The position numbers and the translations under genes are program-made. From Deltaproteobacteria bacterium GWA2_54_12 (lineage in GTDB: Bacteria; Desulfobacterota; GWC2-55-46), in NCBI GenBank assembly GCA_001795535.1, contig MGPK01000073.1, forward strand, positions 1 to 48,435: a DNA stretch of 48,435 nt, read 5' to 3'. The notes below the pieces were generated by a model that saw only the letters and a list, made by a program, of their open reading frames with translations, was not told the origin of the DNA and made no database searches. Shown in pieces: positions 1-48,435 of this stretch (position 1 is its first letter; every line of letters begins with the position of its first letter).

Positions 1-307
1 CATAAGGGCCGTCGTGAATGATGTAAACAAAGGTGCGTCCATCGAAACGATAGCAGGCAGGTTCCATAACACGATAGCCGATATGACGCTTGAGGTCTCG
101 AAGAAGCTCAGGGACAGCTCTGGAATAAAAGATATTGTTTTGACGGGCGGGGTCTTCCAGAACAGCCTTCTTTCGAAGCTCGCCACAGAAAAGCTTGAGA
201 AGGCAGGCTTCAATATTTACATGCAGGAGAAGGTCCCATCCAACGACGGTGGCATCTCCCTCGGCCAGGCTGTTGTAGCCTGGGAAAGGGTAAAAGGAGA
301 CAGATAA
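1..307 (+). CDS. hypF: Carbamoyltransferase HypF, C-terminal fragment
   Basis: The reading frame is open from the window edge and ends at a TAA at 305-307, so only about the last 101 residues are present. HypF makes the cyanide ligands of the [NiFe]-hydrogenase iron centre from carbamoyl phosphate and passes the carbamoyl group to the C-terminal Cys of HypE. The visible tail carries the family motifs TGGVFQN and NDGGISLGQA, which belong to the C-terminal YrdC/Kae1-like carbamoyltransferase part. The stop overlaps the ATG of hypC by one base (TAATG), so the genes are probably translationally coupled. The GTG at 14 is internal, not the start; the real start lies upstream of this window. Confidence 0.93.
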   Translation, partial: IRAVVNDVNKGASIETIAGRFHNTIADMTLEVSKKLRDSSGIKDIVLTGGVFQNSLLSKLATEKLEKAGFNIYMQEKVPSNDGGISLGQAVVAWERVKGDR

Positions 308-522
308 TGTGCCTTGGAATACCAGGAAAAATAATAGAAATAACGGGTGATACCGCCACCATTGATGTGGCCGGGACGAGAAAGGACGCGTCTTTGCGGC
401 TCATGGAGAAAGCGGCCGTGGGCGACTATGTAATAATCCACGCCGGGTTTGCCATCGAAAAGGTCGATACGAAAAGGGCTGAAGAGACCTTGCGGCTCAT
501 AGCGGAGGCTTTCGAAAAATGA
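307..522 (+). CDS. hypC: Hydrogenase maturation chaperone HypC/HupF
   Basis: A 71-residue protein starting MCLGIPGK, the HypC signature in which Cys2 is essential. HypC binds HypD and carries the Fe(CN)2CO moiety to the hydrogenase large-subunit precursor in the cytoplasm. Length and the beta-rich OB-like sequence fit the family. Its ATG shares one base with the hypF stop, and its own stop overlaps the hypD start by four bases (ATGA, 519-522), placing it inside a compact hypFCDE operon. No structural hydrogenase subunit lies in this window, so which hydrogenase is served cannot be read here. Confidence 0.96.
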   Translation: MCLGIPGKIIEITGDTATIDVAGTRKDASLRLMEKAAVGDYVIIHAGFAIEKVDTKRAEETLRLIAEAFEK

Positions 523-1610
523 AGTACATAGACGAGTTCAGACAAAAAGATGCGGCCCAGGCCATCATCAAAAAGATACGCGAGGTCTCCCGCAAGCAGG
601 TGAGCATAATGGAGATATGCGGCACGCACACCCACTCAATATCAAAGTACGGCATAAGGGAAGCTCTGCCTGATAACATAAGGCTCATATCCGGCCCGGG
701 CTGCCCTGTCTGCGTAACCTCTGCCGCTGACGTAAACCGCATAATAGCTTTCAGCCGGGTGAACAGAAACGCCATCATCGCGACCTTCGGGGACATGATG
801 AAGGTCCCCGGCTCCGAGTCCTCTCTTCAGGAAGAGAAGGCCCGTGGCGCGGATATAAGGGTTGTGTACTCGCCGCTCAACTCCATCGAGATAGCGAAAA
901 ACAACCCTGACAAAGAGGTCGTTCTTTTTGCCGTTGGCTTCGAAACGACCGCACCGACTGTCGCCGCGACAGTCCTCAGCGCGAAAGAAGCGGGCCTCAA
1001 GAATTTTTCAGCCCTGTCGCTCCACAAGCTCACGCCTCCAGCGATGAAGGCCCTGCTTGACGGCGGAGAGATCGAGATAGACGGCTTCATTGCCCCGGGC
1101 CATGTGACCGCCATCATAGGCGCGAAGGCCTACGGCTTTCTCGCGAGCGATTACAAGTCGCCCTGCGTCGTTGCGGGTTTTGAGCCAATAGACGCTCTCA
1201 TGGGCATCTACATGCTAGTCAAACAGTTCGAGGAAAGCAGATGCGCCATTGAAATAGAATATGACAGGGTCGTCACATGGGAAGGCAATCTGAGGGCGCA
1301 GGAAGTAATCAATGAGGTCTTCGAGCCGTCCGACAGCCTCTGGCGCGGCATAGGCAATATCCCGGGCAGCGGACTCGCGTTCAGGGAAGAGTTTGCCGCC
1401 TTCGACTCTGAAAAGAGGTTTTCCATGCCAAAAGGCGTTGACGCCGAGCCAAAGGGTTGCAAATGCGGGTCGGTCCTGAAAGGCCTTATAACGCCTAATG
1501 AATGCGGCCTCTTCGCCAAGGCGTGCACGCCCGAGTTCCCCATCGGCCCCTGCATGGTCTCTTCCGAAGGGACCTGCGCGGCGTGGTACAAATACAGGAG
1601 GGTTGCCTGA
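519..1610 (+). CDS. hypD: Hydrogenase maturation scaffold HypD
   Basis: A 363-residue protein of normal HypD length. HypD is the [4Fe-4S] scaffold on which, with HypC, the Fe(CN)2CO group of [NiFe] hydrogenase is assembled. Visible family motifs are the N-terminal ICGTHTHSI, GPGCPVC near residue 68, GFETTAPT in the middle, and a Cys-rich C-terminal region (CKCG, NECGLF, KACTPEF, GPCMVSSEGTCAAWYKY) that holds the cluster ligands. The start at 519 overlaps the end of hypC, and the stop (1608-1610) overlaps the ATG of hypE by one base. The order hypC-D-E is the classical one. Confidence 0.96.
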   Translation: MKYIDEFRQKDAAQAIIKKIREVSRKQVSIMEICGTHTHSISKYGIREALPDNIRLISGPGCPVCVTSAADVNRIIAFSRVNRNAIIATFGDMMKVPGSESSLQEEKARGADIRVVYSPLNSIEIAKNNPDKEVVLFAVGFETTAPTVAATVLSAKEAGLKNFSALSLHKLTPPAMKALLDGGEIEIDGFIAPGHVTAIIGAKAYGFLASDYKSPCVVAGFEPIDALMGIYMLVKQFEESRCAIEIEYDRVVTWEGNLRAQEVINEVFEPSDSLWRGIGNIPGSGLAFREEFAAFDSEKRFSMPKGVDAEPKGCKCGSVLKGLITPNECGLFAKACTPEFPIGPCMVSSEGTCAAWYKYRRVA

Positions 1611-2623
1611 TGGACAGGAACAAGACGGTACTGCTCGCGCACGGAAGCGGCGGGAGCTACTCAAGAAGGCTTACGGAAGAAGTCTTCGCGAAAGCTTTCG
1701 ACAACCCGCTACTCGCTCCTCTTAACGACCAGGCAGTCTTCACCCTTCCCGCGAAAAAGCTCGCCTTCACTACCGACTCTTATGTGGTAAAGCCGATTTT
1801 CTTTCCGGGCGGCGACATCGGCAAGCTCTCGGTCTGCGGCACCATCAACGACCTCGCCGTCGGCGGGGCAGAGCCTGTATACCTGTCCGCTTCGTTTATT
1901 ATCGAGGAAGGGCTCGGCATGGACGAGTTGAAAAGAGTGGTAGCCTCGATGGCAGCCACCGCACGCGCGGCAGGCGTGAGCATCGTGACAGGTGACACCA
2001 AGGTCGTCGAACGCGGCAAGGGAGACAAGCTTTTCATCAACACGGCAGGCATCGGAGTAATAAACGGCCCGGAGCTTACGCCAGCGAACATAAGGCCCGG
2101 TGATGTTGTCATCGTATCCGGCACAATGGGCGACCACGGCATAGCCATAATGACCCACAGGGAAGGCATCATGATGGATGTGCCCGTTGAAAGCGACTGC
2201 GCGGCCCTCCATACGCTCACAATGAAGATTATCGCGGCTGCCCCCTCAGGAGTGCGCGCCATGCGAGACCCGACAAGGGGCGGGCTGGCGACCGTGCTAA
2301 ACGAGTTCGCGGCATCATGTGGCTGCTGCATTACCATCAAGGAACAAGACCTGCCTGTGAAGGAGGCCGTGCGAGGCGCGTGCGAACTCCTGGGCTTCGA
2401 CCCGCTTTACCTCGCCAACGAAGGCAAGCTCGTGGCTGTAGTATCCAGCGAGGACGCAGGCAAAGCGCTCGCGGCCATGAAGGCCCACCCTCTCGGGGTT
2501 GACGCCGCCATCATAGGGACGGTAGCGGACGGGCCAAAAGGCAAGGTGCTTCTTGAGACATCAATCGGGAACAGGCGGATAATCGACATGCTCTCGGGCG
2601 AACAGCTCCCGAGGATATGCTGA
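1610..2623 (+). CDS. hypE: Hydrogenase maturation protein HypE
   Basis: A 337-residue AIR-synthase/PurM-like ATPase that dehydrates a C-terminal S-carboxamide to a thiocyanate, giving the CN ligands for [NiFe] hydrogenase. The protein starts MDRNKTVLLAHGSGG and ends in the diagnostic PRIC, whose last Cys is the carbamoylated residue. The frame stays open upstream to 1502, inside hypD. I chose the ATG at 1610 because it overlaps the hypD stop (TGATG) and gives the usual N-terminus. Last gene of the operon, followed by a strong hairpin at 2646-2680. Confidence 0.96.
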   Translation: MDRNKTVLLAHGSGGSYSRRLTEEVFAKAFDNPLLAPLNDQAVFTLPAKKLAFTTDSYVVKPIFFPGGDIGKLSVCGTINDLAVGGAEPVYLSASFIIEEGLGMDELKRVVASMAATARAAGVSIVTGDTKVVERGKGDKLFINTAGIGVINGPELTPANIRPGDVVIVSGTMGDHGIAIMTHREGIMMDVPVESDCAALHTLTMKIIAAAPSGVRAMRDPTRGGLATVLNEFAASCGCCITIKEQDLPVKEAVRGACELLGFDPLYLANEGKLVAVVSSEDAGKALAAMKAHPLGVDAAIIGTVADGPKGKVLLETSIGNRRIIDMLSGEQLPRIC

Positions 2624-2645
2624 GGATGAAATTAAAAAGAATACT

Positions 2646-2680
2646 AAAAATCCCGGGCCCAAAGGACCCGGGATTTTTTT
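2646..2680. terminator. Bidirectional rho-independent terminator
   Basis: A hairpin with arms AAATCCCGGG and CCCGGGATTT (about 2648-2657 and 2668-2677) is followed by a run of T on the plus strand and preceded by a run of A, so it has a U-tract on either strand. It ends the hyp operon (stop 2623). It also overlaps the end of the convergent PilZ gene, whose stop codon is at 2679-2681. Confidence 0.85.
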
Positions 2681-3077
2681 ACGCCTTAATATCGAGGAGG
2701 TGCCTTTTATCTTCAAGAAAATCCTCGAGCTTTTTCAAATCATCAGGAAGGCATGCGACGAATTTTACATGCATGCCTTTGGGGAATCTGGGGTTGTCGG
2801 CATTGACGCCTGCCACTATTCCCTCGAACTCGCTCAGGGTCTTCTCCTCAGGAGGTATGTAGAACCTGAGCGTCAGCTCAGTGCCTATGGGCAGAGGTTC
2901 CTTCGTTAGAACGAAAACTCCGCTCTTCGAGATGTTGAGGATGAAATCGGCGCACGCCTCAGTCGCGTGTCCGTGGTAGACGACAGAAAGGCAGACCGGG
3001 AAACGGCCCTCCCTCCTTTGCTCTTGGCCTTCCCACTCGATGACTTTTCCATGGCTGTCGAAATAAAGCTTGTCCAT
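2679..3077 (-). CDS. PilZ domain protein, possible c-di-GMP receptor
   Basis: A 132-residue protein that is essentially one PilZ domain. Both elements of the c-di-GMP-binding signature are visible: RxxxR at R21-R25 (RREGR) and the NxSxxG motif at N48-G53 (NISKSG). The tail (FPKGMHVKFVACLPDDLKKLEDFLEDK) is typical of the short stand-alone PilZ proteins common in Deltaproteobacteria. Expected role is a cytoplasmic effector that changes partner behaviour when c-di-GMP rises; the partner is unknown. It starts 2 bp after the stop of the upstream dehydrogenase gene, so the two form a transcription unit. No GGDEF or EAL enzyme is in the window. Confidence 0.85.
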   Translation of the reverse strand: MDKLYFDSHGKVIEWEGQEQRREGRFPVCLSVVYHGHATEACADFILNISKSGVFVLTKEPLPIGTELTLRFYIPPEEKTLSEFEGIVAGVNADNPRFPKGMHVKFVACLPDDLKKLEDFLEDKRHLLDIKA

Positions 3078-3079
3078 GT

Positions 3080-4030
3080 TTACACCTTGATAAGGACCTT
3101 CAACACGCCTTTTTGAGCGGCATACCCGAAGGCCTCCACCCCCTGCTCGATTGGAAACACTTTTGAAACAAGCGGCTTCACATCGACCCGCCTTTCTTCA
3201 AGCGCCTGCATCGCCGGCTCGAACGGGCCGCACCTGGAACCCTGCAGCGTTATCTCGTCTATTACCACCCTGTTAAGGTCGTCCCCTGTCCTTTGCGCAA
3301 CGGTTGTCTTCAATATCACGGTGCCGGTCGGCCTCACGAGGTCAAGTGCGGTCGATAGGCCATCAGCGGAGCCCGTGCAGTCGACAACGAGGTCCAGCTG
3401 TTTTTCAAGCCCCTCCGCGCCAGTGCGCGTCGGTATGCCGCGAGCCTTCAATAACGAAAGTTTCTCTTCGTGCCTTCCAATCACAAGAAGCGAGCAGTCG
3501 GTCGTGGCGAGGGCCTGGGCTACAAGCTGGCCCAGTCTTCCGTCGCCAAGGACGCACGCCCTCGTATATTCGTTCACCTTCACCTGTTCGAGTATCTCGA
3601 AAGCAGCCGCGAGCGGCTCAATGAATACCGCTTCCTCGTCGGATATGTTATCAGGCAGCGGGTGGAGGTTCTTGAAGGGAAGCGTGATGTATTCGGCGAA
3701 CGCGCCGTCCTTGCCCTTTATGCCCAACACCTTGCGGCTGGGGCAGTGGTTTTCAATCTTGTGCTTGCAGTAATCGCACTTGCCGCAGCCCAGGTTTATC
3801 TCGCCAACTACCCTCTTGCCCTCGAGCCTGTCGTCAGCCGCCTCTTCAATAACACCGACGAACTCGTGGCCAGGCACACCAGTGAAACCCATGTACCCCT
3901 TTGTTATCTCGAGATCGGTCGCGCAGATGCCAGCGAGAGTTACCCGCACAAGGGCCTCTCCAGGGGCCGGAGTCGGCTTTTTCCAGTCGGCGTGGAAGCT
4001 CAAGCCGTTATCGAAAACTATCGCCTTCAT
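3080..4030 (-). CDS. Zinc-dependent medium-chain alcohol dehydrogenase family protein
   Basis: A 316-residue MDR-superfamily oxidoreductase. The GroES-like N-terminal part has the catalytic-zinc elements ICATDLEI (Cys) and GHEFVG (His-Glu), and the structural-zinc loop CGKCDYCKHKIENHC with four Cys. The Rossmann part begins near LGDGRLGQL. It should oxidise or reduce an alcohol/aldehyde or polyol with NAD(P); substrate cannot be told. It is short for the family (usually 340-360). I see no Shine-Dalgarno before the ATG at 4030, but a TATACT hexamer lies only 7 nt upstream (4038-4043), so the mRNA could be leaderless; that part is speculative. The PilZ gene follows 2 bp downstream. Confidence 0.88.
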   Translation of the reverse strand: MKAIVFDNGLSFHADWKKPTPAPGEALVRVTLAGICATDLEITKGYMGFTGVPGHEFVGVIEEAADDRLEGKRVVGEINLGCGKCDYCKHKIENHCPSRKVLGIKGKDGAFAEYITLPFKNLHPLPDNISDEEAVFIEPLAAAFEILEQVKVNEYTRACVLGDGRLGQLVAQALATTDCSLLVIGRHEEKLSLLKARGIPTRTGAEGLEKQLDLVVDCTGSADGLSTALDLVRPTGTVILKTTVAQRTGDDLNRVVIDEITLQGSRCGPFEPAMQALEERRVDVKPLVSKVFPIEQGVEAFGYAAQKGVLKVLIKV

Positions 4031-4164
4031 CAGCGAAAGTATAACAGAAACGCGGAAATAATGCCATTTCTTCTAAAAAAACCGTCTCGTAACCCCGGTC
4101 ACATAAAGGTACTTTGGATATCCATATCGTATATATATATCTTTTTTCAAAAAGGCGGACCGCT

Positions 4165-5931
4165 ATGGAACGACACGAATCAAACGGACAATGGCTGACC
4201 CAGGCCGCACGGGCCCTTGGCTTCATATCACCGCACAAGGGGCTGCTCACGGCAATATCTTCCCTGACCCTGCTTGTCGCGGTCCTCGGCGCGCTCGAAC
4301 CCCTTGCCATGAAGTACATATTCGACAAACTCGGCACCGGGGTCTTCACCGGACTTGCCGTGGGCATAGCCATGCTCATCGGATTGAACCTCGCGCGCGA
4401 GGCTTTCGGCGGCCTTTCAAACTGGCTCGCCTGGAAAATAAGGCTCGACGTCAACCAAGGCCTCCTGGAGGCGACCGTCACGCGCCTCCATCACCTCCCC
4501 ATGACTTACCACCGGGAGGAGACGGTAGGCGGGATAATGACCAAGCTCGACAGGGGCGTAAACGGTTTTGTCAGCGCGATATCGGATATCGCCTTCAATG
4601 TCTTCCCGAGCGTCGTCTACCTCGTCATCTCCCTTGTCATCATGTTTAATCTGGATACGACACTCTCCTTCATAGTCCTGTTCTTCGCGCCCCTTCCGGC
4701 CATCATAGGCATGTGGGCCGCGGACGAGCAGACACGGCGCGAAAGGGCTCTGGTCGACCGGTGGACGCGGATATTTTCCAGGTTCAACGAGGTATTGACC
4801 GGCATACTCACCGTAAAAAGCTTCGCCGCTGAAGACTCTGAAAAAGAGCGGTTCATGTCAGGCGTGCACGGCGCGAACAGGATGGTGCTGCGCGGAGTCG
4901 GCGTGGACACAGGCGTGGGCGCGGCCAAAAACCTCATAGGCATACTCGCCAAGGTGTGCGCCCTTGCCGTCGGCGGCTATCTCGTAATAAAGCAGGAGAT
5001 AACCGCTGGCACGCTCATCGCCTTTCTCGGCTACGCGTCCGGCCTGTTCGGCCCTGTCCAGGGCCTCACCGGAGTCTACCAGACGATAAGGAAGGCATCG
5101 GTCTCACTCGGCATAATCTTCTCTATCATAGACGCCCACGACCACATGTCCGACGCGCCTCACGCTAAGCCCGTAAAGGCCATCTCCGGCGAGGTGGTAT
5201 TCGAAGGCGTAAGCTTCGCATATAACCAGACGAGGCCGGTACTGAACGGCATAGACCTCTTCGTCAGCCCCGGCGAATGCGTGGCCCTGGTGGGCCCGAG
5301 CGGCGCCGGCAAGTCCACCATAGCAGCCCTGCTCCAGAGGCTCCACGACCCTACAAGCGGCTCCATCAGGATAGACGGCGTGGACTTGAAAGACATGAAG
5401 CAGCGCTCTTTAAGAGAGCGTATCGGCGTAGTATCGCAGGACGCGCTGCTTTTCAACGACACCGTAAAGAACAACATAGCCTACGGCAAGCCGAACGCCG
5501 GAACCGACGAGATAACCGCCGCGGGGAAGGCGGCCAACGCGCATGATTTCATCATGCGCCTGCCCAAAGGTTATGACACGATGATAGGCGAGCGAGGGAG
5601 CCTGCTGTCGGCAGGTGAGAGGCAGAGGCTCAGCATAGCGCGGGCCTTGATAAAAGACCCGCCCATACTCATACTGGACGAGGCCACCTCGTCACTTGAC
5701 GCCGAGTCAGAGTCATTCGTGCAGGATGCCCTGGAGCGGGTCATGCAAGGCAGGACCACTTTCATAATAGCCCACAGGCTCTCAACGGTCGTCGGGGCGG
5801 ACAGGATACTTGTCTTGAAGGACGGCGCGATAATCGAGACGGGCAGCCACAGCGAGCTTTTGAGCGGCGGCGGATACTACGCCACATTGGTCGAGTGCCA
5901 GTCAAGAGGGCTTATTGTTGCGGCGGCCTGA
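4165..5931 (+). CDS. ABC exporter, fused membrane and ATPase domains (MsbA/LmrA type)
   Basis: A 588-residue half-transporter that should work as a homodimer in the inner membrane, exporting a lipid, drug or peptide. The first ~310 residues hold six hydrophobic segments. The ATPase part has Walker A (GPSGAGKST), Q-loop (VSQDALLFNDT), signature LSAGERQRLSIARAL, Walker B (ILILDEATSSLD) and the H-loop (IAHRLST). The signature is LSAGE rather than LSGGQ, a mild variant. The frame is open from 4114, but the ATG at 4165 has GGCGG six bases upstream and gives a normal N-terminus. Its stop is 3 bp from the stop of the convergent nth gene, with no terminator between them. Confidence 0.92.
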   Translation: MERHESNGQWLTQAARALGFISPHKGLLTAISSLTLLVAVLGALEPLAMKYIFDKLGTGVFTGLAVGIAMLIGLNLAREAFGGLSNWLAWKIRLDVNQGLLEATVTRLHHLPMTYHREETVGGIMTKLDRGVNGFVSAISDIAFNVFPSVVYLVISLVIMFNLDTTLSFIVLFFAPLPAIIGMWAADEQTRRERALVDRWTRIFSRFNEVLTGILTVKSFAAEDSEKERFMSGVHGANRMVLRGVGVDTGVGAAKNLIGILAKVCALAVGGYLVIKQEITAGTLIAFLGYASGLFGPVQGLTGVYQTIRKASVSLGIIFSIIDAHDHMSDAPHAKPVKAISGEVVFEGVSFAYNQTRPVLNGIDLFVSPGECVALVGPSGAGKSTIAALLQRLHDPTSGSIRIDGVDLKDMKQRSLRERIGVVSQDALLFNDTVKNNIAYGKPNAGTDEITAAGKAANAHDFIMRLPKGYDTMIGERGSLLSAGERQRLSIARALIKDPPILILDEATSSLDAESESFVQDALERVMQGRTTFIIAHRLSTVVGADRILVLKDGAIIETGSHSELLSGGGYYATLVECQSRGLIVAAA

Positions 5932-5934
5932 CAG

Positions 5935-6585
5935 TTACTTTTTCTTTTTGAGGAAAACATCTTTGTAATAGACGCTGTAGGCCTGGATCGGGCAGTGCTC
6001 GCAATCCGGCCTCAAGGCCTTGCAGGTCTTCCTGCCGTGGTGGATGAAAAGGTGCGTGGTCATGGTCCATCTCTCAGGAGGGATTATGGCGGTAAGGTCG
6101 GCCTCTATCTTGTCCGGGTCGTCTGAGGCCGTCAAACCTAGCCTCTGGGCGACCCTCTTGACATGCGTATCTACCGCGAGCGCCGCCTGCCCGAACGCGT
6201 TCCCGAGCACTATGTTCGCTGTCTTGCGGCCCACGCCCGGCAAAGTCGTAAGCTCTTCGAGGGTCTCGGGTACGCGCCCGCCGAACTCTTCGACGATTTT
6301 CACGCACGCGCCCCTTACGCTCTTGGCCTTGTTGCGGTAGAAGTTTATGGAGCTGAGGTCGCGTTCAAGCTCAGAGGGGTCAGCGCCTTTGAAGTCGGCG
6401 GCTGTCCTGTATTTTTTGAAAAGGGATTCAGTGACCTGGTTTACGAGCTTGTCTGTTGCCTGGGCTGAAAGAATAGTAGCGATGAGGAGTTGAAGCGGGT
6501 TTTCGAACCTTAACGCGGTTGTGGCCCCGGGGAATTCCTTTTCAAGTATGTCTAGGACCTTCCCGGCTTTTTCTCTTTTATCCAT
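5935..6585 (-). CDS. nth: Endonuclease III with Ser at the fourth Fe-S ligand position
   Basis: A 216-residue HhH-GPD DNA glycosylase/AP lyase that removes oxidised pyrimidines in base excision repair. The helix-hairpin-helix LPGVGRKTANIV carries the catalytic Lys (K121) and AVDTHVKR the catalytic Asp (D139). The C-terminal cluster motif of the family is C-x6-C-x2-C-x5-C. Here C188, C195 and C198 are present, but the fourth position is Ser204 (codon AGC on the coding strand, one base from TGC). The cluster may bind through three Cys plus Ser, be labile, or be lost. The gene begins 23 bp after the stop of the prenyl synthase gene, so they are probably co-transcribed. Confidence 0.93.
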   Translation of the reverse strand: MDKREKAGKVLDILEKEFPGATTALRFENPLQLLIATILSAQATDKLVNQVTESLFKKYRTAADFKGADPSELERDLSSINFYRNKAKSVRGACVKIVEEFGGRVPETLEELTTLPGVGRKTANIVLGNAFGQAALAVDTHVKRVAQRLGLTASDDPDKIEADLTAIIPPERWTMTTHLFIHHGRKTCKALRPDCEHCPIQAYSVYYKDVFLKKKK

Positions 6586-6608
6586 CGGGCGCCCCCGTTT
6601 TCCGGAAG

Positions 6609-7583
6609 TCAGTGCGTCCTTTCGATGACAAAATCGGCAAGCGCGAGCAGAGCGGTCTTTTCGGCTGACGCATCGAAAGTCTCGATGTTCCGCTTGGCGT
6701 TATCTATGTAGCCCCTTGCCCTGTCCATCGTGTACTCGATTCCCCTGTACTTCCTGATGATGGAGATGACCGCCCGAAGCTGTTCAGGGGTAAGTTCGTC
6801 GCCCTCGACCGCCTCTTTTATGACCGTCCTCTCGGCTTCCGTGGCCTTCTGGGCCGCATGGATAAGCGGCATAGTGACCTTGCCTTCCTTGAGGTCGTTG
6901 CCCACGGATTTTCCGAGGTCCTCGTCTGTGGAGACATAGTCCAGGCAGTCGTCCATGAGCTGGTAAGCTATCCCCAGGCCCATGCCGTATTCCGCCAGAG
7001 CGTCCTGTTTTTCCAAGCCTGTTTCAGCGAGTATGCCTGCTATGCGCGCGGCGGCTGAGATCAGAACGGCGGTCTTGTTCGTGACGACATCGAGGTACTC
7101 GGCTTCGGTCGTTTCAGCGTCGCTGTGCTTCAGGAGCTGAAGCACCTCGCCTTCGGCCATGCGGGTAGTCGAGTCTGAAAGGACCTTCAGCACGCTCATG
7201 TCGCCGTACTTGACCGTAAGGAAAAACGCCTTTGAAAAGAGGTAGTCGCCAACGAGTATGCTGGCGCCGTCCCCCCAGACCGTATTGGCTGATGCGCTCC
7301 CGCGCCTCAAATTGGCGTTGTCAACGACATCATCGTGCAAAAGAGTAGCCGTGTGTATGAACTCGACCACCCCAGCCAGAGGGATATGCCTGTCGCCGGT
7401 GTAACCGCAAAGCTTCGAGCAGAGCATGAGGACCATCGGCCTGAAGCGCTTTCCGCCGCTTTTAAGGATATACTCGCCAACCTTGCTTACGAGGTAAACA
7501 TTCGAGTTCAGGCTTTCCTTGAACCCGCTCTCCATGGCCGAGATATCGTCCCTTACAAGTTCCAGGACCTCGTCCATGCTCAT
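6609..7583 (-). CDS. ispB: Polyprenyl diphosphate synthase (IspB type)
   Basis: A trans-type long-chain prenyl diphosphate synthase of about 324 residues, which extends FPP with IPP to the side chain of quinones. Both aspartate-rich motifs are clear: first DDVVDNANLRRG, second DDCLDYVSTDEDLGKSVGNDLKEGK. SGGKRFRP near the N-terminus binds IPP. The frame is open to a TTG at 7652, but the ATGs at 7583 and 7577 lie 3 and 9 nt after GAGGGG and fit the family start; 7577 has the better spacing. A sigma-70-like promoter lies upstream at 7718-7746. Chain length (octa- or heptaprenyl) cannot be read from sequence. Confidence 0.92.
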   Translation of the reverse strand: MSMDEVLELVRDDISAMESGFKESLNSNVYLVSKVGEYILKSGGKRFRPMVLMLCSKLCGYTGDRHIPLAGVVEFIHTATLLHDDVVDNANLRRGSASANTVWGDGASILVGDYLFSKAFFLTVKYGDMSVLKVLSDSTTRMAEGEVLQLLKHSDAETTEAEYLDVVTNKTAVLISAAARIAGILAETGLEKQDALAEYGMGLGIAYQLMDDCLDYVSTDEDLGKSVGNDLKEGKVTMPLIHAAQKATEAERTVIKEAVEGDELTPEQLRAVISIIRKYRGIEYTMDRARGYIDNAKRNIETFDASAEKTALLALADFVIERTH

Positions 7584-7717
7584 GCGCCCCTCAGCAGGCC
7601 CCTGTTTTTCCCTGACAACTGTATGCTGCACTGGTTTACAAGCTCCGGACAATAGTTTGCAGGAAAGGCTAATCGGCCCTTGCGGCGTGTTATTAAAGCT
7701 GCTGGATTTCCCGCCTG

Positions 7718-7746
7718 ATGTTACCCCATAAGGGCGGTCCTGTCAA
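7718..7746 (-). promoter_or_regulatory. Sigma-70-type promoter for prenyl synthase-nth
   Basis: Reading the minus strand: TTGACA (7746-7741), a 17-base spacer, then TAACAT (7723-7718). The -35 is perfect, spacing is ideal and the -10 matches 4 of 6. Transcription would begin near 7711, giving a leader of about 130 nt before the prenyl synthase ATG. Confidence 0.6.
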
Positions 7747-7784
7747 AATATATTTTCCCGGTAAACGGGCGCTTACGGCCTCTC

Positions 7785-8639
7785 TCAAAGAACGCATATG
7801 TCCTTAATGAGGCAGCTTTCACACTTTGCCGCATCCTTGTTTTTAGGGCACTTGTCGAGTATTCCGAGCCTGCACAGGGCAAAGTCGTATTTCACCGGGT
7901 CAGAGGGGTCGAGGGCCTTCAAGGCCTCTGTTATCTCCTCAGCCATCTTCCAGTCAGGGCTCGCTCTCCTCGTGAGCCCTATGTTCTTCGAGATCCTCGC
8001 TATGTGCGTATCGAGCGGGATCACCAGCTTTGCCGTGTCGACTCCGCTCCACTGCCCGAAATCCAGTCTGTCGGCCCTGACCATCCACCGAAGGTACAGG
8101 TTCAACCGCTTGCACGGGCTAGCGTCTTCGGGGTTCGGGAAAAAGAACCTCACGCCTGCTTTCGGGGCAAGCCTTCTGCCGCCGTAGACAGCGGAAGAGT
8201 CAAGGGAAAGGACGCTGTTCGAAAAAGCGGCCAAAGCCTGTTTCACATTTTTGTGGCCTGAAGAGTAGCCCTTTAGGAAGAAGCCCCCTATCGAGCCGCT
8301 CTCCTCTATCATCTGCCTGGCGAACCAGAAAAGGCAGGCGATGTCGTCTCCCCTGTTGAACCTGTGGACAAAGCCGTCGAAAAGGGCCTTATCCTTTGCC
8401 GGGTCAAAGCGCCTCGTAAACTTGTACGGGTGCGGCCCGGCTGCTGCCATCACCTTTGCTATGCTCTTTTTTATGGTGTCCACCCTGCCGTAGGCAAGGG
8501 ACGACGATACGAGGCCGACTATCTCCCTGTCTTCCGGGTTATCGTACTTGTGCACGAATTCCAGGGGATCGGTCGCCAGAAATGCAAGGTCAAAAGTCCT
8601 GTAAAGGCTATCGAGCCGCGCTTTGAGCCTGTTGTTCAT
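7785..8639 (-). CDS. TIGR02757 (DUF2400) family protein
   Basis: A 284-residue protein that I recognise as the TIGR02757/DUF2400 family by VGLVSSSLAYGRVDTIKKSI, FFLKGYSSGHKN-like, RLNLYLRWMVRADRLDFGQW and IPLDTHIARISKNIGLTRR, ending in a Cys-rich tail (KCPKNKDAAKCESCLIKDIC). Those motifs resemble an HhH-GPD glycosylase fold, and the DTHIARI element with a four-Cys tail suggests a distant relative of DNA-repair glycosylases with an Fe-S cluster. That is inference; no activity is known to me. The frame is open to a TTG at 8654; the ATG at 8639 is preferred. Confidence 0.82.
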   Translation of the reverse strand: MNNRLKARLDSLYRTFDLAFLATDPLEFVHKYDNPEDREIVGLVSSSLAYGRVDTIKKSIAKVMAAAGPHPYKFTRRFDPAKDKALFDGFVHRFNRGDDIACLFWFARQMIEESGSIGGFFLKGYSSGHKNVKQALAAFSNSVLSLDSSAVYGGRRLAPKAGVRFFFPNPEDASPCKRLNLYLRWMVRADRLDFGQWSGVDTAKLVIPLDTHIARISKNIGLTRRASPDWKMAEEITEALKALDPSDPVKYDFALCRLGILDKCPKNKDAAKCESCLIKDICVL

Positions 8640-8771
8640 CTTATCTGTTCCCAATACCTGAAAAGGTTACTCCAATCTATGCCCACGGTCAAGGGCGTCT
8701 TCACGGAGCCGGGGCTTTAAATTTCATTTAAACCGGCATTCTAAGGCCCATGTTACCATTAGCGGAAATTG

Positions 8772-8800
8772 AAGCAGGGGCAGCCAGGCTGCCCCTGCTT
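8772..8800. terminator. Perfect hairpin downstream of the MEDS sensor gene
   Basis: Arms AAGCAGGGGCAGCC (8772-8785) and GGCTGCCCCTGCTT (8787-8800) form a long GC-rich hairpin with almost no loop. It lies 26 bp past the stop of the minus-strand gene ending at 8827 and is best read as its terminator, though the T-tract on that strand is poor. Confidence 0.55.
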
Positions 8801-8826
8801 TGAAAAAGACGCGTTTTCGGCCCTCT

Positions 8827-10161
8827 TCATGCCATTCCAATATCCTTCTTCGCGAACTTCTCAGCGCACTCGGGACAGATGCAATGGGTAAACTCAGCCC
8901 CGAAATGCTCCCTGATAAACTTCTCAAGGCCTTCCCAATAACCCTTGTCGTTTCTTATTTTCTTGCAATAGGCGCATATGGGCAGAAGGCCGCTTAAAAG
9001 TTTCACTTTGGCGAGCGCGTAATGAAGCTCCTCGTTTATCTTTTTCTGGGCCTCCTCCGCGAGCTTGCGCCCGGTAATCTCGATTACGCTCCCCAGGAGC
9101 CCTGTTACGCGCCCGTCCACGCCGCGTTTCACGCCGCCCCTGGCAATGACCCATCTTCTGCCGTCCATACTGGAGGCCAGCTCAAGGTCGAGTTCAAACG
9201 GCAATCCGGTCTTCAGCGAGTCAGCGGCCGCCTCTTCAAGTTTTCTGGCGCTCTCAGGGGCATAGAACCTGAGGTGCTCCTTGAAATCAGGCGCCATCCC
9301 CGGGTCAAGGCCGAGTATGCGGCAGGCCCCGCCAGACCAGACGGCCTTGCCAGTATCGATGTCCCATTCCCAGCTGCCGGTCTTGCCTATGCGCTCTGCC
9401 TCTTCGACCTCCTGCTCCACCCTGCCGAGGGCGTTTTCGGACTGGTTATTAAGCTCTTCCAGACGCTCCCGATCGAGTATGTTATACAGGAGCCTGCTGA
9501 CCTCGAGATAGCCCTGGTTAGGAAGGAGCATCTCATCAGGGGAGACATAGTAAAGGTTCCTGCAGACCTGCCCCCTGTAGATGACCAGAGGGTGAGTCCG
9601 TATTACATCCATGATTATCTGAGGGGAGAACCGGCCGATGTTGTACTGGCAGATGGCGAGCGCGTCGTTTTCGGGAAAGAAGTAATTGAGCTTGGATTCG
9701 TACTCTATGAGCCTTTCGGAACCCGGGTCTTTGCCGAGCATCCAGGTCATCTCGCCCGTGACCCTCAAGCCCGTAAACCCCTCGGCCTTCGCGGCGTCCG
9801 TGGCCTCCTTGAGGAACCGTATCATCCAGTCGGGGTCAAAGTATCCCTGCTTCAGGTATGCTTCCTTCTTGGTTATAACGCTGAGCGAGCCTGTCTTGAT
9901 CGCGGCGGCAGTGTCTACCCCGCCCCTTTTCAGCTGTTCAATGACTTCTGCCGAGGTGTTGTCATCGGCGACATATACGCACTTTTCCTCACGCTCAAGA
10001 CCCACCCGCACGAACGGGACGATGGCGGCAAACTGCTCTTCCGGCGACTCGTAGATGAGGCACAGGTGGTCGTGAAAGCCCAGGCCTTCGACCGCCTTCA
10101 GCAGCCCCTTGTATTGCGGATAAATGCCGGAGGAGCTATCGGGTTTTTTATCAACAGCCAT
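8827..10161 (-). CDS. MEDS-PAS signalling protein with C-terminal Cys cluster
   Basis: A 444-residue soluble protein. Residues ~27-190 match the MEDS/DcmR-like sensory domain (GFHDHLCLIYESPEEQ start, GLRVTGEMTWML, ALAICQYNI). A coiled linker follows, then a PAS domain (~255-365, from GSWEWDIDTGK to GSVIEITGRK). The last 60 residues have C396-x2-C399 and a second group at C427, C429 and C432, which looks like a metal site often seen at the end of deltaproteobacterial PAS proteins. There is no kinase, cyclase or DNA-binding domain, so the output must be another protein or the Cys cluster itself. Start ATG has GGGGG six bases upstream. Confidence 0.82.
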   Translation of the reverse strand: MAVDKKPDSSSGIYPQYKGLLKAVEGLGFHDHLCLIYESPEEQFAAIVPFVRVGLEREEKCVYVADDNTSAEVIEQLKRGGVDTAAAIKTGSLSVITKKEAYLKQGYFDPDWMIRFLKEATDAAKAEGFTGLRVTGEMTWMLGKDPGSERLIEYESKLNYFFPENDALAICQYNIGRFSPQIIMDVIRTHPLVIYRGQVCRNLYYVSPDEMLLPNQGYLEVSRLLYNILDRERLEELNNQSENALGRVEQEVEEAERIGKTGSWEWDIDTGKAVWSGGACRILGLDPGMAPDFKEHLRFYAPESARKLEEAAADSLKTGLPFELDLELASSMDGRRWVIARGGVKRGVDGRVTGLLGSVIEITGRKLAEEAQKKINEELHYALAKVKLLSGLLPICAYCKKIRNDKGYWEGLEKFIREHFGAEFTHCICPECAEKFAKKDIGMA

Positions 10162-10182
10162 GGGCAGCCCCCTTTCCTTATA

Positions 10183-10191
10183 ATTATATCA
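10183..10191 (-). promoter_or_regulatory. Extended -10 promoter of the MEDS sensor gene
   Basis: On the minus strand TGATATAAT is a perfect TGnTATAAT extended -10. Seventeen bases further upstream is only a weak -35 (TTTCAA), as is usual for this promoter type. The start would be near 10176, about 15 nt before the ATG at 10161, leaving just room for the ribosome site. Confidence 0.5.
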
Positions 10192-10298
10192 CCTTGCCAA
10201 TTATATTGAAAAAAGGAAGATTTTTCTAACGGCCGCGTTTATATGAAAAAAGACAGGTTGAAGGAGTCCCGGATGGGGCACTATTAAATCGAAAGGAC

Positions 10299-10334
10299 AA
10301 AAAAAAGGGACCAGCCTTTCGGCTGGTCCCTTTT
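10299..10334 (-). terminator. Rho-independent terminator of tRNA-Pro
   Basis: Arms AAAAGGGACCAGCC (10303-10316) and GGCTGGTCCCTTTT (10321-10334) with a four-base loop. On the minus strand the hairpin is followed by eight T. It lies 8 bp beyond the 3' end of the tRNA gene. Confidence 0.88.
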
Positions 10335-10341
10335 GATTGCA

Positions 10342-10418
10342 TGGTCGGGGCGAGAGGATTCGAACCTCCGGCCCCTGCGTCCCGAACGCAGTGCTCTACC
10401 AGACTGAGCCACGCCCCG
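10342..10418 (-). tRNA. tRNA-Pro (anticodon CGG)
   Basis: Read on the minus strand this is a complete 77-nt cloverleaf. The acceptor CGGGGCG pairs with CGCCCCG, followed by A and an encoded CCA (10344-10342). The anticodon stem is CTGCG/CGCAG around the loop TTCGGGA, giving anticodon CGG, which reads the proline codon CCG. The T arm has the standard GTTCGAATCC. It stands alone and is followed by a strong terminator. Confidence 0.96.
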
Positions 10419-10518
10419 ATTTGTCTTGAAAATTCAAGCGGTTATGAATGCCAACAACGCTATCTCTACGGCCATTCACAAACTTACGGGAAAAACCCCA
10501 CGACCACGAAGAATAATT

Positions 10519-10547
10519 TTTATAACATATCTCAATATATCAAGCAA
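10519..10547 (-). promoter_or_regulatory. Possible promoter for tRNA-Pro
   Basis: Minus strand: TTGCTT (10547-10542), 17-base spacer, TATAAA (10524-10519). The -10 is good, the -35 matches only in TTG. It would give a leader of about 95 nt before the tRNA, longer than usual. The palindrome CTTGAAAATTCAAG (10425-10438) lies between. Confidence 0.35.
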
Positions 10548-10702
10548 GTTTTTCAGCGATTTAAGAAGATATTATTTATAAGGCTATGGATTCGGGCTTC
10601 AAAGCACCTGCCGCCCATCTTTTTCTGATTTGCGCTATAATTTTCTATGAGTTTTCCTTGCATCACTCTTTTCATTCTGTCCAATTCGTTCAAACAGGGG
10701 AA

Positions 10703-11647
10703 ATGCAAAAAATAAAGCTCGGCATAAGCTCATGCCTTCTCGGCGAAAAGGTGCGCTATGACGGGACGCACCAGAGGGATGCGTACATCGTCGAGACGAT
10801 GGGGAAGTATTTTGAGTGGGTGCCGGTCTGTCCTGAAGTGGAATATGGCCTGCCGGTGCCGAGGGAGGCCATGAGGCTCAAGGGCACTCCTGACTACGCG
10901 CGTCTGGTCACCAGAAAGACCGGCATAGACCATACCGAGGGAATGCGCGAATGGGCTGAAAGGAAGCTAGATGAGCTTGAAAAGGAGCCGCTCTCAGGCT
11001 TCATCTTCAAGGCAAGGTCGCCGAGCTCAGGGCTCTACGGGGTCAAGGTCTACGGGCCCTCGGGGTCTGTCTACAGGAGCGGCATGGGCATCTTCGGCAG
11101 CGCGTTCGTAAGGAGGTTCCCGCTGATACCGGTCGAGGACGATGGAAGGCTGCATGACCCGGAGTTGCGGGAAAACTTCATCGAACGGGTATTCGTCAAA
11201 GCCCGCTGGCAGGAGTTCATGCTTGAGCCTTCCGCAGCAGGCCTCGTCGATTTCCATACCAGGCACAAACTCCTTATCATGGCCCACAGTCCTGAACATT
11301 ACTCGCGTCTCGGAAGGATTGTCGCGAAAGCCGGAGAGCGCAAAACGCATGAACTCCATGCCGAATACTTATCTTCTCTCATGGAAGGGCTGAGCCTGAT
11401 AGCCACCACGCGCAAGAACACAAATGTGCTCCATCATATAATGGGATACTTCAAGAAAAACCTTTCAGCCGCGGAAAAGCAGGAACTTCTTGAGCTCTTC
11501 GGCGACTATCACAGGGGGCTTGTCCCTCTCATAGCGCCCATTGTGCTGGTCAACCATTTCGTCCGCGTGTTCAGGGAGCCGTACCTTGAAAGACAAGTCT
11601 ACCTGAACCCGCACCCTATTGAGCTGATGCTCAGAAACCATGTGTAG
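10703..11647 (+). CDS. DUF523-DUF1722 (YbgA-like) fusion protein
   Basis: A 314-residue two-domain protein. The N-terminal DUF523 part has GISSCLLGEKVRYDG (C11) and VPVCPEVEYGLPVPRE (C43). The C-terminal half is DUF1722/YbgA (KLLIMAHSPEHYSRLGRIVA). A characterised DUF523 protein, TudS, is a [4Fe-4S] thiouracil desulfidase with three Cys ligands. The third Cys of that motif (SPSCG) is Ser109 here (SPSSG), so the same chemistry is uncertain. The frame is open from 10586, but the ATG at 10703 begins exactly at the DUF523 start. The next gene, a cytosine deaminase, begins 65 bp downstream, which hints at pyrimidine-base salvage. Confidence 0.88.
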   Translation: MQKIKLGISSCLLGEKVRYDGTHQRDAYIVETMGKYFEWVPVCPEVEYGLPVPREAMRLKGTPDYARLVTRKTGIDHTEGMREWAERKLDELEKEPLSGFIFKARSPSSGLYGVKVYGPSGSVYRSGMGIFGSAFVRRFPLIPVEDDGRLHDPELRENFIERVFVKARWQEFMLEPSAAGLVDFHTRHKLLIMAHSPEHYSRLGRIVAKAGERKTHELHAEYLSSLMEGLSLIATTRKNTNVLHHIMGYFKKNLSAAEKQELLELFGDYHRGLVPLIAPIVLVNHFVRVFREPYLERQVYLNPHPIELMLRNHV

Positions 11648-11712
11648 AAATGGCGCGGGTGCCTGATAAACGCGAGGTTTTGTGTCACGCAACCACATAC
11701 AGGAAAAAAAAT

Positions 11713-12150
11713 ATGGACCCGTACATGCTCGCTGCAATCGAAGAGGCGGAACTCGGCTTGTCCGAGGGTGGGATACCCATCGGCTCCGTCCTCGTGCATT
11801 CAGGCGCTATTGTAGGCCGTGGCCACAACCGCCGCATCCAGAAGGGCAGCGCCGTCCTCCACGGCGAGATGGACGCGATCGAGAACGCGGGCCGCCAATC
11901 AGCCGCGTTCTACCGCGCCTGTACCCTCTACACGACGCTTTCTCCCTGCTCCATGTGCAGCGGCGCCATCCTGCTCTACGGAATTCCGCGCGTTGTAATC
12001 GGCGAGAACCTGTCTTTCATGGGCGAAGAGCAGTGGCTCTCAAAGCGCGGGGTTCAGATCCAGGTCGTCCAGGACCAGCGCTGCATCAGGCTTATGCGCG
12101 ATTTTTCCCAGAGCCATCCAGACCTCTGGGCCGAGGACATAGGCAAGTGA
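11713..12150 (+). CDS. Cytosine deaminase, yeast Fcy1 type
   Basis: A 145-residue zinc deaminase that should convert cytosine to uracil. Catalytic residues are H50-x-E52 (HGEMDA) and C79-x2-C82 (PCSMC). Long stretches resemble yeast Fcy1: RGHNRRIQKGSA, TLYTTLSPCSMCSGAI, YGIPRVVIGEN and the end WAEDIGK. The yeast substrate-pocket residues also appear to be kept (N39, F102, W139, D142 by my alignment), favouring cytosine over nucleosides or tRNA. The frame opens at 11650, but the ATG at 11713 is preceded by AGGA and matches the family. This subfamily is best known from fungi, so lateral transfer is possible. It follows the DUF523-DUF1722 gene. Confidence 0.88.
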   Translation: MDPYMLAAIEEAELGLSEGGIPIGSVLVHSGAIVGRGHNRRIQKGSAVLHGEMDAIENAGRQSAAFYRACTLYTTLSPCSMCSGAILLYGIPRVVIGENLSFMGEEQWLSKRGVQIQVVQDQRCIRLMRDFSQSHPDLWAEDIGK

Positions 12151-12220
12151 CGGCGTCCTGGTTCTCACCTTCCGCCAGTTCGTACCTGGTGAGGGCGTCC
12201 GCTCTAAATAAGGAGAAAAT

Positions 12221-12991
12221 ATGATGAAAAAATACCTTTTTTGGGCTCTCTTTTTGCTTATGGCGATTATACCCGGTCTTTCGTTTGCACAGCCCTCTCA
12301 AGAGAAAGACGCGCAAAGTCTGCTGTCCGCCTTTATGTCTTACACGGACTTGCGCATCGGCTCTGTTCAAAAGAGCCTCGAAGTACTGGCTTCCACGAAT
12401 GAAGCGAGATCAGGCAAATGGGAGAACATGAAGGAAGTGCTTGGCGGCTATCAGAAATCGGATGAAGGGCTCATCATCTGGTATGCCCGCCCTGACGGGA
12501 CTTACTACACCGTCGACAAAGGACTCGTTGCCGAGAAGCTGAGCGACAGGAGCTACTTCCCGGACCTCATGGCGGGCCGGGAGGTAACCGGAGCGCTTGT
12601 CATCAGCAAAAGCACCGGTCAGCGCTCCACGGTTATCGCCGTTCCCGTGATGGAAGGTGGGAAGGTCATCGGCGCTGTCGGCGCGACGCTTTTTCTTGAT
12701 AAACTCTCCGAGCAGATAGCGTCCATCCTTGATCTTCGTACAGATGTCTCATTTTTTGCCCTGGCCCCGGACGGCCTGACCACGCTTCATAAAAAGACGG
12801 AGCGCCATTTCCTGGATCCCAGGGAACTGGGAAGCGAGACACTCAAAAAAGCCGTGAATGAGATGCTGTCAAGAAATTCAGGAGAGGTGACCTACGAGTT
12901 TGACAATGCCACAAAGAAGGCGATATACCGGACATCCTCTCTTACGCAGTGGAAATTTGTGATAATATTCAGCGCTGTTCCGCAAAAATAA
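12221..12991 (+). CDS. Secreted single Cache-domain protein
   Basis: A 256-residue protein with a signal peptide (MMKKYLFWALFLLMAIIPGLSFA, cleavage probably after residue 23) and then a region that reads like a Cache/PDC sensor domain: GLIIWYARPDGTYYTVDKG, SDRSYFPDLMAGREVTGALV, and IAVPVMEGGKVIGAVGATL. There is no membrane segment or cytoplasmic output domain after it, unlike the usual Cache receptors. It is probably a periplasmic binding or sensing protein that needs a partner. A good ribosome site AAGGAG precedes the ATG. Downstream is the convergent antiporter gene, 73 bp away. Confidence 0.75.
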   Translation: MMKKYLFWALFLLMAIIPGLSFAQPSQEKDAQSLLSAFMSYTDLRIGSVQKSLEVLASTNEARSGKWENMKEVLGGYQKSDEGLIIWYARPDGTYYTVDKGLVAEKLSDRSYFPDLMAGREVTGALVISKSTGQRSTVIAVPVMEGGKVIGAVGATLFLDKLSEQIASILDLRTDVSFFALAPDGLTTLHKKTERHFLDPRELGSETLKKAVNEMLSRNSGEVTYEFDNATKKAIYRTSSLTQWKFVIIFSAVPQK

Positions 12992-13064
12992 CCGCTATGC
13001 GAGCATGAAGAGGTATGTCCGTGACGATAAGCAAAGAGAGCTCGCAACCCTTTTGGCCTCTCAG

Positions 13065-14846
13065 TCACTCAGGGGCGACCAGGCTTATGATCGACTGCCC
13101 CGGCACTGGTTCAGGCTGTTTATCAGCGGCTGTAAGTATCTGAAGCTCACCTTTTTCCGTTATAAGAAACAACGGGACAGCGGTCCTGTATCTTTCCTTG
13201 AAAGTCGCGTAATCGAATTGTTCCGTAATGTTAGTCTTTTTTATCGCGGCTCCATTAGCGAACCTCTCGGAAAGCTCTTCAAAGGTCATGTCAGGCCCGA
13301 ACAGAAACCTGCCGTGGAGGTGCTTTGAGACCAGTTCCTTTTCTCCCTTTTTTCCAGGATAAAGCTGATAAAGTTCGGACCTGTCGAAAACATCGTTGAA
13401 ACGGAGCACCGCCAGCGAGTTTATGCCGTAGTTCGGCGTAAGAGCCAGAATGCGTCCTATACCCTCAAGGTCCAGTTCCTGAAGTATGGTTTCTGAAAGC
13501 GCGCTTCCATAGTAGGCCTGAAGCCCTGCCATCCTCGCGGCATTGATGTTGCCCCAGTTGGTGTCGATCATGACAACTTTGAAGCCGGATTCCCTGACTG
13601 AGCTTGCCAGCGCTATGGTCCACGGATACGCTCCTACAATAAACATGCCTTGCGGGCTTGGCTGCGCCAGGTTGAGGAGGCGGGCCAGGACCGATGCCCC
13701 AAGTCCGTAGACTATTACAGTTCCTATGATCACGAGGAAGGTTACAGATGCTATGGCGTTGGCGCCGGGTAAGCCCGCCTCGGCGAGTTGAAGAGCGAAA
13801 ACCGAAGCGACCGAAGCAGCCACTATGCCCCTCGGAGCGACAAATGACATGAATATCCGCTCCCTCCAGGTTATGCCGGAACCAAGCGTCGAGACGAGCA
13901 CGGCCGCCGGGCGTACGATGAGTATGATGCCGGCCAGAAACACCAGACTTTTAAGACCCAGGGCCTGAAAATCGCTGAGTTGAAGCCTTGCCGAGAGTAT
14001 GATGAAGAGCACCGCCAAGAGGAGCACCCGCAGGTTTTCCTTGAACTCTATTATGTGCTTTATTGCCACGAAGTTCTGATTCGCGAGGGCTATTCCCATG
14101 ACTGTAACTGCCAGCAGCCCCGATTCCGCCTGGATAAGGTTTGAGGCCGTGAATACCGCTACGACTGACATGAGGGTGACAGGGCTTTGCAGAAAATCAG
14201 GTATCAGGTAATATCGGAGGAAAAATACAATCGCTAAAGCGCCTGCCCCTCCAATGAGCGTGCCTGTAAAAAGCATATTAAGTATCCCTGCCGCGACCAT
14301 TGAAGGCACATCGTGAAACCTGCCCGCGATTATCGCCTCGAAAACGAGAACAGCCAGGACGGCTCCGATGGGGTCTATCAGAATGCCCTCCCACTTGAGC
14401 ATGGAAGCGACCCTGTCCTTTGGCCGCACAAGCCGCAGAAGCGGAATCACTACAGTAGGGCCCGTTACCATCGTGATGGCGCCAAGAAGCACGGATGCCG
14501 CTGCATCCATACGAAGGATGTAAACGGCGAACACGGAGGTTAGAAACCAGGTAACAAGCGCCCCCACTGATATGAGCCTCTGAACAACGCTCCCGGTCGC
14601 GCGAAGTTCCCTGAACTTGAGGCTGAGGCCTCCCTCGAAAAGTATCAGGGCGACTGAAAGAGAAACGATCGGGAACAGGCTTTCTCCGAATATCATGCCC
14701 GGCCTTATGAAGCCGGTGACAGGGCCTGCCACAAACCCGAAGACGAGCAAGAGCAGGATCGAGGGCAGTTTAATCCGCCACGCTATCCATTGCGCTACAA
14801 CGCCCAGGATTATTATCCCGGCTATGCCTGAAAGACTATTTGGCAA
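13065..14846 (-). CDS. Cation:proton antiporter with TrkA-N regulatory domain
   Basis: A 593-residue CPA1/NhaP-like transporter. The first ~390 residues are hydrophobic, with about 12 segments and family motifs ALILFEGGLSL, MVTGPTVVIPLL and EGILIDPIGAVLAV, which include the acidic residues expected for Na+/H+ exchange. The C-terminal part has a Rossmann-like TrkA-N/RCK domain (MFIVGAYPWTIALASSVRE, VVMIDTNWGNINAARM) for nucleotide or ion control. The start is TTG at 14846; GGAGG four bases upstream supports it and no ATG competes. It lies 71 bp after the GpgS-like gene on the same strand, so both may serve salt or osmotic stress. Confidence 0.88.
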   Translation of the reverse strand: MPNSLSGIAGIIILGVVAQWIAWRIKLPSILLLLVFGFVAGPVTGFIRPGMIFGESLFPIVSLSVALILFEGGLSLKFRELRATGSVVQRLISVGALVTWFLTSVFAVYILRMDAAASVLLGAITMVTGPTVVIPLLRLVRPKDRVASMLKWEGILIDPIGAVLAVLVFEAIIAGRFHDVPSMVAAGILNMLFTGTLIGGAGALAIVFFLRYYLIPDFLQSPVTLMSVVAVFTASNLIQAESGLLAVTVMGIALANQNFVAIKHIIEFKENLRVLLLAVLFIILSARLQLSDFQALGLKSLVFLAGIILIVRPAAVLVSTLGSGITWRERIFMSFVAPRGIVAASVASVFALQLAEAGLPGANAIASVTFLVIIGTVIVYGLGASVLARLLNLAQPSPQGMFIVGAYPWTIALASSVRESGFKVVMIDTNWGNINAARMAGLQAYYGSALSETILQELDLEGIGRILALTPNYGINSLAVLRFNDVFDRSELYQLYPGKKGEKELVSKHLHGRFLFGPDMTFEELSERFANGAAIKKTNITEQFDYATFKERYRTAVPLFLITEKGELQILTAADKQPEPVPGQSIISLVAPE

Positions 14847-14917
14847 AAAACCTCCAGATCAAAATCTCTTAAAAACTGAACGAAACATATTATCTGACTT
14901 TTGATAATCAGACGCGC

Positions 14918-16126
14918 CTACATGTTGTCCTGGTCAACAGCGTCCCTCAGAAAATCGAGCACGCCTGGTATGCCAGCGCTGACCCTCCTCCAGCTCGGTA
15001 TGAGCGGCGTACCCATCGGGTTTTCAAGCACGGCCTGAGCGCCTTTGTGTATAGCCCTTATGAACGCCTCTACAGCCTTGGCCTCGCCGTGCCTGTCGTA
15101 GTAAAGCCCGTTTATCGCCGCGTCAGCTTCGTATTTTACCATCGTATCCTCAGCCAGCCTCAGGTAGCCCACTTCAAGGGACTTGAAAAAATTTTCCGAG
15201 AACACGATGCCCTCTGCCGCGAGGACCCTGAATATGGCTTTTGAGATGTCCACGCACATCTTCATTAGGCCCTTGTTTTCGTCCTCGGGAGACAGCTCCT
15301 GGTGTTTGTGCTCATAATTATCAGCTATGTCCACCTGACAGACTCTTTTTGGAGAGTAGTTCCTGAAAACCTCGGAAAGAACGCCTACCTCCAGCCCCCA
15401 ATCCCAGGGAATGCGGTTGACCCAGGCAAGGTCGGTAATCATGCAGAACTCTCCAGCCAGAGGATATCTGAAACTGTCGAGGAACGAAAGGAAGTCATGG
15501 CCGTGAACAAGCTTCTGCAGGGCCCTCACGAGCGGAGTTATGAGGAGCCTTGTGACCCTCCCGTGCATCCTGTCCGTCACCCTGCTGTAGAAGCCCTTGC
15601 AGAACACCACGTCTATGCTGGGGTTCATCACAGGGTAACAAAGGCGCGCGAGCATCTCCCTGTTGTAGTTTACGATGTCGCAGTCATGGAGGGCGATCAC
15701 ATCCGAGCGTTCCGAGGCTATCGTATATCCGTAGGCGAGCCAGGCCGAACGCCCTTTGCCGTCCTCGCCAGCCCACAACCCGTAGTCTTCCAGCGTCGAG
15801 TAGAGCGCCTTTATCCTCTTCCCTTCGTTATGTATTATCTTCACATCGTACGGGATTACCGACATGAACTTCTTGGCGCTTTCAAACTCCTCGTCAGAGG
15901 CTCTCCCGAGAGAAAGGACGATCTCTTTTATGTATTTTACTTTTTTAAGCTCCTCCACTATGCCCTTAAGCGCGTCAGCTTCGAACTCCGCATAAAGAGC
16001 CGGCAGGACCAGAGTGGCCGGCCTGCTTTTTGAAAAACCGGCAAGCTCGCTTTCTATCCTCTCAAGCTGCGGATCTCCGAGCCTGTGCAGCGTTGTTATG
16101 ATATCAGTCTGGTAGAAATCCGACAT
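14918..16126 (-). CDS. GT81-like glycosyltransferase, probable glucosyl-3-phosphoglycerate synthase
   Basis: A 402-residue GT-A glycosyltransferase. It starts MSDFYQTDIITTLHRLGD, as in bacterial GpgS proteins, and has a DxD metal site (D148-C-D150 in ALHDCDIVNYNREML) and the downstream VVFCKGFYSRV. GpgS joins glucose from NDP-glucose to 3-phosphoglycerate, the first step to the compatible solute glucosylglycerate. No GpgP-type phosphatase lies beside it. An AGGAGG site precedes the ATG. The downstream neighbour is a Na+/H+ antiporter, which agrees with osmotic adaptation. Mannosyl-type activity is an alternative I cannot exclude. Confidence 0.78.
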   Translation of the reverse strand: MSDFYQTDIITTLHRLGDPQLERIESELAGFSKSRPATLVLPALYAEFEADALKGIVEELKKVKYIKEIVLSLGRASDEEFESAKKFMSVIPYDVKIIHNEGKRIKALYSTLEDYGLWAGEDGKGRSAWLAYGYTIASERSDVIALHDCDIVNYNREMLARLCYPVMNPSIDVVFCKGFYSRVTDRMHGRVTRLLITPLVRALQKLVHGHDFLSFLDSFRYPLAGEFCMITDLAWVNRIPWDWGLEVGVLSEVFRNYSPKRVCQVDIADNYEHKHQELSPEDENKGLMKMCVDISKAIFRVLAAEGIVFSENFFKSLEVGYLRLAEDTMVKYEADAAINGLYYDRHGEAKAVEAFIRAIHKGAQAVLENPMGTPLIPSWRRVSAGIPGVLDFLRDAVDQDNM

Positions 16127-16169
16127 AATGACCTCCTCTTTAGTGGAGCTTGCTTCAAGCGCTCCCTTA

Positions 16170-16211
16170 AAAAAATAAAAGGCCAGCTTGAACTATCGTT
16201 CAATCTGGCCT
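16170..16211 (-). terminator. Rho-independent terminator of the heme-c kinase gene
   Basis: On the minus strand a hairpin with arms AGGCCAG-TTGAAC and GTTCAA-CTGGCCT (one mismatch, TATC loop on the plus strand; 16180-16211) is followed by TTTATTTTTTT. It lies about 95 bp past the kinase stop at 16308 and before the GpgS-like gene. Confidence 0.85.
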
Positions 16212-16307
16212 ACTTTCCCTGCAAAAATAACAGGGCGCGTCAGTCCGCACATTCAGAATAACTTCAAAGCATGTGACCTGTCAATTTTTTTTGAGCTAAA
16301 TGGCCGT

Positions 16308-18170
16308 TTACAAGACCTTTTTTTCAGGCAGAGTAAAGCAGAAGACTGAGCCCTTGCCCGGCTCGGATTCGACCCAGATCCTGCCGCCGTGGCGCTCAAC
16401 GATTTTTTTGCATATCGCCAGTCCCAGGCCCGTACCCGGGAATTCCTTGCCGTGGAAGCGCTGGAATATGACGAAGACCTTATCCATATTTTCCGGCGCT
16501 ATGCCCACGCCGTTGTCCTTTACCGTAAAAACCCAACCCTCGAAGCCCTCCCGCGCGCCCACCTCTATTACAGGCGGCTCACCATGCTTTCTGAATTTTA
16601 TCGCGTTCCCTATGAGGTTCTGGAACAGGCGGATGAATTGCACCGGGTCCGCGTACACGCTGGGCATCTTAGCGCGCCTCACCTCTGCGCCGCTCTCGCT
16701 TATGGCTGTCGCGAGGTTAGCGAGCGCGGCGTCAAGAAGCGCCCCGGAATCAGACCTCTCAAAAGCCCCGCCCGCTGTGTTGACGCGCGAGAACTCGAGG
16801 AGGTCTTTTATCATCACTTCCATTCTTACCGCGCCGTCCACGGCGGATGCTACAAAACTGTCCGCCTCTTCATCGAGTCTGCCTTTGATCCTCCTGGAGA
16901 GGAGCTGAAGATAGCTCGTCACGGCGCGCAGCGGCTCCTGCAAGTCGTGGGACGCGACAAAAGCGAACTGCTGCAAGTCCGCGTTGGAACGGGTAAGCTC
17001 TGCCAATACTTTTTCAAGCTCCTTTTCAGCCTTCTTCCGCTCGGTTATATCGCGGTCAATTCCCCTGTATCCAAGCAGAGTCCCAGCCTTATCGAAAAAA
17101 GGCACAGCGCCGGTTTCAAGCACCACGACACGCCCGTCTTTTGTAAGGTTCTTGTTTTCAAAATAAGAGAACGGCTCCACGGACTTCATTACCCTATCGA
17201 AGAACTCCCTTACACGCTGAGCCTCGTCATCGGGCATTACATCGAAAGGCGTTTTGCCGATAAGCTCTTCGGGCTCGTATCCCAGGATAGAACGCACCTG
17301 CGGACTGATATATGTATAGACGCCATTTACATCGACCTCCCATATTACATCATTTGTCGTCTCGACGAGGTTACGGAACCGCTCCTCTTCCGCCCTTATA
17401 GCCTCCCGCGCCTTCATGCGCTCTGTTATGTCTATGCTGCCCCTGCGATAGGCAAAACCGATGCCAGCCATCCCCAGCAGCCACACGAGCAGATGGGTTG
17501 AGACAATCGTACGGTCCAATTTCGACTCTTTGGCCAGATAGGGCTTCATTGGCAAAGAGACGCTCACGCCGCCGCGCACGTCACCTACCTTGTAGCCCTG
17601 GTGGGCGTGGCACTTGAGGCACCCTTCCTGCGTGACCATGGGCTGCATCAGACGAAGGTAAGGCTGCCCGTCAACTTTGGTAAACTCAGTTCTCTCCTTC
17701 ACCGACCCGCGCTCAAACGCGATAAGGGCCTCACGCTCCCATTCGTCTGCTTTGTTCGCCGGGTTCAGGGGCTTGAGGCTCGTTATGTGGCCTCTCACGC
17801 CGTAAAGTTGGCTGTATTCCGCCATAGCCTGCTTCATTATATAAGCCGGGTTCATCAAGGTCAGCTTTTTGCCCGAAGGGAGCTCTATATCTCTGTCGGG
17901 GATGTGGCTGAGGTAGGGATTTGGCGGGGTAGTTTCACTCGGGGGGACATAAACGCCGCCGTGACTGGTCGCCCATAAACGGAACGCCTGGTCCTTGTTG
18001 AAGGTCGTCAATGCCTCCATTTTGGCCAGTTCCCGGGTGTGGTTGCGTAACTGCCGTAGATTGACGCCCAGGGAAATCACGATAAGGGCCGTAAAGGCGA
18101 CGGCTACGACAGCCGTCAGCCTGCGCAGGTTGTAATATGCTCCGTTCCTGTATAGATCAAATATTTTCAA
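16308..18170 (-). CDS. Sensor histidine kinase with heme-c (Tll0287-type) input domain
   Basis: A 620-residue membrane kinase. Segment TM1 is ~18-38 and TM2 ~222-241; between them is a periplasmic Tll0287/DUF3365-type domain ending in C184-x2-C187-H188 (GCLKCHAHQ), a covalent heme c site. Then come a PAS domain (~262-378), HisKA with H408 in FVASHDLQEPLRAVTSYL, and HATPase (~510-615; NLIGNAIKF, DNGVGIAPE, GTGLGLAICKK). The heme makes it a likely sensor of redox state or a gas such as NO. No cognate regulator is adjacent. An extended -10 promoter lies about 190 nt upstream and a terminator downstream, so it is a single-gene unit. Confidence 0.9.
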   Translation of the reverse strand: MKIFDLYRNGAYYNLRRLTAVVAVAFTALIVISLGVNLRQLRNHTRELAKMEALTTFNKDQAFRLWATSHGGVYVPPSETTPPNPYLSHIPDRDIELPSGKKLTLMNPAYIMKQAMAEYSQLYGVRGHITSLKPLNPANKADEWEREALIAFERGSVKERTEFTKVDGQPYLRLMQPMVTQEGCLKCHAHQGYKVGDVRGGVSVSLPMKPYLAKESKLDRTIVSTHLLVWLLGMAGIGFAYRRGSIDITERMKAREAIRAEEERFRNLVETTNDVIWEVDVNGVYTYISPQVRSILGYEPEELIGKTPFDVMPDDEAQRVREFFDRVMKSVEPFSYFENKNLTKDGRVVVLETGAVPFFDKAGTLLGYRGIDRDITERKKAEKELEKVLAELTRSNADLQQFAFVASHDLQEPLRAVTSYLQLLSRRIKGRLDEEADSFVASAVDGAVRMEVMIKDLLEFSRVNTAGGAFERSDSGALLDAALANLATAISESGAEVRRAKMPSVYADPVQFIRLFQNLIGNAIKFRKHGEPPVIEVGAREGFEGWVFTVKDNGVGIAPENMDKVFVIFQRFHGKEFPGTGLGLAICKKIVERHGGRIWVESEPGKGSVFCFTLPEKKVL

Positions 18171-18367
18171 TTGGCTTATCCCGGTTGCTTATAGACAGGA
18201 ACTCACGCGCCTTGGGTTCGAGCGCCCATCAAAGTGGACTGAAAGGCCCTCGCCCTGATGAAACAAGCTTTTCAAGATGGCGCTGTTCTTTTAATCCTGC
18301 TTGAACTTGAAAATTGACAGAGTGAATACTCTAACGCGAGAATGATGGAGGTGCGCAGGACTCTTTT
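18171..18367. other. Leader of the heme-c kinase gene, no gene seen
   Basis: This is the non-coding stretch between the kinase start (18170) and its extended -10 promoter (18368-18376). I find no convincing small gene, riboswitch or repeat. It would make an unusually long mRNA leader of about 190 nt. Confidence 0.5.
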
Positions 18368-18376
18368 ATTATATCA
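18368..18376 (-). promoter_or_regulatory. Extended -10 promoter of the heme-c kinase gene
   Basis: On the minus strand TGATATAAT is a perfect TGnTATAAT element; no clear -35 at 16-18 bases. It is the only good promoter I see between the aminopeptidase and the kinase. Confidence 0.45.
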
Positions 18377-18470
18377 TGGGAGAGATGGAGCAACTCTGGA
18401 AAAAGAAAGGCAGCGCTGGGCAAAGCCGGGCAAACTGCCTTTTTCCCGTACCAGCATTTCGGAACAATAA

Positions 18471-18502
18471 AAGGGGCGGCAAATTTTAATTTGCCGCCCC
18501 TT
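18471..18502 (-). terminator. Terminator of the M1 aminopeptidase gene
   Basis: A perfect hairpin with arms AAGGGGCGGCAAATT (18471-18485) and AATTTGCCGCCCCTT (18488-18502) lies 29 bp past the aminopeptidase stop. On the minus strand it is followed by TTTTATTGTT. A weaker second hairpin with AAAGGCAG/CTGCCTTT arms lies at 18406-18442. Confidence 0.85.
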
Positions 18503-18531
18503 CTTCAGAGAAAGTGTTTATTGGAAACCTG

Positions 18532-21213
18532 CTACTCCTGAACGCCCTTCAGATAGGTAGAGGCCTGGCCGTGTATGGAAGCGCACGCATCAATAGTTAC
18601 AAGCCGGACTATCTGTTCGAGGGCTGCCGTTACCTTCTCTTTCAACTGCGGTTTCAGGCTGCGCACATGCTGGAATGTATTCAGGAGACGGCTTGCTGTC
18701 GTAGCGTTTATCGGCGCGAGCGACACGACCGTATCCGCGACCCATTGTATGCCCCGGCCGGTCCAGACCATCCTGTTATTGCCTGCCATGGTCAAAAAGA
18801 GCGCGCGGCACCATGTCGGCTGGTTGATGTCAAAGCTCTTCCTGCTCTTTTCGGCCTCTATCTCGTCGAACACATCCGCCCCTGTCCCGCTCGATACCAC
18901 GCGCAAGTAATTGGCGTACCCGCTGAGGTGCCCGTGCCAGTTCTCGTAATATTTTTCAAGGACGGCTTTTCTCGACGGCTCGGCAGAGCGGTTCAATGCC
19001 GTAAGCGCCGAGACGCGCTCAGTTGCGGTCTTCGCCTCTTCAAGAGAACTCAGTATGATGCGGTGGCTGTCCTTTGTGTCGTCAACGGCGATAAGCTCCA
19101 GCAGGACGCCCTTGAGCATCCTCTCCTCTATGCCCTGGCGCATTGTCTTGCCCTCTGCCGTGCCCAATGACCTGAACTCAGCGACCAGCTCGTCCCTGAA
19201 CCGCGCGTTCACGGCGGACATAAGTTTGTCCCGCGCGGCAACCAGCTCCAGATACCAGGTCGCGTAAGAGCGGTCGACAGGCTGCTCGTCTATGCGGATA
19301 AAATTGGCCTTGAGCGAAGCCGGCAGGCTTTTGTCGGAAAGAAAAACGCCGTACAGGTCGAGCCACTCAGAGCTTATGGAGGCCGCCGGGTCGTTGAGGA
19401 GCTTCACGCGCTGCCTGTCGGTGAGCTTTCTCATGGCGTCTACCCGGTTATAGGCGTTCGGGTCAAGCCGGGCCTGCGCCGAGAGCGTCTTTTCATCAGC
19501 GTTCTCGTGCCGGAAGGTGCCGTAAAAAGAGCTGTCCCGGTTCATCGAAGCGAACGCCGGGGGCTCGTTGAGGTTTTCGAAGACGACCTCTGTTTCAAAC
19601 TCATTGAGCATGATTACCCGCTCTGTCCCTTCGATATCGAGCCCCTTTTCATCGACCAGGCTTAAGGCTATCGGCAGGAAAAAAGGCCTCAATCCTTCCT
19701 GCTTCTCCTGCTTGATGCGTATATGGAAGCGCCCTGCCCCTTTGTCGTATTCGGTTACGGCGGATACCTTCGGGTATCCTATCCTGTACAGCCATTCGCT
19801 CTTGAACTGCGTAAGCGACACGCCCGAGACCTCTTCAAAGCATTCAAAGAACTGGTCGGTATTGGCGTTGCCGGCGCGGTAGCGGCTGAAGTACAGCCTT
19901 TTGCCGGCCACAAATGCCTCTGGCCCGATAATGAGGCGCAGCATCCGTATGACTTCGGCGGCCTTTACATAGGTCACTCCGTCAATAAGCTCCTCAGGGT
20001 CGTTGAAGCCCTCCCTTACGATTCGTCCGAAGTGGCCAGCGTCTTCTATGGTCAGAGGGCCCAACAAAGGCGCTCTTATCGAATCCACCTGATTGAGCCT
20101 TACAAAGGCCGGGTCGAAAAGGTCGGCCATGAACTGCCTTTCCACATCGACCGTGTACGCCTCGTTCAGCCAGACATCGAACGGCGTTTCCATGGTCGTT
20201 TCCGAGCCGCACTGGTTGTGCTCGAATTCATGCACTATCACTGCATGAGCGTACAGAAGGAGATGGTCGAGCGTGTGTTCAGTTATGAGGGCGGCATCGG
20301 TTACGATGGTCGTGTTCCCCAGGTTTTCCATGCCGCCGAAGTTGGACTTCGTCATGCAGATGGTGCGGTAGGTGTCGAACTCGTATTCATAGTCCTGGGT
20401 CTTGCCGACCCACAGGACCGAATCTTTCAGAATGGCCATCGGCACGCGGGCTTCCTCAGTTGAGCCCGGCGGCACAAGGTACTCGAGGCGCACTTTGCGG
20501 ACCGACGGATACGAGACTTCGTCTACAAGCATATCCCAGGTCCCGGCCGCCACAAAGAAAAGGTACGGGGCCATGGGCACCGGGTTCTCGTATGTTATGC
20601 GCTGGCGCGACGGGTCTCCGGGCTTTTGCACTGGAACGCCGCCGGGGTTGGCGCTTTTACATACATTGCCGTTGCTGATGAGGTGGGTATAAGCTGCGTC
20701 CGCCTCTATGGTCGTAGTCATGGTGCACTTGGCGCGGCAGTCGTCGAAGATTGGCATGATGCGCTGAAAGCCCCATTGCTGGCACTGTGAGATGAACTGC
20801 TGCGGCGCTCCGGGAGGGGTCGTGTCTTTGTATATCCCTTCGAGGATGTGCTCGGTTGGGGTACACCTGCTCTGCGTCCTCACGAAAAACCTCTCCCCTG
20901 CTTCGACCCTCCGTGGAAGCTTTACGGCAAGCTTGTCTTTTTCGCGCCTGTATTCAAAGGCGAGCTGGGAGCCCTGTTCGTCCTCCTGGCTTGTCAGCCA
21001 TTCGACACTGGTTATTTCCAGGTCCCTGGCGTCGAGTATGAGTTCGTCCAGAGCAGTGAGCGCGCTCATCTGCAGGAGCCCGCTCGTTTCAACTTTCTCT
21101 CCGGCGAAGTTTATGCATATCGTGAGGTGTTCGAGCTTCACCGGAAGCGCTCCAAAGTCTTCCCTCTGGTATTTGAACTGCCTGGATGCCGGGCTGTTTT
21201 CAGTTTTTCCCAC
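18532..21213 (-). CDS. pepN: M1 family aminopeptidase (PepN-like)
   Basis: An 893-residue zinc metallopeptidase that removes N-terminal residues from peptides. The exopeptidase motif is GGMEN (293-297). The zinc site is H328-E329-x2-H332 (HEFEH) followed after exactly 18 residues by E351 (WLNEAYTV). The N-terminal half is beta-rich and the C-terminal ~400 residues helical, as in PepN. There is no signal peptide, so it is cytoplasmic. The start is GTG at 21213, supported by AAGGAAGG eight bases upstream; the nearby ATG at 21232 is out of frame. A family P palindrome lies just upstream and a strong terminator follows the gene. Confidence 0.9.
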   Translation of the reverse strand: MGKTENSPASRQFKYQREDFGALPVKLEHLTICINFAGEKVETSGLLQMSALTALDELILDARDLEITSVEWLTSQEDEQGSQLAFEYRREKDKLAVKLPRRVEAGERFFVRTQSRCTPTEHILEGIYKDTTPPGAPQQFISQCQQWGFQRIMPIFDDCRAKCTMTTTIEADAAYTHLISNGNVCKSANPGGVPVQKPGDPSRQRITYENPVPMAPYLFFVAAGTWDMLVDEVSYPSVRKVRLEYLVPPGSTEEARVPMAILKDSVLWVGKTQDYEYEFDTYRTICMTKSNFGGMENLGNTTIVTDAALITEHTLDHLLLYAHAVIVHEFEHNQCGSETTMETPFDVWLNEAYTVDVERQFMADLFDPAFVRLNQVDSIRAPLLGPLTIEDAGHFGRIVREGFNDPEELIDGVTYVKAAEVIRMLRLIIGPEAFVAGKRLYFSRYRAGNANTDQFFECFEEVSGVSLTQFKSEWLYRIGYPKVSAVTEYDKGAGRFHIRIKQEKQEGLRPFFLPIALSLVDEKGLDIEGTERVIMLNEFETEVVFENLNEPPAFASMNRDSSFYGTFRHENADEKTLSAQARLDPNAYNRVDAMRKLTDRQRVKLLNDPAASISSEWLDLYGVFLSDKSLPASLKANFIRIDEQPVDRSYATWYLELVAARDKLMSAVNARFRDELVAEFRSLGTAEGKTMRQGIEERMLKGVLLELIAVDDTKDSHRIILSSLEEAKTATERVSALTALNRSAEPSRKAVLEKYYENWHGHLSGYANYLRVVSSGTGADVFDEIEAEKSRKSFDINQPTWCRALFLTMAGNNRMVWTGRGIQWVADTVVSLAPINATTASRLLNTFQHVRSLKPQLKEKVTAALEQIVRLVTIDACASIHGQASTYLKGVQE

Positions 21214-21249
21214 TGTATACCTTCCTTTTCATGGACTTTTGAATGAGAC

Positions 21250-21376
21250 TGCCTCTAAAAATTAGATATTTTTTCTGAAGTCAAGGAAGGGCGGAAATAA
21301 AAAGCGCAGCATATATGGATAATATGTGAGCATTTTTATTTGCCCTGCCGAGGTCAGGAAAAAGAGCAATTTTTAT
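21250..21376. repeat. Palindromic repeat family P, copy 1
   Basis: About 127 bp, upstream of the aminopeptidase gene. It starts TGCCTCTAAAAATTAG, ends GAGCAATTTTTAT, and has a central inverted repeat CATATAT-GGATA-ATATGTG. The whole unit is an imperfect palindrome. Two related copies are at 48194-48319 and from 48366 to the window end. No protein is encoded in it. Confidence 0.8.
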
Positions 21377-21568
21377 GACTAGATTATAAAGGAAGGTGGA
21401 AAATATATCGAGTTTTTTGGGAGGAAAAGGAAACGCCCCCTGCGGGACAGGGGGCGGCGGGTAACAGAAGCCAGGGGAGAATGCGGAAGTGCAAACGAGG
21501 AGTTATTACAAGAGAAGTCTTTTTATAAACCCGCAAACTTTTGACGGGTATTTATCATCAATTCATTA
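21377..21568. other. Non-coding stretch, nothing recognised
   Basis: AT-rich DNA between family P copy 1 and the end of the receiver gene. It includes a GC-rich segment (about 21435-21460, CGCCCCCTGCGGG and GGGGGCGGCGGG) that could pair weakly. No gene or clear promoter is seen. Confidence 0.4.
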
Positions 21569-21961
21569 TCAAGGCCTGCGGCATTTCTTTTTACCCGGCG
21601 CGTCAAAAAGGACTATCTGCACCATCTCAAGGAATTGCTCCGGCGTAACGGGCCATGTCAGCCAGCATGTGACCCCGGCCTCCTTCCATTTCATCTGCCT
21701 TTCCAGGTCCTCTTTTTCCGCCATCAGGATGACCGGGACCCTTTTCATGGCGGAGTGCGCCTTCAGCAGCCGGAGCCCCATCACATCAATGCCGGCGCCG
21801 GACTGACAAGTGATTACGATGTCAGGCGCGTATCCCTGGCCCAGCAGACCTCTTATCTCCAGCAGCCCAGAGGCCTGCCTTACCTCGAAGCCTTCTCCGT
21901 CAAGCACGAAACCCATCATCGACCTTACCGCCTGCCCGCCGTCTATGATGAGCGCCTTCAT
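21569..21961 (-). CDS. Degenerate single-domain receiver (pseudo-receiver)
   Basis: A 130-residue protein with the CheY-like fold pattern (MKALIIDG start, PDIVIT strand, RVPVILMAEKED, GVTCWLTWPVTPEQF). The phosphorylation site is lost. The acidic pair is D7-G8, the phospho-Asp position is T51/C52 (PDIVITCQSG), the switch Thr is Met80, and the conserved Lys before Pro is Trp103. It therefore should not be phosphorylated in the usual way and may act as a constitutive binding module. The ATG has GGAGAG just upstream. It is a single gene with no partner kinase next to it. Confidence 0.78.
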   Translation of the reverse strand: MKALIIDGGQAVRSMMGFVLDGEGFEVRQASGLLEIRGLLGQGYAPDIVITCQSGAGIDVMGLRLLKAHSAMKRVPVILMAEKEDLERQMKWKEAGVTCWLTWPVTPEQFLEMVQIVLFDAPGKKKCRRP

Positions 21962-22155
21962 GGTCTCTCCGGGAGCAGCTGTTTTTTACGCGAAACATTT
22001 TTGCGGGCGTGCCTGTCTCGTGCATCTGAATTATTTATCGGATGCCTGCGAGTTTAAGTAATCGGGAATGAGGACTAATTTAAGGAGGAAAAGGTGTTGA
22101 ATTGAGGATGGACCAAAAGGATGAGGGAGCTTACCGGCAAAAGGATTGAGAAGGG

Positions 22156-22809
22156 TCAGTCGGGGTTTACGATGCCTTTTTTAATGGCGGTCTTTATGAG
22201 GCTGGCCATGTCGTTGACCTTGAGCTTTTTCATGATATTGTTCCTGTGGCTTTTGACCGTTGCCAGAGAGATGAAGAGCTTTCCGGCTATTTCCTTGCTC
22301 GTGGAGCCGTCGGCGATATGCTTCAATATCTCCTTTTCGCGCGCGGAAAGCGTATCAAACGGGTCGTTGCTCTGCTCTTTTTTGATCACATCCACGAAGT
22401 CGTTAAGAAGCTCTTCAGTAACGGCCGGACTGGCGTACTTGCCGCCGGTGCTCACCTTCTCGACCGCCTTTAGAAGCTCTCCGGGGTCGGAATCCTTGAG
22501 CACATATCCGAGCGCGCCGGCCCTGAACGCGTCTATGGGGTGATTAAGATCGGCGTGCATGGAAAGGATGATGACCCGGGTTCCCGGGACTTCTTCCACT
22601 ACCCTTCTGGTAACGGCTATGCCGTCGAGGTCAGGCATTGTGATGTCGAGAATGGCTATGTCCGGCTTCATGACAGAGATTGCCTTCAGGGCAGCGTTCC
22701 CGTTGTCAGCCTCGCCTATGACATCGTAATCAGAGCCCGACAGGACTGACTTTATCCCGTTTCTGAAAACCGGATGGTCGTCCGCGATAAATATCCTGAT
22801 TTTTTTCAT
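22156..22809 (-). CDS. NarL/FixJ-type response regulator
   Basis: A 217-residue DNA-binding response regulator. The receiver has the acidic pair in FIADDHPVF, phospho-Asp D55 (IAILDITMPDLDG) and a conserved Lys in YVLKDSDPGELL. The C-terminal part is a LuxR-type helix-turn-helix (LSAREKEILKHIADGSTSKEIAGKL, TVKSHRNNIMKKL). It should activate or repress genes after phosphorylation by an unknown kinase. The frame is open to 22878, but the ATG at 22809 begins directly at the receiver. A promoter lies at 22843-22872. Confidence 0.92.
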   Translation of the reverse strand: MKKIRIFIADDHPVFRNGIKSVLSGSDYDVIGEADNGNAALKAISVMKPDIAILDITMPDLDGIAVTRRVVEEVPGTRVIILSMHADLNHPIDAFRAGALGYVLKDSDPGELLKAVEKVSTGGKYASPAVTEELLNDFVDVIKKEQSNDPFDTLSAREKEILKHIADGSTSKEIAGKLFISLATVKSHRNNIMKKLKVNDMASLIKTAIKKGIVNPD

Positions 22810-22842
22810 GGATTTGGAACACCCCGAAGTAAGCTGTAAACC

Positions 22843-22872
22843 ATTATATAAACAACCGGCGCATGAAATCAA
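22843..22872 (-). promoter_or_regulatory. Sigma-70-type promoter of the NarL-type regulator
   Basis: Minus strand: TTGATT (22872-22867), an 18-base spacer, TATAAT (22848-22843). The -10 is perfect and the -35 matches 4 of 6. Transcription would begin near 22836, 27 nt before the ATG. Confidence 0.55.
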
Positions 22873-22968
22873 CCGCAATCATATCAATCGGGATGCGCAA
22901 AGCGGAAATAAGACAAAGACCCGGTAAAAGTCCAACTGCGGGAGGACGGGTGCGGAAAGAGAATCATG

Positions 22969-23093
22969 CAGGTCGCTCAAAAAGTTTCCAGATGCGAGGA
23001 GTCAAGGAGCGGGGAGTGAGGCGTACGTTGTTTGTACGCCGCAATGACAAGCGACAATGACGACAAAGCAGATGGGCCTTTTTGAGCGACCTG
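22969..23093. repeat. Palindromic repeat family R, copy R1
   Basis: A 125-bp unit with exact 16-bp inverted ends, CAGGTCGCTCAAAAAG (22969-22984) and its complement (23078-23093). A central hairpin GGCGTAC-GTTGTTT-GTACGCC is at 23020-23040. Its right end is 6 bp from the stop codon of ftsH (23100-23102). It may act as the 3' hairpin of the ftsH transcript. Confidence 0.88.
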
Positions 23094-23099
23094 ATAGGG

Positions 23100-25010
23100 T
23101 TAGTTGCTGGCCTTCCTAAACGGCTCCCCCCCTTTTGACTTGCGTATAATGTCGTCCACCTCTCCGGCATCGAGTGATTCGTTCACAATGAGCGCCCCCG
23201 CGAGGTCTTCGAGAACGCCCTTACCCCTGGCGAGTATCTCATCGGCCCTGCCTTCGGCGCTAAGGAGCATGCTTCTTATCTCCTGGTCCATGAGCCAGGC
23301 CATGTCCTCGCTGTAGCGCTTCTGGATGGATATGTCCCTGCCCAGGAACGGGTGCTCCTCTCCCCTGCCGAAGTTCAAAGGCCCGACTTTGTCGGACATG
23401 CCCCACTGGGCGACCATCTTCTCGGCCAGCCCCGTCGCGTTCTTCAGGTCGTCGTTGGCGCCTGAGCTCACATCATTGAACATGAGCTTTTCCGCCGCCC
23501 TGCCAGCTAGGGCCACGGCAAGCCTGTTCATGAGGTAGCTCTTCGGGTAATAATGCCTGTCTTCCTCTGGGACGAACTGGGTAGCCCCGAGAGACATGCC
23601 CCTTGGGATTATCGAAACTTTGTGTATCGGGTCGGTATGCGGCAAGCTCCAGGAGACGAGCGCGTGGCCTGCCTCGTGAAACGCCGTTATCTTTTTTTCC
23701 TGGTCGGAGAAGGTCTCTTCCCTTTTCGACCCCATGATGACCCTGTCCATCGCCTCTTCAAAGTCCCTGGTGTCTATCCTGTCCTTTCCCTTTTTGACAG
23801 CCTCGAGGGCCGCCTCGTTCACGAGGTTCTCCAGGTCAGCCCCGGTCATGCCGGGCGTGCCCTTCGCTATTTTTTCCATGTCGACATCCGGGGAAAGCTT
23901 CTTGTTCCTCGAATGGACTTCAAGTATGGCCTTCCGGTCCTTCCAGCCGGGCCTGTCTATGACTATGTGCCGGTCGAACCTGCCGGGCCGAAGGAGCGCC
24001 GGGTCGAGGACATCGGGCCTGTTGGTAGCCGCTATTAAGATTATCTCCTCGTGGGGCTCGAAGCCGTCCATCTCGCTCAGGAGCTGGTTCAATGTCTGCT
24101 CCCTCTCGTCGTGCCCCCCGCCAAGCCCGGCCCCGCGCGTCCTCCCGACCGAGTCTATCTCGTCTATGAATATTATCGAAGGCTTGGCCTCCCTCGCCTT
24201 CTTGAACATGTCCCGTACCCTTGACGCGCCCACGCCCACGAACATCTCGATGAACTCGGAAGCGCTTATGCTGAAAAACGGTACCCCGGCTTCCCCCGCC
24301 GTCGCCCTGGCAAGAAGCGTCTTCCCTGTGCCGGGCGGGCCTATGAGCAGTATGCCCTTTGGGACCTTGGCCCCGATGGATGTGAATTTTCCGGGATTTT
24401 TAAGAAAGGCGACCGTCTCCTGAAGCTCCATCTTGGCGTTCTCCAGGCCAGCCACACCGTTGAAGGTAACTCCGGGCTTTTTCGCATTAAAGAGCTTGGC
24501 CTTGCTGAGGCCGAAGTTGAAAAGGCCGCCCTGAGCGCCCTGGCCCCCCTGCTGGGCCCTGCGCATTATGAGCACCCAGATGCCTATTATCAGCACCCAC
24601 GGCAGAACGAGCAGGAAGACCTGCCAGAAGCCTGACCCTCCGCTCGGCTTGACATCGACCGTCACGCCGCGCCTCTCGAACTCGCTCATTATACCTGGGC
24701 CCTGGAATGAAGGCAGGTAGGTGCGGAAGGTCATTGTCCTTAGAGGTTCCTGGCCTTTTACAGGGCTGTGCGTGACTGGCGAGACAAAATCCCCGGATAC
24801 CTCCTCGCCTTCTATGGTCACGGAACTTATGTTCCCGGCCTCAAGCTGGTTTCTGAACTCGGTATAGGTTATCTTCTGCCTGGCTCCCGCGCCGGTGTCC
24901 GCTGACTGACCCCAGATATAGATGAACGCCCCGAAAAGGATAAGAACTATCGCGATTTTCCAGGTAGACCCTCTCTGTCCGTTGCCGGGGTATTTCCTTT
25001 CATCAGCCAT
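23100..25010 (-). CDS. ftsH: ATP-dependent zinc metalloprotease FtsH
   Basis: A 636-residue membrane AAA+ protease that degrades unfolded membrane proteins and regulators. It has two membrane segments (~18-34 and ~129-149) flanking a periplasmic domain. The AAA module carries Walker A GPPGTGKT (224-231), Walker B IIFIDEID, and the second region of homology (ATNRPDVLDPALLRPGRFDR). The zinc site is HEAGH (445-449), with the downstream third-ligand region SSGANDDLKNAT. No ribosome site is obvious before the ATG. The gene stands alone; repeat R1 follows its stop by 6 bp and R2 lies about 95 bp before its start. Confidence 0.96.
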   Translation of the reverse strand: MADERKYPGNGQRGSTWKIAIVLILFGAFIYIWGQSADTGAGARQKITYTEFRNQLEAGNISSVTIEGEEVSGDFVSPVTHSPVKGQEPLRTMTFRTYLPSFQGPGIMSEFERRGVTVDVKPSGGSGFWQVFLLVLPWVLIIGIWVLIMRRAQQGGQGAQGGLFNFGLSKAKLFNAKKPGVTFNGVAGLENAKMELQETVAFLKNPGKFTSIGAKVPKGILLIGPPGTGKTLLARATAGEAGVPFFSISASEFIEMFVGVGASRVRDMFKKAREAKPSIIFIDEIDSVGRTRGAGLGGGHDEREQTLNQLLSEMDGFEPHEEIILIAATNRPDVLDPALLRPGRFDRHIVIDRPGWKDRKAILEVHSRNKKLSPDVDMEKIAKGTPGMTGADLENLVNEAALEAVKKGKDRIDTRDFEEAMDRVIMGSKREETFSDQEKKITAFHEAGHALVSWSLPHTDPIHKVSIIPRGMSLGATQFVPEEDRHYYPKSYLMNRLAVALAGRAAEKLMFNDVSSGANDDLKNATGLAEKMVAQWGMSDKVGPLNFGRGEEHPFLGRDISIQKRYSEDMAWLMDQEIRSMLLSAEGRADEILARGKGVLEDLAGALIVNESLDAGEVDDIIRKSKGGEPFRKASN

Positions 25011-25104
25011 AATTAGAGTCTATAAGAGAATTCGGTAAAAGCAATCAGGGACAGGGGGGGCGAAAATGAGAAGAATTGAATAGACTTTTGCGAGTAAACA
25101 AATA

Positions 25105-25221
25105 CAGGCTGCTCAAAACGCTCCGCTGCTGGACTGCGAAGAGAGAGAGGAATGAGGCGTACTTTGCCGCAATTACGAACGACGATGACAACAACGCAGA
25201 TGGGGCGTTTTCAGAAGCCTG
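25105..25221. repeat. Palindromic repeat family R, copy R2
   Basis: A 117-bp unit. Ends CAGGCTGCTCAAAACGC and GCGTTTTCAGAAGCCTG are complementary at 15 of 17 bases. The inner sequence (GGACTGCGAAGAG, ACAACGCAGATGG) matches R3 and R4. Its right end is 2 bp from the stop codon of the DUF155 gene (25224-25226). It lies in the ftsH upstream region. Confidence 0.85.
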
Positions 25222-25223
25222 TT

Positions 25224-26309
25224 TCAAAAAGCCAGAACCATCTCTACGGCGATAAGTATGAGGATGCCGAGCTCTATGATATAGGCCCTTCTGATGGAGA
25301 TCTCATCGTGTATCATGTTGTAGGTGTTCATTATTATCTGGAGCTTCTCCCTGATGCTCGTCTCCCAGTCGCGGCTCCTCAATACCGCCATGAAGGTCCT
25401 GTATATCCGGGCGTAATAGATGTCCTCCGTGACCTTCAGGGAGTTATTGACCCTCTCCGTCACCTCGGTTATGTCCGTGACCGTCCGGACTATCCTCCTG
25501 GCGAGCTTCTCGTATTCCCTGAGCCGCAGGAATGACGCGCCCCTGCTGCTCGAGATGCGGCCGTATATCCATTTGAGCTCCTTGTCAATGAGCCTGTCAT
25601 AGTACCTGAGCTCGAATATCTGGGCATTGGCGAACTCCAGTATGTCCGGAAGGTCGAAGCTGCCGGAAGGGTCTATGATGAGGGAATTATCGACATGGAC
25701 GATTATTAGGTCTTCCGGGTAGTAGCTGAAGCTGTGCCTCAGGGTCTCGTCCCTCGTGAAGCGGCTCAATTCCCTGGCCTCGTACAGAAGAAGCCGCGAC
25801 GGGTCGTATTGTTCGAGGAATTCACGAGCTTTTATGCCGTCTCCAAGCTCCTCTATGTATATGATCGCGTAATCTTCGAGAAAGTCCTCTTTTATCTCAG
25901 GGCCTGTTATCGCGGGCCCGAGTGATTCCATGAGGCCGCCTACATACTCCCTGGCCTTGTTGTCCACGGCCGGGTCGCTGTCGAGCTCCCTTACAACCCT
26001 CTCGAGCTCGGCAACCGGCGTACCCTGCGGTATGGCTATGTCAAAGGCGATGGAGAGCACCCCGAAGTCAAAGGCCTTTGCCAGGACATTGACCTTAGTC
26101 TCCGAGCCGAAATATCCGCTCGAAAAAGGGGCTAGCTCAAGGGCGACCGGCGGGTTCGCGAACTCCAGGGCTTTGGTGTAGCCGTACCTCGAGAGCTTGA
26201 AGCGCCTTGTCCCTGCCTTGACCCGTTCTTCAATCTTCGCGAGGTCTATTTCCAGGCCCACATCGAAGAGCCTGTATATGAGTATCCTTCCCCTGCTTAT
26301 GGAGATCAT
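25224..26309 (-). CDS. RMD1/DUF155 family membrane-anchored protein
   Basis: A 361-residue protein that I assign to the RMD1/YagE (DUF155) family. Evidence is the middle SYYPEDLIIVHVDNSLIID-like segment, the conserved helical stretch around LRYYDRLIDKEL, and the C-terminal pattern NTYNMIHDEISIRRAYIIELGILILIAVEMVLAF, with one membrane segment at the very end. Eukaryotic relatives act in mitochondrial translation or meiosis; bacterial function is unknown to me. The ATG overlaps the stop of the upstream kinase gene by four bases (ATGA), so the two are co-translated and perhaps work together, an unusual pairing. Repeat R2 adjoins its stop. Confidence 0.72.
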   Translation of the reverse strand: MISISRGRILIYRLFDVGLEIDLAKIEERVKAGTRRFKLSRYGYTKALEFANPPVALELAPFSSGYFGSETKVNVLAKAFDFGVLSIAFDIAIPQGTPVAELERVVRELDSDPAVDNKAREYVGGLMESLGPAITGPEIKEDFLEDYAIIYIEELGDGIKAREFLEQYDPSRLLLYEARELSRFTRDETLRHSFSYYPEDLIIVHVDNSLIIDPSGSFDLPDILEFANAQIFELRYYDRLIDKELKWIYGRISSSRGASFLRLREYEKLARRIVRTVTDITEVTERVNNSLKVTEDIYYARIYRTFMAVLRSRDWETSIREKLQIIMNTYNMIHDEISIRRAYIIELGILILIAVEMVLAF

Positions 26310-28789
26310 TCAAGACCTTCCGCCTCAGCCGGAAGCGTTATCCTGGCGGTCGTGCCAATGCCAGGGGCGGAATCGAACTCCAGCGTGCCTCCGTGCTCCT
26401 TTATTATCGAATACGATATCGAAAGCCCCAGACCCGTGCCTCCGAGATCGGCCTTGGTAGTGAAAAACGGTTCCATCACCCTGTCGAGGACATCCCTGGT
26501 CATCCCGGCCCCTTCGTCCCTTACCTCGATAAAGACTCTGCCTTCTTCCTGCCTGGTCGCGACAATGACTCTCTTTTTCTTGTCCGCAAGCGCGTGAAGC
26601 GCGTTGAGCACGAGGTTTATCACCACCTGCTCTATTTTCTGGCCGCTGCCCTTCACCTTTGGCAGCCCTTCGGCGCAGTCGACCTCGAAAGAGTCCGTGT
26701 ACTTCGCTATCTGGTTACTAAGTATCGATACCGAGGCCATAACGGCCCGGTTCACATCAAAGCTTCCCTCAAGGCCCGCTTTATCCTTGCGCGAAAAATC
26801 CTTCAGGTTGTCGACTATCCCTTTTATCCTCCTCGAACCGTCAGTTATGCCGGACAGAAGCTCAGGGACCACCTCGCTCATCTCCGAATACGGAAGCCCG
26901 CCGAGGGAAAAATCCCCGTTGTCGCGGTAGTACCTCTCAAGTATCCTTGCCGCGTCCTTCCAAGCGTCGGACAGGAGCGTCGAGTTGAAAAGGATGAAGT
27001 TGTTGGGGTTGTTTATCTCATGGGCCACTCCGGAAGCCAGAGTCCCTATGGAAGTCATCTTGTTCGCGTGTATGAGCTTTGCCTGGATGTATCTTGCCTC
27101 TTCCTCCATCCGGATGAGCTCGGTCAGGTCCCTGACCGTGCACAGCACCATCGTGCTCTGCCTCAGGGTTATGACCTGCCCGCGCACGGAAACGGCTGCC
27201 TTTGTGCCGTCCCTGCGGACGGCGTCGACCCTCTCGAATGAGAAGCCGCCCTGGAGCTTGAGGCCGGTCTTCACCTTTTCACAGACTTTTTCGCCCAGTA
27301 AATCCGCCTCTTCCATGCCGATGAATTCCTCGCGCGAGTACCCGAAAAGCGCGATCGCCGCGGGGTTCGCGTCTATCACGCGGCACTCCCCGCACCCCAG
27401 TATCACCTGCGCGTCCTGGTTCTGCTCGAAAATCTGCCTGAAGCGCTCCTCGCTTTCGCTGAGCGCCTCCTCAGCCGTCTTCCTCGCGGTTATGTCGCGC
27501 TTTATCCCGAGCGCCAGCTCCTTTTCGCCCACCCGCAAAGGCGTTATGGCCATATCGACCCATATCTCAGAGCCGTCTTTTCTGAGCATCCGCACTTCCG
27601 GTATGTACCCGCCCGTCTTCCAGAGCTTCCTGTGCTCCTCGATCATATGGAACCTTTCCGGCGGGACAAGCAGGCGCACGCCGGAAGAGAGCAGCTCTTC
27701 TTTCGCGTATCCGAACATCCGGCAGCCAGCGAGGTTAACATCAAGGTAACGGCCTTCAAAATCTATGACGAACATGCCGTCCAGCGCTGAATCGAATATG
27801 GTCCTGAGCCTCTCCTCACTGTCCCTCAGGGCCGACTCGGCCTTTTTCCTCTCGGCGGTCTGCTCGAAAGAACCAATCGCGAAGCCGATATCAGCCGCCA
27901 GGCTTTCAAGGAGGTCGATTGTCTTTTTTGCGAACAGGTCCGGATTTTCCGTATAGACATTGATGTTTCCAAATACTTCGCCTCCGGCGAATATGGGGAA
28001 AACGGCACAGGCCCTGTATCCGTATGCCCTTGCCTCCTCCCTCCACTCAGCAAAGCTCTCGTCCGCCTCTATGTCCGGGCATATGGCATGCCTGCCCGTC
28101 CTGAGGGCCCTGCCGGTAGGTCCCATGCCATGTGGGCTGAAATCGCAACCGGCATTTATCCTGCCGGCATAGCCGGTATCGCGTCCTGCTTTACACACTG
28201 GCGTGACCACCCCGGTCGACAGGTCGACCTTGCCTACCCAGGCCATCATGAACCCGGCCTTCTCGACAAGTATCCTGCATGTCTCGGAAAGCACCCTTGC
28301 CGCGCAGGTCTCGCGCACGACCATCTTGTCCACATCAAGAATAGTCTCAAGAAGCCGGTTCAGGAACAGTATCTCCTTCTCGGCCTTCCTGTGGGCCCGC
28401 ATGGTATCATATTCCCGGATCTCCCTTTCTATGGCCGGGACCAGCCTGAAAAGCCTGTCCTTCAGTATGTAATCGTCGGCCCCGGCCTTCATGGCCGTCA
28501 CGGCGAAATCCTCGCCCATGAAGCCGGAGACTATTATGACCGGCACCTCGAGTCCGGCCTGGCGCACCGCCTTGACCACGGCGAGCCCGGAAAGCTTCGG
28601 CATCCTGTAATCCGTGATCACGAGGTCCCACCCTCCCGCAGAGAGGGCGTCCACCAGGTCGGGTTCGTTATCCACGCGCTTGAAAGACATCTCGAAGCCG
28701 CCGCGCCTTAATTCGCGCATCAGCAGAATAAGGTCGTCTTCCGAATCTTCAGCGATGAGTACGGTCAAAGATATGATGTCCTTCGTCAT
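26306..28789 (-). CDS. REC-GAF-PAS-PAS histidine kinase
   Basis: An 827-residue soluble hybrid kinase. Order: N-terminal receiver (~8-125; acidic residues AEDSEDD, phospho-Asp D60 in DLVITDYRMPK, Lys in DDYILKDR), GAF (~150-310), two PAS domains (~320-435 and ~440-560), HisKA (phospho-His in LASGVAHEINNPNNF) and HATPase (NLVLNALHALADK, DEGAGMTRD, GTGLGLSISYSI). It has no membrane segment, so it senses something inside the cell, and its own receiver gates it from upstream. Its stop overlaps the start of the RMD1/DUF155 gene by four bases. The Cache-HAMP kinase upstream (28863) is on the same strand, 73 bp away. Confidence 0.9.
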   Translation of the reverse strand: MTKDIISLTVLIAEDSEDDLILLMRELRRGGFEMSFKRVDNEPDLVDALSAGGWDLVITDYRMPKLSGLAVVKAVRQAGLEVPVIIVSGFMGEDFAVTAMKAGADDYILKDRLFRLVPAIEREIREYDTMRAHRKAEKEILFLNRLLETILDVDKMVVRETCAARVLSETCRILVEKAGFMMAWVGKVDLSTGVVTPVCKAGRDTGYAGRINAGCDFSPHGMGPTGRALRTGRHAICPDIEADESFAEWREEARAYGYRACAVFPIFAGGEVFGNINVYTENPDLFAKKTIDLLESLAADIGFAIGSFEQTAERKKAESALRDSEERLRTIFDSALDGMFVIDFEGRYLDVNLAGCRMFGYAKEELLSSGVRLLVPPERFHMIEEHRKLWKTGGYIPEVRMLRKDGSEIWVDMAITPLRVGEKELALGIKRDITARKTAEEALSESEERFRQIFEQNQDAQVILGCGECRVIDANPAAIALFGYSREEFIGMEEADLLGEKVCEKVKTGLKLQGGFSFERVDAVRRDGTKAAVSVRGQVITLRQSTMVLCTVRDLTELIRMEEEARYIQAKLIHANKMTSIGTLASGVAHEINNPNNFILFNSTLLSDAWKDAARILERYYRDNGDFSLGGLPYSEMSEVVPELLSGITDGSRRIKGIVDNLKDFSRKDKAGLEGSFDVNRAVMASVSILSNQIAKYTDSFEVDCAEGLPKVKGSGQKIEQVVINLVLNALHALADKKKRVIVATRQEEGRVFIEVRDEGAGMTRDVLDRVMEPFFTTKADLGGTGLGLSISYSIIKEHGGTLEFDSAPGIGTTARITLPAEAEGLE

Positions 28790-28862
28790 TTTCCGTTCCA
28801 GGGTGCGATTTAAAATAAATGATTGAGGACGAAGCCAGAGGTCAGTACATTGTATTCACAAT

Positions 28863-31862
28863 TTATTGAAGAGTAAAATGAAAAGTAGCGCCCCTGTCCT
28901 TTTGGCCAACGGCCCAGATCCTCCCGCCGTGCCGCTGAATTATCCTCTGCACGGTGGCAAGCCCTATGCCTGTGCCGGGAAATTCCATTTCGCCGTGAAG
29001 GCGCTGAAAAGGATTGAAGAGCCTGTCGGAGTATTTCATATCAAAACCGGCGCCGTTGTCCCTTACGAAGTAGACCGCGGACCCGTCCGCCGCCGTCTCC
29101 ATGCCTACCTCGATCGCGGCCTCTTCCTTTTTGGATGTGAACTTCCAGGCGTTGCCGATGAGGTTTTCAAGCACGAGCCTCAGCAGGCTCGGGTCTGCTT
29201 TGACAAGGAGCCCCTCCTTGATTACGAAGGCGGCCCTGCGCTCTGGCTGTGACTTTCTGAGCTCTTCGGCCACATTCGAGGCTATGGCCGAGAGGTCCAC
29301 CTCCTCCCTGGTTATCCCGGTGCGCATCACATGTGAAAGCTTCAGAAGGGCGTCTATGAGCTGGCCCATCCGCTTGCTCGCGCCCTGGACCCTCGCCAGG
29401 TAATCACGCCCTGTGCTGTCGAGGCTTTCATCGTAGTCCTTGAGGAGTATCCTGCTGAACCCGTCGATTATCCTCAAGGGAGAGCGCAGGTCATGGGCGA
29501 CCGAGTAGCTGAACGATTCGAGCTCCTGGTAGGCGGCCTGCAGTTCCTTTGTCCGGCCGGCTACCCTTTGTTCAAGTTCGGTGTTGAGCTTGCGGACCTC
29601 CTCTTCTGCCCTCTTCCTTCCAGTTATATCCTGGACCGTGCCGGACATTTCGACGGCCCTTCCGCTCTCATCAAATATGACTTCGCCCTGCTCATGGACA
29701 ATTTTTTCAGCGCCGTCTCTCAACACTATCCTGTGATCTATTGAATACGCCTTTTTACCAGAGAGCGTCTCGTCGACGGCCTTTGCCACGAGTTCGCGGT
29801 CGTCCGGGTGCACGAATCCGATAAAAGCGTCATATGTAGCGCCGAACTCCTGGGGAGCCACGCCGAATATCCTGTATATTTCATCAGACCACCGAAGCTC
29901 ATTTGTCACGATATTCCAGTCCCAGCTGCCGATGTGCGCTATCCTCTGCGCGTTCGCAAGCGATGCCTCGCTCCTCCTGAGCGCTTCCCCGGCCTTCACC
30001 CTCCCGGTAATGTCCTGGACGGTGCCCGAGATCTTCCAGGGGACATCGTCGTGGCAGCTGACCTCGCCTTCTTCGTGAATGACCCTTTCAGCGCCGTCGG
30101 GCCTGATTATCCTGTAGTCCATGGAGTAGGCGCGGCCTGTGGCGCAGCTCTCGGTTACCGTCTTCTCGACCCGTTTTCTGTCTTCGGGATGGAGGACCTT
30201 TACCAAATCATCAAACCCGTTGGTCCAATCCTCTTTCCTGACCCCGAAAAGAGAGAACATCTCCTCCGACCACGCGCCCGTTCGCTCCTTGAGGTCGAAC
30301 TCCCAGTTTCCCATCCCGGCTATCCGCTGCGCGTTGGCCAGCGAAACCTCGCTTTTTCGTAACGCTTCCTGGGAGCGCTTGATCTCGGTGATGTCCGTTG
30401 AGATACCTGCAACCGCGTAGGGGTTCCCGCTTTCGTCAACGAGCCTGAACTTCACGGAAAGGTATACGCGGTCTCCAGCGATGGGAACAGTTTCCTCGAA
30501 TTGGAGCGGGACCGGCGACTGAAGCGCCTTCAGGTCATTTTCCCCGAAAGCGTCCGCCACTTCTTTCGGGAAAAGGTCATGGTCTGTCTTGCCGCGCACG
30601 GCTTCGTTCTTAACATGGAAGAGGTCCTCGTATATCCTGTTTATGAACAGGTAGCGGCCTTCAGGGGTCTTCATGTACACGACATTTATCGTGTTGTCCA
30701 TTATGGCCCTGAACCTCTCCTCGCTTTCGCGAAGGGCCTGGTTCCTTTCCTTGACCTGCCGGGCCATGTTGTTGAACGAGTCCGTGAGGACGCCTATCTC
30801 GTCCTCGCTCTCAACCGGCAGGGCTATGTCGTAGTTCCCGGCGGCTATCTCCTTTGAAGACGCGGCAAGCCTTCTTAACTGCATGACCGCCACCCTGTAG
30901 AAGAACGCTACAAGCCCCGAGATAAGGACAATCGTCACGATTATAGTCACCAGGCCGTAAAGCTGGATAGTGCGCACCGGGCGAAGGGCTTCCTCGCTGT
31001 CGACCTCCGTTACGAACACCCATCTGTACGGCAGCATGCAAATGGAAGAGCCAGCGACCTCAATTCCCCGGTAATCGGGATAAAAACCGGAAAAATCCAG
31101 TCCCGCTTCAAAGCAGGCGCCTATGGGGGCCGTGTCAACCTTCTGCTGCAGAGGAGGCTTGAGCGCGAGCGGGGATTCCGTCAACATGAGCCTGTCCCTG
31201 TTCACGAGATAGATGTCCAGGCTTTTGTATGAAGTCAAGGATTTCCACTCGATCTCGTCCTCCGACAGCTCGGGGAGTCCCAGGAATATGTCTTCGAGTT
31301 TCTCGAGAGTTACGAAGCCGACGATGACGCCCAGGACCCTTCTGTCAGAGCGGCTGTGCACCGGGGCCGCCACGGCAAGCTCGGGCACGCCAAGAAAGCC
31401 CTTCTCGCGCATGGATATGTTTATCCCCTCGATCCCCTTCACGAAAAACTCCTCATCGCTCTGCATTGTCCCGACGGCAGCTCTATTCGTCGAGGCAACT
31501 GTGACTCCGGAGGTATTTATGACGGAGATCCTGTAGAAATTTTGCGCTAGCGGGGCCTTGTTTTCGATTATGTATCTGCTTAAAACCTCATCCGAGGCAA
31601 GGTTCCTCTTTACGGCGCGCTCTAACTCGTCCCTTATTACGCCGTCGCTGGCGAAATCCACCATCCGGGTCCTGACAATCTCAAAGAAAAGGAACAGCTC
31701 TCCGGCCCTGGCCTCGGAGATGCTCCTCAGGTCATCGATGATAAGCGTCTCGACATGTTTGCGGGTGGAGCTAAGGCTCAGGAAAAAGGCAATAATGATG
31801 GGCAGGAGTACGGCGATGAACGCCAGCAGTATCTTGTAGGCAAGGGGAAAAGGCCTTTTCAT
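28863..31862 (-). CDS. Cache-HAMP-PAS3 histidine kinase
   Basis: A 999-residue inner-membrane sensor kinase. TM1 (~10-30) and TM2 (~280-300) enclose a double-Cache-like periplasmic domain. Then follow HAMP (~305-365), three PAS domains (~375-500, ~505-630, ~635-760), HisKA of the phytochrome/bacteriophytochrome type (His in YSVAHDLRSPLRIIDGFSR) and HATPase (NLIGNAWKFTS, DNGAGFDMKY, GTGIGLATVQRI). The PAS copies repeat the block SLANAQRIA, suggesting internal duplication. The frame opens at a GTG at 31868; the ATG two codons on (31862) is equally likely. No receiver is attached. Confidence 0.9.
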   Translation of the reverse strand: MKRPFPLAYKILLAFIAVLLPIIIAFFLSLSSTRKHVETLIIDDLRSISEARAGELFLFFEIVRTRMVDFASDGVIRDELERAVKRNLASDEVLSRYIIENKAPLAQNFYRISVINTSGVTVASTNRAAVGTMQSDEEFFVKGIEGINISMREKGFLGVPELAVAAPVHSRSDRRVLGVIVGFVTLEKLEDIFLGLPELSEDEIEWKSLTSYKSLDIYLVNRDRLMLTESPLALKPPLQQKVDTAPIGACFEAGLDFSGFYPDYRGIEVAGSSICMLPYRWVFVTEVDSEEALRPVRTIQLYGLVTIIVTIVLISGLVAFFYRVAVMQLRRLAASSKEIAAGNYDIALPVESEDEIGVLTDSFNNMARQVKERNQALRESEERFRAIMDNTINVVYMKTPEGRYLFINRIYEDLFHVKNEAVRGKTDHDLFPKEVADAFGENDLKALQSPVPLQFEETVPIAGDRVYLSVKFRLVDESGNPYAVAGISTDITEIKRSQEALRKSEVSLANAQRIAGMGNWEFDLKERTGAWSEEMFSLFGVRKEDWTNGFDDLVKVLHPEDRKRVEKTVTESCATGRAYSMDYRIIRPDGAERVIHEEGEVSCHDDVPWKISGTVQDITGRVKAGEALRRSEASLANAQRIAHIGSWDWNIVTNELRWSDEIYRIFGVAPQEFGATYDAFIGFVHPDDRELVAKAVDETLSGKKAYSIDHRIVLRDGAEKIVHEQGEVIFDESGRAVEMSGTVQDITGRKRAEEEVRKLNTELEQRVAGRTKELQAAYQELESFSYSVAHDLRSPLRIIDGFSRILLKDYDESLDSTGRDYLARVQGASKRMGQLIDALLKLSHVMRTGITREEVDLSAIASNVAEELRKSQPERRAAFVIKEGLLVKADPSLLRLVLENLIGNAWKFTSKKEEAAIEVGMETAADGSAVYFVRDNGAGFDMKYSDRLFNPFQRLHGEMEFPGTGIGLATVQRIIQRHGGRIWAVGQKDRGATFHFTLQ

Positions 31863-32000
31863 TCTCACCGTGACCGGAAGACGCTTCTAACGCCCTTCCA
31901 TGAGCTTTTTTCAATGATTGTCCTGATTGACTGGGCAGGTCTGCCGGCCAGGCTCGCTTTTTTTGAAGCTCCCCGAGTGAAGCCGCGGGAGATTCAAAAC

Positions 32001-32495
32001 CTACAGGTTTTCTATGTATCTCCGGCGCGCCTCCTCGATTATCACCAGGGCCTCTTTGTGCCCGGCCCAGCCCTCGATCCCGGTCTTCTTCTTTTCCAGG
32101 TCCTTGTATATCCTGAAAAAGTGCCCTATCTCATGAAGAAGGTGCGGGGGCACTTCCTGGAGCGTCCTTATATGGTTCCAGAGGGGGTCGCCCAGGGGCA
32201 CGCACAGGATCTTCTCGTCAGGGCCCTTTTCATCCCACATCTTGAAAAGCCCCACCGGCCTGGCCTCTATGTGGCACCCGGGGAAGGTCGGCTCCCACAG
32301 GAGCACCAGCGCGTCAAGGGCGTCTCCGTCCCTGCCGAGGGTTTCCGTGATGAAGCCGTAGTCGCTCGGGTAATGAACGGACGAGAACAGCATCCTGTCG
32401 AAGCGCAGGACTTTTCCTTCAGGGTCCCACTCGTACTTGTTCCGGCAGCCCTTGGGTATCTCGATGAAGACCGTGACAACGGGCTCTGTGGCCAA
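32001..32495 (-). CDS. ppa: Inorganic pyrophosphatase, family I
   Basis: A 164-residue enzyme that hydrolyses PPi to phosphate. Family motifs are visible: FIEIPKGCRNKYEWD, RMLFSSVHYPSDYGFI, and the metal site DGDALDALVL (three Asp). C-terminal IGHFFRIYKDLEKKK also fits. The longest frame begins at a GTG (32546), but the TTG at 32495 has AGGAGGGG directly upstream and gives the normal N-terminus (xATEPVVTVFIEIPKG), so I chose it. It is a single gene between two regulators. Confidence 0.9.
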   Translation of the reverse strand: MATEPVVTVFIEIPKGCRNKYEWDPEGKVLRFDRMLFSSVHYPSDYGFITETLGRDGDALDALVLLWEPTFPGCHIEARPVGLFKMWDEKGPDEKILCVPLGDPLWNHIRTLQEVPPHLLHEIGHFFRIYKDLEKKKTGIEGWAGHKEALVIIEEARRRYIENL

Positions 32496-32614
32496 AATGC
32501 CCCTCCTGAATAGATTCTGCGGCTCGCGGCCAAAGTGAAATAACACGCCGCGGCCCTGTTGGAAGTCTACTGGAGGGACATGAGGTTGTCAAACCGTGGC
32601 GGGAGTGGTTCCGG

Positions 32615-33265
32615 CTAAAACATCCGCCTTTCCGCTGCCGCGGCGCCCTGGGGTTCCGCCGACTGATTTTTTATGGCGAAGGTAATGAGCTGAGGCCTGT
32701 TCTGGATGTCGAGCTTGTGGAAAATGCGCTGCAGGTGGGTTTTGACCGTGGGTTCGCTTATGCAGAGCTTTTCGGCTATTTCCCTGTTCCTGTATCCCTG
32801 GCCCACGAGCCCCACCACCTCCCACTCCCTGCCGGTAAGAGAGGGCCTGCTGTTCTTTTTCAACGCATGGAGGCCTGTAAGGAGGTTTTTGATGTCTATC
32901 TTGTCCAGCCATATCTCGCCTCCGGCCACCTCTCTTATGGCCTTCTTGAGAAGAAGCGGGGTGGAGCTGCCTACCAGCACGCCCTTCAATCCTTTCGTCA
33001 GCACCGCGGATATGATGTTGTCCTCCCCGCAGCTCGTGTCCACGAGTATGAACTTGTTGGCGTCCATGCCAAGGTCGCCGAACCCGTTGAACAGCGTCGT
33101 GAAGTCAACAAGCACCACATCCGGCCTTGCCGCCTCAATCCCGGCGGCCGGGTCGGAGCCCGGGCGCATTATCTCGATTACCTTTATGTCTTCGCTGCCT
33201 TCAAGGAGCCTTAAGATGCCCTCTGAGAACAGCATGTTGCTGAAAGCGAGCATCACCTTTATCAT
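32615..33265 (-). CDS. LuxR-type regulator with degenerate receiver
   Basis: A 216-residue protein. The C-terminal LuxR helix-turn-helix is intact (LTGREWEVVGLVGQGYRNREIAEKL, SEPTVKTHLQRIFHKL). The N-terminal receiver keeps Asp54 (VVLVDFTTL) but has lost the acidic pair (MLAFSNMLF instead of a DD motif) and the conserved Lys (GVLVGSSTP). Phosphorylation in the normal way is doubtful; it may respond to protein partners or be constitutive. The frame reaches a TTG at 33271, with the ATG at 33265 preferred. It follows the sigma factor gene by about 40 bp on the same strand and may be co-transcribed with it. Confidence 0.82.
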   Translation of the reverse strand: MIKVMLAFSNMLFSEGILRLLEGSEDIKVIEIMRPGSDPAAGIEAARPDVVLVDFTTLFNGFGDLGMDANKFILVDTSCGEDNIISAVLTKGLKGVLVGSSTPLLLKKAIREVAGGEIWLDKIDIKNLLTGLHALKKNSRPSLTGREWEVVGLVGQGYRNREIAEKLCISEPTVKTHLQRIFHKLDIQNRPQLITFAIKNQSAEPQGAAAAERRMF

Positions 33266-33306
33266 TTTCAATAGAGCCTTTCAGTTCTTTTTTAAGCGGC
33301 ACAGCT

Positions 33307-34413
33307 TCAGATGATGTCGAACGAGCATATGTCCGTCTGCTTGATTATCTTCTTGAGCTTATCCAGCGCCTTGACCTCTATCTGGCGGACGCGCTCCCTT
33401 GTCACCCCGAAGGACTTCCCTATCGACTCGAGCGTCTGGGGCTCGTCAGATTCAAGGCCGAACCTGAGCTTCAGGATGGTCCTCTCGTTGTCGTCGAGCA
33501 TGCCGAGCCAGTTGCTTATCCTCTCGGTCCTTCTCGATTCGTCTATTATCTCCATCGGGCTGGGGAACCTGTCATCTTCCAGCCTGTCAAGGAGCGACTG
33601 GTCGGTGTCGTCAGGGAAGCTCGCCTCAAGGGAATAGCTCTTCTTGCTTATCGTGTTGAGCTTTTTCACATACCTGCCGGAAAGGCCGGTCTTCTCCGTA
33701 AGCTCCTCGATGCTCGGCTCTCTCTTCAGGTTCCTCGAAAGCTCCCTGGTGGCCCTCGTGAGCTTGGAGATATCGGCGGTTACATGTATGGGGAGCCTTA
33801 CGATCGATGACTGGTTGGCTATGGCGCGCTCTATTGCCTGCTTTATCCAGTAGGTCGCGTAGGTAGAGAACTTGCAGCCCTTCGTCGCCTTGAAGCGCTC
33901 AACGGATTTTATGAGGCCTATGTTGCCTTCTTCAATGAGGTCCTGAAGGGGAAGGCCCCTGTTCAGGTACCTTTTGGCTATATTCACGACCAGGCGGAGG
34001 TTCGCCTCTATCATCTTCCTTCTTGATTCCATGCAGCCTTTGGCTATCTTCCTCGCCAGGGTCTTTTCCTCATCAGAGGTCAGGAGGGCGAATTTTTTTA
34101 TGCCGCTGAAGTAGACCTTTACGGAATCGGAAGCGGTCGTGGTCTCTTTTTCCTTTTCTTCCCTTTTCGCGCGCCTCCTGGGTTTGGCTTCGGCGACGAT
34201 CGGCGTCTGCGCCGCGTCGTTTATCCCCGCGCCTTCAAAGGCCCCCTTACCGTCAGCCTCTCCACCATGCCTGTAGGGGAGCGGCCAGTTCGAAGCGCCC
34301 TTCACCCCGGCCCCTTTCGCAGCCTTTTTCAGAGCCACGAAGTTCTTCTGTGTGCCTTCCGGCGCGCCAAACCCGATAAACTTCTTCTTGTTCTTGTCCT
34401 TGTCCTTGTTCAT
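33307..34413 (-). CDS. RpoS/group 2-like sigma-70 factor
   Basis: A 368-residue sigma factor. From ~97 it has region 1.2 ([23 protein letters not shown]), region 2 ([42 protein letters not shown]), region 3 and region 4 with its helix-turn-helix ([19 protein letters not shown]). Length and lack of region 1.1 fit group 2, RpoS-like. The first ~95 residues are a low-complexity, Lys/Arg-rich extension ([22 protein letters not shown]) that is unusual. The ATG has GGAGG upstream. It lies between a REC-PilZ protein and a LuxR-type regulator, both on the same strand. Confidence 0.88.
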
Positions 34414-34482
34414 TGATGTGCCTCCTGATGATGTTTTGAAGGCCCTTTTTCAAGAGGCCTGAAAGACAAAAATGTGTCCGCC

Positions 34483-35202
34483 TTATCCCTGATTTGACTG
34501 AATGTTGATGATGGACGACACGGGCATGGGCTGGCTGAACTCGATGCCTGAGACGAACCCGCCCGGTTCCTGTTCGGTCCAGACGGCGCGCGCGCCCCTT
34601 TCAAAGACCAGGCCGTTAAGGCTCACCTTTACCAGGACGCTTTCACCAGCCCGGATAGCCTCTCCAGCGTACCTGGCTCTCATGCCGTGGGGCGATATGT
34701 CGCGCATCACTCCCCTCAGCGTCCCGGCAGTCGCGACGACGGCGCAATCATCCGTAAAACTGAGGCGCCCTTCCTTCCTGCCGCCTCCCTCCCCGCGCAT
34801 GAGCGCCATCCTCAACGGCCCCTGCATCAACCCCTCTACGGTCTCGAGAAGCTCAGAAATTTTAAACGGCTTTTCAAGGCATTTAAGGCTTTTTTCAGAG
34901 AGGGTCGAGAGCAGCTCTTCGGGGGCGCCTCCTGTCATGAACAGGAACGAGCCTTCCACGGCGGGCATGTCATTCAAGGCGCTAGAGTAGAACTCCAGGC
35001 CGCCGAGCTCCGGCATGTTCACATCAGAGATGACGAGGTCGTAGCTTGCCTGCCTCAGCTTGTCCAGGCCGTCTGCCCCGTGCAAGGCGGTCTCGACGGT
35101 GTAGCCCGCGGTGCTGAGCACCAGAGCGCACAGATCGCGTATGGACTCGTCGTCGTCAACGACAAGTATTCTTTTCGAAGGACTGGCAGTTGCGTTATCC
35201 AA
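34483..35202 (-). CDS. Receiver-PilZ fusion protein
   Basis: A 239-residue protein joining a receiver (acidic VVDDDES, phospho-Asp D60 in DLVISDVNMPE, Lys in CLEKPF) to a PilZ domain. The PilZ part has RxxxR (R142-R146, RKEGR) and DxSxxG (D168-G173, DISPHG). It could combine a phosphorylation signal with c-di-GMP binding. The start is TTG at 35202, nine bases after AAGGAG, with no ATG nearby. It lies 69 bp upstream of the sigma factor gene, so the two may be linked in regulation. Confidence 0.86.
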   Translation of the reverse strand: MDNATASPSKRILVVDDDESIRDLCALVLSTAGYTVETALHGADGLDKLRQASYDLVISDVNMPELGGLEFYSSALNDMPAVEGSFLFMTGGAPEELLSTLSEKSLKCLEKPFKISELLETVEGLMQGPLRMALMRGEGGGRKEGRLSFTDDCAVVATAGTLRGVMRDISPHGMRARYAGEAIRAGESVLVKVSLNGLVFERGARAVWTEQEPGGFVSGIEFSQPMPVSSIINIQSNQG

Positions 35203-35617
35203 GGCGTATGTCTCCTTCTGATTGAAACTGCGATAAGTATGGTTTTTAGAGCGACAATACTTCTGAAAGGAAATCCGGCCTTCGCAGGGTCTTGATATTC
35301 CATGAAGGGCGCTTCCGGTATTTCAGTGCCGCGTGCTCCAGTGAATGGATTAATTTGCAGGAAGCATGCCAGAAGAGGGATATGACTTAAATCAGTAAAA
35401 GCATTGAGCGTTTTGAAAAGCAGCTTTTGGAATTGCGGCGCGCAAGGTGCGACGGTTGTTCATACGATAGTGGGGTTCGAGCCGGAAAAAGCGGAAAAAA
35501 CAAGAAGAAACAAGGGGTCGAAGGGGGTGCAAAAAAATTCGCAGGCGCAAATAATGTCTCAACCCTTTCAGGGGTCAAGGCCTACGCCTTTGCGTTTCAT
35601 CGGGGCTGAACCTCTCA
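35203..35617. other. Intergenic stretch, no gene seen
   Basis: About 415 bp between the start of the REC-PilZ gene and the end of the sigma-54 activator gene, both on the minus strand. Short open frames occur on the plus strand (35404-35664) but have no family resemblance or ribosome site. No clear terminator or repeat is seen. Upstream of the REC-PilZ gene I find no convincing promoter. Confidence 0.4.
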
Positions 35618-37051
35618 TCAGCCCTTTTTCTTTTCAGGGCCTTTTCTGTTCAGGCGTTTGTTAAGCGCCTGGCGGGTTATGCCCAGGAGCGAAGCCGCGA
35701 TGCCCTGGTTTCCATTGGAGAGTTTCATGGCCTTGTCAATGAGCGCGCTTTCAGAGTCCCGCAAGGTCGGGAAGTTCCCGCGCGTACCGTATGGAACGGT
35801 CTCCTCGGCTGCCCTGGCCTGGGCCGCGGCCCCCTGCCTTTCCTGGCCGATGATGTCCCTGAAGCTTTCCATGGAAAGCACGCCGCCCTTGTGCCTGGCC
35901 ACGGCGTCATAGACCATTGCCTGGAGCTCTCTTATGTTGCCGGGGAAATGATAGGTGGACATGAGCGTCAGCAGCTCCGGGGGCACAGTCGGCTTTTTCT
36001 TTTTCATCGACTCCGCTGCCTCCTCAAGGTAATAATCGAGCAGGACCGGGATGTCCTCCATCCGATCGCGCAGCGGCGGTATGTGTATCTGGTGGGCCCG
36101 GAGCCTGTAGTAGAGGTCCTTTCTGAACCTGCCCTCGATTATGAGCTTCTGGAGGTCCTGGTTGGTAGCGACGACTATCCTGACATCGCTTTTTTTCGGC
36201 ACATCCGAGCCCAGGGGATAGTACTTCTGCTCCTGGAGGAGCCTTAGAAGCTTCACCTGCGAGCTTTCGTTGGTGTCTCCTATCTCGTCCAGGAAGAGCG
36301 TGCCTCCGGCGGCATAGGCAATGAGCCCCTCCCTTGCTTCTTCAGCCCCGGTGTAGGCCCCCTTTTTGTGGCCGAACAGGGTATCCGAGAACATGGTGTC
36401 ATCTAGCCCGGCCACATTCACGGCGACGAACTCGCCTTTTTTCCCGCTTATCGAGTGGACCGCCTTCGCGAAAAGCTCCTTGCCGGTCCCGGTCTCCCCG
36501 GTAATGAGCACGGGCTGGTGGGTTGCAGCTATTACCTCGACATACTGGAATATGGCCCGCATCCGCTTGTTCACGGTTATAATCGATGAGAAGGCGTCCT
36601 CGTCTTCGAGTTCGCCCATGAGGAGGTGCTCCTTGAGGTGCAGAACCTCTAGACGGAGGGCGTGGAAGTCTACGGCCCTCCTGATGCAGGCCTCAAGCCT
36701 GCTGGACTCCACGGGCTTTACCGTGTAGTCGAAGGCCCCGGCCTTCATGCACTCGACGGCGGTCTCCAGCTCGTTCACGGCCGTCAGGATGACGACCGGG
36801 ACCATCGGGTAGTTTGCCGTTATCTCCGGCAGAAGCTCGATGCCGGGAAGCCCTGGCATCGACAGGTCGAGGACTATGGCCGCCACTTCCTGCTTCGCCA
36901 GAAGCGGCATGACCTCAGTGCTGTCATCGAGCGTCAATACCTGCTTTATGCCCGCGCTCCGGAGCATTATGCTGTAGCTCTTCAGTATCTGCGTCTCGTC
37001 ATCGACGAGCAGCACCGGAAGGGGCGTTCGTGCCTGCCTTGGAGCTTTCAT
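35618..37051 (-). CDS. NtrC-family sigma-54 activator
   Basis: A 477-residue response regulator. Receiver (~12-125) with LVDDE and phospho-Asp D62 (AAIVLDLSMPG). The AAA+ domain has Walker A GETGTGKE, a sigma-54 contact loop GAYTGA (the usual is GAFTGA; Tyr is a known active variant), and Walker B GGTLFLDEIGD. The C-terminus is a Fis-type helix-turn-helix (GIAASLLGITRQALNKRL). It should open sigma-54 promoters when phosphorylated. Target promoters were not identified. It is a single gene with its own promoter at 37103-37130. Confidence 0.93.
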   Translation of the reverse strand: MKAPRQARTPLPVLLVDDETQILKSYSIMLRSAGIKQVLTLDDSTEVMPLLAKQEVAAIVLDLSMPGLPGIELLPEITANYPMVPVVILTAVNELETAVECMKAGAFDYTVKPVESSRLEACIRRAVDFHALRLEVLHLKEHLLMGELEDEDAFSSIITVNKRMRAIFQYVEVIAATHQPVLITGETGTGKELFAKAVHSISGKKGEFVAVNVAGLDDTMFSDTLFGHKKGAYTGAEEAREGLIAYAAGGTLFLDEIGDTNESSQVKLLRLLQEQKYYPLGSDVPKKSDVRIVVATNQDLQKLIIEGRFRKDLYYRLRAHQIHIPPLRDRMEDIPVLLDYYLEEAAESMKKKKPTVPPELLTLMSTYHFPGNIRELQAMVYDAVARHKGGVLSMESFRDIIGQERQGAAAQARAAEETVPYGTRGNFPTLRDSESALIDKAMKLSNGNQGIAASLLGITRQALNKRLNRKGPEKKKG

Positions 37052-37102
37052 ACCGTGTCCGCGCTGTCTGGTGAAAGACCAGCTGATGAATTTGAGAAGA
37101 AC

Positions 37103-37130
37103 ATTCTACAGGTTCACTTAAAAAAGTAAA
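37103..37130 (-). promoter_or_regulatory. Sigma-70-type promoter of the sigma-54 activator
   Basis: Minus strand: TTTACT (37130-37125), a 16-base spacer, TAGAAT (37108-37103). The -35 matches 4 of 6 and the -10 matches 5 of 6. The start would be near 37096, 45 nt before the ATG. Confidence 0.5.
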
Positions 37131-37245
37131 CACTTTAGTTCTTACATTTTTTGACGAATCAATGAATGCGCATGCCAGCCGGGTCCCGTCACTTTGAGCT
37201 TCCGGTTCAAGGCCGGCAAATAAAAAACAGAGATGGCTTGGAATT

Positions 37246-37280
37246 AAAAATCCCCTTTTCCAAATGGAAAAAGGGATTTT
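37246..37280 (-). terminator. Terminator of the CheR-kinase operon
   Basis: Inverted repeat with arms AAAATCCC-CTTTTCCA and TGGAAAAAGGGATTTT and a tiny loop (37247-37280). Read on the minus strand it lies 25 bp past the kinase stop and ends in a T-rich run. Confidence 0.75.
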
Positions 37281-37304
37281 CTATAAACTATGCTGAGCCC
37301 CGCC

Positions 37305-40214
37305 CTAAAGCACCATCCTGGCGACGGCCTCGCTGAGTTCGTCTATGGAAAAAGGCTTCTTGAGCGACGGATTACCGATGGCTTCAAGAAATTCCTGCGT
37401 CTCTGAGCCCATGCTGTCGCCCGAGATGAAAATTATCTTTTTGAGCACGCCGGGGTTTATCTTCTCGACCTCCCTGTAAAAGCCCTTTCCCCCGAGCCCC
37501 GGCATTTTTATGTCGCTGATTATCAGGTCGTAACATGACTCGGAGATCTTCTTTAAAGCGTCCTCCGCGGAAGAGCATTTGTCCACCTCGAACCCGAACC
37601 CCGTGAGAGAGTCGGCCAGAAGGTCCAGTACTATTTCCTCGTCGTCAAGGACGAGCGCCCGCATGCCGTCCACGCTGACCCTTTTCTTGCGCTCTGACGC
37701 GCAACAGGCGTTAAAACTTAACGCATCCTCTTCCAAGACCGGCAGTTCCACTACAAAGGTAGTCCCTATCCTCGGCCTGCTTGAGGCGTATATGTTGCCG
37801 CCGTGCTCGTTTATTATCCCGTATGAGATGCTCAGGCCCAGGCCTGTGCCCTTGCCCACATCCTTGGTGGTGAAGAACGGGTCAAACAGCCTGTTCGCCA
37901 CTTCCTCGGAGAAGCCCTTGCCCGTGTCAGTTATGCTGACTACTATCTTACCCGCGGCAAACCTGCTCGCTATCTCTATCCTGCCGCTCGGCCCCTTTTC
38001 CCTGATAGCGTCGCTAGCGTTATTGATGAGGTTCAAAAAGACCTGCTGGATCTGGCTGGCGTCGACCATTGTGCCTGGGACGGCGGCCCCCAGATCGAGC
38101 ATAAGCTCTATATTGTCCATGCTGAGCTGGTAGGACCTGAACTCGACGCTATCCTTTATTATCCTATTGATGTCATCATACCTCTTCTCCGGCCTCTTCC
38201 ATCTTGCGAAGGTCAGGAGGTTCTCGATTATCTTCTTGCACCTGTGGGACGCGTCGTTTATCTTGCGCAGCTTGGAATCAGCGCTCTCGCCGAGCCTTTC
38301 CTCAAGGAGAAGCTCAGAAAAGCACATGATGCCGGTAAGGGGGTTATTGAGCTCGTGCGCCACGCCGGAGACGAGTTCGCCAAGCGAAGAAAGCTTGTCC
38401 GACTGGATGAGCTTTTGCGTAAGAAGCCTTTTTTCCGTGACATCCTGTATGTACACGACCGCGCTCCTCGGCTCAGAGCCCTCGCCCCCGGCCATGGGGT
38501 AAGACTGCCAGACCAGCACTTTGCCCTCCGGTGTCGTCATCTCCAGCTCGGCCGGGACGGTTGAGTCTATGGACTTCCTTATCGGGCAGCTCCCCTTCGG
38601 AGGGGGCACGGCTCCGAATACTTCGTATACTCCTCTTCCGGTGACTGACTGCTCGGTAAGGCCAGCGGTCTCGAGAAAATGCCTGTTCGCCTCAAGTATG
38701 GAATAATCGTAGCCAACCTGAAGCACATAATCGCGTATGCTGTCGTATATGAGGCGGAGCTTGTTTTTGGCGACCTTGAGCTCCTCTTCCTCCCGGGTAA
38801 TCGTCCTGTTGGCCTTCTGAAGCTCAAGGTTCTTGCGGTCGAGGTCCTCGTTAAGGAGCTTCAATTCCTCGTTGATGGCGTGCAGTTCCTCTGTCTGGCT
38901 CTGGGTCTCCTCATAGGCAATCTCTAATTCCTCGTTTGCCACCCTGAGGTTTTCATTGAGCCCTGCCAGCGCCTGCCCCTTCTGTTCGATCTCCTTGAGG
39001 TATTTCTCTTTTTCCATCTCCCTCAAGTTAACATCGTCCATCATCTTGTTGAAGCTTCCCGCCAGTACGGAAAGTTCGTCGCCCTTGCCGTTGTACCCGC
39101 CTAACTTCGAGAGGTCTATGCGGGCTTCAATGTCTCCGGAGCCGAAAGAGGTGAGCTTTTCCTTCAGTTCCTTCAGCGGCTTCGTAATCCTCCGGGCCGA
39201 TATGAGCGCGGCAAGTATCGAGAAAGTCAGGCCCAGCAGGGTCACGACCGCCACTGCCTTCTGGTTCCCCTTCTGTATTGCCCAGGTCCTCTCCTTTGAC
39301 AGCGCTACGTCAAGCGAACCTATGACGTTCCCCTTGTAGTCCTTTATGGGCTCGAACTTCGATATGAGGGTCAGCCCCTTTACGCTCCATTCGGCGTACG
39401 CGCTCTTGCCATCCCGAATAAGCGGCCTCACATCTCCTTCAACGCGCGTCCCGCGTAATGTCCCGCCTGCAGGGGCGGCCAGGTTAGTCGTTATCCTTCT
39501 CCCGCCCGCGGTTACGGTCGTGTAAAGTCCCGGGAGCTTGTATGATACCGTTTCAGGGACAAAATTGTCGTTGTTCAGGACATCAGCCGTCACAATGGCC
39601 CCTATGGCCGCCTGAGTGTAATCCAGCACAGGGGTGACAACGGTCAAGGCCAGCACGTCGACTTCAGCGGGCGAGCCCGTTCCGGCCGGAAGAGCTGACA
39701 TCTCCGCCACGGTGTTGCCTTCGAGCTTTATAACGTCCCGGGGGATTATCTCCGTTGAGACCTGCGGGGTCTTTGACTTCATAGCGTGCGGGACCAAGCC
39801 TCCCAGAAGGAGAGAGTCCCCGCTGAACTGGCTGTTGATCCTCGCGATCACGCGGCCGTTACCGTCGGTGACGGCCCATATGTCGACATAGGGCCTCATC
39901 TGGCTCCATTGAGTCATGACCTTCCGGAGGTACTCGGCGTCGCCTTTAGCGACCGCCTTTTTTATCTCTTCCATCGATGAGGCCTGCAGCATGCCGTAGC
40001 GCATCTGCTCGCCCCGGATAAAGTACTCGGTCCAGGCCGTCTTCATGCCGTTGGAGACCTCCGCGCGCGCGTGCTCCATCAACCTCGCGTCTATTATCCT
40101 GTAGGAGACGAAGGCAAGAAGCAGCATGGGCGCGAGCACGACCACGATAAAAATCGCCGTCAGCTTGAAGCCGACCGGCATGGACGAAAACAGCTTAAAA
40201 GGTGATCTTTCCAT
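37305..40214 (-). CDS. Cache-HAMP-PAS-HK-REC hybrid kinase
   Basis: A 969-residue membrane kinase. TM1 (~16-36) and TM2 (~325-342) bracket a large Cache-type periplasmic domain. HAMP (~345-400) leads into a coiled coil rich in Glu and Leu (~405-490), then PAS (~490-600), HisKA (His in LVSGVAHELNNPLTGIM), HATPase (NLINNASDAIREKG, DTGKGFSEE, GTGLGLSISYGI) and a C-terminal receiver with phospho-Asp in DLIISDIKMPG. Its ATG shares one base with the CheR stop (TAATG), so it is translated with CheR. It may report to a partner regulator through the REC domain. Confidence 0.9.
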   Translation of the reverse strand: MERSPFKLFSSMPVGFKLTAIFIVVVLAPMLLLAFVSYRIIDARLMEHARAEVSNGMKTAWTEYFIRGEQMRYGMLQASSMEEIKKAVAKGDAEYLRKVMTQWSQMRPYVDIWAVTDGNGRVIARINSQFSGDSLLLGGLVPHAMKSKTPQVSTEIIPRDVIKLEGNTVAEMSALPAGTGSPAEVDVLALTVVTPVLDYTQAAIGAIVTADVLNNDNFVPETVSYKLPGLYTTVTAGGRRITTNLAAPAGGTLRGTRVEGDVRPLIRDGKSAYAEWSVKGLTLISKFEPIKDYKGNVIGSLDVALSKERTWAIQKGNQKAVAVVTLLGLTFSILAALISARRITKPLKELKEKLTSFGSGDIEARIDLSKLGGYNGKGDELSVLAGSFNKMMDDVNLREMEKEKYLKEIEQKGQALAGLNENLRVANEELEIAYEETQSQTEELHAINEELKLLNEDLDRKNLELQKANRTITREEEELKVAKNKLRLIYDSIRDYVLQVGYDYSILEANRHFLETAGLTEQSVTGRGVYEVFGAVPPPKGSCPIRKSIDSTVPAELEMTTPEGKVLVWQSYPMAGGEGSEPRSAVVYIQDVTEKRLLTQKLIQSDKLSSLGELVSGVAHELNNPLTGIMCFSELLLEERLGESADSKLRKINDASHRCKKIIENLLTFARWKRPEKRYDDINRIIKDSVEFRSYQLSMDNIELMLDLGAAVPGTMVDASQIQQVFLNLINNASDAIREKGPSGRIEIASRFAAGKIVVSITDTGKGFSEEVANRLFDPFFTTKDVGKGTGLGLSISYGIINEHGGNIYASSRPRIGTTFVVELPVLEEDALSFNACCASERKKRVSVDGMRALVLDDEEIVLDLLADSLTGFGFEVDKCSSAEDALKKISESCYDLIISDIKMPGLGGKGFYREVEKINPGVLKKIIFISGDSMGSETQEFLEAIGNPSLKKPFSIDELSEAVARMVL

Positions 40215-41041
40215 TATCCTTTTTTCCTGAAGAGATTCAGGCCCTTGGCGACCTGGGTATATCCGGACAGATAAGACTGCGGCAGCACCTCAGCCTTGCC
40301 GAGCGCCAGGAGCCCGCCAGGCTTCAAGGCGTAATCGAGTTTCTGAAAGACTTTCTCCTGAAGTGGCTTGCCGAAATAGATGAACAGGTTTCTGCAAAGC
40401 ACCAGCTGCATGCCTGAAAGAGGCGTGCTCTGGACAATGTCCAGCGTGCCGAACTTGACGAGGTTTCTTACCGCGTACTTTACCTTGTGCGAGCCGTCTT
40501 TAGGAATGAAATAGAGTTCTTTCATGTCAGGCGAGACATTCAGCATCGACTCAGCCCTGTATGTGGCGCGCCTGGCCTGCTCGAGCGCCTCGGGGTCTAT
40601 GTCGGTCGCGAATACCTTTGCCTTGCCAAGGGCATCCATTCCAAGGCATTCAGAAAAGAGCATGGCAACGGAATAAGCCTCTTCGCCGCAGGCCGAGGCG
40701 CAGCTCCACGCCCTTACCGGGGTGCCGCAGAACTCGCCACGCAATATTTCCGCGATGGCCGCGAAGATCTCCGGCTCCCTGAAAAACTCGCTCACTTTTA
40801 TTGTTATGCTGGAGAACAGGCGCGAGTACTCGGCGGGGTCGTTTTCAAGAAGGCGCAGGTACTCGCTTATTGAAGAGCAGCCGCTGGCATGCAGCCTTTT
40901 GGATACCCTTCTTAATAGCGTCATTTTCTTGTAGCCGCGGAAGTCCCAGCCCCGTTCCGCATAGACCTTGTCGAGCAGAACAGGAAGGCCTTGCTCTGTC
41001 CGGGCGTTAGCCTCGTTGCGGAATCTTGAAAGAATATACAT
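40214..41041 (-). CDS. cheR: CheR-type protein-glutamate methyltransferase
   Basis: A 275-residue SAM-dependent methyltransferase of the CheR family. The N-terminal helical part has LLRRVSKRL and FREPEIF; the SAM site is AWSCASACGEEAYSVAM; VFATDIDPEALEQARR and LVLCRNLFIYF follow. It would methylate Glu side chains of receptor-like proteins. No CheB, CheA, CheW or receptor is near; the only partner is the hybrid kinase, translated from an overlapping start. This suggests a signalling pair rather than a classical chemotaxis system. A strong extended -10 promoter lies 33 nt upstream. Confidence 0.9.
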   Translation of the reverse strand: MYILSRFRNEANARTEQGLPVLLDKVYAERGWDFRGYKKMTLLRRVSKRLHASGCSSISEYLRLLENDPAEYSRLFSSITIKVSEFFREPEIFAAIAEILRGEFCGTPVRAWSCASACGEEAYSVAMLFSECLGMDALGKAKVFATDIDPEALEQARRATYRAESMLNVSPDMKELYFIPKDGSHKVKYAVRNLVKFGTLDIVQSTPLSGMQLVLCRNLFIYFGKPLQEKVFQKLDYALKPGGLLALGKAEVLPQSYLSGYTQVAKGLNLFRKKG

Positions 41042-41073
41042 GCGGTTCCAGACAAAAACGGCCCAGCCAGGAA

Positions 41074-41082
41074 ATTATAACA
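41074..41082 (-). promoter_or_regulatory. Extended -10 promoter of the cheR-kinase operon
   Basis: On the minus strand TGTTATAAT is a perfect TGnTATAAT element. No -35 is visible at 16-18 bases. Transcription would begin near 41067, 26 nt before the cheR ATG. Confidence 0.5.
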
Positions 41083-41201
41083 ATTCTAAAGTAGAATATT
41101 TGCTTATACCACGGTACGATCTTTTTTTCAATACGCTATTGAAAGAAAAAAGCCTTTTCCCGTCAGACAGGCTGCCGCATTAAAAAAACGGCATATATGC
41201 T

Positions 41202-44200
41202 ATGCTCAGGAACATGGAAATCTCGGGCCTCCTGAAAAGCGTGAAAGTAAATGTCCGGGCAAGGGACCACGAGGCGGTCCTGAGAGAGATGTTCACCGGG
41301 CTCCTCCCCGGAACCGGCGGACAGAAGGTCTCAAGGACCTTCCGCGACCTCGAAGCGCATGAGAGCTCGGAAGGCGCTCTGGCCGGCACCGGCGGAGCCA
41401 TATTCCACTGTCTCGCCGAAGAGGCGCAAAGCACGGTCATAGCGCTCGCGGTAACGAAAAAGGCCGTCTCCCGCCCCGGCGGCAAGGGTCCTGCCAGAGT
41501 CTTTTTCATTATCGTGTCGCCCATGAAGGAGAGCGGCACCCATATGCAGCTCCTCTCAAGGCTAGAGGCCCTTCTCCTTGACAGGGGTTTCACGCACGCG
41601 CTATTAGGGGCCTCGACCGATGAAGACGCGAGAAGGGTGGTCAAAGGGGCGGAAGGGTCGTCAAAAGCCCTGTATCTGCCCTTGGAAAGTGACGAAGTAC
41701 TCTCGGAACTTGCCACCTCGGAAAAGGGCCTAACCGAACAAGAAGCCGCCCGCAGGCTCGCTATGGCCGGGCCCAACACGATAAAACGGGTCAAGGGACG
41801 GCGGCTTCTGGCCGACCTGGCGAAAAACCTGTTCCTGAACCTTTTAGCGGCCCTGCTGTGGGCAGGCGGGCTCATGGCTTTCATAGCGGGAATGCCTGAG
41901 CTCGGCTGGGCCATTTTCCTGGTCATAGTCATTAACGCGGCTTTCAGCTTCATACAGGAGTACAAGGCCGAAAGAGCTGTCGAGGCCCTTACAAAGCTCC
42001 TTCCCTTGAGAGTCAAAGCCATACGCGGCGGGAAAGAGGCCGATATCGACGCGACAGGGCTCGTGCCTGGCGACCTCATAAAATTATCTGAAGGCGCCAG
42101 CATACCGGCTGACGGCAGGCTCATCTCGGCTGATGATCTGAAGGTCGACAACTCCGCACTTACGGGAGAGTCAAGGCCCGTCTGGAAGACGGCGGGAGCT
42201 ATAGAAGCGGGGCGTGAGTTCAACTGGACCGAGATACCGAACATGGCCTTTGCCGGGACAAGCGTGGCTTCCGGCACAGGCACGATGGTCGTCAGCGCAA
42301 CCGGCATGGACACCGAGATAGGAAGGCTCGCCTCCCTGACGCAGGCCATAAGGAGCGAGACAAGCCCGCTTCAGAAGGAGATATCCCGCCTCACAAAGAC
42401 CGTAACGCTCATTGCCGTCAGCCTGGGTGTTGTTTTTTTCCTCCTCGGCTGGCAACTGGCCGGACTCACCATGGCTGGGAGCTTCATCTTCGCCATAGGG
42501 ATAATCGTCGCGAATGTGCCTGAAGGGCTCCTGCCGACCGTCTCCCTTTCGCTCGCGATGGGCGTACAGAGGATGGCCAGGCAGAGGGCCATCGTAAAAA
42601 AACTCTCGTCAGTCGAAACGCTCGGATCGGCTACAGTTATATGCACCGACAAGACAGGCACTCTCACCGAGAACAGGATGTCCGTGAGGGAGGTCTACTC
42701 AAACGGCAGGACCTTCAGCGTGAAGGGTGAGGGATATGCTCCTGAAGGCTCGTTTCATTATGAAGGCAGGGACCTTGGCGGAGACGACTTTACGGCCGCC
42801 GGGATAAGGGAGCTGCTGGAGATCACGGCCCTGTGCAACAACGCCCGCCTCATTGCAGCAAAAACTCCTTCAGACGAATGGACCATATCCGGCGACCCCA
42901 CCGAAGGCGCTCTCCTCACGGCCGCCGCCAGGGCCGGTGTGGACCTCGACGGGCTCGTGAAAGCCAACCCGCGATCCGCCCACATCCCTTTCGAGAGGAT
43001 CAGAAAGAGGATGGCGACCATTCACGAGAACGGGATGGGCCTTGGCGACATGAAGAGGGTCGCCCTTGTGAAAGGCGCGCCAAAAGAGGTGCTGTCGCGC
43101 TGCGATTATCTCCGCCTCGACGGAAAGGCCGTCCCGCTTACGGACCAGCTTAGAGCCGGGATACTTTCATGGAACGACTCAATGGCGGCCAAAGGGCTCC
43201 GCGTCCTTGCGGCGGCCTTCAGGGGCATTGAAGAAGAAGGCCCTTATAACGCCGACAAGGTTGAAAAAGGGCTCACCTTCGCGGGCCTTGTTGCCATGCA
43301 GGACCCGTTGAGGCCGGAGGTAAGGAAAGCCGTCGAAGAATGCGGGAGCGCCGGTATAAAAGTAATAATGATGACCGGAGACTACGGCATAACGGCCCGT
43401 GCCATAGCGAACGAGGCCGGCATAGCCGCTGGCCGTGTTATAACCGGTGAAGAACTCTCCAGGACAAGCGACAGGGAATTGAGGGAAGCGCTCAAGGAGG
43501 CGGTCATTTTCGCGAGGGTAGCCCCGCAGGACAAGCTCCGGGTTGTGGCGGCCCTGCAGGACAACGGCGAGACGGTAGCCGTAACCGGAGACGGAGTCAA
43601 CGACGCCCCTGCCCTCAAGAAGGCAGACATAGGTATAGCCATGGGCCTTCGCGGGAGCGACGTGGCAAAGGAATCCGCGGAAATAATACTGACTGACGAC
43701 AACTTCGCCTCTATCGTGGAAGCGGTGCGCGAAGGGCGTGCCGTCTATTCGAACATCAGGAAATTCGTCACCTATATCTTCGCCAGCAATGTCCCGGAGA
43801 TAATCCCGTTCATAGCCTTTGTCCTTTTTAAGATTCCCCTGCCGCTCACTATAATGCAGATACTCGCCATAGACCTTGGCACGGATGTCCTTCCGGCCCT
43901 CGGGCTCGGCACTGAGCCGCCTGAAGAAGGCATAATGAAAGAGCCGCCAAGACCAAAAGGGGCAAAGCTCCTCGACTTCAAGACCCTGTCCAGAGCCTAC
44001 CTTTTTCTGGGCCTTATAGAGGCAACTTTGGCAATGTCCGCCTTCTTTTTCCTCTACTGGATGAGGGGCTGGACGCCGGGCGAACCACTGGCTGATTCGG
44101 GGGCCGTATACATGGCCGCCACCACCATGACCTTCGCGGCGATAGTGGCGGCCCAGATAGGGAATGTCATGGCGTGCAGGACTTCAAAAGAGTCCGTCCT

Positions 44201-44417
44201 CAAGGCCGGGCTGTTCAAAAACCGCCTTATCCTGGCGGGCATAGCGCTTGAAATGGCGCTCGTGCTCGTACTTACCTATACGCCGCTCCGCAAAGTCTTC
44301 AACCTCCACCCTTTGAGGCCGGTTGAATGGGCTTTTCTCCTGTCGTTCCCTTTCATCATATTTTTAGCCGAGGAAGGCAGGAAGGCTTTCATGAGGCGCA
44401 AGGTTCAAAAGTCTTGA
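41202..44417 (+). CDS. P-type cation ATPase with N-terminal PTS EIIA-like domain
   Basis: A 1071-residue membrane pump. Residues ~1-155 look like a PTS EIIA (type 2/nitrogen) domain: GTGGAIFHC at 64-70, where His69 aligns with the phospho-His of EIIA-Ntr (GIAIPH), and VFFIIVSPMKESGTHMQLLSRLEALLLD aligns with the following strand and helix. Then comes a P2-type ATPase: TGES (321-324), VPEGL (439-443), phosphorylation site DKTGT with D483, KGAP, GDGVNDAPALK, and about ten membrane segments. VANVPEGLLPTVSLSLA suggests a Ca2+ or Na+-type pump. Transport ion is unknown. The ATG at 41214 is an alternative start. First gene of an operon with dsrE-like, tusA and udp. Confidence 0.88.
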   Translation: MLRNMEISGLLKSVKVNVRARDHEAVLREMFTGLLPGTGGQKVSRTFRDLEAHESSEGALAGTGGAIFHCLAEEAQSTVIALAVTKKAVSRPGGKGPARVFFIIVSPMKESGTHMQLLSRLEALLLDRGFTHALLGASTDEDARRVVKGAEGSSKALYLPLESDEVLSELATSEKGLTEQEAARRLAMAGPNTIKRVKGRRLLADLAKNLFLNLLAALLWAGGLMAFIAGMPELGWAIFLVIVINAAFSFIQEYKAERAVEALTKLLPLRVKAIRGGKEADIDATGLVPGDLIKLSEGASIPADGRLISADDLKVDNSALTGESRPVWKTAGAIEAGREFNWTEIPNMAFAGTSVASGTGTMVVSATGMDTEIGRLASLTQAIRSETSPLQKEISRLTKTVTLIAVSLGVVFFLLGWQLAGLTMAGSFIFAIGIIVANVPEGLLPTVSLSLAMGVQRMARQRAIVKKLSSVETLGSATVICTDKTGTLTENRMSVREVYSNGRTFSVKGEGYAPEGSFHYEGRDLGGDDFTAAGIRELLEITALCNNARLIAAKTPSDEWTISGDPTEGALLTAAARAGVDLDGLVKANPRSAHIPFERIRKRMATIHENGMGLGDMKRVALVKGAPKEVLSRCDYLRLDGKAVPLTDQLRAGILSWNDSMAAKGLRVLAAAFRGIEEEGPYNADKVEKGLTFAGLVAMQDPLRPEVRKAVEECGSAGIKVIMMTGDYGITARAIANEAGIAAGRVITGEELSRTSDRELREALKEAVIFARVAPQDKLRVVAALQDNGETVAVTGDGVNDAPALKKADIGIAMGLRGSDVAKESAEIILTDDNFASIVEAVREGRAVYSNIRKFVTYIFASNVPEIIPFIAFVLFKIPLPLTIMQILAIDLGTDVLPALGLGTEPPEEGIMKEPPRPKGAKLLDFKTLSRAYLFLGLIEATLAMSAFFFLYWMRGWTPGEPLADSGAVYMAATTMTFAAIVAAQIGNVMACRTSKESVLKAGLFKNRLILAGIALEMALVLVLTYTPLRKVFNLHPLRPVEWAFLLSFPFIIFLAEEGRKAFMRRKVQKS

Positions 44418-44458
44418 ACAGATTCGTGCCAGTAGGATATTATAAAAGGATGAATAAA

Positions 44459-44959
44459 ATGGAGAGGGATATGCAACAGCCTAAAAAAACTCCGGTCACG
44501 ATAGTGCTCTTCAGCGGGGAGCTGGACAAGGCAATGGCCGCCTTTGTCATAGCCACAGCCGCCGCCTCGATGGGCATGCCGGTGAACATCTTTTTCACCT
44601 TCTGGGGGCTCAATGTAATTAAAAAGAAGGGCGGCCTGATTAAGGGGCAGAACTGGATGCAGAAGATGCTCAATGTGGTCAATTACGGACATGCCAGAAA
44701 GCTCGCCCTCTCAAAGCTCAACATGATGGGCATGGGCCCTGTCATGCTCAAGGAGATGATGGGGAAAAAACGCGTCCCCTCGCTCGACGAGTTCATAAAG
44801 ATGGCCAAAGCCATGGGCGTGAAGTTCTATCCGTGCGAGATGAGCATGACCGTCATGGGGCTTAAAAAAGAGGACTTCATAGACGAGTGCGACGATGTCA
44901 TCGGGGCCGTCAGCTATCTTTCAGTCGCGAAAGATTCCAACATAAACCTGTTCATATGA
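44459..44959 (+). CDS. DsrE/DsrF-like family protein
   Basis: A 166-residue member of the DsrE/DrsE-like group, related to sulfur carrier proteins. Typical motifs are VTIVLFSGELDKAMAAFVIA, NIFFTFWGLNVI, and KFYPCEMSMTVMGLKKEDFID with a single Cys that may carry sulfur. The frame opens at 44327 inside the ATPase gene. ATGs at 44450, 44459 and 44471 compete; AAAAGGA eight bases before 44459 favours it. The gene precedes tusA by 9 bp, matching the known pairing of DsrE-like and TusA proteins in sulfur relay. Confidence 0.86.
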   Translation: MERDMQQPKKTPVTIVLFSGELDKAMAAFVIATAAASMGMPVNIFFTFWGLNVIKKKGGLIKGQNWMQKMLNVVNYGHARKLALSKLNMMGMGPVMLKEMMGKKRVPSLDEFIKMAKAMGVKFYPCEMSMTVMGLKKEDFIDECDDVIGAVSYLSVAKDSNINLFI

Positions 44960-44968
44960 GGTAAATAG

Positions 44969-45205
44969 ATGAGCCAGTTCACAGCCGACAAAACGCTCGA
45001 TGCCAGGGGCCTGTCCTGCCCAATGCCCTCGGTCAAAACCGCTCTCGCCCTCGAGGCGATGGGCCAGGGCCAGGTGCTGCTGATATTGACCGACGACCCG
45101 GTCTCCAGAAGGGATTTGCCAGTTTGGGCCGAGTCCACCGGCAACACGATTCTGGGCCTCGAGGAAGAAGGGGCCACAATAAAGATATTCCTCAAAAAGG
45201 GGTAG
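44969..45205 (+). CDS. tusA: TusA family sulfur carrier
   Basis: A 78-residue sulfurtransferase with the TusA signature LDARGLSCPMP, where C17 in the CPxP motif takes up persulfide sulfur. The rest (VLLILTDDPVSRRDLPVWAESTG) is normal for the family. In enteric bacteria TusA passes sulfur to the 2-thiouridine pathway of tRNA; in sulfur-metabolising bacteria it works with DsrE-type proteins. Here it lies 9 bp after a DsrE-like gene and 10 bp before udp, so it belongs to one operon. The exact client is not visible. Confidence 0.93.
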   Translation: MSQFTADKTLDARGLSCPMPSVKTALALEAMGQGQVLLILTDDPVSRRDLPVWAESTGNTILGLEEEGATIKIFLKKG

Positions 45206-45215
45206 GCAAGCACCC

Positions 45216-45989
45216 ATGGGAAAAGTCTACCACCTCGACCTCGAAAAAAAGGACATACAAGGCGCTGAGCTTGTGCTCATGCCCGGAGACCCGGGACGAA
45301 GCCCGCTTTTGGCCAGAGCCATAGCAGATGCCTACGGCTCAAAGTCCGACACGATAGCCTCGAAACGAGAGTTCACGACCTGCCTCACCGAAGTCATGGG
45401 TAAAAAGGTCCTCGTAACCTCGACCGGCATTGGCGGGCCTTCAACTTCGATAGCCGTAGACGAGCTTGCCCAGCTCGGCGTCAAGACCTTCATAAGGGTC
45501 GGCACGACCGGCGCGATTCAGGATAACATCCTCGACGGCGACTGCGTAATCACTACAGCGGCCGTGCGCCTGGACGGCGCTTCGACTCACTACGCCCCGC
45601 TCGAGTACCCGGCTGTCGCCTCGTTCAGCGTGGTCTCGGCCCTCGTCGAGGGCGCGAAAAAATCCGGAGTAAAATTCCATCTGGGCATCACCGCCTCTTC
45701 AGACACCTTCTACCCCGGCGAAGAGCGGACCGACGCCTTCATGGAATACAAACTCAGAAGGTTCCGGGGCGCGACCGAGGAATGGCGCGCCCTCAATGTA
45801 TTGAACTACGAGATGGAAGCCGCGACGCTCCTCACGATGACTTCGGCTTTTGGCTCAAGGGGCGGGTGCGTAACAGGGGTCGTGAACAGGGGCTCTACCG
45901 GCAGGATAACCGCTGAAACATTGAACGCGGGCCAGGCGAGCGCAATAAAACTGGCTGTGGCGGCAATTCCATTCCTTGTGCAGGATTAA
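45216..45989 (+). CDS. udp: Uridine phosphorylase
   Basis: A 257-residue nucleoside phosphorylase (NP-I family) that splits uridine into uracil and ribose-1-phosphate. It shares long blocks with E. coli Udp: FTTCLTEV, TSTGIGGPSTSIAVDELAQLG, RVGTTGAIQ, ITASSDTFYPGEERTDAF and LNYEMEAATLLTM. The ATG lies 10 bp after tusA. It closes the operon. Linking a uridine-salvage enzyme to sulfur carriers is odd and might relate to thiolated uridines. Repeat R3 begins 11 bp after its stop, between udp and the convergent phosphoesterase gene. Confidence 0.95.
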   Translation: MGKVYHLDLEKKDIQGAELVLMPGDPGRSPLLARAIADAYGSKSDTIASKREFTTCLTEVMGKKVLVTSTGIGGPSTSIAVDELAQLGVKTFIRVGTTGAIQDNILDGDCVITTAAVRLDGASTHYAPLEYPAVASFSVVSALVEGAKKSGVKFHLGITASSDTFYPGEERTDAFMEYKLRRFRGATEEWRALNVLNYEMEAATLLTMTSAFGSRGGCVTGVVNRGSTGRITAETLNAGQASAIKLAVAAIPFLVQD

Positions 45990-46000
45990 CAGCATACTAA

Positions 46001-46117
46001 AGGTTGCTCAAAAAGTTCCGCGGCTGGACTGCGAAGAGAGCGAGATATGAGGCGCATATAAATGAACGCCGGGCGAACAGAAGACAACAACGCAGATGGC
46101 ACTTTTTGAGCAACCTG
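46001..46117. repeat. Palindromic repeat family R, copy R3
   Basis: A 117-bp unit between convergent udp and the phosphoesterase gene. Ends AGGTTGCTCAAAAAGT and ACTTTTTGAGCAACCT are complementary. A central hairpin with GGCG/CGCC arms is at 46051-46070. Its right end directly abuts the TAA of the phosphoesterase gene (46118-46120). It could serve both genes as a terminator. Confidence 0.87.
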
Positions 46118-46486
46118 TTATTTCAGTTTCATCACAAGCCAGCTCTTCTCGCTTATATGGATGATGGCGTAACGGCCTGAAAGCTTCCTGCCCTTGAGCT
46201 CGACAGTTATCTTTCCCTCTTCCCATGACTCTTCGACATAGGCGCCGCTGTCCCATACATGGACATCCCCTGCCCCGTACAGGCCTTCAGGTATGGCCCC
46301 TTCGAAATCCGCGTAGCTGAGCGGGTGGTCCTCGACCTTCACGGCGAGCCTTTTGATGCCGGTCTCATCAGGCAGGCCCTTTGGCACGGCCCAGCTCTTC
46401 AAGACCCCGTCTTTTTCCAGCCTCAGGTCGAAGTGGTGGTGCCTTGCATGGTGCTCATGGATAACGAACTTCAAAGGCCTTTTCAA
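46118..46486 (-). CDS. Stand-alone LigD-type 3'-phosphoesterase domain protein
   Basis: A 122-residue protein equal to the PE domain of bacterial DNA ligase D, which trims 3'-phosphates and ribonucleotides from DNA ends. Motifs: FVIHEHHARHHHFDLRLEKDG, WAVPKGLP, DHPLSYADFEG-IPEGLYGAG and a C-terminal WLVMKLK. There is no ligase, polymerase or Ku gene in the window, so it acts alone or with distant partners. The stop is in direct contact with repeat R3. Its 5' end faces the Slp gene. Confidence 0.9.
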   Translation of the reverse strand: MKRPLKFVIHEHHARHHHFDLRLEKDGVLKSWAVPKGLPDETGIKRLAVKVEDHPLSYADFEGAIPEGLYGAGDVHVWDSGAYVEESWEEGKITVELKGRKLSGRYAIIHISEKSWLVMKLK

Positions 46487-46500
46487 CCGTCCCCCCTTTG

Positions 46501-46528
46501 TTGACAGAACAACAGAACATGGTATTGT
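46501..46528 (+). promoter_or_regulatory. Possible promoter of the Slp lipoprotein gene
   Basis: TTGACA (46501-46506), a 16-base spacer, then TATTGT (46523-46528), matching 4 of 6. The start would be near 46535, about 55 nt before the gene's ATG. A CATTATAG motif slightly downstream is an alternative -10. Confidence 0.45.
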
Positions 46529-46589
46529 TTCATTATAGCTGTTTGCGCGGAAATTCGCCGCAAAAAGTCAACGCGAGGCGATTAAAAAC

Positions 46590-47096
46590 ATGAACTCCGC
46601 AAAGATGCTTATCATCGCTGCCGTCTTGTTCATAATTGCCGGGTGCGGCCCGGTCATCTCTGAAAATGTATTGAAGACCGTTGACCGCGACATAGAATTC
46701 CGCTCCGTCGTGGCGGACCCGGCCAGATACAACGGAAAATCAGTCGTATTCGGAGGCACCATACTCAACATTGAGAACCTCGAGGGCGTAACGGTCATGG
46801 AGGTCGTGCAGGAGGGGCTCAACTCGCAGCTAAAGCCGGTTGAAAGGGGCGAGTCTGCCGGAAGGTTCCTTGTGAAATTCGACCGGTTTGTGGACCCTGC
46901 CATTTTCTCGGCAGGGAAAAGGATAACTGTCGCGGGAGTGGTCACAGGCACAGAGACAAGGCCGCTCGGAAAAGGGAACTACCGATATCCGGTTATCGAA
47001 CCGAAGGAGCATTACCTGTGGGAGCCGAGCGACTACGACAGGTCAGAGCCGCGCATCGGGATAGGCATTGGGCTGGGGTATTGGCATATAGATTAA
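46590..47096 (+). CDS. Slp family outer membrane lipoprotein
   Basis: A 168-residue protein with a lipoprotein signal ending in the lipobox IIAGC (Cys19), so it should be lipidated and sent to the outer membrane. The body is of the Slp/YeaY type: VVADPARYNGKSVVFGGTILN, GRFLVKFDRFVDPAIF, AGVVTGTETRPLGKGNYRYPVIEPKEHYLWEP. Slp proteins are starvation- or stress-induced lipoproteins of unclear role. The ATG is preceded by GAGG 11 bases upstream. A palindromic element begins a few bases after the stop. Confidence 0.88.
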   Translation: MNSAKMLIIAAVLFIIAGCGPVISENVLKTVDRDIEFRSVVADPARYNGKSVVFGGTILNIENLEGVTVMEVVQEGLNSQLKPVERGESAGRFLVKFDRFVDPAIFSAGKRITVAGVVTGTETRPLGKGNYRYPVIEPKEHYLWEPSDYDRSEPRIGIGIGLGYWHID

Positions 47097-47104
47097 CAGG
47101 TTTT

Positions 47105-47199
47105 ATCATCACCCTTTTCTAAAGGGGGGTGAGGGGGATTAACAAGCTGTTGGTTTAAAGATAATCTCCCCAGCCCCTCTTTAAAAAAGAGGGGTGAAA
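47105..47199. repeat. Inverted-repeat element downstream of slp
   Basis: Imperfect palindrome of about 95 bp. The left arm (47105-47140) contains CACCCTTTTCTAAAGGGGGG and ends GGGGGATT. The right arm (47163-47199) begins AATCTCCCC and contains CCCCTCTTTAAAAAAGAGGGG. Each arm has its own small hairpin. It starts 8 bp past the slp stop and could act as its terminator or be a miniature mobile element. Only one copy is in the window. Confidence 0.65.
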
Positions 47200-47253
47200 T
47201 CTAAGGGGAAGCAATCCCGCCTAACATCACGCGATTGAAAAACACCGAATCGT

Positions 47254-47492
47254 CAGGTTGCTCAAAAAGTTCCGCTGCTGGACTGCGAAGAGAGAGAGGC
47301 ATGAGGCGTACTCTTTTGTACGCCTCAATGACGAACGACGAAGACAACAACGCAGATGGAACTTTTTGAAGCTCCCAGGCGGCAAGCCGCAGGGAGCTTC
47401 GAAACCTAAGGAAAATATCGATTTCCTATTCGCTCGCTAGACCCCGCATAAAGCTGCGAGGATTACGCTCGCTATGGGTTTTCAGCGACCTG
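47254..47492. repeat. Palindromic repeat family R, copy R4, with interrupted arm
   Basis: The left arm CAGGTTGCTCAAAAAGTTCC (47254-47273) and body, with the central hairpin GAGGCGTAC-TCTTTT-GTACGCCTC (47303-47326), match R3. The right arm is broken after CTTTTTGA (about 47369). A segment of about 108 bp follows, beginning with a perfect hairpin (GAAGCTCCC at 47368-47376 with GGGAGCTTC at 47392-47400). The arm resumes as TTTTCAGCGACCTG at 47479-47492. The last stretch encodes the end of rpe. It reads like a nested insertion. Confidence 0.75.
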
Positions 47493-48141
47493 ACTGTGCT
47501 TGTTTTTTCAATTCCGCAATCGTCTTCCCATAATCCGGAGTCGAAAACACCCCTGAACCTGAAACAAAGACATCCGCGCCCGCTGCCGCGACTTCCTTTA
47601 TATTCGAAGTCTTTATTCCGCCATCCACCTGAAGCTCTATGGCGCGCCCCGTTGCCTCTATCATCCTGCGGACTTCCGCAATCTTTTTCAAGCTCCCCGG
47701 AATAAAACCCTGTCCGCTGAAGCCAGGGTTCACCGACATGACCAGAATGAGGTCAGCGTCATCCATTATAGGCTCCAGCATTACCACCGGGGTGCCGGGG
47801 TTGAGCGTCACGCCAGCCTTGAGCCCGTGCCCCTTTATCGCCTGCACAACCTTATGAAGGTGCCTTGTGGCCTCGACATGGACGGTAATTATCGAGCTTC
47901 CGGCCTTGGCGAAGTCGTCTATGTACCTTTCAGGCTCTTCTATCATGAGATGCACATCAAGAGGGACGGCTGTGGCCCTTTTAATCGCCTCGACTATGAA
48001 CGGGCCGATTGTGATGTTCGGCACGAACCTGCCGTCCATCACATCGACATGGATGTAATCGGCCCCGCCTTTTTCAAGGGCCTGGAGTTCCTGTGTGAGT
48101 TTCGTGAAATCAGCGGAGAGTACGGATGGGGATATCTTCAT
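47482..48141 (-). CDS. rpe: Ribulose-phosphate 3-epimerase
   Basis: A 219-residue TIM-barrel enzyme that interconverts ribulose-5-phosphate and xylulose-5-phosphate in the pentose phosphate and Calvin pathways. Motifs: MKISPSVLSADFTKL, HVDVMDGRFVPNITIGP, HLMIEEPERYI, NPGFSGQGFIP and VDGGIKTSN, with the metal His and Asp residues in place. A GGAAGG site precedes the ATG. The final residues SGR and the stop TGA are encoded by the terminal arm of repeat R4 (CAGGTCGCTGA), so the C-terminus appears to have been captured from the repeat. Confidence 0.95.
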   Translation of the reverse strand: MKISPSVLSADFTKLTQELQALEKGGADYIHVDVMDGRFVPNITIGPFIVEAIKRATAVPLDVHLMIEEPERYIDDFAKAGSSIITVHVEATRHLHKVVQAIKGHGLKAGVTLNPGTPVVMLEPIMDDADLILVMSVNPGFSGQGFIPGSLKKIAEVRRMIEATGRAIELQVDGGIKTSNIKEVAAAGADVFVSGSGVFSTPDYGKTIAELKKQAQSGR

Positions 48142-48181
48142 TTGGTACGCCTTCCTTTTTAAAAAATTTACTCAACTGAAT

Positions 48182-48187
48182 ATTATA
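48182..48187 (-). promoter_or_regulatory. Possible -10 box of rpe
   Basis: TATAAT on the minus strand, 40 bp upstream of the rpe ATG, with no recognisable -35; the -35 region lies inside family P copy 2. Confidence 0.3.
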
Positions 48188-48193
48188 ATAAAT

Positions 48194-48319
48194 TTAAAAA
48201 TTAGATATTTTTTCCGAGGTCGAGGAAGGGTGGAAGAAAAAAGCGGAGCATATATGAAAATATGTGAGCATTTTTTCTTACGCCCTGACAAAGAGATCGG
48301 GAAAAATAGCAATTTTTAG
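48194..48319. repeat. Palindromic repeat family P, copy 2
   Basis: About 126 bp: starts TTAAAAATTAGATATTTTTT, has the centre CATATAT-GAAA-ATATGTG, and ends GCAATTTTTAGA, the complement of its start. It is close to copy 1 and copy 3 in sequence. It lies directly upstream of rpe. Confidence 0.8.
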
Positions 48320-48365
48320 ATGTGATTTTTTAACAGATTTCCGTTTCGTTGTCCATACCTCAGGG

Positions 48366-48435
48366 TGCCTCTAAAAATTAGATATTTTTTCCGAGGTCGA
48401 GGAAGGGTGGAAATAAAAAGCGCAGCATATATGAG
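48366..48435. repeat. Palindromic repeat family P, copy 3, cut by the window end
   Basis: The first 70 bp of another copy, from TGCCTCTAAAAATTAG through AAAAAGCGCAGCATATATG. It is nearly identical to the left half of copy 1 and about 172 bp after the start of copy 2, in the same orientation. The right half lies outside the window. Confidence 0.78.

Follow-up and report, generated by a model that had tools for sequence, protein, structure and literature searches.

The gene at 41202-44417 (+) of the window (the whole stretch of 48,435 nucleotides that we analysed, from Deltaproteobacteria bacterium GWA2_54_12) codes for a 1071-aa P-type ATPase that carries an EIIA domain of the EIIA-Ntr type at its N-terminus. 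P-type ATPases are present in all 63 genomes of the class, and about half of these genomes have the EIIA-pump fusion. Our leading reading is that the fusion is a lineage-conserved form of PTS-Ntr control of cation transport. The gene is laid out as follows.

41202-41645 (+): EIIA-Ntr-type domain, residues 1-148 (Pfam PTS_EIIA_2; fold match to 1a6j, Z 18.7); start possibly at 41214
41358-41363 (+): His53-Glu54, invariant, with His53 at the place of the phosphate-binding Arg of canonical EIIA
41403-41408 (+): Phe68-His69, counterpart of the EIIA Pro-His phospho-acceptor site
41541-41543 (+): His114, counterpart of the second EIIA histidine (H120 in E. coli EIIA-Ntr)
41565-41567 (+): Glu122, invariant in the class fusions and lining the active-site His (position A121 of NM-IIANtr; PMC1201152)
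41646-41687 (+): short linker, residues 149-162, placed before the cation-ATPase N-terminal region and the actuator domain
41688-44414 (+): P2-type ATPase core, Na,K-ATPase-alpha-like (548 bits to 2zxe; ion-site motifs)

The Pfam PTS_EIIA_2 model matches residues 13-148 with an E value of 1.1e-11 in the whole protein and with 50.3 bits when the domain is scored alone (its scores of 45-50 bits lie above the curated cut-off of 27), and it is followed without a gap by Cation_ATPase_N (163-225), E1-E2_ATPase, Hydrolase, and Cation_ATPase_C. Met5 is almost invariant among relatives, which makes 41214 a possible true start; Pro160-Leu161 of the linker is invariant. PDB sequence matches of the domain are EIIA-Ntr proteins (2a0j and 1a6j), and an AlphaFold2 model of residues 5-175, built from 26 relatives (pLDDT 81.6, pTM 0.81), aligns to the EIIA-Ntr structures 1a6j, 3urr, and 2a0j with VIA-align Z scores of 18.7-17.5 (for E. 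coli EIIA-Ntr 1a6j, Z 18.7 and rmsd 2.3 Å over 142 residues). A sequence-only reading of this DNA had likened the first ~155 residues to EIIA-Ntr and proposed structure prediction as the check; Pfam, the PDB sequence matches, and the predicted fold all bear the likeness out. The domain model also matches SLC4 cytoplasmic domains, with Z 16.6 for BTR1 and about 12 for AE2 and band 3. The full-length AlphaFold model (pLDDT 67.7, pTM 0.53) is too weak for reading the contact between the EIIA and actuator domains. By its Pfam score, its EIIA-Ntr/Mtl fold, and its phospho-acceptor His (with the preceding Pro replaced by Phe), the domain belongs to the PTS EIIA-2 (fructose/mannitol/Ntr) superfamily. 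Two marks of canonical PtsN are missing from it: the NCBIfam nitro_reg_IIA model (TIGR01419) gives the domain 18.4 bits against a cut-off of 138.7, and the place of the active-site Arg (R57 in E. coli) is taken by His53.

The active site was compared between 29 aligned class fusions and 48 standalone PtsN proteins; L027 and L028 were left out of the 29, their EIIA domains being incomplete in frame (L027 lacks part of the domain, yet keeps His53, His69, and His114). His69, in the motif GAIFHC, had been put forward as the phospho-His position, and it lines up with the phospho-His in the PtsN of this genome; its loss in most homologues of the same architecture would have told against the proposal, and we find His69 in 29/29 fusions, with the equivalent His in 48/48 PtsN. 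His114 likewise never varies, in the aligned fusions or in PtsN. The residues around these histidines are different: position 53 is His in every fusion and Arg in every PtsN, position 68 is Phe (29/29) rather than Pro (48/48), and position 122 is Glu in all 29 fusions and Ser (45) or Ala (3) in PtsN. An EIIA Gly is replaced by Leu60 in the class fusions, and the second residue past His69 is Leu, Phe, or Ile where EIIA has Lys/Arg. In canonical proteins the Arg binds a phosphate-like sulphate ion and is described as conserved in all EIIA-Ntr and EIIA-Mtl, and in EIIA-Ntr structures the Ser/Ala counterpart of Glu122 packs beside the active-site His (PMC1201152). Positions lining the active site are invariant in 5/9 cases, compared with 9/136 elsewhere in the domain (Fisher p 4e-4); pairwise identity of the EIIA domain among the class fusions averages 48% (minimum 29%), below the 70% mean of the pump core (residues 163-400). 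Since the lining positions are more often invariant and yet hold different residues, we regard the site as strongly constrained, though not canonical. With the Arg changed to His53, the basic residue after His69 lost, and Glu122 gained, phosphorylatability of His69 is not to be assumed.

The core following the linker carries the P-type domain set with the DKTGT, TGES, and GDGVND motifs of P2-type pumps, and D483-K484-T485-G486-T487, T321-G322-E323, and G796-D797-G798-V799-N800-D801 are invariant. Its best PDB match is the Na,K-ATPase alpha subunit 2zxe (548 bits), with the bacterial Ca pump LMCA1 at 478 bits, and its ion-site motifs are VANVPEG, SNVPE, and IDLGTD. Equivalents of the P2C residues N324, E327, S775, N776, E779, D804, and D808 are all present, as N438 and E441 (TM4), S862, N863, and E866 (TM5), and D891 and D895 (TM6). 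The TM8 residue Asp926 of Na+ site III is absent, with Asn988 in its place in 25/25 class rows that have a letter there. NCBIfam models do not assign the core: the Na,K model ATPase-IIC_X-K (TIGR01106) gives 617.7 bits against a cut-off of 946.1, level with the PMR1-type Ca model at 618.8, which is also below its cut-off. Of 11 unfused paralogues, nine carry Asn where Na,K-ATPase has D804, as is the case in Ca pumps. Judged by these residues, the pump is one with a Na,K-ATPase-like ion site, unlike its Ca-type paralogues, and our best guess is that the transported ion would be a monovalent cation. All EIIA-bearing pumps examined fall on the Na,K-like branch.

EI and HPr genes are absent from the window, as had been remarked from the sequence, and both lie on another contig (C11) of the same genome, in the order rpoN-hpf-ptsN-hprK-rapZ-EIIA(Man)-EIIB(sorbose)-HPr-EI-metK. 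The genome holds a complete regulatory PTS, with EI, HPr, HprK, a normal ptsN, EIIA-Man, and a sorbose-type EIIB, and the host HPr keeps its His. The EIIA-Man and sorbose-type EIIB genes sit beside HPr-EI in this PTS cluster (G000:C11, L038:9513-10585). Among the class genomes, EI is found in 57/62 and HPr in 56/62, and HPr is also found in 4/4 out-of-class genomes with a fusion. In the main exception, G012, EI and HPr were not found, and ptsN, HprK, and metK are missing too; these three share the EI/HPr block in the window's genome, and loss of the entire block, including metK, probably reflects an assembly or binning gap. Absence from G052 says little, because its ptsN-hprK contig ends near the cluster.

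The full-length class fusions are 56-84% identical to the window protein and occur in a lineage of uncultured groundwater bacteria; the frame is open across the junction in about 28 genomes, on contigs some of which span 210-397 kb. Outside the class, fusions occur in at least 4 of 395 phylum genomes sampled, one of which (G269) is a single 3.28-Mb contig, and Pfam confirms the EIIA domain in all three out-of-class fusions scanned (L124, L126, and L127). A contig scan with one peptide pattern gave matches only in this lineage, with a pattern that would miss fusions with a canonical site. Other EIIA-like matches fall within open reading frames that are 340-750 aa long (G232:C95, G190:C3, G375:C78, and G320:C219), and EIIA may be fused to other proteins too in the phylum.

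In a tree of the pump core, all the fusions form one group (support 89/80), apart from the other P2 ATPases of the class and adjoining two pumps from the window's own family that lack the fusion. These two, L033 and L137 (in G035 and G034), are Na,K-like pumps without the EIIA domain, against which the role of the domain can naturally be compared. In the pump tree, the out-of-class fusion L124 branches as sister to the class fusions (98/93); it has canonical EIIA residues (RE...PHAR...H), and in the EIIA-domain tree it groups with PtsN. The simplest reading would be that the pump first had a normal EIIA whose site was rebuilt later; domain replacement in L124 may be an alternative to retention of the old site. 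L124 (4518-7733; G121:C77) shares its contig with HPr and HprK, at a distance of about 30 kb. A second, divergent group of fusions (L125, L126, and L127, in G247, G349, and G269) has an ILHN site without the Arg and a deletion in the loop preceding the phospho-His; its members have both His69 and His114, carry one more His upstream of the site, and lack Glu122.

Among the loci compared, no PTS gene is a conserved neighbour of the fusion, and there is no conserved partner gene beyond the window's family. Beside the pump gene in the window (37305-41041) are a divergent CheR methyltransferase gene and a Cache-PAS hybrid histidine kinase gene with a receiver domain, an arrangement kept in six genomes of the family, and after the pump gene (44396-45989) are a DsrE/DsrF-like gene and a nucleoside phosphorylase gene, also in six family genomes. 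None of the compared loci outside the window's family has these neighbours.

The fused domain suggests direct control of the pump, either by a metabolic phosphate relay or by a ligand at the altered site. We tentatively propose, at a little short of even chances, that HPr~P phosphorylates His69 and that the state of the domain gates the Na,K-like pump. Regulatory-PTS HPr~P would pass its phosphate to His69, the phosphorylated and free forms of the domain would bear differently on the nearby actuator domain, and PEP/carbon status would thereby reach pump activity through the state of His69; the fused domain would then be a covalent version of the control that free PtsN has over K+ transporters. 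The K+/H+ antiporter YcgO is directly inhibited by unphosphorylated PtsN (PMC11808508), TrkA and KdpD are under PtsN control (reviewed in PMC13104625), and regulation of eukaryotic P2C pumps has been linked to their N-termini (PMC10654040). The sequence-only reading had drawn the analogy to K+ transport, and the Na,K-ATPase-like ion-site residues strengthen that analogy. Its idea that phosphotransfer could gate the pump directly fared less evenly: the fold and the conservation of His69 speak for it, but it had missed the change of Arg to His53, the lost basic residue, and the added Glu122. Also favouring phospho-gating are the retention of His69 and His114 in 29/29 fusions although the domain averages 48% identity, the excess of invariant positions lining the site, the presence of EI, HPr, HprK, and PtsN in the host, the wide occurrence of EI and HPr in the class, HPr in the four out-of-class genomes with a fusion, and the canonical site of L124; against it are the loss of the phosphate-binding Arg, of the Pro before His69, and of the later Lys/Arg, and the gain of Glu122, changes that could abolish transfer from HPr, and also the lack of any PTS gene conserved beside the fusion. 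On balance direct phosphotransfer gating is plausible. We regard as established the domain and its fold, the conservation of both histidines, the constrained site, the lineage-wide fusion, the presence of EI and HPr alongside it in these genomes, and the Na,K-like residues. That His69 is phosphorylated, by which donor, which ion is pumped, which way the effect goes, and that the domain touches the actuator domain are inferences.

The same active-site changes can be read differently. The EIIA site may have been turned into a sensor of a metal ion or other ligand, in which His53, His69, Glu122, and perhaps His114 would form the binding site for a divalent metal or an anion, and gating would proceed without phosphorylation; we hold this to be a serious rival, if on the unlikely side. 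His53 and Glu122 are fixed in all 29 fusions and absent from the 48 PtsN, and in solved EIIA-Ntr structures the two positions border the active-site His, but the equivalent of His114 is directed away from the site there (PMC1201152). The distant fusions L125-L127 pull both ways, having His69, His114, and an extra upstream His, but no Glu122 and an unsure alignment of that His. More broadly, the site, in which Arg has become His53 and Ser has become Glu122 while His69 and His114 persist, could have been rebuilt into a new sensor, serving a metal, another small ligand, or a changed phospho-chemistry, that directly gates a bacterial Na,K-type pump; to this we give a minority chance.

A domain that has given up catalysis altogether, and acts as a regulatory or docking module with the EIIA fold as in SLC4 proteins, its partner being HPr, PtsN, or another copy of the pump and its conserved residues forming the interface, seems to us a serious but unlikely alternative: SLC4 cytoplasmic domains do share the fold (as the BTR1 match attests) and canonical EIIA chemistry is partly gone, but both EIIA histidines are invariant while the rest of the domain falls to 29% identity. 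It is highly improbable that the fusion is a relic that does nothing to regulate the pump, or an artefact of annotation or assembly; relatives L033 and L137 have the pump without the domain, and L027 has lost part of it in frame, but the frame is open in so many genomes, including the single-contig one, and the EIIA active site is constrained. We reject an assembly artefact in particular, given the recurrence in many genomes, one a single contig.

Phospho-gating by HPr, if true, would tie carbon and energy status to a primary ion pump within one polypeptide. PTS-Ntr control of K+ transport turns up repeatedly, but its logic is not clear (reviewed in PMC13104625), and what Na,K-type pumps do in prokaryotes is still to be settled, a question that has been raised for archaea (PMC10654040); the fusion makes the link between PTS and ion transport testable in one protein with one histidine mutant. 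We found no description of an EIIA domain on a P-type ATPase in the literature searched, and the words EIIA and PTS are absent from a 2023 review of P-type ATPases. The parts are of known kinds, and the combination and the rebuilt site appear to be new. SLC4 cytoplasmic domains (band 3, AE2, and BTR1) are similar in being EIIA-like cytoplasmic regulatory domains of ion transporters, but belong to eukaryotic secondary transporters and are not known to use a phospho-His. The P2C ATPases (Na,K-ATPase alpha and archaeal relatives) share the TM4 N-V-P-E-G, TM5 S-N-x-P-E, and TM6 D-L-G-T-D motifs with the core, which differs in having Asn988 for the TM8 Asp926 and in its N-terminal EIIA domain. PtsN / EIIA-Ntr (E. 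coli 1A6J and N. meningitidis 2A0J) has the same fold, phospho-acceptor His, and second His, whereas here the domain is fused to a pump, with Arg57 replaced by His, Pro by Phe, and Lys/Arg by a hydrophobic residue, and with an extra Glu. A functional parallel is the action of E. coli PtsN on YcgO, TrkA, and KdpD, in which an EIIA-Ntr protein likewise governs monovalent-cation transport, and does so by direct contact (PMC11808508, PMC13104625); there, however, PtsN is a separate protein whose targets are not P-type pumps, whereas here the link is covalent.
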